The position numbers and the translations under genes are program-made. Positions 1 through 64,000 of a DNA stretch of 64,000 bases are shown in pieces (within the stretch, counting starts at the first letter, position 1; each line of letters starts with the position of its first letter). The DNA is from Brevundimonas intermedia (lineage in GTDB: Bacteria > Pseudomonadota > Alphaproteobacteria > Caulobacterales > Caulobacteraceae), in the NCBI RefSeq assembly GCF_027922165.1, contig NZ_BSFD01000002.1, forward strand, positions 478,874 to 542,873, given 5' to 3'. The notes below the pieces were generated by a model. The model was not told the origin of the DNA, did not search any database, and saw only the letters and a list, made by a program, of their open reading frames with translations.

Positions 1-819
1 TTCGGCGACCTGGCCAGCCTGCATATGGTGGAGACACGTCTTCTGGCCCGCGCCGAGCAGATGGATTTCGCCAATATCCCCAAGGCCGCCGACGGCCGTC
101 CCGACCTCGCCGCCTTCGAGGCCCAACGCCAGGATCCGTCGCGCGACCTTTTGGGCGCGGACCAAAGGCGCTGGCTGGGTGAGGCTATGAGCCAATCCAA
201 GGCCGCAGGTCGTCCGTGGCAAATCCTGGGCAACCAGGTCGTGATGGCCCGGGTCAAGGGACCGAATATCGAAGAAATGGTCCCGCCGGCCCAGCTGGCT
301 CAGATGATCGCCGGCCTGCCCGCCGAGTACCAGCCCCAGGTGCAGGCTGCGATCCAGCTGTTCAAGCTGGGCCTGCCGTTCAACCTCGACAGCTGGGACG
401 GATATCCGGCCGGGCGCGAGCGCCTGTATGAGACGATGAAACAGGCCGGGGTCGAACCCATTGTCTTGGCCGGCGACAGCCATGCCTTCTGGGTCAACGA
501 ACTGCACGACAACGGCGGCCAGCGTCGGGCGGTCGAATTCGGAACCTCTTCCGTCTCAAGCCCTTCGCCGGGCGATCTGGTGGCCGGCTTGCCGCTGGGC
601 CTGGCGCTTCAGGCCGCCAATCCCGAGATCTAGTTCTGCGACCAGTCGGCCAAGGGCTATGTGCTGCTGACCCTGGAGCGGGATCAGGCGGTGGGTGAAC
701 TGCGCACCGTCTCGACCATCCTGGCTAAGCCGTATGAGAAGAAGACGTTGAAAACCTATCGGCTGGCGCGGACCGAGACCGGTCTGGGTCCGCTGGAAGA
801 GGTCACCTCACCCGCCTGA
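1..819 (+). pseudogene. phoD: PhoD-like alkaline phosphatase, 3' part, with in-frame amber stop
   Basis: The frame is open from the left edge, so the start lies outside the window. It encodes the C-terminal part of a PhoD-family metallophosphatase, an exported enzyme that releases phosphate from phosphoesters. Family-like segments are FGDLASLHMVETR at the edge, the WQILGNQVVMARV strand and the metal-site region VLAGDSHAFW near base 466. A TAG at 631-633 interrupts the frame just after NPEI. The same frame then continues for 61 codons (FCDQSAKGYVLLTLERDQA and onward) to TGA at 817-819, and this continuation resembles the normal family C-terminus. One substitution from a sense codon such as CAG, AAG or TGG would explain it. 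It may be a pseudogene, a readthrough case or a sequencing error. The end overlaps the convergent transporter gene by 17 bases. Confidence 0.82.
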
Positions 820-2047
820 TCGAAGCCACAGCCAGGGTCGCCCCGCCGAAACAGGCGGTGGCGGCCAGGAACAGGCTGCGGAAGTCCAGGCCCAGGGTCT
901 CCAGCAGGACCAGGGCGATCAGGGGGGCGATCGCCTGAGGCAGGGTCACGGCCAGATTGATCAGGCCCAGGTCCTTGCCCCGGTCCTCGACCGAGGGAAG
1001 CACATCGGTCATCAGGGCGATGTCGATGGCGCCATAGCAGCCCTGGCCCACCCCATAGAGGGCGAAAGCCGCGACCACGGTCGTCCAGTCCTGAGTGGTC
1101 GCCATGACCCCCGCCGCAATGGCCAACAACACCCCGCCCGCGATGGCCAGCGGCTTTCGCCGCGTGATCCGCGAGCCGCCCATGGCGACGATAGTGCTGA
1201 CGCCGACCACGCCGACCACGGCGATGGCGGTCAGCAGCGAATGACCGGCCTCGGCAGAGCGTCCGGGGAACAGGCGCGGGAACCCGATGGCGTCGGCGAT
1301 GTAGAACAGCAGATAGAAGGCCACCAGCGAATAGCCGGTGACGACCAGGAACCGATACGACCAGGCCAAGGTGAAGTCGCGAACGGCGAAGGGCCGGAGC
1401 AGACTGGGCAAGGAAAAGCCCGACAAGGGCGCCCGCACCCGGTCGGCCGGCACGGGATCCTCACGCGACAGCAGGGCGAACGGGACGGTCGCGACCAGAA
1501 CGACGGCGGCCAGGGTGGCGAAGCGCGCGACCTCGTCCTGCGGCCCCCAGGCCATAACGACCGAGCCGATCATGGCGGCCAGCGGATAGCCCATGCCCAT
1601 GACCGCAGACATGGCGCTGCGCCGGTTTTCCGGCACGCGGTCGGCGAACAGGGCGATCAGCGGGGCCAGCAGGATATTGAAGGTCAGCTGGAAACAGACC
1701 AGACCCAACACCAGGCCCAGAGGAGTCGAGGACTGCTGGATGGCGGCGTAGCTGCCCATCGTCAGCACGGCGCCAACCACGATCCAGGGTCGCCGTCGGC
1801 CGTGCCGCGACCGAGTCCGGTCGCTGAGGGCGCCGCCGATGATATTGCCGACCCCGGCCGCCATACAGCCCCAGAACAGGGCCTGGCTGAGCAGAGGTCC
1901 CTTGGCCTGGCCGTCGATCAGCTCGGCGTGGAGGGGCGCGAGCACCTGAAGCAGGGGCGCGACGCCGATGAAGGCGCCGATATAGGCGACGGCGTAACCG
2001 ATCAGGAAGGCCGACCCGACCGGCCGGGGAGACGCGCCGGCGGTCAT
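803..2047 (-). CDS. MFS transporter, sugar/SLC45-like
   Basis: A 414-residue integral membrane protein with about 12 hydrophobic segments, as expected for the major facilitator superfamily. The loop between helices 2 and 3 carries [14 protein letters not shown] at residues 75-88. This is the MFS signature loop in the form seen in SLC45/sucrose-type and glycoside-cation symporter-like carriers. A substrate cannot be read from sequence; a sugar or related small molecule is a guess from the subfamily. It begins 10 bases after the dxs stop in the same direction, so it is probably the last gene of the dxs operon, although a role in isoprenoid synthesis is not implied. Its 3' end overlaps the phosphatase remnant tail to tail. 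Confidence 0.85.
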
Positions 2048-2057
2048 GCTTCTGGTC

Positions 2058-3968
2058 TCAGGCCCGTACGGCTCGGGTCGCTTCGACCCCCAGCGCGGTC
2101 AGGGTCGCCGCCGCGATATGTTCGGCGTTCAAGCCCGCCTGGGCGTACATGGCGGTCGGGGCGTCCTGGTCCTGGAAGACGTCGGGCAGGTTCAGGGTGC
2201 GGACCTTGAGGCCGCGATCCAGCGCCCCCTTCTCGGCGAGCAGTTGCAGAACGAAGGCGCCGAAACCGCCCATGGCCCCCTCCTCCACAGTGATCAGGGC
2301 CTCGTGCTCGCGCGCCAGACGCAGGATCAGGTCGGCGTCCAGCGGCTTGGCGAAGCGGGCGTCGGCGACAGTGGCGGACACGCCCCGGGCCGCCAGCAGA
2401 TCGGCGGCCTTCAACGATTCCTGCAAGCGGGTGCCCAGGGACAGGATGGCGACGGACGTGCCCTCGCGCACGATCCGGCCGCGGCCGATCTCGAACGGGG
2501 CGGCCAGTTCGGGAATCTCGACGCCGACACCGTCGCCGCGCGGATAGCGGAAGGCGCTGGGGCGGTCGTCGATGGCCAGGCTGGTCGAGATCATGCCCGC
2601 CAGCTCGGCCTCGTCCGCGGCTGCCATCAGCACCATGCCGGGCAAGGCGCCCATGAAGCCGATGTCGAACGACCCGGCATGGGTCGCCCCGTCGGCGCCG
2701 ACCAGACCGGCCCGGTCCATGGCGAACCGCACCGGCAGCGACTGGATCGCCACGTCGTGGACGACCTGGTCATAGCCGCGCTGAAGGAAGGTCGAATAGA
2801 TGGCGCAGACCGGCTTCATCCCGTCGGCGGCGAGACCTGCGGCGAAAGTGACGGCGTGCTGTTCGGCGATGCCGACGTCATAGGTCCGCTCGGGGAAGGC
2901 CTGACCGAACAGGTCCAGACCCGTGCCCGACGGCATGGCGGCGGTGATGGCCACGATCGAGGGGTCGATCTTGGCGTGTTTGATCAGCTCAGTCCCGAAC
3001 ACCTTGGTGTAGCTGGGGGCGTTGGAGACGGACTTGGCCTGTTTGCCCGAGACGACGTCGAACTTGACGACCGCGTGCAGTTTGTCGGCGCTGCTCTCGG
3101 CCGGAGCGTAGCCCTTGCCCTTTTGCGTGACGACATGGACCAAGACCGGACGATCCTCGATGGCCGCCGCCTTCTTCAGGATCGGGACCAGGTTCTCCAT
3201 GTCATGCCCGTCGATGGGGCCGACGTAATAGAAGCCCAGTTCCTCGAACAGGGTGCCGCCGGTGACCATGCCGCGGGCGTATTCCTCGGCCTTCTTGGCG
3301 GCGTTGCGGAAGGGGCGCGGCAGGTGCTGGGCGACCGAACGGCCCAGCCGACGGACGTTCTGGTAGGCGCCGCCGGACACGAGACCGGCTAAATAGGCGC
3401 TCATCCCCCCGACCGGCGGGGCGATGGACATGTCGTTGTCGTTCAGGATGACCATCAGCTGGCCGTTGGTCGCCTCGGCCGCGTTGTTCATCGCCTCATA
3501 GGCCATGCCGGCGGACATGGAGCCGTCGCCGATGACCGCGACCACCTTGTTCTTCTCGCCCTTCTGGTCGCGCGCAGCGGCGAAACCGAGGGCGGCGCTG
3601 ATCGAGGTCGAGGCGTGGGCGGCGCCGAAGGGATCGTATTCGCTCTCGCTGCGCTTGGTGAAGCCCGACAGGCCGCCGGGCTGGCGCAGGGTGCGGATCC
3701 GGTCGCGACGACCGGTCAGGATCTTGTGCGGATAGCACTGGTGGCCGACGTCCCAGATCAGAATGTCCTTAGGCGTCTCGAACACATGGTGAAGGGCCGT
3801 GGTCAGCTCGACCACGCCCAGGCCGGCGCCCAGGTGGCCGCCCGTGACCGAGACGGCGTCGATGGTCTCGGCCCGCACTTCTTGCGCCAGCTGCTTCAGC
3901 TGGGCGATGTCGAAGCCCCGCATGTCGGCGGGAAACTTGACGGTGTCGAGAAGCGGGGTGTCGGGCAT
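2058..3968 (-). CDS. dxs: 1-deoxy-D-xylulose-5-phosphate synthase
   Basis: DXS condenses pyruvate with glyceraldehyde 3-phosphate to give DXP, the first and flux-controlling step of the MEP isoprenoid pathway. It is a cytosolic thiamine-diphosphate enzyme. At 636 residues it has full family length. [11 protein letters not shown] near residue 42 holds the active-site histidine (H45), GDGSMSAG at 147-154 starts the ThDP/Mg-binding motif, and GIAEQHAV contains the catalytic glutamate E369. The transketolase-like C-terminal domain is complete. It lies downstream of ispA on the same strand, 60 bases apart, so two isoprenoid enzymes are co-transcribed. ATG start at 3968. Confidence 0.97.
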
Positions 3969-4028
3969 CAGCCGGTAAAACCTTGAAAGTCTGATCGATC
4001 ATCCCCTGAGGGAGATCGACGTTTCGTA

Positions 4029-4943
4029 TCAGGACCGGCGCTTTAGCACAAAGTCCACGCTCGCCTTGAGGATTTCCGCCTCGTGACCAAAGGGCTCAAG
4101 ATGGGCACGAGCCTGGTCGGACAGGTGCGCGACCCTCTGTCGCGCCGCGTCGAGCCCCAGCAGGGTGACGAAATTGGTCTTGCCCAGGGCGGCATCCTTG
4201 CCGCCGGCGGCCTTGCCCATCTCCTCGGCCGAACCTTCCGCATCCAGAAGATCATCGACGATCTGATAGGCCAGTCCGACGTCGTGGGCGAAACTGATCA
4301 GGGCGTGCTGATGCTGGGCTGAGGCGTCGGCGATGATCAGCGGAATCTCGAAGGCGTAGGCGAACAGGGCGCCGGTCTTCAGCCGCTGCATCCGGGCCAC
4401 CCCGCCCAGGTCGTCGCGCACGCCCAACAGATCGATCATCTGACCGCCGGCCATGCCCCGCGCGCCCGAAGCCAACGACAGCCGCGCCGCCAGTTCGCAC
4501 CGCACGGCCGCGTCGTCGTGGGTGTCCTCGTGCAGGATAATGTCGAAGGCCGCCGTCTGAAGCGCATCGCCGGCCAGGACCGCTGTGGCCTCGTCATAGG
4601 CGCGGTGAACGGTCGGGCGGCCGCGCCGCATGTCGTCGTCGTCCATACAGGGCAGGTCATCGTGAACCAGGCTGTAGGCGTGGACGCATTCCAGGGCGCA
4701 GGCGGCGCGCAGCACCGACCGTTCGTCGATGTCGAACAGCCGCGCCGCCTCCAGGGCGAAGAAGGGCCGCAGCCGTTTGCCGGGACCGAGCGCCGCATAG
4801 CGCATGGCCTCGGTCAGGCGGGCCTCCGGCCCCTCGGCGCGCGGCAGCAGTTCGTCGAGCGCCACGGTCACCAGGTCCGCGACTTCGGCGACCCGGTCGA
4901 TCACGGCCTGCTCGGGCGAGTTGGCGGCGAGGATATGGGTCAA
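4029..4943 (-). CDS. ispA: Polyprenyl (farnesyl/geranylgeranyl) diphosphate synthase
   Basis: A trans-prenyltransferase of 304 residues that adds isopentenyl diphosphate to allylic diphosphates to make C15 or C20 chains for quinones, undecaprenol and possibly carotenoids. The first aspartate-rich motif is DDLPCMD at residues 95-101 and the second is DDLLD at 230-234, both intact, and GKRLRP near 55 binds diphosphate. Chain length (FPP or GGPP) is not certain from sequence. The start is a TTG at 4943-4941 that overlaps the csaA stop (TTGA), a typical coupled junction in this genome; no better in-frame ATG lies upstream. Sits between csaA and dxs. Confidence 0.95.
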
Positions 4944-5281
4944 AACAGTCGCCCGCCCAGCGGCAGGTCGCGATCCACGCCGACCAGCACCACCTCGCCG
5001 TCCGCGTCGGGGAAACCCAGGGTCAGGACCTCGGACTTCACCGGCCCGATCTGGCGCGGCGGGAAGTTGACCACAGCCGCGACCTTGCGGCCTTCCAGTT
5101 CTTCCAGCGTGTAGTGGCGGGTGATCTGGGCCGACGATTTCTTGACGCCGATCTCGGGGCCGAAGTCGATCTGCAGCTTGAAGGCCGGTTTGCGCGCCTC
5201 GGGGAAGGCTTCCGCCTTGACGATCCGGCCGACGCGGATGTCGACCTTCATGAAGTCGTCGAAGGTGATCGCCTGCGTCAT
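4940..5281 (-). CDS. csaA: CsaA-like tRNA-binding domain protein
   Basis: A 113-residue stand-alone tRNA-binding OB-fold protein of the CsaA family, homologous to the C-terminal domain of MetRS/Trbp111. Family members are dimers with tRNA-binding and proposed secretion-chaperone activity. The core [20 protein letters not shown] and the later [15 protein letters not shown] segment are diagnostic. The frame is open to 5377, but that extension lies inside xseB. The ATG at 5281 overlaps the xseB stop as ATGA and gives the normal family N-terminus ([10 protein letters not shown]), so it is chosen. Translationally coupled to xseB upstream and ispA downstream. Confidence 0.92.
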
Positions 5282-5529
5282 TCGAACGACGCCGCCTCGA
5301 CGCCCTTGGCCTGACCGTCCGGTCCGACCACGATCTTCTCGACGCGCAGCTGGGCCGCCTTCAGACGGGCCTCGCAATGGGCCTTCAGCTTCGCGCCCTC
5401 TTCGTACAAGGCGATGGATTCCTCCAGCGGCGCCTGGCCTGATTCCAGGCGCGAGACGATGGTCTCCAGGCGCTGAAGGGCGTCTTCGAAGCTGAGGTCT
5501 GCAGAGATGGCGGCGGCGGTATCGGTCAT
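5278..5529 (-). CDS. xseB: Exodeoxyribonuclease VII small subunit
   Basis: An 83-residue helical protein; several copies bind XseA to form exonuclease VII, which degrades single-stranded DNA. The family core is clear: [19 protein letters not shown] followed by [15 protein letters not shown]. The ATG at 5529 is preferred over an open extension to 5565, because family members start 10-15 residues before the SFEDAL helix. xseB immediately upstream of an ispA/dxs set is common in proteobacteria; here csaA has been added between them. Overlaps csaA by 4 bases. Confidence 0.95.
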
Positions 5530-5577
5530 GGCGCGGACCCTAGAGGGGGTCGAAGCCCGCATCAACGGTGGATGCGG

Positions 5578-6240
5578 CTATCGCTTCTCGTAGCGGCGCT
5601 GGGACCAGTATTTGAACCCTTGATTATGCACCAGTTTCCAGCCGTCGGCCTTCAGCCGGGCGCCGACCATGTGATTGAAATAACCGTGGGCGAAGACCAG
5701 CACGTCCTGGCCGGTTTCGGCGCGGGCGATCAGTTTGCGCGCGGCCTGTTCGGCGCGGGTCTCGGCCTGGGCGCGGGTTTCCTGGCCGCCGTGGTGGTCG
5801 AAGGCGTGCCACCAGAAGCGCGACACCACGCCCCACCATTTCGGCGACAGCCTGATCCAGTCGGGGATGGGCGGCGGCGGCAGGGGCGCCTCGATGAACA
5901 GGACGTCCGACATCACCTCGCGCCCGGCGGCGACGGCGGCGGCGGTTTCCTGGGCGCGCTGACGGGTCGAGGCGTAGATGGCGCCGGCGCCCTGGGCCGT
6001 GGCGATCAATTCCGGCGGCGGGGTCTGGCCGGCCAGCAGGCCGCCGATCTCGTATTTCGCCCACCAGTCGCCGTACTGACGCGCGGTGATCAGGCATTTG
6101 CGCGACAGGGCGGGCTCCCCGTGGCGCGTCAGGGTGATGGCGCCCGGCCGCACGCCGACTAAGGCGCGGGACGCAGAGGCCCCGGCCGGCTGGGCGGCAG
6201 AGTCTTCGGTCGAATCGAGGGACAGGGCGGGGGATGACAT
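5578..6240 (-). CDS. Histidine phosphatase family protein
   Basis: About 220 residues of the phosphoglycerate-mutase-like histidine phosphatase superfamily. TLTRHGEP carries the nucleophilic histidine of the RHG motif, and VFAHGYFNHM near the C-terminus holds the second conserved histidine. The substrate is unknown. The central region is tryptophan-rich (PKWWGVVSRFWWHAF), an odd feature perhaps linked to a hydrophobic ligand. ATG at 6240 is used; a TTG at 6267 is an alternative that would leave 13 bases from the deacetylase stop. Located between the HDAC-like gene and xseB, in one direction, probably a single operon. Confidence 0.85.
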   Translation of the reverse strand: MSSPALSLDSTEDSAAQPAGASASRALVGVRPGAITLTRHGEPALSRKCLITARQYGDWWAKYEIGGLLAGQTPPPELIATAQGAGAIYASTRQRAQETAAAVAAGREVMSDVLFIEAPLPPPPIPDWIRLSPKWWGVVSRFWWHAFDHHGGQETRAQAETRAEQAARKLIARAETGQDVLVFAHGYFNHMVGARLKADGWKLVHNQGFKYWSQRRYEKR

Positions 6241-6280
6241 GGCGATCGGACGGGCCTTAAGTTTCAAGGCGTTGTACGTC

Positions 6281-7201
6281 CTATTCCTCCCCGAGCGCGG
6301 CGACGTGTGCGACCGCAGAGCGGCCTAGTCCTTCAAGGTCGTAACCGCCCTCGAGCGCGGACACAACCTTGCCTGCGCAGGTCCGGCGCGCGACCTCCAG
6401 AACAGCGCGGGTCGCCCAGGCGAAATCTTCGGCCTCCAGCGACTGGTGCGCCAGGGGATCGCGGCGGTGCGCGTCGAAACCAGCCGAGATCAGGATCAGG
6501 TCCGGCCGGAAGGCGTCCAGCGCCGGCATCAGTCCGCCGGCGAAGGTCGCGCGCCAGGCCTCGCGCGCCGCATGGGGCGCAACAGGGGCGTTGACGATAT
6601 TGCCGACGCCGGTCTCGGACGCCGCGCCTGTGCCGGGGTACAGGGGCATCTGGTGGATCGAGGCGAGGAACAGGCTGTCGTCGTGCTGGAACGCGGCCTG
6701 GGTGCCGTTGCCGTGGTGAACGTCGAAATCGACCACCGCCACCCGGGCCATGCCTTCGGCCTGAGCCACGCGCGCCGCCACCGCGACGGACGAGAAGAGG
6801 CAGAAGCCCATGGCGCGATCCGGCTCGGCATGGTGGCCGGGGGGTCGAACGGCGGCGAAGGCGCGGTTCATCTCGCCGCGCGCCACGGCCCGGACCGCGT
6901 CGATCGCCGCCCCCGCCGCCAGCCGCGCCGCCGTAACACTGCCGGGCGACAGCACGGTGTCGGCGTCGAGCGCGTTCAGCCCCTGCGCCGGCGAGGCGTC
7001 CAGCAGGCGGGCGACATAGGCGGCCGGGTGAACCCGCTCCAGGTCGGCGACTTCGGCCAGGGTCGCGGCGCGCCGGTCGGCGGTCAGACCCGCATCGTCC
7101 AAGGCATCCAGCACGGCCTTGAGGCGCGCGGGGCTTTCGGGATGACCGACGCCCGGCGCATGGGCCAGCATCGACGGATGGGTGAACAGGGGCACGGACA
7201 T
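6281..7201 (-). CDS. HDAC-family deacetylase (class II/AcuC/AphA-like)
   Basis: A 306-residue zinc amidohydrolase of the histone-deacetylase superfamily; bacterial members deacetylate acetylated lysines or polyamines. Catalytic features are visible: PGHH at 121-124, zinc ligands in DFDVHHGNGT (D160, H162), and SAGFDAH with D243. The open frame reaches 7378, but homologues begin near MSVPLFTHPSMLAH, so the ATG at 7201 is chosen; a GTG nine bases upstream is possible. It heads the minus-strand operon leading to dxs and is divergent from a GNAT acetyltransferase 74 bases away. That pairing could be chance. The natural substrate is not known. Confidence 0.92.
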   Translation of the reverse strand: MSVPLFTHPSMLAHAPGVGHPESPARLKAVLDALDDAGLTADRRAATLAEVADLERVHPAAYVARLLDASPAQGLNALDADTVLSPGSVTAARLAAGAAIDAVRAVARGEMNRAFAAVRPPGHHAEPDRAMGFCLFSSVAVAARVAQAEGMARVAVVDFDVHHGNGTQAAFQHDDSLFLASIHQMPLYPGTGAASETGVGNIVNAPVAPHAAREAWRATFAGGLMPALDAFRPDLILISAGFDAHRRDPLAHQSLEAEDFAWATRAVLEVARRTCAGKVVSALEGGYDLEGLGRSAVAHVAALGEE

Positions 7202-7274
7202 TTCAGTCACGATACGCCGCCGCCTCCGCCTTGTCGCCGGTGACGCGCGCCTCGCCCCATTGTAGAGCCGGATC

Positions 7275-7802
7275 ATGACCGAGACCCTGATCCGCCCTGC
7301 CCGCCTCGAAGACGCCGAACCCCTGGGCGCCCTCGGTCGGCAGACCTTCATCGACACCTTCGTGACCGGTTTCGGCATCCCCTATCCCGAGGCGGATCTG
7401 AAGGCCTTCCTGGACGCCAGTTTCGATCCCGAGCCGACGCTGAAAAAGCTGGCCGAACCGGGCTGCGCCTGGTGGGTGGCCGAGCGGGACGGCGAACTGC
7501 TGGCCTTCGCCAACGCCGGTCCCAACAGCCTGCCCCACCCCGACGCACGGCCGGAGCATATGGAACTGCGGCGCCTGTATGTGTCGCAGGCCGCGCAGGG
7601 TCTGGGCCTGGGCACGAAATTGCTGACCCTGTCGCTGGACTGGATGCAGGCCCATAGTCACGGTCCGCTGTGGATCGGCGTCTGGAGCGGCAACGAAAAG
7701 GCCCAGCGTCTTTACACCGCCTATGGGTTCGAGAAGGCGGGCGAGTATGAGTACCCGGTCGGCGCCTGGCGTGACCACGAGTTCATCTTGCGGCGCGGAT
7801 AG
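7275..7802 (+). CDS. GNAT family N-acetyltransferase
   Basis: A 175-residue acetyl-CoA-dependent acetyltransferase. Motif A is visible as QGLGLG at residues 108-113 after the strand MELRRLYV, which binds the pyrophosphate of CoA. GVWSGNEKAQRLYTAYGFEKAGE is the family C-terminal motif B region. Related proteins include PaiA-type polyamine and small-amine acetyltransferases, but the acceptor cannot be assigned. Divergent from the HDAC-like gene; the following secreted-protein gene starts 46 bases after the stop. Confidence 0.9.
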   Translation: MTETLIRPARLEDAEPLGALGRQTFIDTFVTGFGIPYPEADLKAFLDASFDPEPTLKKLAEPGCAWWVAERDGELLAFANAGPNSLPHPDARPEHMELRRLYVSQAAQGLGLGTKLLTLSLDWMQAHSHGPLWIGVWSGNEKAQRLYTAYGFEKAGEYEYPVGAWRDHEFILRRG

Positions 7803-7848
7803 ACGAGGCCTATCAAAACAACCGGGGATATTTGATCCGGGGGACGAA

Positions 7849-8505
7849 ATGATACGTCGAATCTCGCCGACCCTATTTGCAATTTTCCTCTTGGCGAGCC
7901 CCGTCGCCGCGCAGGAAGTCGCCGGCGCTCCACATGACCCCGTGGCGGCCAAGGCGGAGGGCGATCGCATTCTGGCAGAGGGTCGAGCAGCCGACGTGTT
8001 CGACAATATCACTGAAGACGGGGTCACCCGGCTACGCCACAAGGCCAGCGGCATGATCTGCATCTTCGACGCCGCAGCAAGAGGCAATGTCGTTCGCATC
8101 TATCCGCAAAGCCGTATGACGCCCAACCGTGGCGACGACGTCAGTTGCGGCAGCACCCTTATGGGCGCGACTTTCACAATCTACGCCACCCGTTATCAGG
8201 TGATGCCGAGCGAAGCGCAGGACATGGCCAGTTCCGTGGCGGGAATTCGAGATAACTGGTCCAATGTGCAGCCGCTTACGGGAGCCTTTGGTGTAGCATC
8301 GGTGGAGGGACGCCCCACGCCTCTTTTTGCCGCGTTCAAGGGACGTCATCCCTACGGATGGGACGCTTCAACCTTCATCATCCTCACTCATATCGATGGA
8401 TGGTCATTCAAGACCCGCGCATCCGGCCCCGTCGCCGATGCAGACACCATCGCCTTGACTGCTGGATTGATGTCGGTTTCCAGCATTCCGCCACCAAAGA
8501 ACTAA
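7849..8505 (+). CDS. Secreted protein of unknown function
   Basis: A 218-residue protein with a clear Sec signal peptide: basic MIRR, a hydrophobic run, then VAAQ-EV as a likely signal-peptidase I site near residue 20. The mature part is probably periplasmic and has two cysteines (SGMICIF and DDVSCGS) that could pair. I do not recognise the family. The frame extends upstream to 7723 inside the acetyltransferase gene, but the ATG at 7849 gives the proper signal peptide. The coding sequence looks noticeably less GC-rich than its neighbours, which may mean recent acquisition. The next gene starts 41 bases after it. Confidence 0.75.
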   Translation: MIRRISPTLFAIFLLASPVAAQEVAGAPHDPVAAKAEGDRILAEGRAADVFDNITEDGVTRLRHKASGMICIFDAAARGNVVRIYPQSRMTPNRGDDVSCGSTLMGATFTIYATRYQVMPSEAQDMASSVAGIRDNWSNVQPLTGAFGVASVEGRPTPLFAAFKGRHPYGWDASTFIILTHIDGWSFKTRASGPVADADTIALTAGLMSVSSIPPPKN

Positions 8506-8546
8506 GCCACATGACGGCGTCAACGACGCCGTCGTATAGTGTAGCC

Positions 8547-9725
8547 ATGCTCCTGCCCTTCTTCACCGCCCTGCGCGACGCCAAGGTTCCGGTGTCGATG
8601 AAGGAATGGCTCCATCTGATGGAGGCGATGGATCGCGACCTGGCCGGGCGCGAGATCGAGGCCTTCTATCACTTGTCGCGCGCGGTGCTGGTCAAGGACG
8701 AGAAACACTATGACCGGTTCGACCAGGTGTTCGGGACCGTGTTCAAGGGCGTCGAATCGATCGGCGCGGGCGAGGACCTGACCACCGACATCCCCGAGGA
8801 CTGGCTACGGCTACTGACCGAAAAATATCTGACCGACGAGGAGAAGGCGCAGATCGAGGCGCTGGGCGGCTTCGACAAGCTGATGGAGACTCTGAAACAG
8901 CGGCTGGAGGAGCAGAAGGAACGCCATTCCGGCGGGTCGAAATGGATCGGCACGGGCGGGACCAGCCCCTTCGGCCACGGCGGCTATAATCCCGAGGGCG
9001 TCCGCATCGGCGGACCGGGCCGGCATGGCCGGGCGGTCAAGGTGTGGGAGAAGCGCGAGTTCCGGAACCTGGACGACACGGTCGAACTGGGCACGCGCAA
9101 CATCAAGGTGGCGCTGCGTCGGCTGCGCCGGTTCGCCCGCGAAGGGGCAGCGGAAGAGCTGGACATCGACGGCACCATCGACGGCACGGCCCGCCAGGGC
9201 TGGCTGGACATCCAGATGCGGCCCGAGCGGCGCAATACGATCAAGGTCCTGCTGTTCCTGGACATCGGCGGGTCCATGGACGGGCATATCAAGCTGGTGG
9301 AGGAGCTGTTCTCGGCCGCCCGGACCGAGTTCAAGAACCTGGAATTCTTCTACTTCCACAATTGCCTGTACGAGGGCGTCTGGAAGGACAACCGCCGGCG
9401 TCATACTGAGCGGATCGCAACCTGGGACCTGCTGAACAAATATCCCGGCGACTGGCGCGCCATCTTCGTCGGCGATGCGACCATGTCGCCCTATGAGATC
9501 ACCATGCCGGGCGGTTCGGTCGAGCACTGGAACGAGGAGGCCGGCGCGGTGTGGATGAAGCGGGCCCGACAGCAGTGGGAAAAGTCCGTGTGGCTGAACC
9601 CGGTGCAGGAGCGGTACTGGAGCTATACCGCTTCCGTCGGCCTGCTGCGCGAGGTGATGGACGACCGAATGTTCCCGCTGACGCTCGAGGGGCTCGACAA
9701 GGCGATGCGGGCGCTGACAAGGTAG
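8547..9725 (+). CDS. VWA domain-containing CoxE-like protein
   Basis: About 392 residues. The start MLLPFFTALRDAKVPVSMKE matches the usual N-terminus of VWA/CoxE proteins, so ATG 8547 is preferred to ATG 8511. The C-terminal half is a von Willebrand A fold whose metal site begins FLDIGGSMDG (D239), a DxGxS MIDAS motif with isoleucine and glycine as the variable residues. CoxE-type proteins act with a MoxR AAA+ ATPase in metal insertion or protein maturation. No MoxR gene lies next to it here, so its partner is elsewhere or absent. The linker region around residues 120-170 is charged and glycine-rich. Confidence 0.88.
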   Translation: MLLPFFTALRDAKVPVSMKEWLHLMEAMDRDLAGREIEAFYHLSRAVLVKDEKHYDRFDQVFGTVFKGVESIGAGEDLTTDIPEDWLRLLTEKYLTDEEKAQIEALGGFDKLMETLKQRLEEQKERHSGGSKWIGTGGTSPFGHGGYNPEGVRIGGPGRHGRAVKVWEKREFRNLDDTVELGTRNIKVALRRLRRFAREGAAEELDIDGTIDGTARQGWLDIQMRPERRNTIKVLLFLDIGGSMDGHIKLVEELFSAARTEFKNLEFFYFHNCLYEGVWKDNRRRHTERIATWDLLNKYPGDWRAIFVGDATMSPYEITMPGGSVEHWNEEAGAVWMKRARQQWEKSVWLNPVQERYWSYTASVGLLREVMDDRMFPLTLEGLDKAMRALTR

Positions 9726-9778
9726 TTTTCGCGTCCGGGGCGAACCGCCCCCTGGATAGTGTAAGAGAGGCCTGAGAC

Positions 9779-10273
9779 ATGCTCGCCGCCTTCGCTCTGT
9801 TTCTTCTGGCCCAACAGGCCGCCCCGGCCGTGGTCTGGGAGACGCCGCCCGTCGCCGTCGCCGAAGCGCCCCCGCCCCTGGCGGCGCACACCGTGCCGCA
9901 ATGGGGGCTCGCCGATCCGTTCGGCTACGAGCGGGCGCGGTGCAGTCCGCAGCTACGCGGCGCCCGGTCGCTGGAGGTGTGTCAGGCCGAGGTGCGGGCC
10001 CAGCTCGCCCTGGCCCTGGGACCGGACCTGCCCGACGCCCTGCGCCCGGCGGGCATGGCGGGCGACTGTCAAATGACTCAAGCCGCGGAACGCGGCGGCT
10101 CGGCCTACGGGCTGCAATGCGGCCCCCAATCCCGCGCGCCGACGGATTCTCCCCTGCCCAAGGAGGTGGACTGCCGCCCCCGTCCTGTCGAGGGGGGCTT
10201 CAGCTCCGAATGCCGGCCGGTCGGTGAGACGGAGGACAAGGGGTTGAAGCTGAAGCTGTGGGGTAACGACTGA
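9779..10273 (+). CDS. Small exported protein, unknown
   Basis: A 164-residue predicted exported protein. The N-terminus MLAAFALFLLAQQAAPA is a short signal peptide. The mature part is proline-rich at first and then contains six cysteines spread through YERARCSPQ, SLEVCQAEV, AGDCQMTQ, YGLQCGPQ, EVDCRPRP and SSECRPVGE, suggesting disulfide bonds in the periplasm. No known domain is recognised. It follows the VWA gene by 53 bases on the same strand and may be co-transcribed. GC and codon use look like the rest of the window. Confidence 0.72.
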   Translation: MLAAFALFLLAQQAAPAVVWETPPVAVAEAPPPLAAHTVPQWGLADPFGYERARCSPQLRGARSLEVCQAEVRAQLALALGPDLPDALRPAGMAGDCQMTQAAERGGSAYGLQCGPQSRAPTDSPLPKEVDCRPRPVEGGFSSECRPVGETEDKGLKLKLWGND

Positions 10274-10360
10274 CGGTTCGCCGTCCTCCAAAGCCAAGGC
10301 GCGCGATCCCGGCGCAAAGCTTGTATGTCGCCCTGGTCCAACCCTCGTCAGCACTGTGTT

Positions 10361-10374
10361 TGAGAACGTTCTCA
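10361..10374. promoter_or_regulatory. LacI-family operator, perfect 14-bp palindrome
   Basis: TGAGAACGTTCTCA is a perfect palindrome centred on the CG step and fits the general LacI-family pattern with central AACGTT. It lies 38 bases upstream of the NagX-like gene. A possible sigma-70-like pair, TTGAGA (10360-10365) and TAATTT (10382-10387) with 16 bases between, would place the operator over the -35 element, consistent with repression. The regulator is not in the window. Confidence 0.65.
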
Positions 10375-10411
10375 GCCGTGCTAATTTCGTTGAGTTTGTC
10401 AGGGGGCAGCG

Positions 10412-11614
10412 ATGAGTTCGGGTGAGGGTGAACGGCTGACCGCGCTGGATGTGCTGCGTGGCCTGGCGGTGGCGGGGATGATCCTGGTGGTCAGCCCGGG
10501 CGATTGGGGAATGACGTGGAGCGGGTTGCAGCACGCGGCATGGGACGGCTGGCGCCTGGCCGACATGGTGTTTCCGACATTCCTGTTCAGCGTGGGCCTG
10601 GCCATCGCCCTGTCCTTTCCGCGCGCCTTTGATCCGGCGGCGCAACGCGCCTTCTGGCTCAGGGTGGGACAGCGGGTCTTGTTGCTGATCGCGCTGGGGC
10701 TGGTTCTGGAGGCGACCTATAATCTGAGCCTGGCCTTGGGCGGCGGCGGGCCGGGTCAGGCTGATCTGGGACATCTACGCCTGCCCGGGGTGCTGCAGCG
10801 GATCGCCCTCTGCTATGGTCTGGCGGTGCTCGCCGTCGTCGCCACCGGACGGATCGCCACGCAGCGGATCAGCCTGCGTCCCGCCCCCGTGGCCGTTGTC
10901 ATCGTTACGGTGCTGATCGGTTACTGGCTGTTGCTGACCTTCACGCCCGTGCCGGGCTACGGCGTCGGACGACTGGATCCAGAAGGCAACCTGGGGGCCT
11001 TCATTGATCGGGCCGTGTTTACGCCTCCGCATCTGTGGCCGCTGGGCTGGGCCGAGCCGGGCGGGCCGGTGGTCTATGACCCGGAGGGCCTGGTCTCGAC
11101 CCTGCCAGCGACGACCAATGTGCTGTTCGGGGTTTTGGCCGGACACGTCGTCTCCACTCGAGCTGCGCGGGCGCCGCTGATCCTGGCCAGCTCTGGCCTC
11201 GGCCTCCTCCTCATCGGCCTTGCGCTGGACCCGGTCTTCGTCATCAACAAGCGGATCTGGACCTCCAGCTTCGCCCTCCTGAGCAGCGGCTTTTCATTCA
11301 TGGTCCTGGCCGCCTTAATAGCGGTTACAGGGCAAAGGGTCATCGACATGCTGTCGACGCCGTTCCGCATCCTGGGCGGAAACGCCATAGCCGCCTTCGT
11401 CCTCTCGACCCTTTTGGGACGACTGTACGGCCTGCCCCTGCTCCCCAGCGCCGAGGCCGTTCAGCGAACGCCGCAAGGCTGGCTCAACGCCCGGATGCTG
11501 TCGGTGTTCGGAGAACCGTATTGGGCCTCCTTCGCCTGCGCCGTCCTGATGGTCTCGGTGGTGACGCTGATCCTGACGCCGCTCCATCGGCGGGCCATAC
11601 ACATCCGCCTTTGA
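10412..11614 (+). CDS. NagX/HGSNAT-like membrane acyltransferase (DUF5009)
   Basis: A 400-residue membrane protein with about ten hydrophobic segments, in the family of human heparan-alpha-glucosaminide N-acetyltransferase and bacterial NagX. The family N-terminus RLTALDVLRGLAVAGMI and the segment WDGWRLADMVFPTFLF are clear. Bacterial relatives are found in N-acetylglucosamine and other glycan-use regulons, where they are thought to act on sugars at the inner membrane. The LacI-type palindrome just upstream supports carbohydrate control. Which sugar is unknown. Downstream it converges on the csbD-like gene. Confidence 0.85.
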   Translation: MSSGEGERLTALDVLRGLAVAGMILVVSPGDWGMTWSGLQHAAWDGWRLADMVFPTFLFSVGLAIALSFPRAFDPAAQRAFWLRVGQRVLLLIALGLVLEATYNLSLALGGGGPGQADLGHLRLPGVLQRIALCYGLAVLAVVATGRIATQRISLRPAPVAVVIVTVLIGYWLLLTFTPVPGYGVGRLDPEGNLGAFIDRAVFTPPHLWPLGWAEPGGPVVYDPEGLVSTLPATTNVLFGVLAGHVVSTRAARAPLILASSGLGLLLIGLALDPVFVINKRIWTSSFALLSSGFSFMVLAALIAVTGQRVIDMLSTPFRILGGNAIAAFVLSTLLGRLYGLPLLPSAEAVQRTPQGWLNARMLSVFGEPYWASFACAVLMVSVVTLILTPLHRRAIHIRL

Positions 11615-11616
11615 CC

Positions 11617-11648
11617 AAAAGAAAGGGCCGCCGGCGAACCGGCGACCC
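11617..11648 (-). terminator. Rho-independent terminator after csbD-like gene
   Basis: On the minus strand a stem (11648-11639 with 11634-11625, one mismatch in ten pairs, loop TTCG) is followed by TTTCTTTT. It sits 25 bases beyond the csbD-like stop. It also lies just past the end of the convergent NagX-like gene and might serve both. Confidence 0.75.
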
Positions 11649-11672
11649 TGACTTCATCCTGATCGGGTTTGA

Positions 11673-11855
11673 TCAGTTACGATTGTCGCGAAGACTGTCC
11701 TTCACGCCGCCGACGGCGTTCTGGACCTTGCCCTCGACCTGATCGGCCTTGCCTTCGGCCTGCAGTTTGGAATCGCCGGTCAGCTTGCCCGCGCCTTCCT
11801 TGATCTTGCCGCCGATGTTCTTGGCGGAGCCTTCGATACGGTCATGATCAGCCAT
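11673..11855 (-). CDS. CsbD family stress protein
   Basis: A 60-residue hydrophilic protein of the CsbD/YjbJ family: MADHDRIEGSAKNIGGKIKE followed by a repeat-like KLTGDSKLQAEGKADQVEG. Members are abundant, small, largely helical proteins induced by general stress; the biochemical role is not established. The start has a strong Shine-Dalgarno (AAGGAGAA) 5 bases upstream. An EcfG-type promoter lies 53-78 bases upstream of the start, which fits control by the alphaproteobacterial general stress response. Confidence 0.93.
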   Translation of the reverse strand: MADHDRIEGSAKNIGGKIKEGAGKLTGDSKLQAEGKADQVEGKVQNAVGGVKDSLRDNRN

Positions 11856-11907
11856 GGGAATTCTCCTTTTCGAGCGACGCCGTCATGGCGCCGGGACGTG
11901 AAAGGAG

Positions 11908-11933
11908 AACGGGACGATCGCCCGCCTTGTTCC
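11908..11933 (-). promoter_or_regulatory. EcfG-type general stress promoter for csbD-like gene
   Basis: On the minus strand the sequence reads GGAAC (11933-11929), 17 bases, then CGTT (11911-11908). GGAAC-N16/17-CGTT is the established consensus for the EcfG/SigT sigma factors of alphaproteobacteria. The CsbD family is a typical stress-response target, so site and gene agree. Confidence 0.8.
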
Positions 11934-11940
11934 GTAAGGT

Positions 11941-12384
11941 TCAGCTTGCCCGACGCAGCCAGACCGCGACGGCCCAGGCGTGGGCGTCGTGGCGGAGGCG
12001 CGACAGAGCCACGGTCGGCTCCAGCCAGACCAGGGTGTGGTCTTCCTCGCACTTGGCGTCGGGGTTCTCGGCCGTGACCGATGCAGTCCAGAAGCCGCCG
12101 ACATTATAGAGCGGCTCGCCGTTGCTCTTCAGATGATACTGGCCGGCTTCGGCGATGCGGTTCATGGGCGCAACGCAGAGCCCCGTTTCCTCGACGAACT
12201 CGCGCACCAGCGCCTCGACCTCGGTTTCCTCGCCGTCCACCGCGCCGCCGGGCAGGTCGAAATAGGCGCCGGCCGGACGCTCCACCCGGACGCAGGCGAT
12301 CAGGCCTTCACGTTCAACGACGCCGAAGGCGGTCGCGCGATGGCGGTAATCAAGAGCGGGATTGCGAAGGCCAAACTGGAGCAT
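11941..12384 (-). CDS. NUDIX hydrolase
   Basis: A 147-residue pyrophosphohydrolase. The NUDIX box is complete from G47: GAVDGEE, seven residues, then REFVEETGL (R61, E62, E65, E66), which coordinates the catalytic Mg2+. The substrate class (nucleoside diphosphate derivative) cannot be refined. The start at 12384 is 15 bases after the stop of the upstream signalling gene, so it could be transcribed with that operon, with csbD downstream on its own promoter. Confidence 0.92.
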   Translation of the reverse strand: MLQFGLRNPALDYRHRATAFGVVEREGLIACVRVERPAGAYFDLPGGAVDGEETEVEALVREFVEETGLCVAPMNRIAEAGQYHLKSNGEPLYNVGGFWTASVTAENPDAKCEEDHTLVWLEPTVALSRLRHDAHAWAVAVWLRRAS

Positions 12385-12399
12385 GACGGATGTCCGACC

Positions 12400-13440
12400 T
12401 CAGAGGTCGAAGGCCAGCCTGGCGCGCACGCCCTTGTGAGCCCCGTCGAACTCGACCGCCGAGCGCAGGCCCGAGGCCATGGCCGAGATGATCTTGCCGC
12501 CCAGGCCGGTGCCCTTGGGCGTTCCGTCGCCCAGGCCGGGACCGTCGTCCTCGACAGTCAATATGGCGCGATGCTCGCCATCGGGTTTCAGGCTGATGCG
12601 GATCTCGCCGCCCTGCCCCGGCTGATAGGCGTATTTCACAGCATTGGTGACCAGCTCGGCGACGACGACGCCCAGGGACACGGCCTGGTCGGTCGTGACC
12701 CACATGGGGGCGGCGTCCACGACCAGACGGGGGGAGCCCTCGCCCGGACCGACCGACTTGGACAGTTCGTCCATCAGCCCTTCCAGATAATCGTCCATGG
12801 CCACGCGGCTCATGTCGCCCGAGGTATAGAGGCGGCGATGGACGTGGGCCACGGCCTCGATCCGCGCCTGGCATTCGCGCAGGGCTTCGCGGGCGCGCTC
12901 GTCGTCGATGTGCCGCATCTGCAGGGACATGAAGCTGGACACCAGCTGCAGCGAGTTGCCGACGCGGTGGTTGACCTCGCGCAGCATGGCCTCGGCGCGG
13001 TCACGGGCCAGGCGGATTTCCTCCTGCGCGATCTCGTTTTCACGCTGCAGCCGGCGGCGCAGCAGGGCGTCCTCGAGCGCGGAACGCAGCAGGGAGGTAA
13101 AGTCCTCGGAGACGTCCTTGATCACATAGTCGGCGGCGCCGGCGCGCAGGGCGGCGACGGCGATCCGCCCGTCCTGGGCGCCGGTGACATAGACGATGGG
13201 CGGCGGCGCGGTCAGGGCCAGGATGTCCGGCAGGACGTCCAGCCCGTCGCGGGTGGGCATATAGTGGTCCAGGGCGCAGACGTCGTATTCGTTGACCGCA
13301 AGCAGGGCCAGGCCCGCGTCCCCGTCGGGGGCGCTGGTCACGGCATAGCCGTGGCGGCCCAACTCCTTCTCGACCAAGCGCGACAGACCGCGATCATCGT
13401 CGATATAGAGCAGGCGAATGGCGCCCGAGGTTTCGATCAC
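12400..13440 (-). CDS. Receiver-HisKA_2 hybrid histidine kinase
   Basis: A 346-residue soluble protein with an N-terminal receiver domain (residues about 8-125, phospho-acceptor D58, conserved K108) and a HisKA_2-type kinase. The phosphorylation region is LREVNHRVGNSLQL with H158, followed by a HATPase domain with NAVKYA and DDGPGLG motifs. This order (receiver first, kinase second, no membrane segment) suggests a kinase whose output is set by phosphorylation of its own receiver. The start overlaps the stop of the preceding single-domain response regulator gene by 4 bases. HisKA_2 kinases are frequent in alphaproteobacterial light and general stress pathways; a link to the EcfG promoter nearby is speculative. 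Confidence 0.9.
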   Translation of the reverse strand: MIETSGAIRLLYIDDDRGLSRLVEKELGRHGYAVTSAPDGDAGLALLAVNEYDVCALDHYMPTRDGLDVLPDILALTAPPPIVYVTGAQDGRIAVAALRAGAADYVIKDVSEDFTSLLRSALEDALLRRRLQRENEIAQEEIRLARDRAEAMLREVNHRVGNSLQLVSSFMSLQMRHIDDERAREALRECQARIEAVAHVHRRLYTSGDMSRVAMDDYLEGLMDELSKSVGPGEGSPRLVVDAAPMWVTTDQAVSLGVVVAELVTNAVKYAYQPGQGGEIRISLKPDGEHRAILTVEDDGPGLGDGTPKGTGLGGKIISAMASGLRSAVEFDGAHKGVRARLAFDL

Positions 13441-13862
13441 TCGATCTCCGGCGCCTGCATCACCGACAGGAACAGACCCAACTGGCGGATCGCGCCGGCG
13501 AAGGACTCATAGTCCACAGGCTTGGTGATATAGACGTTGCAGCCCAGATCGTAGCAGCGCTGGATCTCGACCTTGTCGTCCGTCGTGGTCAGGACGACCA
13601 CGGGCGCGCGCTTCAGGCGATCGTCACCCTTGACCCGCTCCAGAATGTCCGTTCCCGACATGTCGGGCAGATTGAGGTCCAGCAGGATCAGCAGCGGCCC
13701 ATTGGCCAGTATCTCGGGGCTGAACAGATAATCGAGGGCCGCGCCGCCTTCGTCGAAATGCTTGATCTCGTTGTTGATGTTGGCGCGACGGATGTTTTTT
13801 TCGATCAGCTTGGCGTGACCGTGGTCGTCCTCGACCATGATGATTTTGACGGCTTGCGTCAC
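13437..13862 (-). CDS. Single-domain response regulator (Rcp1-like)
   Basis: A 141-residue receiver with no output domain. The acidic pocket VEDD, phospho-acceptor D62 in LLDLNLPDMSG, the TTT region near 92-94 and K114 in ITKPVDYESF are all present. The family is the one usually paired with CHASE3 or phytochrome-type kinases, where the receiver passes phosphate on or acts through protein contact. Overlaps both neighbours by 4 bases (ATGA), so the three proteins are very likely made together. Confidence 0.92.
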   Translation of the reverse strand: MTQAVKIIMVEDDHGHAKLIEKNIRRANINNEIKHFDEGGAALDYLFSPEILANGPLLILLDLNLPDMSGTDILERVKGDDRLKRAPVVVLTTTDDKVEIQRCYDLGCNVYITKPVDYESFAGAIRQLGLFLSVMQAPEIE

Positions 13863-15385
13863 AGTACGCCTCCGGGTTCCGACAGGATCAGTCGTTTGGG
13901 GAATTTCAGCAGGAAAGTCGAGCCCTTGCCAAGCTCGGACTCCACATCGATCGTGCCGCCGATACGGCGCACGCTGTTGCGTACGAAGGCAAGCCCCAGG
14001 CCTTCGCCGGCGCGATCCTGTTTTCCGGAGCGGCGGAACAGTTCGAAGATCCGTTCATGGTCGCGGGGGGCGATGCCGCGGCCGTTGTCGGCGACCCGAT
14101 AGACCACCCAGCCGCCCGCGACCTCCTCGCCCGAGACGATGATCTCGCCGGGACGGCCCGCATCCAGATATTTGACGGCGTTGTCGATCAGATTGCCGAG
14201 AATCTGTTCCATCGAAATACGGTCGCTTTCGATCGGCGGCAGGTCCTCGACGAGGATCCGTGCGCCTGAAGCCTCGGTCTGGTGGTGAACGCTGTCCGCG
14301 ATGTTCTGGGCCATGGCGGTCATGTCCAGGGTCTCGGGCAGCGGGTTGCGCCGTCCCTCGCGCGAGAGTTTCAGGATAGCGTTGATCAGCCGGTCCATCT
14401 TCTCGGTCGAGGCGCGGATGAAGCCGATGGCCTCGGGCATGTCCTCGCGGACGGCCATGACAACGTCTGGCGCCACGGGTCGGTGTGTCTCCGCCTCGGC
14501 GATGGCCTTGTCTATGACCTTGCCGGCCTGCTCCAGCTCGGAGGTGTAGCCCATCACATTGACGAGGGGCGCGCGCAGGTCGTGGCTGACGATATAGGCG
14601 AAGCGCTGAATTTCGTCGTTGGCGCGGGTCAGGGCGGCCGTGCGGTCCCGCACCGTGTCCTCCAGCCCTGCATTCAGGGCGTCCAGCTCTTCGCGGGCCC
14701 TCTGGATCTCTGCGACATAACGGCGGACGACCCAGGCCGACAGGATCGCCAGCACCAGCACTAAGAGGCCGGCGATGGCGTTCATCGCGACGGTCAGGAC
14801 GCCGAGCCGTTCCGACGTCCGCGTGCGCTCGGCGATACGAGTCGATTTCAGCGTGTCGAACGCCGTGATCGTGCCCCGGAGCTCATCCATATAGCGCTTG
14901 CCCTGTCCGGATCGCACCAACTGGATCGACTGGCCGATCCGGCCGGCTCGAGTCAGGTTCAAGGTCTTGTCCATCTCGCCGAACTTGGCGTCGGCGAGGG
15001 CATGAATGCGCGTCACATACGGCCGAAGCGAAGGATCCGCGGCCGCGCCTGCGTCCAGCAACCTCAAGGCCGGAGCGATCTCTCCGCGCGCCTCTTCAAA
15101 CGGTTGAAGAAAGTCGGTCCGTCCGGTCAAAAGAAAGCCCCTCTGGGCCGTCTCGGCGTCCAGCATGGCGATCAGGACTGTCCGCGACGCCCGACGCATT
15201 CGCTGGGCGTTCTCGATGGAGTCGTTGATGGTCGCCGTTCGCTGGATCATCACGAAACTGGCGACATTGACGGTCAGCAGCAGGAAGAACGCCAGGGTGA
15301 GGAGCGCGGTGATCGAGCGCACCAGCGACGGCGTCCGCACGAAGTCGCTGAAACGCGACCAGTTCTGGCTTGAGCGAGGTGTCAT
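13859..15385 (-). CDS. CHASE3-domain sensor histidine kinase
   Basis: A 508-residue membrane kinase. Transmembrane segment 1 is at about residues 25-47 and segment 2 at about 200-221. The periplasmic part between them matches CHASE3 (RASRTVLIAMLDAETAQRGF is the typical signature). A coiled linker leads to HisKA with YIVSHDLRAPL (H268) and a HATPase domain with NLIDNAVKYLD, DNGRGIA and GEGLGLAF. The ligand of CHASE3 is unknown. The ATG at 15385 is preferred; the frame is open to 15421. First gene of a three-gene set with the single receiver and the receiver-kinase. Confidence 0.9.
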   Translation of the reverse strand: MTPRSSQNWSRFSDFVRTPSLVRSITALLTLAFFLLLTVNVASFVMIQRTATINDSIENAQRMRRASRTVLIAMLDAETAQRGFLLTGRTDFLQPFEEARGEIAPALRLLDAGAAADPSLRPYVTRIHALADAKFGEMDKTLNLTRAGRIGQSIQLVRSGQGKRYMDELRGTITAFDTLKSTRIAERTRTSERLGVLTVAMNAIAGLLVLVLAILSAWVVRRYVAEIQRAREELDALNAGLEDTVRDRTAALTRANDEIQRFAYIVSHDLRAPLVNVMGYTSELEQAGKVIDKAIAEAETHRPVAPDVVMAVREDMPEAIGFIRASTEKMDRLINAILKLSREGRRNPLPETLDMTAMAQNIADSVHHQTEASGARILVEDLPPIESDRISMEQILGNLIDNAVKYLDAGRPGEIIVSGEEVAGGWVVYRVADNGRGIAPRDHERIFELFRRSGKQDRAGEGLGLAFVRNSVRRIGGTIDVESELGKGSTFLLKFPKRLILSEPGGVL

Positions 15386-15519
15386 GGCGCGGAGCATTAG
15401 CGGCGTAGCCGCGCGCGTCAAACGCCTGTTGCACGAAACCTGAGGGCGTTTGGCGACTTAGGGTTAATATGGCTTGGCTTGGACCCTGCGGGGGCAGGTC
15501 TAACGTGGGGAGCGGGACA

Positions 15520-16233
15520 ATGATCTGGTGGTGGTGGGTTTTGCCGGCGGCGGTGGCGCTGATCGGGTTTGTCGTATTGATCCGAGGGCTGAGGGCGCTG
15601 TCCGGCGGAAAGCCTTTTCGCGGCGTAGCCGGCGCGCTGTTCGGCGGGGGTGCCCTCTGGGCGGCGTCGCTGGCCGCCCTGTTCGGCATGAACCTGCAGA
15701 CCTACGAGCGGTTGACCTATGAGCGCCCGGTCGCGACCCTGGCCCTGCGCCAGCTCGGGCCGCAATATTACGAGATCAACCTGACGCAGCCGACGGTCCA
15801 GGGACAGACGGCCGACGCCGGCGCCCTTTATCCGGTTCACGGCGACGACTGGCGGATCGAGGCCCAGGTTCTCAAATGGAAACCTTGGGCCAACGTCATG
15901 GGTCTGGATTCGCAATACAGGCTGGATCGGCTGTCCGGCCGATACCGCGCCATTGAGCAGGAACTACACGGCGAACGCAGCGCCTATGATCTGGCGGCGG
16001 CGTCCAACGCTCGCAACGGCGCCGTGCCCTTCAAGGTCGAGGCCTGGGACGCGATCCGCCGGTACCGCCCCTATGTCGACGCCGCCGACACCCTGTACGG
16101 ATCGGCCGCCTATATGCCCATGGCCGACGGCGCCCGGTACGAGGTCTGGATCACCCAATCGGGCCTGGTCGCCCGGCCCGTCAATGACGTGGCGCGCAAC
16201 GCCTCGGCCGGCGGTTGGACGGTGGCCAACTGA
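15520..16233 (+). CDS. Membrane-anchored protein of unknown function
   Basis: About 237 residues starting MIWWWWVLPAAVALIGF. Two N-terminal hydrophobic segments (about 3-22 and 38-58) are followed by a soluble, probably periplasmic domain of some 175 residues. Similar proteins in Caulobacterales are sometimes named 'cation/multidrug efflux pump', but nothing here looks like a pump, so no function is claimed. ATG 15520 has GGGGAGCGGG just upstream and is chosen over the open frame from 15469. Converges on flhA with 16 bases between stops. Confidence 0.75.
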   Translation: MIWWWWVLPAAVALIGFVVLIRGLRALSGGKPFRGVAGALFGGGALWAASLAALFGMNLQTYERLTYERPVATLALRQLGPQYYEINLTQPTVQGQTADAGALYPVHGDDWRIEAQVLKWKPWANVMGLDSQYRLDRLSGRYRAIEQELHGERSAYDLAAASNARNGAVPFKVEAWDAIRRYRPYVDAADTLYGSAAYMPMADGARYEVWITQSGLVARPVNDVARNASAGGWTVAN

Positions 16234-16249
16234 GCCTCAGACCTGGCCC

Positions 16250-18358
16250 TTAGACCTGACCCAGCGTCCGCAGCTTGGCGCGGGGATGGATTTCGTTCTG
16301 GCTCATGACCACGGTCTGGCCCCGGAACCGCTCGATGATCGAACGGACATAGGGGCGGGTCTGCGGGCCGGTCAGCAGGACGGGGTTTTCGCCGGACATG
16401 GCGATCCGTTCGAAGGTGTCGCGCACGGTGCGGATGAAGTCCTGAAGCCGTGACGGCGCCATGGCCAGTTGCTTGTCCTCGCCGCCGCCAACCAGGCTCT
16501 CGGCGAAGGCGGCTTCCCACTCGGGCGACAGGGTGACGATCGGCAGGGCGCCGTCACCCCCTTGATGCTGCCAGCACAGCTGCCGGGCCAGCCGCGCACG
16601 AACGTGTTCAACCAGAGTGGTGACGCTAGTGCTGTGAGGCGCAGCCTCGGCCAAGCCTTCCAGGATGGCGGGCAGGTCGCGGATCGAGACCTTTTCGCGC
16701 AGCAGGGACTGAAGCACCCGCTGAAGCGTGGTGACGGTGACGACGGTGGGGATCAGCTCCTCGACCAGCTTCTTCTCTTCGACGCCCAGTTCCTTCAGCA
16801 GCTTCTGGGTCTCGCTGTAGGACAGCAGGTCCGCCATATTCTCCTTGAGGATCTCGGTCAGGTGGGTCGTCAGCACCGTCGAGGGATCGACCAGGGTATA
16901 GCCGTGGAAGGTGGCTTCCTCGCGCAGGTTCTCGTTGATCCAGGTCGCCGGCAAGCCGAAGGCCGGCTCTCGCATGTGCTCGCCCGGCAGTTCGACCTGA
17001 CGACCGGAGGGGTCCATGGCCATCAGGTGGCCCAGACGCACCTCGCCCTGCCCCGCTTCCATTTCCTTGATGCGAATGGCGTAGCCCTGGGTCGGCAGAC
17101 GCATGTTGTCGAGGATGCGGACCTGGGGGATGACGAAGCCGTATTCCTGCGCCAGCGACCGGCGCAGGGCCTTGATCTGATCGGTCAGCCGGCGCCCTTC
17201 GAGATCATTGATCAGGCTGAGCAGGGAATAGCCCAACTCGATCTTCACCTCGTCGATGGTCAGAACATTGCTGATCGGCTCCTCGACCTCCTCCTTCGGC
17301 TTGGCGGCGGCGGCGAGCTCCGCCTCGGTCGGCTGGGGCTTCAATCGCCCGCGTCCCAACTTCCAGGCCATGAAGCCCGAGCCGATCGCCAGGGCGGCGA
17401 ACGGGATCAGCGGCATGCCGGGGATCAGGCCGATCAGGCCGGCGGCGCCCGACACAACGCCCAGCGAGACCGGGTTGGTGGCCAGCTGGGTGACCATGGC
17501 CTTGTCCGCCGTGCCCTCAACGCCCGCCTTGGACACCAGGAAGCCTGCGGCGATGGAGATGATGATGGCCGGCACCTGCGTGACCAAGCCGTCGCCGATG
17601 GTCAGCTGAACATAGGTATTGGCGGCCTCCATCGCCGGCATGCCGTGCTGCAGCGTACCGATCAGGATACCGCCGATGGCGTTGATGAAGGTGATGATCA
17701 GGCCGGCGACGGCATCGCCGCGCACGAACTTCGAGGCGCCGTCCATGGCGCCAAAGAAGGTCGATTCCTGCTCCAGCTCCTTGCGGCGCAGCTTGGCCTG
17801 GTCCTCTGTGATCAGGCCCGACGACAGGTCGGCGTCGATGGCCATCTGCTTGCCCGGCATGGAGTCCAGCGTGAAGCGGGCCGAGACTTCGGCGATCCGG
17901 GTCGAGCCCTTGGTGATGACGACGAAGTTCACCACCAGGATGATGGCGAAGATGATCACCCCGATGATGAAATTGCCGCCCATCATCAACTGACCGAAGG
18001 CGTTGATGACCTGACCGGCGGCGTCGTGGCCTTCCTGGCCGTGGGTCAGGATCAGGCGCGTCGAGGCCAGGTTCAGGCCCAGTCGGAACAGGGTCGAGAC
18101 CAGAAGGACCGTCGGGAAGATGGCGAAGTCCAGCGGCCGCTTCATCATCACGGCCGTCATCAGGATCAGCACCGACGAGACCAGCGAGATGGCCAGCAGC
18201 AGGTCCAGAAGCATCTTCGGGACCGGCAGGATCAGCAGCATGATCACGCCGATCACGCCGACCGCCATCAGAACTTCGCCGCGGTTGACCCAGCCCAGGA
18301 CGTCGCGCCCGGTGGGGCGCGCCATGCCGTCTTTCATCATCAAAGGCGTATCAGTCAC
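16250..18358 (-). CDS. flhA: Flagellar type III export protein FlhA
   Basis: A 702-residue core component of the flagellar export gate. The N-terminal half has about eight transmembrane helices and the conserved FHIPEP-type loop (FTLDSMPGKQMAIDAD). The C-terminal half is the cytosolic ring that docks export chaperones. The start is a GTG at 18358 that overlaps the beta-lactamase stop by 8 bases; ATGs at codons 7 and 8 are alternatives. In Caulobacter flhA follows flbD directly, so the intervening gene is an insertion relative to that order. Last gene of the flagellar operon in this window. Confidence 0.97.
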   Translation of the reverse strand: MTDTPLMMKDGMARPTGRDVLGWVNRGEVLMAVGVIGVIMLLILPVPKMLLDLLLAISLVSSVLILMTAVMMKRPLDFAIFPTVLLVSTLFRLGLNLASTRLILTHGQEGHDAAGQVINAFGQLMMGGNFIIGVIIFAIILVVNFVVITKGSTRIAEVSARFTLDSMPGKQMAIDADLSSGLITEDQAKLRRKELEQESTFFGAMDGASKFVRGDAVAGLIITFINAIGGILIGTLQHGMPAMEAANTYVQLTIGDGLVTQVPAIIISIAAGFLVSKAGVEGTADKAMVTQLATNPVSLGVVSGAAGLIGLIPGMPLIPFAALAIGSGFMAWKLGRGRLKPQPTEAELAAAAKPKEEVEEPISNVLTIDEVKIELGYSLLSLINDLEGRRLTDQIKALRRSLAQEYGFVIPQVRILDNMRLPTQGYAIRIKEMEAGQGEVRLGHLMAMDPSGRQVELPGEHMREPAFGLPATWINENLREEATFHGYTLVDPSTVLTTHLTEILKENMADLLSYSETQKLLKELGVEEKKLVEELIPTVVTVTTLQRVLQSLLREKVSIRDLPAILEGLAEAAPHSTSVTTLVEHVRARLARQLCWQHQGGDGALPIVTLSPEWEAAFAESLVGGGEDKQLAMAPSRLQDFIRTVRDTFERIAMSGENPVLLTGPQTRPYVRSIIERFRGQTVVMSQNEIHPRAKLRTLGQV

Positions 18359-19247
18359 GGCCCAGCGCCTTCAGGGCGCGGCGAGTCGCCTCGGCGATCA
18401 CGGCGTCGCGCTGATCGTCGGTCGCCTCGATCGCGCCGGTGAAATAGGCGGCGACGATGACCGGCGAACCGCTCAGCGGGGTCAGCATGGCGATGTCGTT
18501 AGCCGTGCCGTTGGCGCCGGTCCCGGTCTTGTGGGCGACGGTCCAGCCTTCGGGAACGCCGGCCTTGATCCGGTTCGGACCAGTCGGCGAAGCCGTCAGC
18601 CAGCCGTTCAGCAGGGCGTCGTGTTCCGGCGTCAACCGGTCGCTGAAGGCCATCTCGCGAATATTGGCCAAGGTCTGCTCGGGCAGGCAGGTGTCGCGCG
18701 GGTCGTTGGGCAGGGCGGTGTTCAGGTCCGGCTCCAGGCGCGAGATCACAGTGGTGGTGTCGCCGAACGTCGGCCACCACGAACGCCATACGGCGATTCC
18801 ACCCATTTCGCGGATCAGGATATTGGCGGCCGGATTATCGCTGACCTCGACCGTCGCCTGCATCAGCTCGCGGATCGTCAGGGTGCGGCCGATGGCCAGT
18901 TCGGTGACGGGCGCATGGGAGATCATGTCCGCTGCGGTGATCCGCACGGGGCGGTCCAGCTGTTCCTCGTCCCGCTGCACCCGTTCCAGGGTGGCCGAGG
19001 CCAGGAAGGCTTTGAAGGTCGAGCAGAAAGGGAAACGTTCTTGCGCGCGCCAAAGCACGCGCCGGCTGCTGCCGACATCCAGGGCGGCGAAGCCCAGGCG
19101 GCCGCCGTGGCGCGCCTCCAGATCATTCAGAAAGACCTCCGGCCCTTCATCCGCAGCCGCCTCGATCGGACGGGCCGGTTTACAGCCGATCAGGCCCAGC
19201 GCGCCCGCGCCGGCGATCAGCATCCGCCTGTCCAGCCCGGACTTCAT
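18351..19247 (-). CDS. Class A beta-lactamase, predicted lipoprotein
   Basis: A 298-residue serine beta-lactamase with all class A catalytic motifs: S76-T-F-K79 (SxxK), S136-D-N138, the omega-loop glutamate in LEPDLN (E172) and K240-T-G. The N-terminus has twin arginines (R7, R8) and a lipobox LIGC ending at C22, suggesting a membrane-anchored, possibly Tat-exported enzyme. C75 precedes the catalytic serine, as in carbapenemases of the KPC/SME type, but the partner cysteine after KTG is absent (KTGTG). The spectrum cannot be judged. ATG 19247 lies 2 bases after the flbD stop, and the gene overlaps flhA, so it must share the flagellar transcript. Confidence 0.93.
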   Translation of the reverse strand: MKSGLDRRMLIAGAGALGLIGCKPARPIEAAADEGPEVFLNDLEARHGGRLGFAALDVGSSRRVLWRAQERFPFCSTFKAFLASATLERVQRDEEQLDRPVRITAADMISHAPVTELAIGRTLTIRELMQATVEVSDNPAANILIREMGGIAVWRSWWPTFGDTTTVISRLEPDLNTALPNDPRDTCLPEQTLANIREMAFSDRLTPEHDALLNGWLTASPTGPNRIKAGVPEGWTVAHKTGTGANGTANDIAMLTPLSGSPVIVAAYFTGAIEATDDQRDAVIAEATRRALKALGRD

Positions 19248-19249
19248 GA

Positions 19250-20668
19250 TCAGGCCGCATATCCCGAGGCCGACACGCCCGACTGCGGGGCGGGAATGGT
19301 CGTGCCCTCGTCGGCGTATTCGTTCAGCTTGTTGCGCAGGGTGCGGATCGAGATGCCCAGAATATTGGCCGCATGGGTCCGATTGCCCAGGCAGTGGGTC
19401 AGGGTGTCCAGGATCAAGGTCTTTTCCATCGCCGCCACCGTCTGACCGACGAAGCTGCGCGTCACCGCATCGGCCGCCTGGGCCGCGCGGGCGGCGACGC
19501 CGCCTCCGTACGGGTTTTCATGCCCCGCCGAGGCCGCCCCCATCATGCCCGAAGCCGGGGTCAGGGGCTGGCCGTCCGGCAGGCGGATGGCATCGACGTC
19601 GATCTCCGGGCCGGTCGCCAGCAGCACCGCCCGGTGCATGGCGTTTTCCAGCTCGCGGACGTTGCCGGGCCAGCGGTGGGCGCTGATGGCCTGGCGCGCG
19701 CGCGCCGAGATCGGTCGAACCGGCACGCCGTTGGCGGCGGCGTATTTCTTGATGAAATGCTCGGCCAGAACCCCGATGTCGCCCGGACGCTCGCGCAAGG
19801 CCGGCAGACGCAGATTGACGACATTCAGGCGGTACAGCAGGTCTTCCCGGAACGTGCCTTCCGACACAGCGCGGGCCAGATCGCGGTTGGAGGTGGCGAT
19901 GATGCGGATGTTGACGGGCACGGGCTTGGAGCCGCCGACCCGGTCGATCACCCGCTCTTGGATGGCGCGCAGCAGCTTGGCCTGAAGCCGGGCGTCCATC
20001 TCCGAGATTTCGTCCAGCAGCAGGGTTCCGCCGTCGGCCTCTTCGAACTTGCCGATGCGGCGCGCGACGGCGCCGGTGAAGGCGCCCTTCTCGTGCCCGA
20101 ACAGTTCGGATTCCAGCAGGTTGTCGGGAATGGCGGCGCAGTTGACGCTGATGAAGGGGCGTTCCGACCGGCGCGAATTGTCATGCATATAGCGCGCCAT
20201 CACCTCCTTGCCGACGCCGCTTTCGCCGGTGATCAGGATCGAGGCTTCCGAGCGCGCCACCTGATCGGCCAGCTGCAGCACCGCCTTCATCGACGGGTCG
20301 GCCGAGATCATCGGCTTCTCGTCGTCGGCGACAGCGGCCAGAACGGCGGCGATCAGTTCCGCGTCCGGCGGCAGGGGGATGAACTCCTTGGCCCCGGCCT
20401 TGATCGCTGCGGCGGCCTCGCGGGCGTCGGCGTCAACGCCGAAGGCCACGACCGGGACCGTGATCCGTTCCGCCTCGTTCGCGGCGATCAGGGCCGCGAT
20501 GTCGAGCTGGTAATCGACCATCAGCAGATCGGCGCCCTGCCCTCGTCGCAACTGCTCGGTCGCCTGGTCCGCGCGCTCGACGTGGCTGACCTTGGCGCCG
20601 TGCGCCATGGCCATTTTCACCGCCGAAGCGAGCTGTCCGCTCAGTCTGCCTACCACTAGAAGACGCAT
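19250..20668 (-). CDS. flbD: Sigma-54-dependent flagellar regulator FlbD
   Basis: A 472-residue enhancer-binding protein. The N-terminal receiver-like domain (about 1-115) retains an aspartate at D52; in Caulobacter FlbD activity depends on FliX rather than a cognate kinase. The AAA+ domain has Walker A GESGVGKE (148-155), the sigma-54 contact loop GAFTGA (195-200) and Walker B GTLLLDE (214-220). The C-terminus is a FIS-type helix-turn-helix (NRTHAANILGISIRTLRNKL). In Caulobacter FlbD activates late flagellar genes and represses fliF. Immediately followed by the beta-lactamase gene. Confidence 0.95.
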   Translation of the reverse strand: MRLLVVGRLSGQLASAVKMAMAHGAKVSHVERADQATEQLRRGQGADLLMVDYQLDIAALIAANEAERITVPVVAFGVDADAREAAAAIKAGAKEFIPLPPDAELIAAVLAAVADDEKPMISADPSMKAVLQLADQVARSEASILITGESGVGKEVMARYMHDNSRRSERPFISVNCAAIPDNLLESELFGHEKGAFTGAVARRIGKFEEADGGTLLLDEISEMDARLQAKLLRAIQERVIDRVGGSKPVPVNIRIIATSNRDLARAVSEGTFREDLLYRLNVVNLRLPALRERPGDIGVLAEHFIKKYAAANGVPVRPISARARQAISAHRWPGNVRELENAMHRAVLLATGPEIDVDAIRLPDGQPLTPASGMMGAASAGHENPYGGGVAARAAQAADAVTRSFVGQTVAAMEKTLILDTLTHCLGNRTHAANILGISIRTLRNKLNEYADEGTTIPAPQSGVSASGYAA

Positions 20669-20710
20669 TGTTCTTCTCCTCTAAACTTTCATCCGGGTCG
20701 CTTTCGTTCC

Positions 20711-20731
20711 GCCGCGCAGAGCCTGCGCGGC
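20711..20731. other. Stem-loop between fliN and flbD
   Basis: GCCGCGCAG and CTGCGCGGC form a perfect 9-bp stem with a 3-base loop, in the 69-base gap after the fliN stop. There is no T-tract on either strand, so it is unlikely to be a simple terminator. It may set mRNA stability or reduce flow into flbD. Confidence 0.55.
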
Positions 20732-20737
20732 GTCGCC

Positions 20738-21070
20738 TCAGCTCCCCGAGTCCTCGGTCTTGATGATTTCCGTCATGGTCACGCCCAGCCGGTCGTCGAC
20801 GACGACGACCTCGCCGCGCGCGATCAGACGGTTGTTGACGAAGATGTCGATGGCCTCGCCGACCTTGCGGTCCAGCTCCAGCACCGATCCCTTGTTCAGT
20901 TTCAGCAGCTGAGCGACCGACATGTGCGACTTGCCCAGGACCGCTGAAATGTTCACCGGCACCTCGAACACCGTCGCTAGGTCGGCGGCGGTTTTGTCGC
21001 CATGATCATCGACCACGGCCAGGGCGGTGGAGTCGGGGAACTCCTCGAGCGAAAGATCGTCGGAGGCCAT
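20738..21070 (-). CDS. fliN: Flagellar motor switch protein FliN
   Basis: A 110-residue C-ring protein. The SpoA domain covers residues about 35-105, with FEVPVNISAVLGKSHMSVAQ and GSVLELDRKVGEAIDIFVN typical of FliN. It forms the lower C-ring with FliM, which is not in this window. The start codon shares one base with the fliH stop (TGATG), a coupled junction repeated in this operon. Confidence 0.96.
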   Translation of the reverse strand: MASDDLSLEEFPDSTALAVVDDHGDKTAADLATVFEVPVNISAVLGKSHMSVAQLLKLNKGSVLELDRKVGEAIDIFVNNRLIARGEVVVVDDRLGVTMTEIIKTEDSGS

Positions 21071-21717
21071 CAGAAATCACTCCGGTCAGTATTGATAGGG
21101 GGTTCGGCGTGCCCGGCCTCGGCGGCCAGAGCGGCGGTCAGGGCCTCGGCCACGCGCTGGGCCGAGCCTTCCGGATCGTGGTCGGCGCGACCGTCAGCCC
21201 ATTCCAGCTTGAAGGCCGCAAATCCCATGCCCGGCTCGTCGCGGAAGGCGACCACGCCGGTGAAGCCGCTGTCGGCGCAGGCGCGCTCGATCTGAGCGCG
21301 GCCTTCGTCGTCCAGACCGGCCGCGCGGACGACCAGACGCGGCGAGGCGTCGATCTCTTGAGCCAGCGCCTCGAGTGCGGCCCGCAACGGCGCCTGGGGG
21401 AAGCGCTCCAGCGCTGCGCCGCCGATGGCGCGGGCGGCCGCCAGGGCCAGATCGGCCGACTGTTCGCGGTGGGCCTGGGCGACGCCCCGCAGCGACGGCA
21501 TGGCCGCCGCTACGCCCTGGGCGATATTGGTCAGAGCCATGGCGCGAATATTGTCGATCTCGGCCAGCGCCTGTTGACGGGCCTCCAGCTTGGCATGCGC
21601 GACCAGCGCATCGACCTCGGCCGGCATATAGCTGCGCTTGGTCGGCTTCCAGGCGCTTTCGCGCACTACCGAGCCGTCGGCGCTGAACTCTGTATCAAAG
21701 GCGAAGGGCGTGCTCAT
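21070..21717 (-). CDS. fliH: Flagellar assembly protein FliH (FlbE)
   Basis: A 215-residue FliH-type protein, called FlbE in Caulobacter, which binds and restrains the export ATPase FliI. Identification rests on position between fliG and fliN, length, an N-terminal basic segment followed by long helices (about 30-110) and a V-ATPase E-subunit-like C-terminal domain. The sequence itself is poorly conserved in this family. One base separates its start from the fliG stop. Confidence 0.85.
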   Translation of the reverse strand: MSTPFAFDTEFSADGSVVRESAWKPTKRSYMPAEVDALVAHAKLEARQQALAEIDNIRAMALTNIAQGVAAAMPSLRGVAQAHREQSADLALAAARAIGGAALERFPQAPLRAALEALAQEIDASPRLVVRAAGLDDEGRAQIERACADSGFTGVVAFRDEPGMGFAAFKLEWADGRADHDPEGSAQRVAEALTAALAAEAGHAEPPINTDRSDF

Positions 21718-21718
21718 G

Positions 21719-22753
21719 TCAGTAGATCAACTCGTCGTCGGAACCCTGGCCGGCCAGCATGATCTCGCCGCGCGCCGCCAGATCCTTGGCGACCTGCACC
21801 ATGGCCATCTGCGCGGCGTCGACGTCCTTGAGGCGGACCGGGCCCATGGATTCCATATCCTCGCGCATGATTTTCGAGGCGCGTTCGGACATGTTGGAGA
21901 AGAACATTTCGCGCAGCGGCTCGGACGCGCCCTTCAGGGCCAGACCCAGCGAGTCCTTGTCCACCGCGCGGAGCAGGGTCTGAACGCCGCCGGGGTCCAG
22001 CTTGGCCAGGTCCTCGAACACGAACATCAGGGCGCGGATTCGCTCGGCCGACTCGCGGCTACGCTCTTCCAGGGCGCCGATGAAGCGGGCCTCGGTTTGG
22101 CGGTCGAAGCTGTTGAAGATGTCGGCCATCATCTCGTGGCTGTCGCGCTTGGAGGTGCGCGCCAGGTTCGACATGAATTCGGTGCGCAGCGTCGCCTCGA
22201 TCTTGTCCAGGATCTCGCGCTGGACCGGCTCCATCCGCAGCATCCGCTGCACGCATTCCAGAGCGAAGTCTTCCGGCAGGGCCGTCAGCACGCGTGCGGC
22301 GTGGTCGGACTTCACCTTGGACAGAATGACGGCGACGGTCTGGGGATATTCGTTCTTCAGATAGTTGGCGAGGACCGCCTCGTTCACATTGCCCAGCTTG
22401 TCCCACATCGTCCGGCCGGCCGGACCGCGGATTTCCTCCATCAGGCCGTCGACGCGATCCTTGGGCAGGAATGCGGCCAACAGTTTCTGCGTCTGTTCGA
22501 AACTACCGACAACCGCGCCCGAGCCGGCCAGGCCCGAGACGAACTCGATCATCAGGGCTTCGACCGCCTCTGCGGTCACCGAACCCAGGGTAGCCATGGC
22601 CTGGGAGATCTCCTTGACCTCCTCGTCGTCCAGTCGCTCCCACAGGGCGGTGTGATCCTCGCCCAGGGCCAACAGGATGACCGCAGCCTTCTCCGGCCCG
22701 GTCAGCTTATTAGGGTCGTCGATGGAGTTCTTCTTGTTGACGAGCTTCGCCAT
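21719..22753 (-). CDS. fliG: Flagellar motor switch protein FliG
   Basis: A 344-residue rotor protein linking the MS ring (FliF) to the C ring. The N-terminal ([18 protein letters not shown]), middle and C-terminal armadillo-like domains are all present, ending in the charged torque helix region ([20 protein letters not shown]). It overlaps the fliF stop by one base (TGATG), so MS-ring and switch subunits are made from a coupled message. Confidence 0.97.
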
Positions 22754-24423
22754 CAGCCTTCCGCCACCCAGCTGCGCAGGATGTTGGCGGCTTCATCGGG
22801 ATGGGCGGCGACGAAATCCGCCACCTTCTTCACCGACGACGCCTTCACCTGCCCCTCGATCCGGGCGATGTCGATCTTCTGGTCCATCTCGTTTGGGGCC
22901 GGCAGTTGCACCAGCTGAGGCTGTCCGTCCGGTCCAATTACCGTCGTTGCGACAGTGGTCACGGGCACGCCGTCCGCGCCGATCGTCGTGGTGGTCACCG
23001 CCCCCCCGCCGCCCGCCGTCTTCAGCAGCGGGCGCAGCACGAAGAAGATCAGCAGCAGGGCGACTACCGCCAGTATGGCCAGCTCGATCAGCCGCATGAT
23101 GTCGGTGCGCGAGAAGTCGATCAGGGACGCCTTGCCTTCCAGTCCTCCGGCGATGCCGGTGTCGTGGTTGAAGCGGACATTGATCACTTCGATCTTGTCG
23201 CCCCGTGCTTCGTCGATGCCCGCAGCGGCGGCCACCAGCGACTTTATCTGGGCGATCTCCTCGGCAGTGCGCGGCGCATAGGTCGGTTCGCCCTTGCCGT
23301 CTGCAGCGGGGGTCCATTTGCCGTCGACCGCGACAGCGACCGCCAGCTTCTTGACCTCGCCCGGCTCCTTGGTCGTCGTCGTGGTGGTGTTGGAGATTTC
23401 GTAGTTGGTCGTCTCGGTGTTCTCGGCGCTGGTCGCGCCGGCCGGTGTATTGGCAGGCGGCGCGCCGCCTGGGATGTTGTTGGCGGCCGTCACACCGCCG
23501 TCGTTCTGGCCGGTCGTATCCGAGGATTGCGAGCCATTGGCGGTGGTCGAACGCACGACTTGACCATCGGGGTCGAACTTCTGCTCCTGGGTGGTGGAGC
23601 GGCTCTGGTCGATGTCGGCTGTGACCTGGACCCGCGCCGCCCCGATGCCGACGACGCCTTCGACGATATCCTTGATCCGCGCCTGCAACTGGGCCTCGGT
23701 ATTGCCCTTGGTCTCGGCGGCCGAGGCGGAGGAGAAGGCCCCATCGTCGGTGCCGGCCGCCAGGGTGCGGTTATTCTGGTCGGCGACGGTGACGCGATCC
23801 GGCTTCAAGTTCGGCACGGAGGAGGCCACCAGATTGCGGATCGCCCGCACCTGATCCGGCGTTAGGTCACGACCACCCAGCCCGACCAAGACAGCCGCAG
23901 TCGGCTCTCCGGCGGCGGCGGTGAACATCTCGCGGCGCGGCATGGTGATATGGACGCGAGCAGCGGTGATGCCCCGCATCGACATGATCGTGCGCGACAA
24001 CTCACCCTGCAGAGCGCGCTGCTCGTTCAGCTGTTGCTGGAATTCGGTCTGCCCCAGCACCGACTGATTATCAAAAATCTCATAGCCGACAGATCCCGAG
24101 GTAACGAGGCCCTTCTCGGCGATCAGCATCCGGGCCGTACCGACATCATCGCGATTGACCATCACGGTCGAGCCGTCGCCCTTGGAGGCGTACTTGATGC
24201 CGGCCTGCTGCAGGGCGGCGGTAATCTCGCCGGCTTCGCGCAGATCTAGGTTGGAATAGAGCAAGGCGTCCGGCGCCTGGCCCATACGCAGCATGACGGC
24301 GACCAGCACGGCGGTCACGCCTGCGGCGACGCCGAGGACCGCAGCCAGACGGCCGATCCCGAACTTCTGCAACGCCGCCGTAAAGCCGCCCACGCGTTCC
24401 CGCCCCAAACTCGCGGAAGACAC
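22753..24423 (-). CDS. fliF: Flagellar MS-ring protein FliF
   Basis: A 556-residue protein of the inner-membrane MS ring, the first structure of flagellar assembly. The N-terminal transmembrane segment is at about 26-47, then the YscJ/FliF domain ([20 protein letters not shown]), ring-building motifs, a low-complexity serine/threonine/asparagine stretch, a second transmembrane segment (about 445-465) and a short cytosolic tail that binds FliG. The start is a GTG at 24423. As the first gene of the operon it would carry the main promoter; a CtrA-like box lies 37 bases upstream. Confidence 0.96.
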
Positions 24424-24458
24424 AGACGCTCCGCTAGGCAGAAAATGCCGCCTGGATG

Positions 24459-24485
24459 GTAAACGTCGCGTTAAGAGACGTTTAC
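24459..24485. promoter_or_regulatory. Inverted repeat with CtrA-like box upstream of fliF
   Basis: GTAAACGTC (24459-24467) and GACGTTTAC (24477-24485) are perfect 9-bp inverted repeats separated by 9 bases. Within them, on the minus strand, TTAA-N7-TTTA (24474-24460) matches 7 of 8 positions of the CtrA consensus TTAA-N7-TTAA. In Caulobacter fliF is a CtrA-activated class II gene, so the location is right. A smaller GGCA-N5-TGCC repeat at 24437-24449 lies between this site and the start and could be an FlbD target, which I cannot verify. Confidence 0.6.
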
Positions 24486-24616
24486 GGGCATCGCCGCCTA
24501 ACGGGAAAACGGGCCAGAACGCCGTTCGCGGGCTTGTGATCTCCTAGCGCCGAACCGAACAGCGACTCGCGCGTATCTTCCGTACACGTTCCCGTCAGAG
24601 GAGCATGGAGGAAGCG

Positions 24617-24742
24617 ATGACGAGCTGGAATCCCGACCACCGCCGCCTGTCCAGCGGAAGCCTGCGCGCCGCCTTGGGCTACGCCGCCGCAGCGGTTCTG
24701 TCAGTCGCAGTCTGGGTCGTTCTGGCCAGCCTCATGGCCTGA
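24617..24742 (+). CDS. 41-residue single-span membrane protein
   Basis: A short open frame with a strong GGAGG Shine-Dalgarno centred about 8 bases upstream of ATG 24617. The product begins MTSWNPDHRRLSSGSLRAAL and ends with a clear hydrophobic helix (about residues 21-41), so it is a small tail-type membrane protein. It is divergent from fliF and its last 11 bases overlap the 3' end of the convergent hydrolase gene. No family is recognised. The case rests on the ribosome-binding site and the composition of the helix. Confidence 0.55.
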   Translation: MTSWNPDHRRLSSGSLRAALGYAAAAVLSVAVWVVLASLMA

Positions 24743-25757
24743 CAGCGGCGGACGTTTTCAATTGAGGCAGGACTTCAGGCGCGCCTGACGGCAGGGGGGC
24801 CGAAGGATCCTTTAGCCAGGACACGACGTCACGATAGACGATCTCTGCCTCGAGATCGCGGTTTAGCAGATGCCAGCCGTTCGGATACCAGGCGGTGCGC
24901 AGGCTCCCGCCCTCGGCCTGAGCGCGCTCCAAGGCGATCCGCATCGGCCCCTTTTTCACGATCTCGTCGTGGGCGCCATACATGAGGATGGCGTCGCCGC
25001 GAATACGACCCAGACTGCGGGACGACGTCTCCATCAGATCGACCAGTCCATAGACGGTGTCGAACCGGGTCGAGAGGATGCTCATCGGATCTCGTCCGTT
25101 ACGGATCAGCTCCAATGTGTTCGACGAGGCATGGATGTCGCGGGTGATGAACTCCGGCGGCTCCAAGGCCACATCGCCCAGGGCGCGGGCGGCGATGTTC
25201 AGGGCCACGCTGTTCAGCGGCCCCTGGGTCGACCAGCCCCACACCCCCGGCGCCAGCAGTATGATCCGGTCCGCGTCCGGCGGATTGTCGGATCCAAAAG
25301 CGGCCGCCGTCACCGATCCCCCCATGCTCTCACCCACGACGGCGATGACAGCGTTCGGGTAGTGGGCGCGAGCGAGGGCCGTGATCTCGCGCAGATCGTC
25401 GGTCATCCGCTGCCGCCCGGCCCAGACGCCTCGTCCCGGCGCCGCGCCGAAGCCGCGTTGGTCATAGGACCAGGTCTCGATCCCCTGCTCGGCCCACCAG
25501 GGCCCCGCCAGACGGAAGCTGGCGTCGTGGTCATTCATGCCGTGCAGAGCCACGATCACGGCCCAAGGCGCATGATCGACCGGCCCCCAACGCAGATAGG
25601 GCAGACGCGCGCCGTCGGACATGACCAGGGCTCGATCCTCGACGTGAGCGCCGGCGAACCCCGGCGGCGGCGTCATCTGCGGCTGGATATGGGGCGTGGC
25701 GCAGGCCGACAGGCCTATCGTCAGAGCCAGCGCGGTGACGGAAACGACGGCTTTCAT
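24732..25757 (-). CDS. Alpha/beta hydrolase lipoprotein (lysophospholipase-like)
   Basis: A 341-residue serine hydrolase. MKAVVSVTALALTIGLSAC is a lipoprotein signal with the lipid-attached cysteine at C19. The nucleophile elbow is GESMGGS (S144), and the acid and base are likely in GAHDEIV and NGWHLL. The fold resembles monoacylglycerol lipase/PldB-type enzymes; the substrate is unproven. The open frame extends to 26048, but the ATG at 25757 overlaps the stop of the glycosylase gene as ATGA and has GAGG 8 bases upstream, so it is chosen. Confidence 0.88.
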   Translation of the reverse strand: MKAVVSVTALALTIGLSACATPHIQPQMTPPPGFAGAHVEDRALVMSDGARLPYLRWGPVDHAPWAVIVALHGMNDHDASFRLAGPWWAEQGIETWSYDQRGFGAAPGRGVWAGRQRMTDDLREITALARAHYPNAVIAVVGESMGGSVTAAAFGSDNPPDADRIILLAPGVWGWSTQGPLNSVALNIAARALGDVALEPPEFITRDIHASSNTLELIRNGRDPMSILSTRFDTVYGLVDLMETSSRSLGRIRGDAILMYGAHDEIVKKGPMRIALERAQAEGGSLRTAWYPNGWHLLNRDLEAEIVYRDVVSWLKDPSAPLPSGAPEVLPQLKTSAAVRP

Positions 25758-26365
25758 GCGCATATCCTCACGGGGGCCATCAAGATCGACCGCACCCGTT
25801 TCCGCAGATAGGGAACCACCTCGTCGTCGAACCAGGGGTTCTTCCTCAGCCAGCCCGTATTGCGCCAAGATGGATGCGGCAGGGGCAGAAGGTCCGGCGC
25901 ATAATCCCGCCAGGCCCGCACCGTCTCGGTCATGCTCGGCTTCGCGCGCCGGCCAAGGGCCCAGGCCTGGGCATAGCCGCCCACTAGCAGGGTCAGCTCC
26001 ATCTGCGGCAGGGCTTCCAGCAACTGCGGTCGCCACAAGTCGGCGCACCGTTTTGGCGGCGGATAGTCGCCGCCTCTCGGCGCTGTGCCCGGATAGCAGA
26101 AGGCCTGGGCCGCCACACCGATGCGACGGGCAGCGTAGAAGGTCTCGTAGTCCAAGCCCATCCAGTCGCGCAGTCGGTCGCCCGACGGATCGGTGAACGG
26201 AAGGCCGCTTTCATGCACCCGCCGTCCCGGCGCCTGGCCGCAGATCAGCAGTCGCGTCTCGGAAAAGACCCGCACCACCGGGCGCGGCGTATGCGGCAGC
26301 ACGCCCGCGCAAGCGCGGCAGGCGCGGATGTCGCTCAGGACTGCGTCGAGATTAGTCGTCATCAT
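25754..26365 (-). CDS. Uracil-DNA glycosylase family protein, probable 4Fe-4S type
   Basis: About 203 residues of the UDG superfamily. LLICGQAPGRRVHESGLPF is the water-activating motif region with GQAPG, and PHPSWRN is the second active-site motif. An N-terminal CRAC (C16, C19) and a later pair of cysteines 17 residues apart (FCYPG to KRCADLW) match the four-cysteine iron-sulfur pattern of family 4/5 enzymes. It probably removes uracil or related damaged bases from DNA. A TTG at 26371 also opens the frame; ATG 26365 or 26362 is more likely. Overlaps the DUF3253 gene by 14 bases. Confidence 0.82.
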   Translation of the reverse strand: MMTTNLDAVLSDIRACRACAGVLPHTPRPVVRVFSETRLLICGQAPGRRVHESGLPFTDPSGDRLRDWMGLDYETFYAARRIGVAAQAFCYPGTAPRGGDYPPPKRCADLWRPQLLEALPQMELTLLVGGYAQAWALGRRAKPSMTETVRAWRDYAPDLLPLPHPSWRNTGWLRKNPWFDDEVVPYLRKRVRSILMAPVRICA

Positions 26366-26654
26366 CCGCAACGACCGGCGGACGGCGGCTCAGGGCCAGG
26401 GCCGTCTCTTCCTCGGTCGCTTGGCGCAGACGCGTCACGCCCCGGAAGTTGTCCGGATCGACCGGCTTGCCCTTCTTGGTGATGGTCAGCTTGCCCTGGC
26501 GCATCAGGCCGAGGGCCGTGGCCCGCACTTTGGGCAGCATACGCTGCCACTGCTCCGGCTGAAGCTCTTTGGCCACTTCAGCCGGCTCTATGCTCTTGCC
26601 TGGCTCAAGCGCAGAAATTTTGTTCAGGATTGCGGTTTCGATAGGATCGCTCAT
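26352..26654 (-). CDS. DUF3253 domain protein
   Basis: A 100-residue protein of the DUF3253 family, with IEPAEVAKELQPEQWQRMLP and GKLTITKKGKPVDPDNFRG as the recognisable parts. The shape, a winged-helix-like basic fold, suggests nucleic-acid contact, but no function is established. The C-terminus is a run of four aspartates. ATG 26654 is chosen (MSDPIETAIL); the frame is open to 26672. It is the first gene of a three-gene overlapping set with the glycosylase and the lipoprotein hydrolase. Confidence 0.82.
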   Translation of the reverse strand: MSDPIETAILNKISALEPGKSIEPAEVAKELQPEQWQRMLPKVRATALGLMRQGKLTITKKGKPVDPDNFRGVTRLRQATEEETALALSRRPPVVADDDD

Positions 26655-26701
26655 TGCGCCTATATGCTGCACAGCGAGACCAGAAGTAAGGCCGAGTCGT
26701 C

Positions 26702-27133
26702 ATGCCGAAGAAAATCACCGTCACCGAGGGCGAATTCGCCGGCTGGCAAACCTATGACCTCCACGACACCTTCGATGTGGTGGTCGGCCCCTTCTACGGC
26801 CGGCTGGACCCCGACGGCCATATGCGCTGCGCCTTCCGCGCCGAGCAAAAACACATGAACGCCGGCGGAAGGATGCACGGCGGCTGTCTTATGACCTTCG
26901 CCGACATCGCCATGTTCCAGATCGCCTATCAGGAGATGGAGGGCGCCTCGGGCGTGACGGTCCAGTTGGACTCCACCTTCATCGACGGCGCTTATGTCGG
27001 CGAACTGATCGAGGCGACCGGCCAGGTCACCAAGGCCGGCAAGAGCCTGATTTTCGTGCGCGGCCAGATCAATACAGGCGAACGCCTGCTGATGACCTTC
27101 TCGGGCGTGATCCGAAAGTTCACGCCGCGGTGA
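26702..27133 (+). CDS. PaaI-family hotdog thioesterase
   Basis: A 143-residue hotdog-fold acyl-CoA thioesterase. The HGG of GGRMHGGCLMTFADIAMFQ is the family active-site turn, and VQLDSTFIDGAYVGELIEA is the typical central strand region. Substrate range is not predictable. It is divergent from the DUF3253 gene, 47 bases apart, and its end overlaps the convergent GH43 gene by 14 bases. Confidence 0.88.
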   Translation: MPKKITVTEGEFAGWQTYDLHDTFDVVVGPFYGRLDPDGHMRCAFRAEQKHMNAGGRMHGGCLMTFADIAMFQIAYQEMEGASGVTVQLDSTFIDGAYVGELIEATGQVTKAGKSLIFVRGQINTGERLLMTFSGVIRKFTPR

Positions 27134-28742
27134 CGGCGGTCGCCGAGTAGCTGAAGTCCGTCAGCCGGACAGCGCCCGAACCCGCGCAATAGAGAGCAGG
27201 GCGCAGGCTCAGGAAACCGCCGAAGACATTGTGGTTGAGCCCTGAGACCTCCATCCGCGTGGGGTGCCGGATCCAGGTCGCCCCGTCATCGGTGGAGTAT
27301 CGGTAGGTGACGACATTGTCCTGGTTCTCGATCCGTAGCCGCATTCGGCGGGCTGAGACCGGCATGCGAGCCCAAGTCTGTTCCTCCGCATACTGGTATG
27401 ACTTGATCATATCACCGTCGAAACCCAGGCCGACGAAGGCCTTGTGATTATAGAAGAGCAACAGCCCGGCCTCGGCTTCGCCGGTCAGCTCCAGCCCGAT
27501 TTCGACCGCATAGGCGCGATCGCCGACCAGACAGACCAGGGGGGATGAATCCGCCGGAGACAGCCCGCGCCCTTGAAGGCGCAATCCGCCTTCAACACGG
27601 CTTATCCGCGCCGCATCGTCTGCGCCGGGCTGATGGAAGCTCCACTGCGTCCCCATGCGATCGCGGCTGAAATCGTCCGACAGGGCGACGCCGGCCGTAG
27701 AGGCCTCCCACACGCGAGGCTTCGGCAACGGACGCGACAGGTCGCCGCCCATCGCCTTGAACCAGCCGTCCGCCGTCCACTCGATCGGCTCCAGCAGGGT
27801 CTGGCGCCCCAGGGTGCGGAAGCCGTTCTCATAGCCGTGATAGACCATCCACCAATCGCCGGCCGGGCCTTCCACGAGCGTGGCGTGGCCCTTGGACCAC
27901 CAGGGTTCGTCAGTGGACAGGGTGCGGACCAGGGGATTGTGCGGACAATGCTCCCATGGGCCGTGCACCGACCGGGAACGGGCCGCGATGACCATATGGC
28001 CCGTAACCGGCCCCGCCGTGCCGCCGACGGCCGTGACGAGGTAGAACCAGTCGCCTCGCCTGAGCAGCTTGGGCCCCTCGGGCGCAAAATTCTCGGTCAC
28101 CCAGTCTTCCGGGTACATCCACGGACTGTAAGCGGGCTCAAGCTCGCCCGCCGTCGCGAGGCCGTCGTCGGTCAGTTGGATCTTGCGGATGCCGTTGACG
28201 AACAGATAGCGACGACCATCCTCGCCCACGATATGACCGGGGTCGATACAGCCGCGAACGCCCAGGTCTATCGGGTCGCTCCATGGACCGGCGATGTCGT
28301 CGGCCCAGATCACATAGATGGACCAGCCGTCGCCGGTCGGATTGGCCGGAATATAGATGAAATAGCGGTCGTCGTGCTTGGCCAGATCCACCGCCCAGAC
28401 GTCGCCCAGGTTCTTGGACAGCGCCGGTCCGACCGGGGCCCAGTTGACCAGATCCGTCGAGCGCCAGATCACCAGTCCCGGATAGGACAGGAAGGAGGAA
28501 AAGGTCATGTAATAGACCTCACCGTCCTTCAGGATCGTCGGGTCCGGATGGTCGCCGGCGACGATGGGATTCAGATAGGTCCCGTCGCCCAGGTCCGCCC
28601 GCCGCTGACCTTCGACCCCCTGCCCCCAGGCCGGCGTCTTCGGATTCGCGCTTTTCTCCGCCCTGGTCGCGCCCGCCGCGCCCAGCAACTGCAGGGTCGC
28701 GACAGCTCCGGTCACGCCGAACAAACGCCGCCGATCAATCAT
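27120..28742 (-). CDS. Glycoside hydrolase family 43 (beta-xylosidase/arabinofuranosidase-like)
   Basis: A 540-residue exported glycosidase. The N-terminus MIDRRRLFGVTGAVATLQLLG looks like a Tat signal. The five-bladed propeller of GH43 follows, with the catalytic base in GDHPDP (D67), the pKa modulator in CIDPG (D167) and the proton donor in APEGPKLL (E222). The C-terminal part (about 350-535) is a beta-sandwich as in xylosidases with an extra domain. A XylR-like operator lies just upstream, so a pentose-containing plant polysaccharide is the likely target. Confidence 0.9.
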   Translation of the reverse strand: MIDRRRLFGVTGAVATLQLLGAAGATRAEKSANPKTPAWGQGVEGQRRADLGDGTYLNPIVAGDHPDPTILKDGEVYYMTFSSFLSYPGLVIWRSTDLVNWAPVGPALSKNLGDVWAVDLAKHDDRYFIYIPANPTGDGWSIYVIWADDIAGPWSDPIDLGVRGCIDPGHIVGEDGRRYLFVNGIRKIQLTDDGLATAGELEPAYSPWMYPEDWVTENFAPEGPKLLRRGDWFYLVTAVGGTAGPVTGHMVIAARSRSVHGPWEHCPHNPLVRTLSTDEPWWSKGHATLVEGPAGDWWMVYHGYENGFRTLGRQTLLEPIEWTADGWFKAMGGDLSRPLPKPRVWEASTAGVALSDDFSRDRMGTQWSFHQPGADDAARISRVEGGLRLQGRGLSPADSSPLVCLVGDRAYAVEIGLELTGEAEAGLLLFYNHKAFVGLGFDGDMIKSYQYAEEQTWARMPVSARRMRLRIENQDNVVTYRYSTDDGATWIRHPTRMEVSGLNHNVFGGFLSLRPALYCAGSGAVRLTDFSYSATAVTAA

Positions 28743-28755
28743 GAGGCCCTCCGAA

Positions 28756-28769
28756 AGTTAGCGCTAACA
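28756..28769 (-). promoter_or_regulatory. XylR/LacI-type operator upstream of GH43 gene
   Basis: On the minus strand the site reads TGTTAGCGCTAACT, holding the perfect 12-bp palindrome GTTAGCGCTAAC (28757-28768). It closely matches the Caulobacter XylR operator, reported as TGTTAGCGCTACCA from memory. It lies 14 bases before the GH43 start, where a bound repressor would block transcription. Confidence 0.75.
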
Positions 28770-28856
28770 TTGCAGGTTCGAAAGCGAAGGGAAAGCGGCC
28801 GTAAGGCGTCGATCCCAAAATGTCGCAACGGATTGGCCGTCTACTCCGGCCGACAT

Positions 28857-29495
28857 TCACGCTGTACGGCTGGCCCTGGCGATGCCCGCCATGATGAGGG
28901 CGAAGGCGGCGGCGGGCCATAGGGCGGAGAGCCCCAGTCGCCCGAACGTCAGGGCGCCCAGGACGGCGCCCAACGTCAAACCGGCCCACAAGATCAGATA
29001 GGGACGATAGGCGGACCGGTCCGCGCCCTTCGCCGCGCCGGCTAGGGCCTGACCCAGCTTGACCAGGGTTCCGGTCATATAGGTCAGGCTGACCCCGACC
29101 TCTCCATTTCTCAGGAAGACCGAGTTCTCGGCGCCCATGGCCATAACCATCAGGCCGACGGCCGCAGGCGTCAGCCCCACGCCCGCCGCAGAAGCGGCGA
29201 GGGCCAACAGCAGGGCCTCGAACATCAGGACCCGGCTGCGCGAACGGACGTCCTCGCCGCCCGCGACCAGAGCGCCGAGAAACGAGCCCAGAACGAAAAG
29301 GGCCAAAATCGCCGCCAGATTTGCGGCCGCCAGCCAATGCCCTTCAGCGAGGTTGGCGGCCAAGCGTGTGGAGTTGCCGCTCATGAAGGAGACGAAGACG
29401 CCGCCGAGCTGCAGAAAGCCGAGGCTGTCTACGTATCCGGCCAACCCCGCCAGCAGCAGGGCCATCCACCGGTCGGACGGCGCCAGGGATCTCAA
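28857..29495 (-). CDS. YoaK/DUF1275 membrane protein
   Basis: A 212-residue inner-membrane protein with six hydrophobic segments. The DUF1275 signature is clear: LAGYVDSLGFLQLGGVFVSF followed by MSGNSTR, and the second-half motif SLTYMTGTLVKLGQAL. Function is unknown; transport is often suggested. The listed start is TTG 29495, seven bases after the GST stop; ATG 29465 is an alternative that would shorten the N-terminus by ten residues. Confidence 0.85.
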   Translation of the reverse strand: MRSLAPSDRWMALLLAGLAGYVDSLGFLQLGGVFVSFMSGNSTRLAANLAEGHWLAAANLAAILALFVLGSFLGALVAGGEDVRSRSRVLMFEALLLALAASAAGVGLTPAAVGLMVMAMGAENSVFLRNGEVGVSLTYMTGTLVKLGQALAGAAKGADRSAYRPYLILWAGLTLGAVLGALTFGRLGLSALWPAAAFALIMAGIARASRTA

Positions 29496-29501
29496 GGCCG
29501 C

Positions 29502-30122
29502 TCAGACCCCGGCCTTGGCCGCCGGGCGGGCCCGGCAGGCGTCGAACCAGCGGTGCAGGTTCTCAAACTCGGCGGGAGGCCGGTAGCGGACCATCCGCGC
29601 AAAGTCCAAACCCACCACGGCGACGATGTCGGCGATGGTGAACCGGTCCAGGGCGATGAACTCGCGCTCGGCCAGATGCCGGTCCAGGGTCTTCATGAAC
29701 CGCTCGGCCGAGACCCGGTTGTAGTCCGCCACCTGGGGAATCTGCACCGCCTCCAGAGCGGCCAGGGCCGGATGGGAGTGTCGGACGTTCAGCATGATCG
29801 GATTGGACAGATAGAACTCGCACCGCCGGGTCCACATCTCGACCACCGCCTGTTCCCGGGCGTCGCGGCCGAACAGGTTCGGCTCTGGATACAGGGCTTC
29901 CAGATAGCGGCCGATGGCCACGGACTCCGAAATCGTCGTGCCGTCATCCAGCTCCAGCGCCGGCAGATGCGGCACGCCGACCTTGTTCCGATATTCCGGC
30001 TTCTTGTGATCGCCGGTCAGGATGTCAATCTCGATCAGTTCGACATCCTCGACGCCCTTCTCGGCCATGACCCAACGGACCCGCCGCGGATTTGGCGCGC
30101 GGTGCGAGGTGTAGAGCTTCAT
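29502..30122 (-). CDS. Glutathione S-transferase
   Basis: A 206-residue GST. The thioredoxin-like N-terminal domain has MKLYTSHRAPNPRRVRWVMA, where S6 or a neighbour would activate glutathione, and the GSH-contacting loop VPHLPALELDDGTTISES. The helical C-terminal domain is complete. Its class and electrophile are not assignable. It lies between the NupC-type transporter and the DUF1275 gene on the same strand. Confidence 0.92.
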   Translation of the reverse strand: MKLYTSHRAPNPRRVRWVMAEKGVEDVELIEIDILTGDHKKPEYRNKVGVPHLPALELDDGTTISESVAIGRYLEALYPEPNLFGRDAREQAVVEMWTRRCEFYLSNPIMLNVRHSHPALAALEAVQIPQVADYNRVSAERFMKTLDRHLAEREFIALDRFTIADIVAVVGLDFARMVRYRPPAEFENLHRWFDACRARPAAKAGV

Positions 30123-30150
30123 GACGGCGTCTCCGTTGTTTTGGGAAACG

Positions 30151-31425
30151 CTACTGCCCGAACACCGCCGCTGGCAAGGCGCCGACGATGGCGGCGCTCA
30201 TCAGGGTGGCCATGAAGCCGGCGAACAGGGCCTTCCAGATCAGGCCCAGAACCTCGTGACGGCGCTCGGGCATCAGCACCGACAAACCGGTCACGGTGAT
30301 GCCGACCGAGCCGATATTGGCGAAGCCGCACAGGGCGTAGGTCATCAGCATGCGAGTGCGTTCGCTCATCGCCTCGGGCGGCAGCTTGCCCAGTTCGATG
30401 AAGGCCACGAACTCGGTCAGGGTCAGTTTGACGCCCAGCAGCCAGCCGCCCAGCGCCGCTTCGCGCGTCTCGACGCCGATCAACCAGGCCAGGGGGGTGA
30501 ACAGGACGCCCAGGATCCGTTCGACCGTCAGCGGCTCGCCAAAGACAACAAAGCCGCCCAGCATGATGTTGACCAGGGCCACCAGGGCCACAAAGACGAT
30601 CAGCACCGCCGAGATGTTCAACACCACCATCAGGCCGTCCGACGTGCCCTTGGAGATGGCGTCGATGCTGCTGTCGTACTTCAAGGCTGAGTCATAGCTG
30701 ATCGACTGGATGGCTTCCTTGTCCGGCTCGGGCACGATGATCCGCGCCAGCAACACCCCGGCCGGGGCCGAGACGATGGAGGCGACCAGGACGTGGCCGG
30801 CGGCGTTGGGCAGGCTCTGGGACAGGATGCTGGCGTAGGCGACCATGGTCGAACCGGCGACCGTCGCCAGGCCCACGGTCATCATCAGGAAGATTTCGGA
30901 CCGGCTCAGCTTGTCGAGATAGGCCTTGATGACGATGGGGCTCTCGATCGTGCCCAGGAATATATTGGCCGCCACCGCCAGGGCCGAGGCGCCGCCCAGG
31001 CCCATGGTGCGCTGGAACAGCACGCCGAAGCCGCGGATCAGCCATTTCAGGATCTTCCAGTGCCACAACAGAGCCGACAGGGCCGAGATGACCATGATCA
31101 ACGGCAGGACGTTGAAGGCGAACGTGAACAGGGCGCCCTCGTTCTGAACCGCATAGGGCTGATCGCCGCCGGCCAGATAGCCGAACACGAACCGCGTGCC
31201 CTGAGCCGTAGCGACCGCCAGGCCGTCGATGGCGCCCGTCACCGCCGCCAGCACCGAACGCGATCCCGGAATGGCGAACAGGGCCAGCACCAGCCCTGCC
31301 TGCACCGCGACCGCGCCGACGGCCAGTTTCCACGGGAAATCGCGGCGGTTCTCGGAGATGGCCCAGCACAGGGCGATGATGACGACCAGGCCGAACAGGC
31401 TCTGGAGGTTCAGCAGACTGAACAT
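30151..31425 (-). CDS. nupC: Concentrative nucleoside transporter, NupC family
   Basis: A 424-residue inner-membrane symporter (CNT family) that imports nucleosides with H+ or Na+. The conserved core FLGTIESPIVIKAYLDKLSR with the EAPxxI-type loop, and TMVAYASI, match the substrate- and ion-binding helices; the later segment AALGGWLLGVKLTLTEFVA is also typical. Ion preference is not readable. It may be transcribed with the GST gene 28 bases downstream. The 84 bases upstream to the DoxX gene hold nothing I can name. Confidence 0.92.
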   Translation of the reverse strand: MFSLLNLQSLFGLVVIIALCWAISENRRDFPWKLAVGAVAVQAGLVLALFAIPGSRSVLAAVTGAIDGLAVATAQGTRFVFGYLAGGDQPYAVQNEGALFTFAFNVLPLIMVISALSALLWHWKILKWLIRGFGVLFQRTMGLGGASALAVAANIFLGTIESPIVIKAYLDKLSRSEIFLMMTVGLATVAGSTMVAYASILSQSLPNAAGHVLVASIVSAPAGVLLARIIVPEPDKEAIQSISYDSALKYDSSIDAISKGTSDGLMVVLNISAVLIVFVALVALVNIMLGGFVVFGEPLTVERILGVLFTPLAWLIGVETREAALGGWLLGVKLTLTEFVAFIELGKLPPEAMSERTRMLMTYALCGFANIGSVGITVTGLSVLMPERRHEVLGLIWKALFAGFMATLMSAAIVGALPAAVFGQ

Positions 31426-31509
31426 GAAAAGGCTATCCCCTGCCCGGCCCGCGCCGGCTTCATCCGCTTCAAGGACAAAGTGACGCGGCTGACAAGGGGC
31501 GCGCGCGTA

Positions 31510-31938
31510 TCAGTCGATCTTCAGCACACGGTCCAGACTGATCACACCCGGTCCGCGCGCGATCAGATAGGCCAGCGGCCCGGCCCAAAGCAGGTGGACG
31601 GGCCAGCCGCCCGGCTCGACGAAGAACTGGATCACGAGGGTCATGAACAGCAGGCCCGCCGCCGCCGGCCGGGTCGCCAAACCCAGCACCAGCAGGATCG
31701 GCAGCAGATGCTCGGCATAGGTCGCCAGATGCGCCGCTAGGTCGGGCGGCAGCAGGGGCACGCGGTATTCGTCGGCGAACAGGTAGCGCGTCGAGGGCGT
31801 TATCGTCAGCAGCCCCTCGACCTTGGTCCGCCCCGACAGGAAGAAGGGCGTTGCGATCCCGAAGCGCAGCAGCAGGGCCAAGGCGGCCTCGGGCACGGCG
31901 GCGGTGATGCGGCGGTGAATATCGGCGATGAGGTTCAT
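31510..31938 (-). CDS. DoxX family membrane protein of bufferin operon
   Basis: A 142-residue DoxX-type protein with four hydrophobic helices and the family segment [20 protein letters not shown]. DoxX proteins often accompany DUF692/DUF2063 genes, probably acting in membrane redox chemistry. The ATG at 31938 lies 2 bases after the bufC stop; the longer open frame to 32094 lies within bufC and is rejected. Fourth and last gene of the operon. Confidence 0.88.
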
Positions 31939-31940
31939 GG

Positions 31941-32699
31941 TCAGTCTTTCGGGATCGAGGATGATGTAAAAGCGCCGAGCGCGATGAGGCCGGCGAAAAG
32001 GGCGGACAGATCCAGACCGGGCGCGGCGGTCTGGGCTGCGGCCGCAGCGACGCCGAACGGCCGATTGAGGCGGCAGGCGTCCAAGAAGACCCATTCCGCG
32101 CGGCTCAATCGCCGCGCCTGCACCTCAGCGCCTGGCCGGTGCACCAGCAGGCCTTCCGCCTCAGCTCGCCATTCAAGAGACGCGTCCGGGGACGGATAGC
32201 GATGCGCCAGCCAGAGCGAGGGCGTGGTCCACTCGAACCAGAACAACTGAACCGACGGGTGCAGGTTGGCCGTCACGCCCGCCAGGGCAGGGCCGAGGGC
32301 GGCGGCCTCGCGCGCCTCGAACGGCGCTGCGTCCTTGGCCAGATGAGCTTGGGTCCAGGCCCGGTCCAACTGGGCGCAGGGCGCGAGATAGGTCATGTCC
32401 CGCGCTGGCTCGAAGCGGGCCAGCCAACCGGGGAAACCAACGCCGTAATCGACCAGCACCGGCGTATCGCCCGGCTGTTCTGCGACGAAGGCGGCGCAGG
32501 CGGCGCGGAACCAGTCTTCGCCGACCATCTGCAACACGGTGGGATAATTGGCCTCCAGGGCGTCGATCCGCGCCTTGATCGTCGTGTTGCGATAGACGGC
32601 CAGCGCCCCCAGCGTCCGGTCGCCCGGCTCCAGGTGCGGCCATAGAGACTCCAGCTCGCCGGTCAGCCCCCTGTCGAAAGCGGCGTGAAACTCCGTCAC
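31941..32699 (-). CDS. bufC: HvfC/BufC-type DUF2063 protein
   Basis: A 252-residue protein whose N-terminal DUF2063 domain is clear ([35 protein letters not shown]). In related systems this partner binds the DUF692 enzyme and presents the peptide substrate (RRE-like role). The start is a GTG that overlaps the bufB stop as GTGA. The C-terminal half resembles the second domain of the family. Confidence 0.9.
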
Positions 32700-33544
32700 G
32701 CCACGGCCTCCACGGCGTTCATCGCTGCGGCGGCGCGCGCCTGTTCGGCCAGAAGGACCGGGAATTGGGGAACATCGCCGTCGCGCTCGACCAGGGTCGG
32801 CCGGGGACCGATCCGCGCGATCAGACGATCATAATGCGTCCAGACGGTCTCGGAAACCGGGGCGTCGTGGCTGTCGATCAACAGGGCCTCGCCCCAGACT
32901 GGATCGGGGCAATGGCCCGCGAGATGGATTTCGCCAACCAGCTCGCCAGGCACGGCGTCCAGCCAGGCCTCGGCGGAGAAACCCATGTTCGAGGCGCTGA
33001 CATGGACGTTATTGACGTCGATCAGCAGGCCGCATCCTGTCCGCCGAGCCATCTCGACCAGAAACTCGACCTCGTCCCACTCATGGCCGGCCAGGGCAAG
33101 ATAGGCGGATGGGTTTTCGATCAGCAGCCGTCGCCCCAGGGCCTGTTGCGCCTCGTCGACATGGTCGCACACCAAGTTCAGCACCTCGCGGCTGCGCGGT
33201 ACAGGCAGAAGGTCGGGATGATAGACGCCGCCACGTCGTGACCAGGCCAGATGTTCGGACACCACAAAGGGTTCGAATCGGTCGATCAGGGCGCGGAACC
33301 GGGCCAGATGGTCGCGATCCGGGCGTTCATCTCCAGCCAGGGACAGGCCGACCCCGTGCAGAGAAAGCGGGCGACCGGCGCGCACCGTCTCCAGCCACGA
33401 CAGACGGGGTCCGCCCGCGACCATGTAGTTCTCGGGATGAACCTCGAACCACAGGCCGCGCTGGGCTCCGGCCGCCGGACAGGCCGCGGCCTCCGAATAA
33501 TGCTGGGGCTTCAGACCCAGTCCGGCGGTCGGAAGCGACGACAT
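32696..33544 (-). CDS. bufB: BufB-type DUF692 multinuclear iron oxidase (MNIO)
   Basis: A 282-residue TIM-barrel enzyme of the DUF692/MNIO family. Members use a di- or tri-iron centre to modify cysteines of a precursor peptide, producing thiooxazole-type metal-chelating groups. Family features include GLWFEVHPENYMVAGGP, PLSLHGVGLSLAG, VSEHLAWS, IENPSAY and LIDVNNVHVSA, which supply histidine, aspartate and glutamate ligands. The start at 33544 shares one base with the bufA stop (TGATG), so enzyme and substrate are translationally coupled. The frame open to 33724 is an overlap artefact. Confidence 0.93.
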   Translation of the reverse strand: MSSLPTAGLGLKPQHYSEAAACPAAGAQRGLWFEVHPENYMVAGGPRLSWLETVRAGRPLSLHGVGLSLAGDERPDRDHLARFRALIDRFEPFVVSEHLAWSRRGGVYHPDLLPVPRSREVLNLVCDHVDEAQQALGRRLLIENPSAYLALAGHEWDEVEFLVEMARRTGCGLLIDVNNVHVSASNMGFSAEAWLDAVPGELVGEIHLAGHCPDPVWGEALLIDSHDAPVSETVWTHYDRLIARIGPRPTLVERDGDVPQFPVLLAEQARAAAAMNAVEAVA

Positions 33545-33837
33545 CAGCGGTTCGCGATCGGGGTCAGCGAACCATTGCCCTTGGGCGTCTGAATCGAGAC
33601 GCAGGTGCCCTTCGCGACCAGTTTCCAGGCATTGCCCTGATAGTCGCGCACCGAGGTGCCGGCGCAGGTGGTGCCGGGGCCGGCGGCGCAGTCGTTCTTG
33701 CCCGCCTTGGCCACGCCATAGCATTTTTCCATGGCGGCTTCCTGCTGCGCGGTGGGGTGGTTCTGCGCAGCGGCGGCATTGGCGCCGAGGGCCAGCAGAG
33801 CGCCGGCGCCGACCAGGATCTTGGTGGAGATGTTCAT
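33544..33837 (-). CDS. bufA: Bufferin precursor, DUF2282 family
   Basis: A 97-residue exported peptide. [20 protein letters not shown] is a signal peptide ending near AAAAQ. The mature part carries the four conserved cysteines of the family: C39 ([14 protein letters not shown]), C50, C58 (TTCAG) and C79 (AKGTC). In characterised bufferins these are modified by the MNIO enzyme, and the product binds copper in the periplasm and protects against excess metal. First gene of bufA-bufB-bufC-doxX, with an ECF-type promoter upstream. Confidence 0.93.
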
Positions 33838-33892
33838 GGGATCGCTTCCTGTGTGACAGCCGTCCAGGGCGGACCAGCTTGACAGGAAGGGT

Positions 33893-33918
33893 TTCGGTCG
33901 CGCCGCGGCCAAGGTTAC
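33893..33918 (-). promoter_or_regulatory. SigF-type ECF promoter for bufA operon
   Basis: On the minus strand GTAACC (33918-33913), 16 bases, then CGAA (33896-33893). The same motif with the same spacing lies in front of the divergent sigma factor gene. It agrees with my recollection of the Caulobacter SigF promoter (GTAACC and CGAA). The bufA start is 56 bases downstream. Confidence 0.78.
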
Positions 33919-33963
33919 GCCGACGAGCCGAAAAAGAATTCGTCGCCGATCTGCACCAGCCAT

Positions 33964-33990
33964 GTAACCTTCGCCGCGTCCGGCGCGAAT
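33964..33990 (+). promoter_or_regulatory. SigF-type autoregulatory promoter of sigma gene
   Basis: GTAACC (33964-33969), 16 bases, then CGAAT (33986-33990). It matches the bufA-side promoter in both elements and in spacing. The -10 element overlaps ATG 33989, so transcription would begin after that codon; this bears on the choice of the sigma gene start. Confidence 0.72.
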
Positions 33991-34000
33991 GGGATGCTGC

Positions 34001-34543
34001 GTGGTCGACAAGGAAGCCGAGCTCAAACGTCTGATGTTACGGGGTCTCGACGGCGACCCCGTGGCCTGGCGCGCCCTGCTGTCCGAGATGCGCGGCGCCC
34101 TGACCCCCTTTTTCAAACGTCGCCTGATCGGCTGCGAAGCCGATGCGGAGGATCTCGTGCAGGACTGCCTGATCGCCATTCACGCCAAGCGCGCGACCTA
34201 TGACCGGTCGCTGCCGTTCACGGCCTGGGCCTATGCGATCGCGCGATACAAGCTGATCGACCATTTTCGCCGTCAGGGTCGTCGTCACGACGTACCGTTA
34301 GAGGAGGCCTCCGTACTGCTGGCCGAACATACCGTCGAGGACGGCGTCGTCCGCCGCGACCTGAAGAAGGTCCTGTCCATTCTGCCACTGCGCCAGCGCC
34401 GCCTCATCGAGGATGTGCGGGTCGGCGGATTCAGCCTGGCCGAAGCCGCACAGCGCAACGGCTTTACCGAGGGCGCGGCCAAGGTCAGCGTCCACCGCTC
34501 CATGAAGACGCTGGTCGCCAGCGTGAACCCCAATGAAGACTGA
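34001..34543 (+). CDS. sigF: ECF RNA polymerase sigma factor (SigF-like)
   Basis: About 180 residues. Region 2 is seen in [20 protein letters not shown] and [20 protein letters not shown]; region 4 in [20 protein letters not shown] followed by a helix-turn-helix ([20 protein letters not shown]). The next gene encodes an NrsF-type anti-sigma factor, the pairing known for Caulobacter SigF, which responds to chromate/cadmium-type stress. The frame has an ATG at 33989 inside the presumed -10 element; GTG 34001 is therefore preferred, close to a leaderless start. ATG 34034 is a further alternative. Confidence 0.9.
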
Positions 34544-35168
34544 CGACCTGATCGACGCCCTGGCCGCCGGACTGGAACCGGCCAAGCCCGCGCGGCCAAG
34601 CCCCGACCTACTGATCGCCGCCGCCTTGACGGCCGGGGCGACCGTGGCCCTGCTGTTGGGCGTGCGACCGGATCTGGCCCAGGCGCTGCAGGGGCCGATC
34701 CCGTGGATGAAGGGGCTCTATACCGCCACCCTGACGGGAACCGGGATCTGGCTGGCGACACGGCTGGGGCGGCCCGGCGTCGATCCACGCCCGGCGGCCT
34801 TCGCCATGCTCGCCGTCGTGGCGGCGGTGGTGCTGTGGGGCGTGATCGAGATGAGCCTGACCCCGCCGGAGCGGCGAATGGCCGACTGGCTTGGAGGGAC
34901 TTGGACCGTCTGCGGCCGCAACATCGTGCTGGTCTCGGCCTTCGCCGCGCCGCTGGTCTTCTTGTCGGCGCGACGGCTGGCGCCGACACGGCCGACGACG
35001 GCCGGTCTGGCGCTGGGTCTGGCGACGGGCGGCCTCGCCGCCGCCGCCTACGGCCTGCTGCACTGTGGCGAGGCGACCGCCGCCTTCGTCGCCACCTGGT
35101 ATACGCTGGGCGTCGCGGCCGCCGGCCTGATCGGCGCCGCCGTCGGCCGCTTCGCCCTGCGTTGGTGA
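34533..35168 (+). CDS. nrsF: NrsF anti-sigma factor (DUF1109)
   Basis: A 211-residue inner-membrane protein with six hydrophobic segments, family DUF1109/NrsF. It should hold the sigma factor at the membrane through its short cytosolic N-terminus ([20 protein letters not shown]). The two cysteines thought to sense oxidant or metal stress are present: C127 (TWTVCGRN) and C178 (LLHCGE), both near the periplasmic side. Overlaps the sigma gene by 11 bases. Downstream it converges on ilvE with 7 bases between stops, and a GC-rich stem (35169-35175 with 35184-35190) there may slow transcription from either side. Confidence 0.9.
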   Translation: MKTDDLIDALAAGLEPAKPARPSPDLLIAAALTAGATVALLLGVRPDLAQALQGPIPWMKGLYTATLTGTGIWLATRLGRPGVDPRPAAFAMLAVVAAVVLWGVIEMSLTPPERRMADWLGGTWTVCGRNIVLVSAFAAPLVFLSARRLAPTRPTTAGLALGLATGGLAAAAYGLLHCGEATAAFVATWYTLGVAAAGLIGAAVGRFALRW

Positions 35169-35175
35169 CGCCGCC

Positions 35176-36054
35176 TTAGGCTTGGCGGCGCACCAGCCTG
35201 CCGTAGGTCTCCATCAGGTCCAGCGACAGGGCGCCGGGGGTGAAGCGATAGTCGCCCACCTCCGCCACCGGCGTCACCTCGACGGCGGTGCCGGTCAGGA
35301 AGCACTCCGAAAAGTCCGACAGTTCTTCCGGCAGGATGTCGCGCACCACGACCTCGATCCCCTTAGCCTTGGCGATCTCGATCACCGTCTGGCGGGTGAT
35401 GCCGTCCAGGATGTGCTCGACCTTGGGCGTGTGCAGCACCCCGTCTTTAACGAAGAAGACGTTGGCGCCGGTCGCCTCGGCCACATAGCCGCGCCAGTCC
35501 AGCATCAGGGCGTCGGCGAAGCCGTTCCGCTCGGCCGTGTTCTTGGACATGGTGCAGATCATGTAGAGACCGGCCGCCTTGGCCGTCGTCGGCGCGGTCG
35601 CCGGATCGGGACGACGCCACTTGGACCATTGCAGACGCAGGCCGCGCGCCTTGACCTCGGGGTCGAAATAGCTGGGCCAGTCCCACACGGCGACCGCCAG
35701 GTGCACCTTGTTGTTCAGGGCCGAGACGCTGGTCTGTTCCGGGCCCAAATAGGCGACCGGACGCACGTAACAGTCGGTCAGACCGTTTTTGGCGCAGGTT
35801 TCGTTACAGATGGCGTCGATTTCAGCGACGCTGTAAGGTATCTCGAAATCGAGCAGGTTCGCGGACCGCTTCAGGCGCTCCGAATGCGGCGTCAGCTTGA
35901 AGATTTCGCCGCCGTACATACGCTCACCTTCGAATACCGACGAGCCGTAGTGGAGGGCATGGGTCAGAATATGCGTCTTCGTTTCCCGCCAGGGCACGAA
36001 TTCGCCGTCCATCCAGATCCAACCATCACGATCGTCGAAAGGAACCAAGGCCAT
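35176..36054 (-). CDS. ilvE: Branched-chain amino acid aminotransferase
   Basis: A 292-residue fold-type IV PLP enzyme that transaminates leucine, isoleucine and valine with 2-oxoglutarate. The PLP lysine is in TTAKAAGLYM, and the cofactor-phosphate region is DGITRQTVIEIAKAKGI; YGSSVFEGERMY is the N-terminal substrate loop. The length is standard. It is divergent from the OmpR-type regulator, 82 bases apart. Confidence 0.95.
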   Translation of the reverse strand: MALVPFDDRDGWIWMDGEFVPWRETKTHILTHALHYGSSVFEGERMYGGEIFKLTPHSERLKRSANLLDFEIPYSVAEIDAICNETCAKNGLTDCYVRPVAYLGPEQTSVSALNNKVHLAVAVWDWPSYFDPEVKARGLRLQWSKWRRPDPATAPTTAKAAGLYMICTMSKNTAERNGFADALMLDWRGYVAEATGANVFFVKDGVLHTPKVEHILDGITRQTVIEIAKAKGIEVVVRDILPEELSDFSECFLTGTAVEVTPVAEVGDYRFTPGALSLDLMETYGRLVRRQA

Positions 36055-36136
36055 TGAAACACGTCTCCCGCAGAATTGCCGGTGTTAGAGCCGCCCGAAT
36101 CGCTCAGGTCAACGCCCTGATCGCGGGGAACGTCGC

Positions 36137-36874
36137 ATGAGCATCACCGAATATCGTTCGCAAGGCCGTTCCGGCCCCATCGCCGGGCCGGGCGTGGGTC
36201 GCCATCTACTGATCGTCGACGACGACGACCGCATCCGCGAGCTGCTGAAGGAGTATCTGTCGCGCGAAGGTTATCGCGTCACCGGCGCCGCCCACGCCGC
36301 GGCGGCGAAGCGGATGATGGAGCTGATCGAGTTCGATCTGGTCGTGCTGGACGTCATGATGCCGGGCGAGAGCGGCCTGGACCTGACCTCCTGGGTTCGC
36401 GCCAAGGCCGAAACCTCGAAGACGCCGGTCCTGCTGCTGACGGCGCGTGGCGATCCCGAGGATCGTATCGAGGGCCTCTCGCGGGGCGCCGACGACTATA
36501 TGTCCAAGCCGTTCGAACCGCGCGAACTGGTGCTGCGGATCGAGGCCATCCTGCGCCGCACCGGCGGCAAGCCGATCGGCCCGCGCGAGATCAAGCTGGG
36601 CACGGCCGTGTTCGACATGGAGCGGCTGGAGCTGATCCGCGACGGCGCACCCCAGCGCCTGACCGAGGCGGAAGCCCAATTGCTGAAGACCCTGGCCCTG
36701 CACGCCCACGCTCCGGTCGAGCGGATGAGCCTGTCGCCCGACACGGCCGACATCACCGGCCGCGCCGTCGATGTCCAGGTCACTCGTCTGCGCCGCAAGC
36801 TGGAAGCCGACCCCAAGAACCCGCGCTACCTCCAGACCGTACGCGGCGTCGGCTATATGCTCGCACCCGACTGA
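36137..36874 (+). CDS. OmpR-family response regulator
   Basis: A 245-residue transcription factor. The receiver (about 22-140) has the acidic pair in LIVDDDDRIRE, the phospho-acceptor aspartate in VVLDVMMPGESG and the lysine in SKPFEPREL. The winged-helix domain ends with VDVQVTRLRRKLEADP and TVRGVGYML, diagnostic for OmpR/PhoB. An N-terminal extension of about 20 residues precedes the receiver. The kinase gene starts one base after its stop. The target genes are unknown. Confidence 0.93.
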   Translation: MSITEYRSQGRSGPIAGPGVGRHLLIVDDDDRIRELLKEYLSREGYRVTGAAHAAAAKRMMELIEFDLVVLDVMMPGESGLDLTSWVRAKAETSKTPVLLLTARGDPEDRIEGLSRGADDYMSKPFEPRELVLRIEAILRRTGGKPIGPREIKLGTAVFDMERLELIRDGAPQRLTEAEAQLLKTLALHAHAPVERMSLSPDTADITGRAVDVQVTRLRRKLEADPKNPRYLQTVRGVGYMLAPD

Positions 36875-36875
36875 T

Positions 36876-38258
36876 ATGCGGCTGCTGCCCGCCCCCCTGT
36901 GGCCGCGCTTCCTGAAGCGTCGCCTGCCGACCTCGCTCTGGGGCCGTTCGCTGCTGATCATCGTCCTGCCCGTGCTGGTCATGCAGGTGGTGGTGACCTG
37001 GATCTTCTTCGACGCCCATTGGCAGACGGTGACTGCGCGCCTTTCCGAAGGTCTGGCCGGCGACATCGCCTGGGCCGTCGAGAGCTATGAAGACGATCCC
37101 AGTCCGCGAAATCTTGAGCGACTGGCCGACAGGGCCGAACGCTCCATGTCCCTATCGATCGCGCTTCAGGAAGGCCGCAGCCTGCCTACAGAACAGCGGC
37201 GTGGGGCCATCGGCGTCGTCGATCGGGTTCTGGACAAGGCGTTGGCGGCACGGCTGGACCGGCCCTACTGGTTCGACACCACCCGCTACCCCGCCTATGT
37301 CGATATTCAGGTGCAGGAGCCGCAGGGCGTGCTGCGCATCATCGCCCCGCGCGAGCGCGCCGTGGCGACCCAGGCCCATATCTTCGTGCTGTGGCTGACA
37401 ATCGCCACCGTCCTGCTGATGGGGGTGGCCATACTGTTCATCCGCAATCAGGTCCGCGCCATCGAACGCCTGGCCGATGCGGCTGAGGCCTTCGGCCGGG
37501 GCGAGACCGTGCCCCGGTTCAAGCCGCACGGCGCGCGCGAGGTTCGCGCCGCCGCCGTGGCCTTCCTGGCCATGCGCGACCGCATCCAACGCCATATCGA
37601 CCAGCGCACCGCCCTGCTCGCCTCGGTCAGCCACGACCTGCGCACCCCCTTGACCCGGCTCCGCTTGGAACTGGCCCTGGCGCCGCCGTTCAAGCGTCAG
37701 GCCGCCATGCGCGGCGACCTGGACGAGATGGAGCATATGATCGACGAATATCTGGACTTCGCCCGTGGCGAGGCCGGAGAGCCGCCTCAGCCGGTGTCGA
37801 TCCCGGACCTGCTGAAGGCGGCCGGCGAGGATGCGAAACGCGCCGGCGCCGAGGTCCAGCTTGCGGTCGCCGACGGCCTAACGGCCTCGTTACGTCCGCT
37901 CGCTTTCAAACGCGCCCTAGTGAACCTGGCCGGCAACGCCGCCGCCCACGGCGAGCGGGTACGCCTGTCAGCCCGGTCGCTGGTGTCAGGCGGGCTCGAG
38001 ATCACGGTGGAGGACGACGGGCCCGGCATTCCTGAAGACATGTACGACGAGGCCTTCCGGCCCTTTTCAAGGCTCGACGAATCCCGCAACCAGAACCGAA
38101 AAGGTGTTGGCCTGGGCTTGGCCATCGCCCGCGACGTGGCGCGCGGCCATGGCGGCGACGTCACCCTGGACCGCAGCGACCTGGGAGGACTGAAGGCGAT
38201 CATTCGCGTGCCCGGGCAGGTCTCGATCGTCGCCCCCTCTAGCGAAACGGCGCCATAA
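36876..38258 (+). CDS. EnvZ-like sensor histidine kinase
   Basis: A 460-residue two-span membrane kinase and partner of the preceding regulator. Transmembrane segments lie at about residues 23-44 and 168-190 with a periplasmic sensor between. HAMP follows, then HisKA with VSHDLRTPLTRLRLELALAP carrying the phospho-accepting histidine, and HATPase with NLAGNAAAHGE, DDGPGIP and GVGLGLAIA. The DLRTPLTRLRL form is typical of EnvZ-type kinases. The frame is open from 36771, but the ATG at 36876 follows the regulator stop directly. Confidence 0.92.
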   Translation: MRLLPAPLWPRFLKRRLPTSLWGRSLLIIVLPVLVMQVVVTWIFFDAHWQTVTARLSEGLAGDIAWAVESYEDDPSPRNLERLADRAERSMSLSIALQEGRSLPTEQRRGAIGVVDRVLDKALAARLDRPYWFDTTRYPAYVDIQVQEPQGVLRIIAPRERAVATQAHIFVLWLTIATVLLMGVAILFIRNQVRAIERLADAAEAFGRGETVPRFKPHGAREVRAAAVAFLAMRDRIQRHIDQRTALLASVSHDLRTPLTRLRLELALAPPFKRQAAMRGDLDEMEHMIDEYLDFARGEAGEPPQPVSIPDLLKAAGEDAKRAGAEVQLAVADGLTASLRPLAFKRALVNLAGNAAAHGERVRLSARSLVSGGLEITVEDDGPGIPEDMYDEAFRPFSRLDESRNQNRKGVGLGLAIARDVARGHGGDVTLDRSDLGGLKAIIRVPGQVSIVAPSSETAP

Positions 38259-38298
38259 GGGGCATCTTCATTTCCGACAGGGCATGGAGACAACTACA

Positions 38299-38775
38299 AT
38301 GCGTAAACTCGCCTTCTTCGCTCCCCTCGCCGCGACCCTCGCTGTCGCGGCCATGGCCCAGGCACAGACCCCCACCGTCAACGTCACGGTCGGACCCGAA
38401 CTTCAGCGTGAAATCGAAAAACTCGGCGACCGCGAGGTTAGCGAACAGATCGCCGGCCTACAGGCGGAGGTCGCCAAGGCCCTGGCCGAACGCTACCCGG
38501 GTGCAACCGCCAACCTGGTCCTGGTCGACCTGAAACCGAATCGACCGACTTTCGAACAGGTCCGGCAGTCCCCCGGCCTCGACCCGATCCGCAGCGTCTC
38601 CATCGGCGGCGCCGCGATTAGGGGGGAGATCATAACCGCCGACGGTCAATCCCGGCCGGTCGAGTTCTCCTACTTCTCGCCGAACATCCGCGATGTCTGG
38701 GGCTACAGCGTCTGGCGCGACGCCGATCGGGCCTTCGAACGCTTCGGCGACCGGATCGAACAGGGCCGCTATTAA
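38299..38775 (+). CDS. Small exported protein, unknown
   Basis: A 158-residue protein with a signal peptide (MRKLAFFAPLAATLAVAAMA, cleavage near AQAQ). The mature domain has an amphipathic N-terminal helix (GPELQREIEKLGDREVSEQI) and a beta-rich C-terminal part. No family is recognised; a periplasmic role next to the OmpR/EnvZ-type pair is possible and untested. ATG 38299 is chosen over 38284 for the proper signal peptide. A hairpin of the dispersed repeat begins five bases after the stop and, with the run of A before it, could act as terminator. Confidence 0.78.
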   Translation: MRKLAFFAPLAATLAVAAMAQAQTPTVNVTVGPELQREIEKLGDREVSEQIAGLQAEVAKALAERYPGATANLVLVDLKPNRPTFEQVRQSPGLDPIRSVSIGGAAIRGEIITADGQSRPVEFSYFSPNIRDVWGYSVWRDADRAFERFGDRIEQGRY

Positions 38776-38780
38776 AAAAA

Positions 38781-38949
38781 CCCTCTCCAGACGGGAGAGG
38801 GCTTGAGCGCCCGAGAGCGAAGGATCGTCCTTGCGCGACCCGAAGGGCGGCGCCAAGCAGCCAAAGGGTGAGGGTTGTGGTGGTGCGAACTGGCCCACCG
38901 CAGGTCCCTCATCCGGCCCTGCGGGCCACCTTCTCCCCAAGGGAGAAGG
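38781..38949 (+). repeat. Dispersed intergenic palindromic repeat, copy 1
   Basis: A 169-base element that begins with the stem CCCTCTCC/GGAGAGGG and ends with CTTCTCCC/GGGAGAAG. Between them are GGTGAGGG, a GGTGGTGCG segment, CTGGCCCACC and CCTCATCCGGCCCTGCGGGC. The same order occurs in reverse complement at 54205-54349. It fills the 183-base gap between the exported protein gene and proC. Confidence 0.85.
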
Positions 38950-38958
38950 AAACAGTCG

Positions 38959-39753
38959 TCAACCCATCTCGCGATTTCGCCGCACGGCCGCCGCAACCGT
39001 TTCATCCAGCATGACGCCCAGACGGCCATCTTTCGCCAGGGCGTCCAGCCCGGCGCGGGTGGAGCCGCCGGGTGAGGCGATCCGCCCGATCAGGGCCTCA
39101 AGCGCATCCTCGCCCATGGAATCCGCCGCCGACCGCAGGGTCGCGCGGGCCAGGACGTCGGCCGTCATCGCGTCCAGTCCGGCCGCCTCGCCGGCGCGGG
39201 CCAAGGCCTCGGTGAAGGCGTAAAAATAGGCGGCGCCCGACCCGGCCACGGCCGTCGCCGCATCCATCAGGGCCTCGTCCGCCAGTACGACCGTCTCGGC
39301 CATCGGCTCGAACAAGGCCTGACCCAGCGCCCGCGCCCGGTCGTCCGCCGACCAGACCGAGGCCACGCCGCGTCCGCGCGACACGCCGGTCGTCGGCATA
39401 ACCCGTACGATGGGCCAGCCGCCGATCCCCTCAGCCAATGTGGGGGCCGTGACGCCCGCCATGACCGACAGGATCACGGCCCGGTCGCCGAGGAACGGCA
39501 GCAGCGGCGTCACCACATCGCGCCACATCGCCGGCTTGACCGCCAGCACGATCACGCTCGCCTCGGCCAGGGCCTCCAGCGGCGGATTGATCCGCGCCCC
39601 CTGCGCCCGCGCGACTTCTGCGGCGGGCTTTTCCGAAGGGCTGAGGATGATCAGATCAGCGGCCGCCACGGTCTGGGTCAGCAGCCAGCCTTCCAGAATG
39701 GCGGAGCCCAGCCGGCCGCAGCCGATCAGGACGACGAGGCCGACTCCGGGCAT
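38959..39753 (-). CDS. proC: Pyrroline-5-carboxylate reductase
   Basis: A 264-residue enzyme for the last step of proline synthesis (P5C to proline with NAD(P)H). The N-terminal Rossmann motif is GCGRLGSAI, VKPAMWRDV is the family's cofactor-side segment, and the C-terminal signature region runs ESMxx-like with IASPGGSTRAGLDAL, which is strongly diagnostic. It overlaps the upstream YbjN-like gene by one base (TGATG). Confidence 0.93.
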   Translation of the reverse strand: MPGVGLVVLIGCGRLGSAILEGWLLTQTVAAADLIILSPSEKPAAEVARAQGARINPPLEALAEASVIVLAVKPAMWRDVVTPLLPFLGDRAVILSVMAGVTAPTLAEGIGGWPIVRVMPTTGVSRGRGVASVWSADDRARALGQALFEPMAETVVLADEALMDAATAVAGSGAAYFYAFTEALARAGEAAGLDAMTADVLARATLRSAADSMGEDALEALIGRIASPGGSTRAGLDALAKDGRLGVMLDETVAAAVRRNREMG

Positions 39754-40256
39754 CAGGCGTTGCCGACCGTCTCGAACAGGCAGGCGTCGATCGCCTCCTG
39801 CGGCTTCTTGTTGCCACGGACCATGAAGTCGAACGCGGGGTAGTAACGATCCGCCGCCTCGATGGCCGCATCGATCATGGACGCCGCCTGGGCCAGGGTC
39901 GGCCGCTCGCCCATCGGCAGGGCCAGGGAATGGCGGAAGACGACTTCGCCGTCCTCGGCCCAGACCTCGAAATGGCCCATCCAGGTGCGCTGATTGATCA
40001 GGCCGACCAGTTCATAGGCGGCCGTCTTGCGGCTCTTGGCCACCTTCAGGTCCAGGGCGCAGCACAGTTGCAGACAATCCCCTTCCGGACGCCAGGCGAA
40101 CCACAGCTCATAATCCTTCCAGTCCCCCGCCAGGGCGAAGGCCAGGTCGCCATCGTCGGTGCGGTCGAAAGGCAGATTCTCGGCCGTGAGAACATGCTCC
40201 ACGACCTCCAGCGGGTCGAAGGGCACGTCCGTTTCCTCGGGCCGGGCGATGTCCAT
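39753..40256 (-). CDS. YbjN domain-containing protein
   Basis: A 167-residue protein of the YbjN family (type III secretion chaperone-like fold). It contains the family core LQLCCALDLKVAKSRKTAAY and LINQRTWMGHFEVW. YbjN proteins are linked to stress and motility phenotypes, but the molecular role is unknown. ATG 40256 is chosen over TTG 40259. In many alphaproteobacteria ybjN sits beside proC and ubiK, as here. Confidence 0.9.
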   Translation of the reverse strand: MDIARPEETDVPFDPLEVVEHVLTAENLPFDRTDDGDLAFALAGDWKDYELWFAWRPEGDCLQLCCALDLKVAKSRKTAAYELVGLINQRTWMGHFEVWAEDGEVVFRHSLALPMGERPTLAQAASMIDAAIEAADRYYPAFDFMVRGNKKPQEAIDACLFETVGNA

Positions 40257-40329
40257 CAAGTCTCTCGATTCACGTTGCCGCGAGAATCACGGCCGTTAAC
40301 AGAGTGGTAAGCCTGTTCGCGGATTCGGC

Positions 40330-40629
40330 TCAACCGGCTGCGTCCCCGGGTTGAGTTCCATCTGTGGACGTTCCCGCCCCTGGCTTGCTGGAAGGCTTGC
40401 CGCTGGGCTTCTTCGCCGCCTTCAGTTCCGCGATCTCGGCCCGCAGGGCGGCGATCTCGTCCTTCAGCACGTCGAATTCGTCGCGGCGAACCAGATCCAT
40501 CTCGGCGGCGATCCGGTCGGCCTGGGCGCGCCAGGCGGTCTTGGCCTCCTCGCCGGCGGCCTGGGCCAGGCCCATGGCGCCGGTCGTCAGCTTGGCGAAC
40601 TCGTCCAGAATGGGGTTGCGGGTCTGCAT
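40330..40629 (-). CDS. ubiK: UbiK/BMFP accessory factor
   Basis: A 99-residue protein of the membrane fusogenic/UbiK family, an accessory factor of ubiquinone biosynthesis that binds lipid. The N-terminal amphipathic segment is NPILDEFAKLTTGAMGLAQA, and the C-terminal coiled coil is DEFDVLKDEIAALRAEIAEL. A tail rich in lysine, glycine and serine follows. The frame is open far upstream, but the family N-terminus is at ATG 40629. Confidence 0.88.
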   Translation of the reverse strand: MQTRNPILDEFAKLTTGAMGLAQAAGEEAKTAWRAQADRIAAEMDLVRRDEFDVLKDEIAALRAEIAELKAAKKPSGKPSSKPGAGTSTDGTQPGDAAG

Positions 40630-40663
40630 CGAAGGCTCCGACTCAAACGTCGTTAAGACAGGA

Positions 40664-40679
40664 TCACCAATCATGGTGA
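40664..40679. promoter_or_regulatory. Small inverted repeat in ubiK-lgt divergent region
   Basis: TCACCA and TGGTGA are separated by ATCA, in the 174-base region between divergent ubiK and lgt. It could be an operator for either gene; nothing else recognisable lies in this region. Confidence 0.35.
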
Positions 40680-40803
40680 ACGAAACCTTTCTTTCTGCTG
40701 CTTCGCGGGCGCCATCAAGGCGTCGTGATGCGTCTTCACAGGCGACGGCGGCGGCGGCGCTTGCTAAACCGCCCTCAGAGACAGGCCAGCACAGGAACGC
40801 CCC

Positions 40804-41673
40804 TTGCCCTTTCCCGAATTCGATCCGGTCCTGATCCATCTCGGACCGCTTCCGATCCGCTGGTACGCCCTGGCCTATGTCGCCGGCATCGTCCTGGGCT
40901 GGTGGTACGCCGCCCGCCTGGTGAAGACCGAACGCCTGTGGACGCCGGGCAAGCCGCCGATCAACACGACCCAGCTGGACGATCTGGTGCTGTGGATCGT
41001 GTTGGGCATCATCCTGGGCGGCCGCCTCGGCTACGCTCTCTTCTACAAGCCGATCATGTACGCCCAGCTGTTCACCGGCCAGACCCTGGGCGAACGGTTC
41101 GAGCTGTTCCAGCTCTGGACCGGCGGCATGAGCTTCCACGGCGGCTTCCTGGGCGTCTGCCTGGCCATCGTCCTCTATTCCCGCAGCCAGAAGATCGACA
41201 TGCTGCGCCTCGGCGACGTCGTCGCGCCGGTCGTCCCCCTCGGCCTGATGTTCGGACGCCTGGCCAACTTCATCAACGGCGAGCTGTGGGGTCGCGAGAC
41301 GACCGTCCCCTGGGCCGTGCGCTTCTGCAACGCCCGCATCCAGCAGATGTACGGCTTCTGCCCCGCCGGCGACGCGCCCCGCCACCCCAGCCAGCTCTAT
41401 GAGGCCGGCCTGGAGGGCATAGTGCTGCTGTCCATCCTGTCGCTGGGCATCTGGAAGTTCGATCTGCTGAAGAAGCCGGGCTATATCACCGGCCTGTTCC
41501 TGGTCGGCTACGGCGTCTGCCGCGCCGCTCTCGAGAATGTGCGCGAGCCCGACTATGGCATGCCCGACTTCCCGCTGGGCCTGACCATGGGGATGATGCT
41601 GTCCATCCCGATGATCCTGGTCGGCGGCTGGCTGATCTGGCGCGCCTGGAACCGGCCGCCCGTCGCAGCATGA
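40804..41673 (+). CDS. lgt: Prolipoprotein diacylglyceryl transferase
   Basis: A 289-residue inner-membrane enzyme that transfers diacylglycerol from phosphatidylglycerol to the lipobox cysteine of prolipoproteins, needed for lipoproteins such as the hydrolase and beta-lactamase in this window. The conserved GGMSFHGGFLG and the Lgt signature GRLANFINGELWGR are present, with seven membrane segments. The start is TTG 40804 (PFPEFDPVLIHLGPLPIRWY is the usual N-terminus). It overlaps the next gene as ATGA. Confidence 0.95.
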   Translation: MPFPEFDPVLIHLGPLPIRWYALAYVAGIVLGWWYAARLVKTERLWTPGKPPINTTQLDDLVLWIVLGIILGGRLGYALFYKPIMYAQLFTGQTLGERFELFQLWTGGMSFHGGFLGVCLAIVLYSRSQKIDMLRLGDVVAPVVPLGLMFGRLANFINGELWGRETTVPWAVRFCNARIQQMYGFCPAGDAPRHPSQLYEAGLEGIVLLSILSLGIWKFDLLKKPGYITGLFLVGYGVCRAALENVREPDYGMPDFPLGLTMGMMLSIPMILVGGWLIWRAWNRPPVAA

Positions 41674-42755
41674 ATGACGTCGAAACCCTGAAGACCCGTC
41701 TGGCGCGCGAGATCGCCCTGACGGGGCCGATGACGGTCGCCGACTATGTCACCCGGTGCCTGCACGATCCCAAGGGCGGCTACTACGCGTCCCGCCCGGC
41801 CTTAGGCGAAGGCGGCGACTTCATCACCGCGCCCTTGATCAGCCAGATGTTCGGCGAACTGATCGGCCTGTGGGCGGTCGAGACCTGGAACCGCCTCGGC
41901 GCGCCCGAGCGGTTCCGCCTGGTCGAGGTGGGGCCTGGCGACGGAACCCTGATGAGCGATGCGCTGCGGGCCGCCCGCCTCGCGCCCGGCTTCCTTGAGG
42001 CCTGCGATCTGATCCTGATTGAGCCCAGCGCGCCTTTGCGTGATCTCCAGGCCAAGGCCCTGGCCGGCGCCGACCTGTCGCCCCGCTGGGTGCGCGACCT
42101 GACGCGGATCGAGACCGACGCCCCCGTCATCCTGATCGCCAACGAGGTGCTGGACTGCCTACCCGCGCGCCAGTTCGTTCGCACCGAGGGCGGCTGGGCC
42201 GAACGCCGCATCGGCGTCACCGACGACAACGACCTGATCTTCGGCCTGACCGCCATCTCGGGCGGTTTCGAGAAACCCGATTTCGATATCGACCCCGGCG
42301 GGACCTTCGAGATTTCCGAACAGCAGGCGATCTTCGGCCGCGACCTGGCCCTGCTGATGAAGGCCGCCTCGGGCGCAGCCCTGCTGATCGACTACGGCCG
42401 CGCCCGCCCCGAGGCCGGCGACACGCTTCAGGCCCTGCGCCGCCACCAGAAGGTCGATCCGCTGGAAAGCCCCGGCGAGGCCGATCTGACCCAATGGGCC
42501 GACTTCCCCCGCGTGCTGGAGGCCGCCGTCCGCGCCGGGGCCGACGTCACCGGCTGCCTGACCCAAGGCGAGTTCCTGCGCCGTCTCGGGATCGAAGCCC
42601 GCGCCGAGCGGTTGAAGTCGGGACGGCCCGACGCCGCGCCCGTCATCGACCGCCAACTGAACCGCCTGACTGCGGAGGACCAGATGGGAAGCCTGTTCAA
42701 GGCCGCCGCGATCTTCTCGCCCCGCGCGCTGATCGTGCCGGGATGGGACCTGTGA
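41670..42755 (+). CDS. MidA/NDUFAF7-like SAM-dependent methyltransferase
   Basis: A 361-residue protein of the DUF185/MidA family. The mitochondrial counterpart NDUFAF7 methylates an arginine of complex I. Motifs: GDFITAPLISQMFGELIGLW at about 48-67, the SAM-binding loop LVEVGPGDGTLM, and the ANEVLDCLPARQF motif. It is likely to have the same target in bacteria that keep complex I, by inference. Coupled to lgt upstream and pgeF downstream by overlaps. Confidence 0.9.
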   Translation: MNDVETLKTRLAREIALTGPMTVADYVTRCLHDPKGGYYASRPALGEGGDFITAPLISQMFGELIGLWAVETWNRLGAPERFRLVEVGPGDGTLMSDALRAARLAPGFLEACDLILIEPSAPLRDLQAKALAGADLSPRWVRDLTRIETDAPVILIANEVLDCLPARQFVRTEGGWAERRIGVTDDNDLIFGLTAISGGFEKPDFDIDPGGTFEISEQQAIFGRDLALLMKAASGAALLIDYGRARPEAGDTLQALRRHQKVDPLESPGEADLTQWADFPRVLEAAVRAGADVTGCLTQGEFLRRLGIEARAERLKSGRPDAAPVIDRQLNRLTAEDQMGSLFKAAAIFSPRALIVPGWDL

Positions 42756-43522
42756 GCGACCTGGCCCCAATCACCCATCCGCTGCTGAGCGCCGCCGGGA
42801 TAGCCCACGGCTTCTTCACCCGCGCGGGCGGCGTCTCGACCGGCATCTATGACGGTCTGAACGCCGGGGTCGGCTCCCAGGACGACCCCGCCGCCGTGGC
42901 GGAAAACCGCCGCCGCGTCGCCGCCCATTTCGGCGCCGACGCCGATCATCTGAACGGCTGCTATCAGATCCATTCCGCCGTCGCCCGGGTCGCCGAAGGC
43001 CCGTGGCGAGGCAACAGGCCCGAAGGCGACGCCATCGTCTCGGCCGAGCCCGGCCTGTTGTGCTCGGTCCTGACCGCCGACTGCGCGCCGGTGCTGATGG
43101 CCGATCCCGAAACCCGCATCGTCGCCGCTGTCCACGCCGGCTGGAAGGGCGCCTTAGGCGGCGTGGTCCATTCCGCCGTCGCGGCGATGGAGGCCCTGGG
43201 CGCCGATCCCCGCCGCATTCTGGCGGTCGTCGGCCCCTGTATCGCCCAGGCCAGCTACGAGGTCGGCTTCGACTTTCAGGAGCGGTTCGCCCACCACGAC
43301 CCGGGCAGCGAACGCTTCTTCCGCCCCGGCGAGACCGACGACAAACGACAGTTCGACCTGCCGGGCTTCGTCCTGTGGCGGCTGCAGCAGGCCGGCGTGG
43401 GTCAAGCCGTCTGGACCGGCCACGACACCTGCGCCGACGCGGATCGCTTCTGCTCGAACCGCCGCGCGTTCCAGCAAGGCGAGCCAGACTTTGGGCGGTT
43501 GATCAGCGTGATCGGGATCTGA
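42752..43522 (+). CDS. pgeF: PgeF/YfiH purine nucleoside phosphorylase (multicopper-type laccase domain)
   Basis: About 256 residues of the DUF152/YfiH family, now known as peptidoglycan editing factor and purine nucleoside phosphorylase. Zinc ligands are supplied by QIHSAV, TADCAPV and VHAGWKG; ICS-like segments GPCIAQASYEVGFD and TGHDTCADADRFCSNRR complete the signature. GTG 42752 overlaps the previous stop (GTGA) with GGGA upstream; ATG 42743 is an alternative. Confidence 0.9.
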   Translation: MSDLAPITHPLLSAAGIAHGFFTRAGGVSTGIYDGLNAGVGSQDDPAAVAENRRRVAAHFGADADHLNGCYQIHSAVARVAEGPWRGNRPEGDAIVSAEPGLLCSVLTADCAPVLMADPETRIVAAVHAGWKGALGGVVHSAVAAMEALGADPRRILAVVGPCIAQASYEVGFDFQERFAHHDPGSERFFRPGETDDKRQFDLPGFVLWRLQQAGVGQAVWTGHDTCADADRFCSNRRAFQQGEPDFGRLISVIGI

Positions 43523-43547
43523 GAAGAGCCCTCGCCCACACTCACCC

Positions 43548-43652
43548 CGTCATCCTAGGCCTTGTGCCTAAGATCCATAAACACGGTCGAAGACGGTGCG
43601 CAGCCTGCCGATACCGGGAGTATGGATCCTCGCCACAAGGGCGAGGATGACG
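43548..43652. repeat. Long imperfect inverted repeat (REP-like)
   Basis: Arms of 32 bases (43548-43579 and 43621-43652) begin with CGTCATCCT and end with CCATA, with several mismatches in the middle, and a 41-base spacer lies between them. This is the pattern of the alphaproteobacterial REP elements that carry GTCATCC ends. It occupies the 197-base convergent gap between pgeF and lpxC; the rest of that gap is AT-richer and shows nothing else. Confidence 0.75.
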
Positions 43653-43719
43653 ACAGTGGATTTGTCGTACGCAGTATAAAAAATCTAGCAGTGGTTCTTC
43701 ACCACTCACCAGTCGCCAA

Positions 43720-44625
43720 TCACCCGGCCTGCGCCAGCTCCGGCACGCGCGTGACCTCGCGCCACGCATGCGGCGCAGCCAGCAGGGCCCGGACCAACCT
43801 GTTGTTGACCGCGTGACCGGCCTTGTAGCCTTCGTAACGGCCCAGCATGGGCGCGCCCAGGACGTACAGGTCGCCGATGGCGTCCAGGGCCTTGTGACGC
43901 ACGAACTCGCGTTCCATGCGCAGGCCGCCAGGGTTGAGGATATCGTCGCCGTCGATGACCACGGCGTTCTCCAGCGAGCCGCCGCGCGCCAGACCGGCCT
44001 GACGCAGGGCCTCGACCTCATGGGCGAAGCCGAAGGTGCGGCAGGCCATGATCTCCTTGCGGAAGGTCGGCTCGTCCACGACGAAATCGATGACCTGATT
44101 GCCGATCACGGCTGACGGGAAGTCGATCTCGAACCGCATCTCGTAACGGTCGCACGGCAGCAGAGCCGCGTGCTTGTCGCCGTCGGTGACGTGAACCGTT
44201 TCCAGGATCTCGATATAGCGCTGCGGCGTCGCCTGGGGGCGGAAGCCCGCCCGGTCCAGCAGCTGCACGAACTCCAGCGCCGACCCGTCCAGGATCGGCA
44301 GTTCCGGCCCATCCACCTCGACCACGGCGTTCGAGACGCCGAGCGCACAGAAAGCCGCCATCAGATGTTCGATGGTCGACAGACGCACCCCGGCGGCGTT
44401 CTCGATCATGGTGTTCAGGCGCGCGTCCACGACGGCCTCGCCGGAAACGGGAATACGATTGTCGCGATCCGTGATGTCCGTGCGCACGAAGACGATCCCC
44501 GTGCCCGAAGGCGCGGGACGAACCGCCAGCCGCACCCGGCGGCCGGTATGCACCCCGACGCCGGCGATGATGGCCGGCGCGACGATGGTGCGCTCGTGAT
44601 GGTCGTGTCTGAACGACAAACTCAA
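43720..44625 (-). CDS. lpxC: UDP-3-O-acyl-N-acetylglucosamine deacetylase
   Basis: A 301-residue zinc enzyme for the committed step of lipid A synthesis. STIEHLMAAF carries the first zinc histidine (H87), and HKALDAIGDLYVLG carries the remaining zinc ligands. GVGVHTGRRVRLAVRPA is the family N-terminus. The start is TTG 44625; no ATG gives a full N-terminus. It lies downstream of ftsZ as in many proteobacteria, but a strong terminator after ftsZ separates them, so lpxC needs its own promoter in the 137 bases upstream. Confidence 0.96.
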   Translation of the reverse strand: MSLSFRHDHHERTIVAPAIIAGVGVHTGRRVRLAVRPAPSGTGIVFVRTDITDRDNRIPVSGEAVVDARLNTMIENAAGVRLSTIEHLMAAFCALGVSNAVVEVDGPELPILDGSALEFVQLLDRAGFRPQATPQRYIEILETVHVTDGDKHAALLPCDRYEMRFEIDFPSAVIGNQVIDFVVDEPTFRKEIMACRTFGFAHEVEALRQAGLARGGSLENAVVIDGDDILNPGGLRMEREFVRHKALDAIGDLYVLGAPMLGRYEGYKAGHAVNNRLVRALLAAPHAWREVTRVPELAQAG

Positions 44626-44762
44626 ACTCGCTTCAATCTGTGCGGTCCGCCTCGATGTGCGGATTACGCCCCACGACCGATCTAGCGCGGGGGGCTCAAG
44701 CGAGAAATGAAAGTCGAGTTTCGGATTGTTTCGTTCCGGGACTCTCGCACCCGTGACCTCGC

Positions 44763-44797
44763 CAAAGAAAACGCCCCGGAGCCTGGGCTCCGGGGCG
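44763..44797 (-). terminator. Rho-independent terminator after ftsZ
   Basis: Perfect 12-bp arms (44772-44783 and 44786-44797) with a 2-base centre form a GC-rich hairpin, followed on the minus strand by TTTTCTTT. It ends 23 bases past the ftsZ stop. Confidence 0.9.
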
Positions 44798-44819
44798 CGA
44801 TCTTCAGAATTTCAGTCGG

Positions 44820-46403
44820 TCAGTTTGCGAGCCGGCGGAGAAAAGAAGGAATCTCCAGATCGTCGTCCGCCTCGCCGCTCGTCGGCTGCGGTTGGGTCTG
44901 CGGCTGCTCAGACGTCCGCATCTGGGACGTCGGACGAGTGCTGTAGGTGGGTTCGGGCTGTGGCTGGGCGCGCTTTCCCCGGCCGAACAGGCTCCAGCCG
45001 CTGCGACGGTGATCGCGGTCGTCATAGTCTTCGACAGCCGGTTCCGGCGACCGGGCGGCATACAGGTCGCCCTGCGGCTCGGGCGCGCGGGTCGATTGCG
45101 CCGAAGGGGTGCGGGTGGTTTCGTACTCTTCGACCCAGGGATCGACGATCGGATCCAGGGCGCGCGAGGTCGGCTCCGAAACGCGGATCACCGGCTCTGG
45201 CCGGGGTTCTGGCGCGGGAGGGGCCTGAAAGGTGGGTACGACGGGCGCCGGCTCGATGCGGGGTTCGGGCGCACGTTCGGCGCGGGCCGGTTCGCGATAA
45301 GGTTCGCGGGCGGGCTCGGGCGCAGCGCGCGACGGCTGGGTTCCGTAAAGGCCGCCTGCCGAACGGCGGGCGCCGTGATCGGCCAAGGGGGCGGTTTGCG
45401 GGGCGGCCGGGGCCGAGGGCTCGGCGCGTTGCACGCCGCTCTCGTCCATGCCGGTGGCGACCACCGAGACGCGAATCTTGCCGTCCAGCGCCGGATCGAA
45501 GGCGGCGCCGAAGATGATGTTGGCGTCCCCGTCAACCTCGGCCGAGATGGCGTTGGCGGCCTCGTCGACTTCCAGCAGGGTCATGTCCAGACCGCCGGTG
45601 ATGTTCACCAGCACGGCCTTGGCGCCCTTCAGCGACGTCTCGTCCAGCAACGGGTTGGCGATAGCGTTCTGGGCGGCCAGCAAAGCGCGATCATCACCGG
45701 ACGCCTCGCCCGTGCCCATCATCGCCTTGCCCATTTCGGACATGACGGCGCGGACATCGGCGAAGTCCAGGTTGATCAGGCCGGGCAGGATCATCAGGTC
45801 GGTGATCGAACGCACGCCCGAGTGCAGCACCTGGTCAGCCATGCCGAAGGCGTCGGCGAAGGTGGTGCGTTCGTTGGCGACGCGGAACAGGTTCTGGTTT
45901 GGAATGACGATCAGGGTGTCGACATAACGCTGCAGCTCGGCGACGCCCGCGTCGGCCAGGCGCATGCGATGGCGGCCTTCGAAGGTGAAGGGCTTGGTCA
46001 CGACGCCGACGGTCAGAATGCCGCGATCCCGCGCGCATTTGGCGATGACGGGCGCCGCGCCGGTGCCGGTGCCGCCGCCCATGCCACAGGTGATGAACAC
46101 CATGTGCGCACCTTCCAGGTGCTGATGGATCTCGTCGGCGGATTCCTCGGCGGCGTTCATGCCGACTTCGGGATGGGCGCCGGCGCCCAGGCCCTGGGTG
46201 ATCGTCTCGCCCAGTTGGATGCGGCGATCCGTCTTGGCGAAGCTGAGGTGCTGGGCGTCAGTGTTGGCCACGACGAACTCGACCCCTTCGAGGCCGGCGT
46301 CGATCATATTGTTCACGGCGTTGCCGCCGGCGCCGCCGACGCCGAACACGACGATACGGGGCTTAAGTTCAGTGTGTTGCGGCTTGACCAACGAGAGCGA
46401 CAT
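44820..46403 (-). CDS. ftsZ: Cell division GTPase FtsZ
   Basis: A 527-residue tubulin homologue that forms the Z-ring. GTP-binding motifs [13 protein letters not shown] and the tubulin signature [10 protein letters not shown] are present in the first 320 residues. A long disordered linker rich in proline, glutamate and arginine follows (about 330-510), and [14 protein letters not shown] is the conserved C-terminal peptide that binds FtsA. The length and linker are as in Caulobacter FtsZ. It is separated from ftsA by a TonB receptor gene and has its own 5' region with a large inverted repeat. Confidence 0.98.
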
Positions 46404-46438
46404 ATTTTTCCGACCTTCCGAGCCCTGGACCCCTTGGC

Positions 46439-46471
46439 ACCAAAGCGATTACCCCGCCGAATCGCTTTGGT
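46439..46471. promoter_or_regulatory. 12-bp inverted repeat in ftsZ 5' region
   Basis: ACCAAAGCGATT (46439-46450) and AATCGCTTTGGT (46460-46471) are perfect inverted repeats 9 bases apart, 36-68 bases before the ftsZ start. If transcribed, it folds into a stable stem in the leader; if not, it is a large operator. No T-tract follows, so it is not a terminator. Confidence 0.7.
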
Positions 46472-46582
46472 TATGAGCGCGTTAATGATTGCGCCCACGA
46501 GGGTTAAGAGAAGGTTACGGCGATAATGTGAGTCGGACGCGAGAACAGCACAAACCTCGAGCTTGGCCGCAGTTTCTTCCTG

Positions 46583-46617
46583 AAAACAAAAAGGGCGGCC
46601 CGTGAGGGCCGCCCTTT
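46583..46617 (-). terminator. Rho-independent terminator after TonB receptor gene
   Basis: Stem AAAGGGCGGCCC/GGGCCGCCCTTT (46617-46606 with 46601-46590) with a 4-base loop, followed on the minus strand by TTTTTGTTTT. It lies 21 bases past the receptor stop and upstream of the ftsZ promoter region, so receptor transcription probably does not reach ftsZ. Confidence 0.92.
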
Positions 46618-46637
46618 CCGCCTTAAAGGCTCGGATC

Positions 46638-49600
46638 TTAATACTTGACGGTGACCGATGCGAAGTAGCGGCGGCCGAACAGGTCGAACTGATCTTGCAG
46701 ACCAGCCTGGATAGACGGTTCCGCGTCGAAGATGTTGTTCACACCGCCACGCACCGTCGCCTTGTCGCTCACGTCCAAAGCGAACGAAAGATCGTTCTGG
46801 TAGAAGTTGCCGGTCGTGAAATAACCGGTTTCGCGGTTGTCCAAGTTGGCAAGGATCTGACGACGATCGACGATGATGGTCGCCATCTGAACGTCGGTGC
46901 TCCAGGTCACAGCCAAAGGTCCCTTCGACCAGGTCGCGGTGGTGCGGAAGCGAACGCGCGGATTGTTCGCCGACTTGTCCAGGTTCGTTGCGATGGACGG
47001 ATCCGTCGGGTTGGTGAAGTCCTGACGACGGATCAGGTAGTTGCCCGCAAGGCCAAGGTTGATCTTCCCGTAGTCGGCGCCAAAGACATCCGACGTTTCG
47101 AAGCTATATCGTCCTTGGAAATCGATGCCGCGAGCACGCAGACCGGCGAAGTTGAACGGCCCTTCGAGGAAGTCGCTGATTTCGTATTCCTGAGGATCGC
47201 CCGCCGGACGACGCGTGAAGTTCGCGCAGGCCGACGTGTTCAGAGCCGCCTCGTCGGTGCAGAGGTTCAGCAAGGTTTGGGCGCTGAGGGTGGCGATCGC
47301 GTTGTCGATATCGATGGAATAATAGTCCGCCGTGAAGCTGAAGCCGGGCGCAAAGCGCGGCGTCAGGATCGCCGAGATCGTGTAGCTGAGCGAAGTTTCA
47401 GCCTGCAGGTTGGGGTTGCCGCCGCTCTTGCCCTCATTGGACGAGTTCGGATTCGGGTCCACGTAGGTCGTCGGAATACCCAGCAAACCGCAGTTCGTGA
47501 TGCGGTTTTGACGAATACGCGCATCCGCCGTCGCATTGATGACCGCCGAAGAACAGTTGTCCGTCAGGTTGGGGAAGGTGTCGAAGGCGGAGGAGAATAG
47601 TTCGCCCAGGTTTGGAGCGCGCACTGCTTCGCCGTAAGTACCCCGGAAGGCGATGTCTTGAACCGGGCGCCAGAAGGCCTGGACGCTGTAGGTGTCGGCG
47701 GTGCCGATGGTGGAGTAGTTCGACGTCCGATAGGCGCCCGAAATCTCGAGGCGTTCCGCGAAGGGAACGTCGCGAAGCAGCGGGATGCGAAGTTCGGCAA
47801 AAGCCTCGCTTACGTCATAGCTGATCTCAGGACGGTCATCTCCGGTGTTGCCGAAGATCACCCGATTGCCGAACTGCGTCAGATCCTGGCTGGTCGTTTC
47901 CTTACGATACTCGCCGCCGAAGGCGAACCCAATCGGGCCGGCTCCCCAGAAGTCCCACAGGCTGCCCGAGGCGAAGGCTCGAACGTCCTGTTGCTCGTTC
48001 ATATCGACGGTGGTCAGCGATGTCAGGATGTAGTCGCGAGCGGCGACCTGGCCACCTTGACCAAAGATGTTCTGCGGCACGCAGCCCGCGATGGTCGGAT
48101 CATTCGCGGCATAGATCGAACCGTCGTTCTGGCTCTCGATGCTCACACCGCGAGCGGCCAGCAGTTGAACGCGGCAGACGATTGCGTTCGCGCCCTTACC
48201 CGTCTCGTTCAGCGTATCACGGACAGCATCGGCAGCGTACAGGAACCGCTCGACGTCGATGGTTTCGGGCTCGACGGTGGTCGATTCCGCCTTGCCGTAA
48301 GTATAGCCGATCTCCCAGTTGATGTCCTTCACGAAGGCGAGCTGGTCGAGGTCGCCACGAAAGCCGCCGACGAAGCGCGTCACTTCACGTTCAGCGACGG
48401 TCGGACGGAAGCCCAGGTCGTAGCTAAACATGCGGAACTGGGCGCGCGGATCGGCAACCGTGCCAGTTTGCACGCCGGCAGAGTTGTAGACAGCGCGCGT
48501 GTTGCCCAAGATCGCGGCGCGCACGGTGGGGTCGAGATATGCGTTATCGAGTCCGATCTCACCTGCGAGGATCGTGAAGAGCGAAGGTTGCTCCGTCGCG
48601 CCGAACTGACGGATGCCAAGATCGATGAAGTGAGGCTGGAAGATGTCGGTGTTGGTTTCACTGACGTATTTGACCTCGCCGAACGCCTGGATGTTGCTGG
48701 TGACATCGAGGTTCGCGCCGACTTGGAAGCGCTTATTTTCCTGCTCGGGAAGGCGGTTGATCTCTTGGAACACCAAGGAGTCGCCGGAGCCGCCAATGGT
48801 CGTGGTGCGGTTAACGGCGCCCACGGTGCGGCCCGAGCCGAAGTCGGCCAGATAAGCGCTGCCGTCAGCTCGGAACTGGTAGGCGAGGCCAGGGTTGGAC
48901 GAGAAGCAGATGCCCGACGAGAAGGCTTGAACATTCTGAGTCGCGGAACAGTTGCCGAACGGGATGTCCGGGTCGGACGCAGGGCTGGGGCGAACGCCGT
49001 TGGCGAGCGAGAGGATGCCGCCAATCGGACGACCCAAGGTCCGCAGGTTGCTGAGGGGGACGACGTCATAAACGCCGTCATTCGGCGCGGACGCCGGATC
49101 GATGTCGACCGTTTGGAGACGGGTGTTCGACGTCAACCAGTCGATATCGAGATCGTTGTCGTTGATCCGGTCGGAAGTCTGATACTCTGCGAAACCATAG
49201 AGGTTCAGGCGATCATCGAACAGGTTCACGCCACCAATGATCGAGGCGCGCTTGTTGAATTCTGATGTGCCTTGAGCCAGCTGACCGACAGCGCCCTCGA
49301 GCTCGAGCCCCTCGAAGTCCGTGCGCATGATGAAGTTTACAACGCCCGACACGGCGTCTGCGCCGTAAAGCGCGGAAGCGCCGCCGGTGATGATCTCAAC
49401 GCGTTCGATCAGCGGCGTGGGAATGGTGTCGACATCGACGGCCGAAGACCCTTGCGGTCCGCCGACGTGACGGCGGCCATCGACCAGAACCAGAGTGCGA
49501 TCGCTCCCCAGGTTACGAAGGTTGAGCAGAGAGAGACCACCCACGCCGATGAAGCCACCCGTCGTGTCCTCCGGCGTCTGGCTGTTCTGGAGCGCCGGAA

Positions 49601-49835
49601 TGTCGGCGAGGAAGTCGATGATGTTGCCTTGACCCGAGGCGAGGATTTCCTCGCGAGTCGCTTGTTGCAGCGGCGTCGGTGCAGTGGTCGGGTCGCGGCG
49701 GATCAGCGACCCCGTGACCACGATCTCTCCTACGTCAGTCGCCTCGGGCGTTTGCGTCTGCGCCAACACCGGAGCCGAGATCGCCATGACCCCGGCTAGA
49801 ACTGTCGTGCCAAAAAGATGCTTGCGCTTGATCAT
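46638..49835 (-). CDS. TonB-dependent outer membrane receptor
   Basis: A 1065-residue receptor. A signal peptide (MIKRKHLFGTTVLAGVMAIS, cleaved near LAQ) is followed by the plug domain (GEIVVTGSLIRRDP, LLNLRNLGSDRTLVLVDGRR, ASALYGADAVSGVVNFIM) and a 22-strand barrel ending in a terminal aromatic-type strand (GRRYFASVTVKY). Family members in Caulobacterales import carbohydrates, peptides or metal complexes; the ligand is unknown. Composition looks slightly less GC-rich than the flanking division genes. It stands alone between ftsA and ftsZ with its own terminator, an unusual place. Confidence 0.93.
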   Translation of the reverse strand: MIKRKHLFGTTVLAGVMAISAPVLAQTQTPEATDVGEIVVTGSLIRRDPTTAPTPLQQATREEILASGQGNIIDFLADIPALQNSQTPEDTTGGFIGVGGLSLLNLRNLGSDRTLVLVDGRRHVGGPQGSSAVDVDTIPTPLIERVEIITGGASALYGADAVSGVVNFIMRTDFEGLELEGAVGQLAQGTSEFNKRASIIGGVNLFDDRLNLYGFAEYQTSDRINDNDLDIDWLTSNTRLQTVDIDPASAPNDGVYDVVPLSNLRTLGRPIGGILSLANGVRPSPASDPDIPFGNCSATQNVQAFSSGICFSSNPGLAYQFRADGSAYLADFGSGRTVGAVNRTTTIGGSGDSLVFQEINRLPEQENKRFQVGANLDVTSNIQAFGEVKYVSETNTDIFQPHFIDLGIRQFGATEQPSLFTILAGEIGLDNAYLDPTVRAAILGNTRAVYNSAGVQTGTVADPRAQFRMFSYDLGFRPTVAEREVTRFVGGFRGDLDQLAFVKDINWEIGYTYGKAESTTVEPETIDVERFLYAADAVRDTLNETGKGANAIVCRVQLLAARGVSIESQNDGSIYAANDPTIAGCVPQNIFGQGGQVAARDYILTSLTTVDMNEQQDVRAFASGSLWDFWGAGPIGFAFGGEYRKETTSQDLTQFGNRVIFGNTGDDRPEISYDVSEAFAELRIPLLRDVPFAERLEISGAYRTSNYSTIGTADTYSVQAFWRPVQDIAFRGTYGEAVRAPNLGELFSSAFDTFPNLTDNCSSAVINATADARIRQNRITNCGLLGIPTTYVDPNPNSSNEGKSGGNPNLQAETSLSYTISAILTPRFAPGFSFTADYYSIDIDNAIATLSAQTLLNLCTDEAALNTSACANFTRRPAGDPQEYEISDFLEGPFNFAGLRARGIDFQGRYSFETSDVFGADYGKINLGLAGNYLIRRQDFTNPTDPSIATNLDKSANNPRVRFRTTATWSKGPLAVTWSTDVQMATIIVDRRQILANLDNRETGYFTTGNFYQNDLSFALDVSDKATVRGGVNNIFDAEPSIQAGLQDQFDLFGRRYFASVTVKY

Positions 49836-49940
49836 ATGTCTCTGAGCCCCACTGCAATAACATAATCGCGGACAGATCATTCCGCTGTGGGGAAATGGCT
49901 ACGAGACCCGCTGTCGTCGAACAAGGTTTCAAGCCACTTT

Positions 49941-49979
49941 TAGACACAATTCCGACTTTGATGTAACAAACTAGACACA
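49941..49979. repeat. Direct repeats TAGACACA upstream of TonB receptor
   Basis: TAGACACA occurs at 49941-49948 and 49972-49979, 31 bases apart (about three helical turns), in the AT-rich 186-base gap between ftsA and the receptor gene. On the minus strand both read TGTGTCTA after AAYT. They are candidate activator or repressor sites for the receptor. Confidence 0.4.
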
Positions 49980-50021
49980 GTTTAAACCGAGCTAGGCCAA
50001 ATTCGGTCGGCGAAGGTTTTG

Positions 50022-51359
50022 TTATAGGTTGTCGCGCAACCACCCGGCCACGCGCCCCACCACATTACCGCGATGGATCCGCGGCGCATCCGCCGCCGTA
50101 ATCTGCCGCGCCATCAGCTTTCTGGCCGACACCGCCTCACGTGGGCCGTAGGCGGCGCGCAGAAGCACACCGGCCGTGGCGCAGAACGCAGGACCAGACG
50201 CCGCGTCGGCCAAATGTGGCGCTCTTTGGGGTTTTCCGAGGCGGACGGGGCGGTCAAACACCCGCACCGCCAGTTCGCGCACGCCGTTCAGCTGGCTGGC
50301 GCCCCCGGTAAGAACCAGGCCTGCGCCGGGCTCCAGCCCCACGCCGGCGTTCTTCAGCCGGTCGCGCAGCAACTCCAGCGTCTCTTCCACGCGCGGCGCA
50401 ATCACGGTCTTCAGCATGGCGCGCGGGACGATGACCGGACCGGCCGAGGCGTCCTCGCCGCGCGGCGGGGCCTCCAGCATTTCGCGGTCTTCATTGGCGC
50501 TGGCCATGGCCGAGCCGTGCAGGGTCTTCAGACGTTCGGCGCCGGCCTTGGACGTCGACAGGCCGCGCGCGATGTCGGAGGTGACATGATCGCCGCCGAC
50601 GTTCAGGCTCTCGATATGCAACAGGGACCGGCCGCCCCAGACGGCGGCGCTGGTCGAGCCGCCGCCCATGTCGATGCAGACGGCCCCCAGGTCCATCTCG
50701 TCCTCTTCCAGCGCAGCCAGGGACGAGACGACGGGCGCGGCGGCCACGCCTTGCAGGTCCAGATGCGCCAGCTCGAGGCAGTGGCTCAGGGTGGTGAAGA
50801 CATTCTCGGCCATGGAGACGACCAGCAGGTCGAGTCCCAGCGAGCCGCCGCGCATGGACCGCGGATCGTGGACGCCGCGCGCGCCGTCCACCGACCAGGC
50901 GATGGGCAGGACGTGGATGGGCCTACGATTGGGCAGCCGGATCTGGGCCAGGGCCATGCCAATGGCGCGCGCCAGATCGGCGTCCCCGACCGGATTGGCG
51001 CCCAGGGACACCCGGGCCTGGACCCGATGGCTGGCCATCTGGCCGATGGCGGTGGTGACGACGACGCCGGAGACCGGGCTCTGGGCTGCGCGTTCAGCGC
51101 GTTCGACCGCGTGGCCGATGGCCTGGGCCGCCTCGTCCATATTGATGATGGCCCCGCCCTTCACGCCCTTGGACTGGACATGGCTGGCCCCCGCCACGCG
51201 GATGGTGCGGTCGGCGTGACGCACGCCGTCCGGCTTCATGATGAAGCACGAGACCTTGGACTGGCCGATATCCAGGGCGGCGATCACGGGGGCGCGGCCG
51301 GCGCGGGGATCCATGCCCCGGCCCTGGTCGTTCGCCGATCCGCGCTGCTTTCCCGCCAT
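50022..51359 (-). CDS. ftsA: Cell division protein FtsA
   Basis: A 445-residue actin-like protein that tethers FtsZ to the membrane. Phosphate-binding segments AALDIGQSKVSCFIM and VCIDMGGGSTSAAVW, the adenosine region LVLTGGASQLNG, and the C-terminal amphipathic helix RVAGWLRDNL are all present. The 1C subdomain typical of FtsA is in the first half. ftsQ lies upstream, 14 bases apart. FtsZ, its usual direct neighbour, is 3.6 kb away here. Confidence 0.96.
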   Translation of the reverse strand: MAGKQRGSANDQGRGMDPRAGRAPVIAALDIGQSKVSCFIMKPDGVRHADRTIRVAGASHVQSKGVKGGAIINMDEAAQAIGHAVERAERAAQSPVSGVVVTTAIGQMASHRVQARVSLGANPVGDADLARAIGMALAQIRLPNRRPIHVLPIAWSVDGARGVHDPRSMRGGSLGLDLLVVSMAENVFTTLSHCLELAHLDLQGVAAAPVVSSLAALEEDEMDLGAVCIDMGGGSTSAAVWGGRSLLHIESLNVGGDHVTSDIARGLSTSKAGAERLKTLHGSAMASANEDREMLEAPPRGEDASAGPVIVPRAMLKTVIAPRVEETLELLRDRLKNAGVGLEPGAGLVLTGGASQLNGVRELAVRVFDRPVRLGKPQRAPHLADAASGPAFCATAGVLLRAAYGPREAVSARKLMARQITAADAPRIHRGNVVGRVAGWLRDNL

Positions 51360-51373
51360 GTCGTACTGGTCCT

Positions 51374-52258
51374 TTAAGCGTCGGCGGCGGGTCGCACAGC
51401 GACCTCGTCCGGCGTTCTGAGATCGACCCGGGCGAAACCCAGGTCGAGCAGGCGTTCGCGCTGATCCAGCGCATCGAGACGGATCAGGGCCGCCTCCTGT
51501 TCCACGGCGGGCAACTGGATCAGGCTGCCGTCCTTCAGACGCAGATCCCAGCGGCGTTCGTCCACCCGCACCAGGGCGTCGATCCGGCTCATCAGGCGCG
51601 GACGCTGGCCCAGCAGGGGCAGGATCTCGCCGGCGGCTTGATCCGCCCCCTTGCCCACGACAAGAGGCAGGGTGGGATAGCGGCGGGCGTCGGCGCCCTT
51701 GATCACCTGGCCGCGCGCGTCGATGACCTTAATCTGGCCGGCGTCCTGCCAGACGGCGAGACGGTCGTGCTCCTTGATCTCGACGATCAGGGTGTCGGGC
51801 AACAGGCGCACCACCCGCGCCTCCTTGACCCAGCCGACGGCCTGCACCCGGTCGCGAATGGCGTCCAGGTCCAGGCTGGTGATCGGCTGGCCGGAATAGA
51901 GCCCCAGGGCCTGCTGGATGGCCGGCTCGGCTTCGGCCGAGGCGCCGGTGATATGAACCCGCTTCAGCGACAGACCCATGCCGGCCGTCATCCCGTCGAT
52001 CCCGTGGGAGACCGACTGGCCGATCCGCTCGGCGCGCGCGCCGGTCGCCAGAACCCCGACGACCAGCAATGCGCTGGCGCCCAGGGCGATCATGACGGTG
52101 CGGGGGGAAACATCGATACGGCCGATGGCGGCCATCTTGCCGGGGATGGCGGACACGGGCTTGGGCGCGCCGCCGCGCGAACGCCCGCCCTTCTTGGACG
52201 CCGCACCGCGCTGGGAACCCGCACTCTGTCGCCGACCGCCGCGAACTACCGCGGGCAT
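51374..52258 (-). CDS. ftsQ: Cell division protein FtsQ
   Basis: A 294-residue bitopic protein of the divisome core with FtsB and FtsL. A basic cytosolic tail of about 55 residues is followed by one transmembrane segment ([20 protein letters not shown]), a POTRA domain ([20 protein letters not shown]) and the FtsQ/DivIB C-terminal domain. ATG 52258 overlaps the end of ddl by 13 bases; the open frame to 52279 adds residues without support. Confidence 0.95.
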
Positions 52259-53184
52259 GAGGCGTCCTCCACCATCCACCGAACCAGTTCTTCGTAGCTC
52301 ATTCCGGTATGGGCGGCCTGCTCGGGAGCGAGCGAGGTCGGCGTCATGCCCGGCTGAGTGTTGACCTCCAACAGAACCAGATCGTCCTTAACATCATCAT
52401 AACGGAAGTCGCTTCTGGACACGCCTTGGCAACCCATGGCGACGTGCGCCGCCTCGGCCTGACGCAGGGCGGCCTCAAAAACGGCGGGCGGCAGGACGGC
52501 GGGCAGGACGTGAACCGAGCCGCCGGGCGCATATTTGGCTTCGTAGTCATAGAAGCCCTTGGTCGGGGTGATGTCGGTCACGGTCAGGGCGCGTGGGCCA
52601 GACTTTTCCCCGATCACCGCGACGGCCAGTTCCTTGCCCGCGATATAGGGCTCCACCATCACCTGCTCGCCATAGGCCCAGGCGGGATCGCCCACCTCGG
52701 CGACGGGCGCATCGTCCTCGCGCACCAGATAGACCCCGACGGACGAGCCCTCGGCGTTCGGCTTGACCACATAGGGAGGCGCGATCACATGGCGCGACGC
52801 CACCTCATGCCGGTCGTACAGACCCCCGCCGGGCACCTTGACGCCCGCCGCCTTTAACACAGCTTTTGACTTATCCTTGTCCATCGCCAGGGCCGAGGCC
52901 AGGACGCCGGAATGGGTATAGGGAATCCGCAGGGTCTCCAGCACCCCCTGGACGCAACCGTCCTCGCCCCAGGCCCCGTGCAGGCAGTTCAGCACCACGT
53001 CGGGCCTGATCAGACCCGACAGCACATTGGCCAGGTCGCGCCCGGCGTCCACGCGGCTGACGCGCACGCCCTGCCGTTCCAGCGCCTGGGCGCACTGTTC
53101 GCCGGAGGTCAGAGACACCTCCCGCTCGGCGGAAAGACCGCCCATCAGGACGGCGACATGAAGGTCGTTGAAAGCGCGGGTCAT
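52246..53184 (-). CDS. ddl: D-alanine--D-alanine ligase
   Basis: A 312-residue ATP-grasp ligase that makes the D-Ala-D-Ala dipeptide of peptidoglycan. [19 protein letters not shown] is the N-terminal signature, [20 protein letters not shown] the substrate region, and [20 protein letters not shown] the Mg-binding C-terminal motif. ATG 53184 with GGAGAG 6 bases upstream is preferred over ATG 53208. It follows murB and overlaps ftsQ. Confidence 0.96.
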
Positions 53185-53271
53185 GGGCTCTCCGATTGCG
53201 GCCGACATGTTTAACAGGCCGTCAACCTTATCGCCCGCGCGACGTGAAAATTGTGCGTCAAACTCCGGCGA

Positions 53272-54183
53272 TCAGAGACGCCGGCCGATCCGCTTGATTT
53301 CCCAGTCCAGCTGAACGCCGGTCTTCAACAGGACATCGGCGCGGACCGTCTCGCCCAGGCCTTCGATGTCGGCGGCGGTGGCCTCGCCGGGGTTGATCAT
53401 GAAGTTGGAGTGGAGGTCGCTGAACATGGCCCCTCCCCCCGTTTCGGCATGCAGCTTGCCGCGCCAGCCGGCCTCGTCGACCAGTTTCCACGACGAATGG
53501 CCGGGCGGGTTCTTGAAGGTCGAACCGCCGGTCTTTTCGCGGATCGGCTGGGTGGTTTCGCGGCGGCTGGTGATTTCGTCGATCCGGGCCTGGACGGCGG
53601 CGGGGACGTCGGGCGTTCCGCGATAGACGGCCTCGACCCAGATGATGTCGGCCGGCGCTTCGGAATGGCGATAGGTGTAGCCGAAGTCGGCCAGGGCGTA
53701 ATCGACCCGCTCGCCTGCCCGCGTCAGGCCCCAGGCCGAAACCAGCACATCCTTGGTCTCCGATCCGTAGCACCCCGCGTTCATGGTCAGGGCGCCGCCC
53801 ACGGTGCCCGGGATGCCGGCGTAGAACTCCAGCCCCGCCAGCCCCGCCTTGGCGCTCGCCTTGGCCACCATGGAATCCAGCGCGCCGGCGCCGGCCGTGA
53901 TGGCGTCGCCGTCCGTCGTCACCTGCGCCCAGGGGCGCCCGGCCAAGCGGATGACCACCCCCTCGACCCCGCCGTCGCGGACGATGACGTTCGAGCCGAC
54001 GCCCAGCACAGTCACGGGGACGGACGGGTCCAACGCCTTCAGAAAGTCGGCCAGGTCCTCGGCGTCCGCCGGAATGAACAGGGCCTCAGCCGTCCCGCCC
54101 ACCCGGAACCAGGTGAAGGGCGCCAGGGGTTCGTCCCGCAGGAGCTTGCCGCGCACGGTGGGGAGGTTGTCACGCCAGGTCAT
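53272..54183 (-). CDS. murB: UDP-N-acetylenolpyruvoylglucosamine reductase
   Basis: A 303-residue FAD enzyme that makes UDP-MurNAc. FAD-binding segments are [20 protein letters not shown] and [20 protein letters not shown]; the C-terminal catalytic residues lie in [16 protein letters not shown] and [18 protein letters not shown] 54183 is chosen ([15 protein letters not shown]). The 172-base gap to murC is filled by the dispersed repeat. Confidence 0.96.
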
Positions 54184-54204
54184 CAGATCCTCATCTCTCA
54201 CTTT

Positions 54205-54349
54205 CCTTCTCCCGTGGGGAGAAGGTGGCCCGCAGGGCCGGATGAGGGACCGCTGGTGGGCCAGCCCGCACCACCTTACCCCTCACCCTTTCGCGCCAGA
54301 ACGACGGCTTCGCCGCCGTGCGCTCAAGCCCTCTCCCGACGGGAGAGGG
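54205..54349 (-). repeat. Dispersed intergenic palindromic repeat, copy 2
   Basis: A 145-base copy in the opposite orientation to the one at 38781-38949. On the minus strand it starts with the stem CCCTCTCCC/GGGAGAGGG, continues with CTTGAGCGC, GGTGAGGG, GGTGGTGCG, CTGGCCCACC and CCTCATCCGGCCCTGCGGGC, and ends with CTTCTCCCC/GGGAGAAGG. The middle differs from copy 1 in length and sequence. It sits between murC and murB, inside a co-directional gene set. Confidence 0.85.
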
Positions 54350-54355
54350 TGATTA

Positions 54356-55768
54356 TCACCCCAGCGCCTCCAGCTGCGCCGGCAGGCCATAGGCCCAGCT
54401 GGTGATGTCGCCGGCGCCCAGCAGCACGACCACGTCGCCCGGCCTGGCCTCTTCCTTGATCAGGCGCGGCAGGACGGCGGCGTTCTCCAGCGCCTGAACG
54501 TGGCGGTGGCCATAGCGGCGGATGCCGTCGGTCAGGGCGTGCTTGTCCACCCCCTCGATCGGCTGTTCCCCCGCCGGATAGACGTCCGCGACGATCACGC
54601 TGTCGGCGTCGGAAAAGGCGGTCGAGAAGTCGTCCATCAAATCGCGCAGCCGGGTGTAGCGATGCGGCTGGACCACGGCGATCACCCGCCCCTCCGCCAC
54701 CTGGCGGGCGGCCTTCAGCACGGCGACGATCTCGACCGGATGGTGGCCGTAGTCGTCCACGATCCGCACCCCGCCGACCACGCCCGTGGTGGTGAAGCGC
54801 CGCTTCACTCCGCCGAAGCTCGCCAGACCCTCGCGGATCGCCTCGTCCGACACGTCCAGTTCGCGCGCCACGGCGATGGCGGCCAGGGCGTTGGAGACAT
54901 TGTGCCAACCGGCCATCGGCAGGTGCACGCCCTTGATTGTATGTGTCTCGCCATTTTGGATCACGACGTCGAACCGGCAACCGTCCGGCCCCATCTCGAC
55001 ATTGTCCGCCCGCACCATGGCCTGGGGATTGGTCCCATAGGTGACCAGCCGACGGTTATCGATCGAGGCGACCAGCTTCTGCACCTCGGGATGGTCCAGG
55101 CAGACGGCGGCGAAGCCATAGAAGGGGATGTTCTCGACGAAATCGACGAAGGCCTTCCGCACCGCGTCGAAGTCGCCGTAGTGGTCCAGGTGTTCCGGGT
55201 CGATATTGGTCACGATCGCAACAGTGGACTTGAGGCGCAGGAAGCTGCCGTCGCTCTCGTCCGCCTCGACCACGATCCAGTCGCCGTCGCCGACCTTGGC
55301 GTTGGTGCCATAGGCGTTGATGATGCCGCCGTTGACCACCGTCGGGTCCAGACCGGCCGCGTCCAGCAGGGCCGCGACCATCGAGGTCGTCGTGGTCTTG
55401 CCGTGCGTGCCCCCGACCGCGATGGAGAATTGCAGCCGCATCAGTTCGGCCAGCATTTCGGCCCGGCGCACGAGGGGGATGCGGCGCTCGCGGGCGGCCT
55501 TCATCTCGGGATTGTCGGCCTTGACCGCCGTCGAATAGACCACAGCCGACGCGCCCTCGCTGACGTGAGCGGCGTCGTGCCCGATGAAGATCCGGGCGCC
55601 CAGTTTCTCCAGCCGTTCGGTATTGGCGCTGGCCTTGGCGTCCGAGCCCTGAACCGAATAGCCGATCTTCAGCATGATCTCGGCGATGCCGCTCATGCCT
55701 ATGCCGCCGATGCCGACGAAATGGACGGGACCGAGGTCGAATGGGACGGGGCGAAGGCGAGCGATCAT
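54356..55768 (-). CDS. murC: UDP-N-acetylmuramate--L-alanine ligase
   Basis: A 470-residue Mur ligase that adds L-alanine to UDP-MurNAc. [18 protein letters not shown] is the nucleotide-binding N-terminus, [18 protein letters not shown] the ATP P-loop, and [11 protein letters not shown] the C-terminal motif. It is the first gene of the murC-murB-ddl-ftsQ-ftsA set here; murG, often just upstream, is not adjacent because a divergent cstA gene follows. Confidence 0.97.
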
Positions 55769-55797
55769 CCGATGCGCTTAGCAAGGGATTAAGCGGA

Positions 55798-55817
55798 ATG
55801 CACGGGGGCGCGTGCAT
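55798..55817. promoter_or_regulatory. Inverted repeat in murC-cstA divergent region
   Basis: ATGCACG (55798-55804) and CGTGCAT (55811-55817) with 6 bases between, in the 169-base region between divergent murC and cstA. It could be an operator for either gene. Nothing else recognisable was seen there besides the AGGAG site of cstA. Confidence 0.4.
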
Positions 55818-55937
55818 CCAAGTTTCGAACCTGGATGGACGGATGGCGTGTACGACTTTAGTCGATTGGCCTTAGGCTGGCCTATCGTGCAAACAGGCTG
55901 TGAAACCGTCAGCCGTTCGGTCGAGTAGGAGTCAGTT

Positions 55938-58025
55938 GTGGGCAAACTCAGCACCCCCTTAATCTTTGGCGTTATCGCCATCCTGGGGGCGGTGTCCCTC
56001 GGCGTCATCGCCCTACACCAGGGCGAAAGCATCAGCGCGGTTTGGATGGTGGTGGCGGCGGTCTGCACCTACGCCATCGCCTATCGTTTCTACAGCCGTT
56101 TCCTGGCCAACAAGGTCATGCAGCTGCAGCCCTCGCGCCCGACCCCGGCCGTGCGCCGCGACGACGGCCTCGACTATGTGCCGACGCCGCGCAACGTCCT
56201 GTTTGGCCACCACTTCGCCGCCATCGCCGGCGCGGGGCCGCTGGTCGGTCCGGTGCTGGCCGCCCAGATGGGCTATCTGCCCGGCGTGCTGTGGATCCTG
56301 GTCGGGGCGGTGCTGGCCGGCGCAGTTCAGGACATGATGGTACTGTTCATGTCCACCCGTCGCGACGGAAAGTCGCTGGGGGACATGATCCGCACCGAGA
56401 TGGGCAATATCCCCGGCATCATCGCCCAGGTCGGCGTGCTGATGATCATGGTCATCATCCTGGCCGTTCTGGCCCTGGTCGTGGTCAAGGCTCTGGCCGA
56501 AAGCCCGTGGGGAACCTTCACCGTCGCCGCCACCATTCCCATCGCCATCTTCATGGGCCTGTACACCCGCTTCCTGCGGCCCGGCCGCGTGGGCGAGGTC
56601 TCGGTCATCGGCGTCGTCCTGCTGATCCTGGCCATCATCGGCGGCGGCCATGTTGCGGCTGACCCGTTCTGGGGTCCGGCCTTCACTCTGACCGGCCCGA
56701 CCCTGGCCATACTGATGATGGTCTATGGCTTCATCGCCTCGGTCATTCCGGTCTGGCTGCTGCTGGCGCCGCGCGACTATCTGTCGACCTTCCTGAAGAT
56801 CGGCGCGATCGTGGCCCTGGCCGTCGGCATATTGATCGTGCGTCCGCATTTGCAGATGCCGGCCATCACCCCCTTCATCGACGGCACCGGCCCGGTCTTC
56901 GCCGGCGCCCTGTTCCCCTTCCTGTTCATCACCATCGCCTGTGGCGCCGTGTCAGGCTTCCACGCCCTGATCTCGTCGGGCACCACACCCAAGCTGCTGG
57001 AGAACGAGAGCCAGATCCCGCTGATCGGCTATGGCGCCATGCTGTGCGAGAGCTTCGTCGCCGTCATGGCCCTGATCGCCGCGACGGTGCTGGACCCGGC
57101 CGTGTATTTCGCCATGAACAGCCCGGTCGCCATCATCGGCAATGACGCGGTCTCGGCCGCAGCCGCCGTGGCCCAGTGGGGCTTCCACATCACCCCCGGC
57201 GAGCTGGAGCAGCTGGCCCGCGACGTCGGCGAGAACTCCATCCTGTCGCGCGCGGGCGGCGCCCCGACCCTGGCGGTCGGCATGGCCCACATCCTGTCCA
57301 GCGTCATCGGCGGCAAGGCCATGATGGCCTTCTGGTATCACTTCGCCATCCTGTTCGAGGCCCTGTTCATCCTGACCACGGTCGACGCCGGCACCCGCGT
57401 CTGCCGCTTCATGATCCAGGATCTGCTTGGCGTCGCCGTGCCCAAGATGCGCGAGACCAAGTCCTGGGGCGCCAATGTCGTCGCCACAGCCCTGACGGTC
57501 GGCCTGTGGGGCTATTTCCTCTACACCGGCGTGGTCGATCCCCTGGGCGGCATCAACAGCCTGTGGCCCCTGTTCGGCATCGCCAACCAGATGCTGGCCG
57601 CCATCGCCCTGATCCTGGGCACGGTGGTTCTGTTCAAGATGAAGCGCGAGAAGTTCGCCTGGGTCATGGCCGTCCCGGCGACCTGGCTGCTGATCTGCAC
57701 CCTGACGGCCGGCTTCCAGAAGCTGTTCCACCCCGAGGTCCGCATCGGCTTCCTGGCCCACGCCCGGAAGTATCAGGAGGCCCTGGGCGCCGGCGAACTG
57801 ATCGCCCCGGCCAAGAGCGTCGGCGACATGCACCGCATCATCGTCAACGATTATGTCAACTCGACGCTGACGGCGGGCTTCCTGTTCGTGGTAATCACCA
57901 TGGTCGTCTATGGCGTGCTGGCGTGCCGCAAGGCTTATCTGAACAACCGGCCGACCATGCGCGAATACCCCGAGGCGCACGACCTGACGGCGGCCGACGA
58001 AGCGGCGGATGTCGCCCGTGCCTAG
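55938..58025 (+). CDS. cstA: Carbon starvation protein CstA, peptide/pyruvate transporter
   Basis: A 695-residue membrane protein with about 16 to 18 hydrophobic segments. CstA proteins take up peptides or pyruvate under carbon limitation. The conserved NVLFGHHFAAIAGAGPLVGP, VSGFHALISSGTTPK and MLCESFVAVMALIAA segments are diagnostic. The start is GTG 55938 with AGGAG 7 bases upstream. The small YbdD-type gene that normally pairs with CstA overlaps its end. Confidence 0.95.
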   Translation: MGKLSTPLIFGVIAILGAVSLGVIALHQGESISAVWMVVAAVCTYAIAYRFYSRFLANKVMQLQPSRPTPAVRRDDGLDYVPTPRNVLFGHHFAAIAGAGPLVGPVLAAQMGYLPGVLWILVGAVLAGAVQDMMVLFMSTRRDGKSLGDMIRTEMGNIPGIIAQVGVLMIMVIILAVLALVVVKALAESPWGTFTVAATIPIAIFMGLYTRFLRPGRVGEVSVIGVVLLILAIIGGGHVAADPFWGPAFTLTGPTLAILMMVYGFIASVIPVWLLLAPRDYLSTFLKIGAIVALAVGILIVRPHLQMPAITPFIDGTGPVFAGALFPFLFITIACGAVSGFHALISSGTTPKLLENESQIPLIGYGAMLCESFVAVMALIAATVLDPAVYFAMNSPVAIIGNDAVSAAAAVAQWGFHITPGELEQLARDVGENSILSRAGGAPTLAVGMAHILSSVIGGKAMMAFWYHFAILFEALFILTTVDAGTRVCRFMIQDLLGVAVPKMRETKSWGANVVATALTVGLWGYFLYTGVVDPLGGINSLWPLFGIANQMLAAIALILGTVVLFKMKREKFAWVMAVPATWLLICTLTAGFQKLFHPEVRIGFLAHARKYQEALGAGELIAPAKSVGDMHRIIVNDYVNSTLTAGFLFVVITMVVYGVLACRKAYLNNRPTMREYPEAHDLTAADEAADVARA

Positions 58026-58251
58026 TCCCTCGAACGAGGATTTGCTCTGCCTGTGCCGCGACACCGCCCTGCGGTGGGGTCGCGGCGTCAAGCGGACGGC
58101 GGGCGCCATGATCGGCCAGCCGGATTACGACGCCTATGTCCGCCACGCGGCGACGACCCATCCCGACCAGCCGCCGCTGGACAAGGTCGCCTTCTTCCGC
58201 CTGCACGAACAGCGTCGCTTCGGCGGCTCCGGCGCCTTCAAATGCTGCTGA
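58009..58251 (+). CDS. YbdD/YjiX family (DUF466) small protein
   Basis: An 80-residue protein. Family features are GVKRTAGAMIGQPDYDAYVR, the TTHPDQPPL segment and the C-terminal RFGGSGAFKCC with two terminal cysteines. It is the usual partner of CstA/BtsT transporters, where it is needed for transport. It overlaps cstA by 17 bases; GTG 58018 is a possible shorter start. Confidence 0.92.
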   Translation: MSPVPSPSNEDLLCLCRDTALRWGRGVKRTAGAMIGQPDYDAYVRHAATTHPDQPPLDKVAFFRLHEQRRFGGSGAFKCC

Positions 58252-58265
58252 CTGATTTTTGAAAT

Positions 58266-58299
58266 TCCGCTCATCCCGGCGAAAGCCGGGATGAGCGGA
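58266..58299. terminator. Stem-loop between convergent ybdD-like and S41 protease genes
   Basis: A perfect 15-bp stem (58266-58280 and 58285-58299) with a GAAA loop, using the CTCATCCCGGC motif common in alphaproteobacterial intergenic hairpins. It fills the 63-base convergent gap. T-runs are weak on both sides, so it may be a REP-type element acting as a bidirectional terminator. Confidence 0.7.
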
Positions 58300-58314
58300 T
58301 AGAGAAAACTTGGC

Positions 58315-59592
58315 CTAAAGCCCGCTGGGCTGATCCGCAGCCTGCACACGCTCGGCCTGCAGCGCGGCGATGGCCGCCTCCAGGGTCGGGTCTTCCCCCG
58401 CCCGGCGCTGGGCCACGGTGCGGGGGGCCTCAATGTCGGGGGTGACCCCGTGCTTCTCCAGCCGCACCCCGCCCGCCGTGACGAAATTGGCCCGGCTCAA
58501 AGTCAACCGCCCGCCGTCCGGCAATTCCGTTTCCTGGGCGATCAGCACCGAGCCTATGGTCTTTTCGCCCACGACAATCCCCCGCCGAGCCTCCTGCAAA
58601 GCCGCCGGGGTCAGCTCCGCCGCGCTGCGGCTGCCGCGGTCCACCAGAACAGCGACCTCGTTGGGCACAGGCTCACGCCGGTCGCCGCAATCGCCCGATG
58701 CGGTCAACGTCACCGCCCGCCCGGTCCGCCCCGTCTGGGTCGCCCAGACGCGATCGCGCGGCAGGAAACAGGTCAGAACAGACTCCGCCTCCGACAGGCG
58801 CCCGCCCGGATTGGCCCGCAGATCCAGGATAACGTCCACATCCGGCGGCAATCCGTCCAGCTCACCGCCCAGCCAGAGCCCCAAGCCCGGATCGAATTGT
58901 TCCACGGTGAGCACCAGCACACCGGGTCGCGACTTGTCCGCCGTAAATGGCTGCGGCCCGTCCATCAGGCGCGGAACCAGGGTCGTGTCGCGCCGCGCGC
59001 CCGTCTCATCGGTCAGGACCAGATGCACAGCCCGCCCGTCCTGCACGTCGACATCCGGCCCCCAGGGACGCCCATCGACGCTGTTCAGGGTCCAGCCAAG
59101 CTGCACACCCGCCTCCTGCGCCGGCGAGCCCTCGCGCACCCGCTCCACCGTCCAGACGTCGGGATCCTCGCCCCGCATCAGGGTCATGCCCATGACCGCG
59201 CGTCGCTCATACTGGGTGTCCTGACGGCGCACGGCCGCCGGCGGGCTGGCCCCGGCGTGACCGTCGTCCAACAGGTCCAGCATCTCGTTCAGCACCCGGT
59301 ACAGGGCCCGGTCGTCGCCGGCCGCGACGGCCTGCGGTCGGAAGCGATCCCGCGCCGCACCCCAGTCCACCCCGTGCAGTTTGGGATCGTAATAGCCGCG
59401 TCGCACCTCGCTCCAGACCTTGTCGAACACCCGCTGGTTCATGCGGGCGCGATCTCGAGACGGCGCCATCTGCACGATGTCGGAAAAGCGGGTCCCGGTC
59501 GTCGCCTGGGGCGCGCTCGACGCCGATCCGGCCGCAAGCAGCAAGCTTAACGACAAGGCGCTGGAAACACTCAGGAAGCGACGACCGGACAT
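58315..59592 (-). CDS. S41 family (C-terminal processing-like) peptidase
   Basis: A 425-residue exported protease. MSGRRFLSVSSALSLSLLLA is a signal peptide; a helical N-terminal region precedes a PDZ domain (about 130-205, VREGSPAQEAGVQLGWTLNS) and the S41 core. The Ser-Lys dyad is likely S323 (DRGSRSAAE) and K344 (GEKTIG), in the expected order. It belongs to the CtpA/Tsp clan; targets are unknown. The frame is open to 59874 but the signal peptide marks ATG 59592. Confidence 0.9.
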   Translation of the reverse strand: MSGRRFLSVSSALSLSLLLAAGSASSAPQATTGTRFSDIVQMAPSRDRARMNQRVFDKVWSEVRRGYYDPKLHGVDWGAARDRFRPQAVAAGDDRALYRVLNEMLDLLDDGHAGASPPAAVRRQDTQYERRAVMGMTLMRGEDPDVWTVERVREGSPAQEAGVQLGWTLNSVDGRPWGPDVDVQDGRAVHLVLTDETGARRDTTLVPRLMDGPQPFTADKSRPGVLVLTVEQFDPGLGLWLGGELDGLPPDVDVILDLRANPGGRLSEAESVLTCFLPRDRVWATQTGRTGRAVTLTASGDCGDRREPVPNEVAVLVDRGSRSAAELTPAALQEARRGIVVGEKTIGSVLIAQETELPDGGRLTLSRANFVTAGGVRLEKHGVTPDIEAPRTVAQRRAGEDPTLEAAIAALQAERVQAADQPSGL

Positions 59593-59719
59593 GGGACGAT
59601 CCTTGGCCGAACCCCGCTCGCCGCGCAAATCACGAAGAGTCGCGCGCGTCTTGTCTTCGCCACAGGCTCGGGCCAAGAGCCCCGCACCTGATTTGCGGAC
59701 CGCGCCCCGGACGACCCCC

Positions 59720-60421
59720 ATGCCCATCACCACAGTCGGTCTCGATGCCGACGACACCCTTTGGCACAACGAGACGATCTTTCGGTTGACCCACGCCCGG
59801 TTCGTCGACCTGCTGGACGACCACGGCGACGTGGCCACCATCGAGGCGCGCCTGGCCGAGACCGAGCAGCGCAACCTCCGCCTCTACGGCTACGGCGTGA
59901 AGGGCTTCACCCTGTCGATGATCGAAACGGCCATGGAGCTGTGCGAAGGCGGCGCCCCGCCCGAGGTCGTGCGCGAGATTCTGGCCGCCGGCCGTGAAAT
60001 GCTGGCCCACCCGGTCGAGACCCTGCCCGGCGTGGACGAGGTCGTCGCCCAACTCTCCGAAAACTACCGCCTGGTCCTGATCACCAAGGGCGACCTGCTG
60101 GACCAGGAGCGCAAGCTGGCCGCGTCCGGCCTCGGCGACCGGTTCGCAGCGGTGGAGATCGTCTCCGAAAAGGACCGCGCCACCTACGACCGCGTCTTCG
60201 CCCGTCACGGCACGGGCGCGGCCGAGGCCGTCATGGCCGGCAATTCGATGAAGTCCGACGTCCTGCCCGCCATCGCCGCCGGCGCCTTCGGCGTCCACAT
60301 CCCCTACCACGTCACCTGGGCCCACGAACTGGCCGACGCCCCGGTGAACGAGCCGCGCTACGTCTCCCTGTCCCGGATCGGCGAACTGCCGGACTGGATC
60401 GCGGCCATCGCTGACGCATAA
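59720..60421 (+). CDS. HAD family hydrolase
   Basis: A 233-residue haloacid dehalogenase-type phosphatase. Motif I is GLDADDTLWH with nucleophile D9 and acid D11, motif II lies in LVLITKGDLLDQ, motif III lysine in EIVSEKDRATY, and motif IV in GNSMKSDVLPA. A helical cap domain follows motif I. The substrate is unknown, perhaps a small phosphorylated metabolite. ATG 59720 is chosen; the open frame upstream lies in the S41 promoter region. Confidence 0.9.
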   Translation: MPITTVGLDADDTLWHNETIFRLTHARFVDLLDDHGDVATIEARLAETEQRNLRLYGYGVKGFTLSMIETAMELCEGGAPPEVVREILAAGREMLAHPVETLPGVDEVVAQLSENYRLVLITKGDLLDQERKLAASGLGDRFAAVEIVSEKDRATYDRVFARHGTGAAEAVMAGNSMKSDVLPAIAAGAFGVHIPYHVTWAHELADAPVNEPRYVSLSRIGELPDWIAAIADA

Positions 60422-60488
60422 GCTCTTGCCCCCCCGCCCCTCCCTCTCTAAACGGGCCGCTTAACCGACAACCCGACGCGAACTCCGC

Positions 60489-60863
60489 ATGGCGACGCCC
60501 TGCGGCGGCTACGCGCGCGCAAACTACGAAGGATCAGGTCGCCCCTTGGACGCCTCGGACATCAGTCATGACGAACGCGACGCCATGGTGCGCGCGGCGC
60601 TGGCCGAGCAGGGCGACAGCGGCGTGACCCCGCGCCATACGCTGTTCTTCTTCCTCGGCGACGAAGACGCCCACGGCGATCTGTGCGAGGTGGCGCGACG
60701 CGCCGGCTTCATCGCGCGCGGCGACGGCGACATGACGATTCTCGAGACCACCATGGCCGTCGACGCGGAGAGTTTCGCTCCCGTCTCGTCCATGATGCAG
60801 ACCTGGGCCGCGGCCTTCCAGCTGGAGTACGACGGCTGGGAATGCGCGGTCGTGACCCATTAG
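60489..60863 (+). CDS. rraB: RraB-like ribonuclease E inhibitor domain protein
   Basis: A 124-residue protein with the RraB fold: TLFFFLGDEDAHGDLCEVAR, an alternating strand and helix region, and the C-terminal FQLEYDGWECAVV, where EYDGW is the typical family end. RraB binds RNase E and modulates mRNA decay; whether this one does is inferred. The ATG at 60489 has no clear ribosome site; TTG 60546, just before DASDISHDERD, may be the true start. Confidence 0.75.
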   Translation: MATPCGGYARANYEGSGRPLDASDISHDERDAMVRAALAEQGDSGVTPRHTLFFFLGDEDAHGDLCEVARRAGFIARGDGDMTILETTMAVDAESFAPVSSMMQTWAAAFQLEYDGWECAVVTH

Positions 60864-60888
60864 CGTTCAATAAGAAGAAGAGCTGGCG

Positions 60889-64000
<3,112 letters not shown>

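Follow-up and report, generated by a model that had tools for sequence, protein, structure and literature searches.

Described SigF–NrsF and bufferin systems

The closest described system is the SigF–NrsF/bufferin-1 locus of Caulobacter crescentus/vibrioides, CC3252–CC3257 (PMC3511200, PMC8224329, PMC12452194), which has been characterised with reporters, 5'RACE and point mutants (PMC3511200). Both of its transcription units are preceded by the promoter motif GTAACC-N16-CGAA, and its anti-sigma factor NrsF carries the cysteine pair C131/C181 (PMC3511200). Copper induces the whole cluster, sigF and nrsF included, and a sigF::Tn5 strain is copper-sensitive (PMC8224329), whereas a sigF mutant shows no sensitivity to chromate or cadmium (PMC3511200); tolerance to the latter two agents is therefore a poor test of function. 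Under chromate or cadmium, sigF was described as "not strongly auto-regulated", and its promoter stays active in a sigF mutant, with a second, unknown factor also using it (PMC3511200). The product of the operon, Buf1 of C. vibrioides, contains thiooxazoles, binds copper and aids growth in excess copper; for such peptides, modification is predicted on the two middle cysteines, with a disulphide linking the first and last, and not on all four (PMC12452194).

Other members of the same sensor family protect against different agents. In Bradyrhizobium, the ECF16 pair EcfF–OsrA belongs to the same sigma/anti-sigma family and has the cysteine pair C129/C179, but it responds to H2O2 and singlet oxygen and targets methionine-sulphoxide reductases; bufferin is unmentioned in the available part of that report (PMC3420878). 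The Azospira SigF–NrsF/MrpX–YedY1 and Brucella BcrS/B0023 systems also serve periplasmic protection, in their case by a methionine-rich peptide and a methionine-sulphoxide reductase acting against hypochlorite, unlike a cysteine-based RiPP (PMC5748585, PMC8315932).

Organisation of the Brevundimonas locus

The stretch of Brevundimonas intermedia DNA analysed here (the window, 64 kb) contains the Brevundimonas counterpart of the Caulobacter locus, with the same gene content and order and the same promoter motif for both units; it is not new in kind. The earlier note had treated the families and the Caulobacter SigF regulon as known, and published work on Caulobacter indeed covers dependence on SigF, the action of NrsF, induction by copper and the chemistry of Buf1. 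A literature search, not exhaustive, found nothing linking SigF with bufferin or Brevundimonas with NrsF.

The sigF–nrsF pair is divergent from the Buf1 bufferin operon, all within one 3.7 kb block (Table 1). This arrangement had been proposed from the sequence, and profile matches confirm the families involved. The MNIO enzyme also exceeds the NCBIfam cut-off for bufferin maturases (NF050167) and is thus of the bufferin maturase type. The suggested coupling of the operon is equally borne out, as the gene junctions overlap or lie 2 nt apart: TGATG joins precursor and MNIO, GTGA joins MNIO and DUF2063, and 2 nt separate the DUF2063 gene from doxX, whose start was corrected to 31938 on the basis of this spacing. 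On the opposite strand, sigF and nrsF overlap by 11 nt. The precursor has the four cysteines expected (C39, C50, C58 and C79), and its residues 1–25 resemble, by eye, a Sec-type signal peptide.

Table 1. Features of the SigF–NrsF/bufferin locus (positions in the window)
Feature	Position	Strand	Remarks
doxX, DoxX membrane protein, 142 aa	31510..31938	-	PF07681 65.4 bits vs cut-off 23.6
bufC, DUF2063 partner protein, GTG start	31941..32699	-	PF09836 62.2 bits vs 27.2
bufB, MNIO enzyme, 282 aa	32696..33544	-	PF05114 313.8 bits; NF050167 MNIO_BufB 349.7 vs 310
bufA, Buf1 (DUF2282) precursor, 97 aa	33544..33837	-	PF10048 85.4 bits vs 22.4
SigF-type promoter of bufferin operon	33893-33918	-	exact GTAACC-N16-CGAA
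Inter-promoter stretch, 45 nt separating one -35 element from the other	33919..33963		A+T-rich tract nearer bufferin -35
SigF-type promoter of sigF-nrsF	33964-33989	+	exact GTAACC-N16-CGAA
sigF, ECF16-type sigma factor, 180 aa when read from the GTG	34001..34543	+	mechanical ORF from ATG 33989
nrsF, membrane anti-sigma factor with six helices; cysteines C127 and C178	34533..35168	+	PF06532 174.2 bits vs 26.8
Cassette extent, approximate	31497..35175		vs empty site of close relative L131

Profile searches gave one match each for DUF2282, MNIO and NrsF in the whole genome. No RNA element was detected in the 64 kb window by Rfam at gathering scores or by a tRNA search.

The promoter pair and its conservation

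Matching promoters had been proposed on both sides, and each side does carry one exact motif; the end of the plus-strand element, placed earlier at 33990, was one base over. When spacers of N14–18 were allowed, the window contained exactly these two motifs, against an expectation of 0.18, and at least two were found in 1 of 100 shuffled windows. Assuming a start 5–10 nt past the motif, the bufferin transcript would begin at 33883–33888, with a leader of about 46–51 nt, and the sigF transcript at 33994–33999. GTG 34001 is the most likely translation start of sigF and would leave almost no leader, since ATG 33989 shares a base with the -10 element. The start of Bradyrhizobium EcfF was likewise moved downstream, after mapping of its transcript start (PMC3420878).

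Both promoters are conserved well above shuffled sequence in a first set of 17 loci, mostly from Brevundimonas (the window and 16 of 49 loci found). The exact motif is present on the BufA side in 16/17, on the sigF side in 10/17 and on both sides in 10/17, while 300 dinucleotide shuffles per region yielded 0 and 0.0002 exact motifs per region. On the remaining sigF sides, the element has one mismatch (L044, L045, L049 and L053) or an N15 spacer (L051, L055 and L057); the BufA side of L053 likewise has one mismatch. L054, left out of this set because of a second precursor gene, has the exact motif at both sides. In a second set of 17 further Caulobacteraceae BufA/SigF loci (two duplicates excluded), 7 have the exact motif before bufA, 10 have it before sigF and 2 have it in both places. 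Inexact sites there show one mismatch, often CGTA instead of CGAA, or an N15 spacer, and only L089 had no sigF-side site passing the search criteria.

The A+T-rich tract near the bufferin -35 element is a possible UP element. Across the first 17 loci, mean A+T is 0.48 in the 25 nt beside the bufA -35, 0.38 beside the sigF -35 and 0.37 in the whole region, the two 25-nt stretches overlapping where gaps are short.

NrsF as the putative sensor

The cysteines of NrsF are C127 and C178, with no others, equivalent to the Caulobacter pair. Both are present in 48/48 full-length NrsF relatives, a count that leaves out L054 (partial reading) and L055 (frameshift); they are also visible in the full reading of L054 and, across two frames, in L055. 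The predicted model (pLDDT 95) has six long helices (24–42, 55–78, 86–109, 124–145, 154–176 and 183–208) plus short ones. With the N-terminus placed inside, an orientation suggested by arginine-rich inner loops, C127 and C178 would each sit at the outward end of a helix, on the outer face of the protein.

The protein is 45% identical to NrsF of a Caulobacter sp. (L057). It is a Pfam family member that falls outside the narrow NCBIfam equivalog NF042994 (150 vs a cut-off of 300). Three PDB chains were matched in a phmmer search, with a lowest E of 0.13 and none at E <= 0.1, and Foldseek found no fold relative at E <= 0.001. Among 149 Caulobacteraceae genomes, DUF2282 matches occur in 49, and all 49 of these also have an NrsF match. 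However, 40/89 NrsF-bearing genomes have no DUF2282 match. NrsF is thus common without bufferin and is not a bufferin-specific sensor.

Size of the SigF regulon

A genome-wide motif search had been suggested as a way to define the regulon. It was run and found 5 exact GTAACC-N16-CGAA sites, but as a regulon finder the motif was rejected: with at most one mismatch, the genome holds 95 sites against 105 for a reversed control pattern, with no excess. With five exact sites in the genome, the motif is not specific by itself; its placement and conservation are. The three exact motifs outside the cassette lie within an 840-codon open frame (L008), opposite a phosphatase-like frame (L007) and where a haem-oxygenase-like frame begins (L010), the latter two named by eye. 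Six cassette-bearing genomes have 0–3 further exact motifs each, one of them common to two near relatives. When the 11 loci at non-cassette exact motifs in eight genomes (zero in G164) were compared, only L007 and L161, the corresponding locus of a near relative (G165), aligned; the others were therefore taken as chance. This comparison of exact motifs leaves room for targets with weaker ones.

In Caulobacter, SigF also controls MsrP and a second DUF2282–DUF692–DUF2063 operon, whereas only one DUF2282 and one MNIO gene were found here. MsrP was rejected as a second target for lack of any PF00174 match in the genome, while 9/14 control genomes matched, Caulobacter vibrioides included. Since few further exact motifs and no MsrP were found, the SigF regulon in this lineage may be this locus alone.

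Chromosomal slot and evolution

The cassette occupies a variable slot between aminotransferase and nucleoside transporter genes and is absent in many relatives. The flank shared with the empty site of L131 resumes at 31473–31496, 13 nt past the end of doxX; on the other side, the stop codon of the aminotransferase gene lies at 35176–35178. Two culturable relatives, Brevundimonas mediterranea DSM 14878 (L041) and B. basaltis DSM 25335 (L050), carry the same cassette. Against L041, MNIO (dN 0.022, dS 0.256) and SigF (dN 0.008, dS 0.256) show protein-level selection; the window's nrsF is more diverged than its sigF (dN 0.16, dS 0.45). Between the window and L039–L043, dS of the cassette genes ranges from 0.8 to 2.5 times the aminotransferase value, a pattern mostly in line with vertical descent and repeated loss. 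In L047, SigF and NrsF dS is 0.46–0.72 vs 0.12–0.28 in the flanks, which fits replacement. A simple gain by transfer was accordingly not concluded.

Proposed mechanism and alternative explanations

The locus very probably works as a Caulobacter-type copper-responsive SigF–NrsF/bufferin-1 switch; sigma release, peptide chemistry and copper as the main signal are carried over from the described systems. NrsF would keep SigF bound to the inner membrane. The signal would be a periplasmic stress, most likely copper in excess or a different thiol-loving agent, sensed by the outward side of NrsF near C178, together with C127. Released SigF would then direct RNA polymerase to the two back-to-back promoters. 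From the bufferin side, the precursor, MNIO, partner protein and DoxX would be made; in the exported peptide, C50 and C58 would be converted to heterocycles and C39 joined to C79 by a disulphide, and the peptide would bind periplasmic copper. Two four-electron oxidations plus the disulphide would lower its mass by about 10 Da, and thiooxazole peptides are reported to absorb near 305 nm. From the sigF side, more SigF and NrsF would be produced, which would reset the switch no less than amplify it.

Several parts of the circuit drawn in the earlier note need qualification. The two NrsF cysteines are supported as part of the switch by homology and conservation, but they are not equivalent: in Bradyrhizobium, OsrA C179 is required for the H2O2 response and C129 for holding the sigma factor (PMC3420878). 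Metal stress as the trigger agrees with induction by copper, chromate and cadmium in Caulobacter; relatives, however, answer to different agents, so the type of stress is not readable from sequence. An oxidant such as hypochlorite, H2O2 or singlet oxygen might be the native signal, copper being one trigger among others and bufferin guarding periplasmic thiols and methionines. This is rather unlikely, although it draws on the Bradyrhizobium relative, which answers to H2O2 and singlet oxygen (PMC3420878), on the hypochlorite-sensing systems of Azospira and Brucella (PMC5748585, PMC8315932), and on motifs beside or near sigF–nrsF in other loci, where they precede genes for methionine-sulphoxide reductase (L085), cytochrome b561 (L059, L083 and L097) and DUF1223 (L056, L073, L086 and, with one mismatch, L107). 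In Caulobacter, peroxides, paraquat and diamide induced the two tested genes at most twofold, while copper, chromate and cadmium induce (PMC3511200, PMC8224329), and the genome studied here has no MsrP match.

That the sigma factor raises itself, as had been claimed, agrees with its rise under copper in Caulobacter (PMC8224329) and less well with the weak autoregulation under chromate (PMC3511200). The loop might even not be closed, with a weak sigF-side promoter, sigF–nrsF levels set by another factor and only the bufferin operon driven by SigF. The Caulobacter sigF promoter, active without sigF and needing a second factor (PMC3511200), points this way, as do the excess of exact motifs on the bufferin side of the first 17 loci (16 vs 10) and the A+T tract favouring that side. 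We consider an open loop improbable, and rate it lower because the asymmetry reverses in the further Caulobacteraceae loci (sigF side 10, bufferin side 7). Moreover, those 7 of the first 17 loci that lack an exact sigF-side motif still retain the element with a single mismatch or an N15 spacer, Caulobacter sigF and nrsF rise with the rest under copper (PMC8224329), and the Bradyrhizobium relative is autoregulated (PMC3420878). Absence of the block from many relatives could also suggest a decaying remnant without function, but this is highly improbable given six open genes, intact motifs and coupling, and the dN and dS values of MNIO and SigF against L041.

Beyond the copper-responsive switch itself, SigF–NrsF could in this lineage tentatively be regarded as a private, one-target circuit, whose sensor, sigma factor and payload are retained or lost together within the 3.7 kb cassette, a reading that we hold as possible though somewhat doubtful. 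SigF would then serve no promoter beyond the cassette, and NrsF would be two-faced: an outer cluster of K60, C127, C178 and W189 would sense, while SigF would be held on the inside by the conserved MKTDDLI helix at the N-terminus together with P81, P151–T152 and W211. If true, this would explain how an anti-sigma factor with nearly no cytoplasmic domain binds its partner. The comparison of relatives also yields a testable map of NrsF. If the regulon is truly small, the locus would represent a minimal natural metal-stress switch, with a single sensor, a single sigma factor, a single product and two matched promoters, and would be a cleaner setting than Caulobacter, with its two bufferin operons and MsrP, for studying NrsF sensing and the role of bufferin alone.

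A conserved bufferin and sigF-nrsF locus

The bufferin/sigF-nrsF locus is real, well conserved and functional-looking. As the earlier note had described, four coupled genes diverge from a sigF-like and nrsF-like pair, and each direction carries one exact copy of the SigF-type promoter motif GTAACC-N16-CGAA (-35, GTAACC; -10, CGAA), conserved in relatives; the two copies face outwards with 45 nt between them. The genome carrying the window (about 3.59 Mb) gave one match each for NrsF, DUF2282 and MNIO, and among 49 NrsF-encoding loci the nearest named ones for the window's NrsF are Brevundimonas.

Features of the locus and of related loci (window positions unless a locus is named)
Feature	Position	Strand	Basis or remark
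Bufferin operon: bufA (DUF2282 precursor), bufB (MNIO enzyme), bufC (DUF2063 protein), doxX (DoxX protein)	33837-31510	-	profile matches, coupling
sigF, nrsF		+	opposite direction to bufferin operon
Motif, bufferin side	33893-33918	-	exact
Motif, sigF side	33964-33989	+	exact
A+T-rich tract	33919-33963		
Mechanical sigF start	33989	+	ATG
Corrected, most likely sigF start	34001	+	GTG
Slot edges	31426-31509, 35169-35175		
Second DUF2282-like gene	L054:5512-5778		just past nrsF
Split nrsF	L055:5001-5629		Brevundimonas abyssalis TAR-001

The pair is unusual even within the 64-kb window (0.18 expected, two observed), and conservation is stronger evidence that it exceeds chance. In 17 loci, namely the window and the 16 of the 49 NrsF-encoding loci whose divergent BufA/SigF pair was kept by a script, the exact motif stands on the bufferin side in 16 and on the sigF side in 10, in poorly conserved intergenic DNA; shuffled intergenic regions gave essentially no motifs. 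Locus L054, which the script had not kept, has the exact motif on each side. A second set of 17 further Caulobacteraceae loci (excluding L095 and L121, duplicates of L057 and L050) has exact copies on the bufferin side in 7, on the sigF side in 10 and on both in 2. These counts arise because the -10 element is often CGTA, so that, across the loci as a whole, neither side is the better conserved. The A+T-rich tract, which in many of the first 17 loci lies closer to the -35 of the bufferin promoter, may be a UP element and would then favour this promoter.

Relation to earlier work

In Kohler et al. 2012 (PMC3511200), Caulobacter CC3252 (nrsF), CC3253 (sigF) and CC3254-CC3257 have the domains found in the window and an identical motif, with reporter fusions and 5'RACE; chromate leads to SigF release, and the effect of C131S/C181S is described. 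PMC8224329 reports that copper induces the cluster and that a sigF mutant is sensitive to this metal. PMC12452194 presents C. vibrioides Buf1 as a copper-binding thiooxazole peptide, the thiooxazole also finding support in PMC13097082, and lists Buf1 clusters with sigma factor and NrsF genes. The mechanism at the window locus is therefore transferred, not discovered, and the additions made here (a small regulon, a corrected sigF start, the slot and a two-faced NrsF) are modest and testable.

The start of sigF

The first base of the mechanical start codon is the last base of the -10 element. In 15 Brevundimonas-like loci with a motif (the window, L039-L048 and L050-L053; no row could be used for L049 or L055), a GTG stands in the sigF frame 9-14 nt past the -10. 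The distance from the -10 to the conserved core is 42, 44, 46 or 47 nt, which means that the reading frame upstream of this GTG is not maintained. Across all 61 motif-bearing loci, which include many distant ones, the counts of the three remainders are 33, 14 and 14. The window's GTG gives a SigF of 180 aa, near the 179 of Caulobacter, and a leader of 2-7 nt if transcription begins 5-10 nt past the -10. The start of a Bradyrhizobium relative was re-annotated likewise once its transcript start had been mapped, according to PMC3420878.

In seven betaproteobacterial loci (L059, L063, L071, L073, L075, L080 and L086), the sigF frame has an ATG within the promoter spacer that precedes the end of the -10 by ten bases (ATGNNNCGNA); in L068 an ATG precedes it by 16 bases. 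The -35 carries one mismatch in four of the seven. A transcript from such a promoter could not include that start codon, and the promoter might raise mainly nrsF.

Two proposed faces of NrsF

C127 and C178, on which the earlier note had placed stress sensing by this membrane anti-sigma factor, are the sole cysteines of the window's NrsF and are invariant in 48 of 48 full-length sequences, as are T3, L6, I7, K60, P81, P151, W189 and W211 (T152, 47/48). A model built from 34 sequences (pLDDT 95.0, pTM 0.89) shows six long helices. With the N-terminus placed on the inner side, C127 (start of helix 4) and C178 (after helix 5) would both lie outside. In ten second or divergent NrsF-like copies picked by eye, K60, C127, C178 and W189 are always kept, whereas P81 survives in 4 of 10, P151 in 6 and W211 in 2. 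This pattern suggests that sensing residues may cluster on the outside and that an inner face may serve for docking.

Six loci (L100, L113, L114, L116, L122 and L123) carry another NrsF-like gene after nrsF; in this copy both cysteines persist, but the C-terminal W and most of the conserved N-terminus are gone. The nrsF of L055 is split over two frames, the frameshift being either real or a sequencing error.

A variable slot

The cassette sits between an aminotransferase gene and a nucleoside transporter gene. The aminotransferase was searched over 61 genus genomes, and loci were cut from the best 30 matches, with flanks reaching only the bufA start. Among these 30, sigF-nrsF with bufA occupies the slot in 5 (including the window's genome) and sigF-nrsF followed by the transporter in 1; the slot is empty in 12 and filled by other DNA in 8, and its content cannot be told in 4 (L133, L155, L156 and L157). 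NrsF occurs in 5 of 24 genomes listed as the same genus. Against L131 (aminotransferase 97% identical), common sequence resumes 13 nt past the DoxX stop, and the terminator-like hairpin of the empty site, recognised by eye, is not present in the window. In L120, the block lies on the opposite side of the transporter.

Slot content differs among Brevundimonas across L128-L157: small frames resembling toxin-antitoxin pairs (by eye) occur in L135 and L141, and a related lipoprotein-like frame in L142, L143, L148-L150 and L154. Locus L047 shares the window's neighbourhood and has sigF-nrsF with the exact sigF-side motif, without a bufferin operon before the transporter; its sigF-nrsF has diverged far more than its flanks.

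A probably small regulon and possible exchange of targets

The genome-wide motif search proposed earlier to define the regulon gave five exact copies in the window's genome, the cassette pair among them; sites with up to one mismatch showed no excess over the reversed pattern there. Exact motifs in the other bufferin-bearing genomes counted (G002 was left out) number 2 in G164, 3 in G165, 3 in G156, 4 in G172 and 3 in G143. Two in each of the six are the cassette pair, beyond which the G164 scan found no exact motif. There are two in G175, one of them at its sigF-nrsF locus, with no bufferin seen beside it, and two in G087, whose slot is empty. When the 3 kb around each of 11 non-cassette sites were compared, the sole aligning pair joined the window's genome and G165. 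MsrP, the methionine-sulphoxide reductase targeted by SigF in Caulobacter, had no match in the window's genome. Taken together, the few other exact motifs, the single aligning pair, the lack of a one-mismatch excess and the lack of an MsrP match indicate, as far as the motif can tell, that SigF-NrsF is probably a circuit with one target in this lineage.

In L054, the second DUF2282-like gene places precursors on both sides of the sigma pair.

Elsewhere, the motif precedes genes for cytochrome b561, DUF1223 or MetSO reductase that lie close to sigF-nrsF or diverge from it; these were identified for 8 of 10 proteins checked, and the other two (L069 and L074) had no Pfam match. Published targets of SigF-NrsF relatives fit such an exchange. 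Given these differing genes behind the same motif, SigF-NrsF appears to be a periplasmic-stress module of general use, with bufferin as one payload among several.
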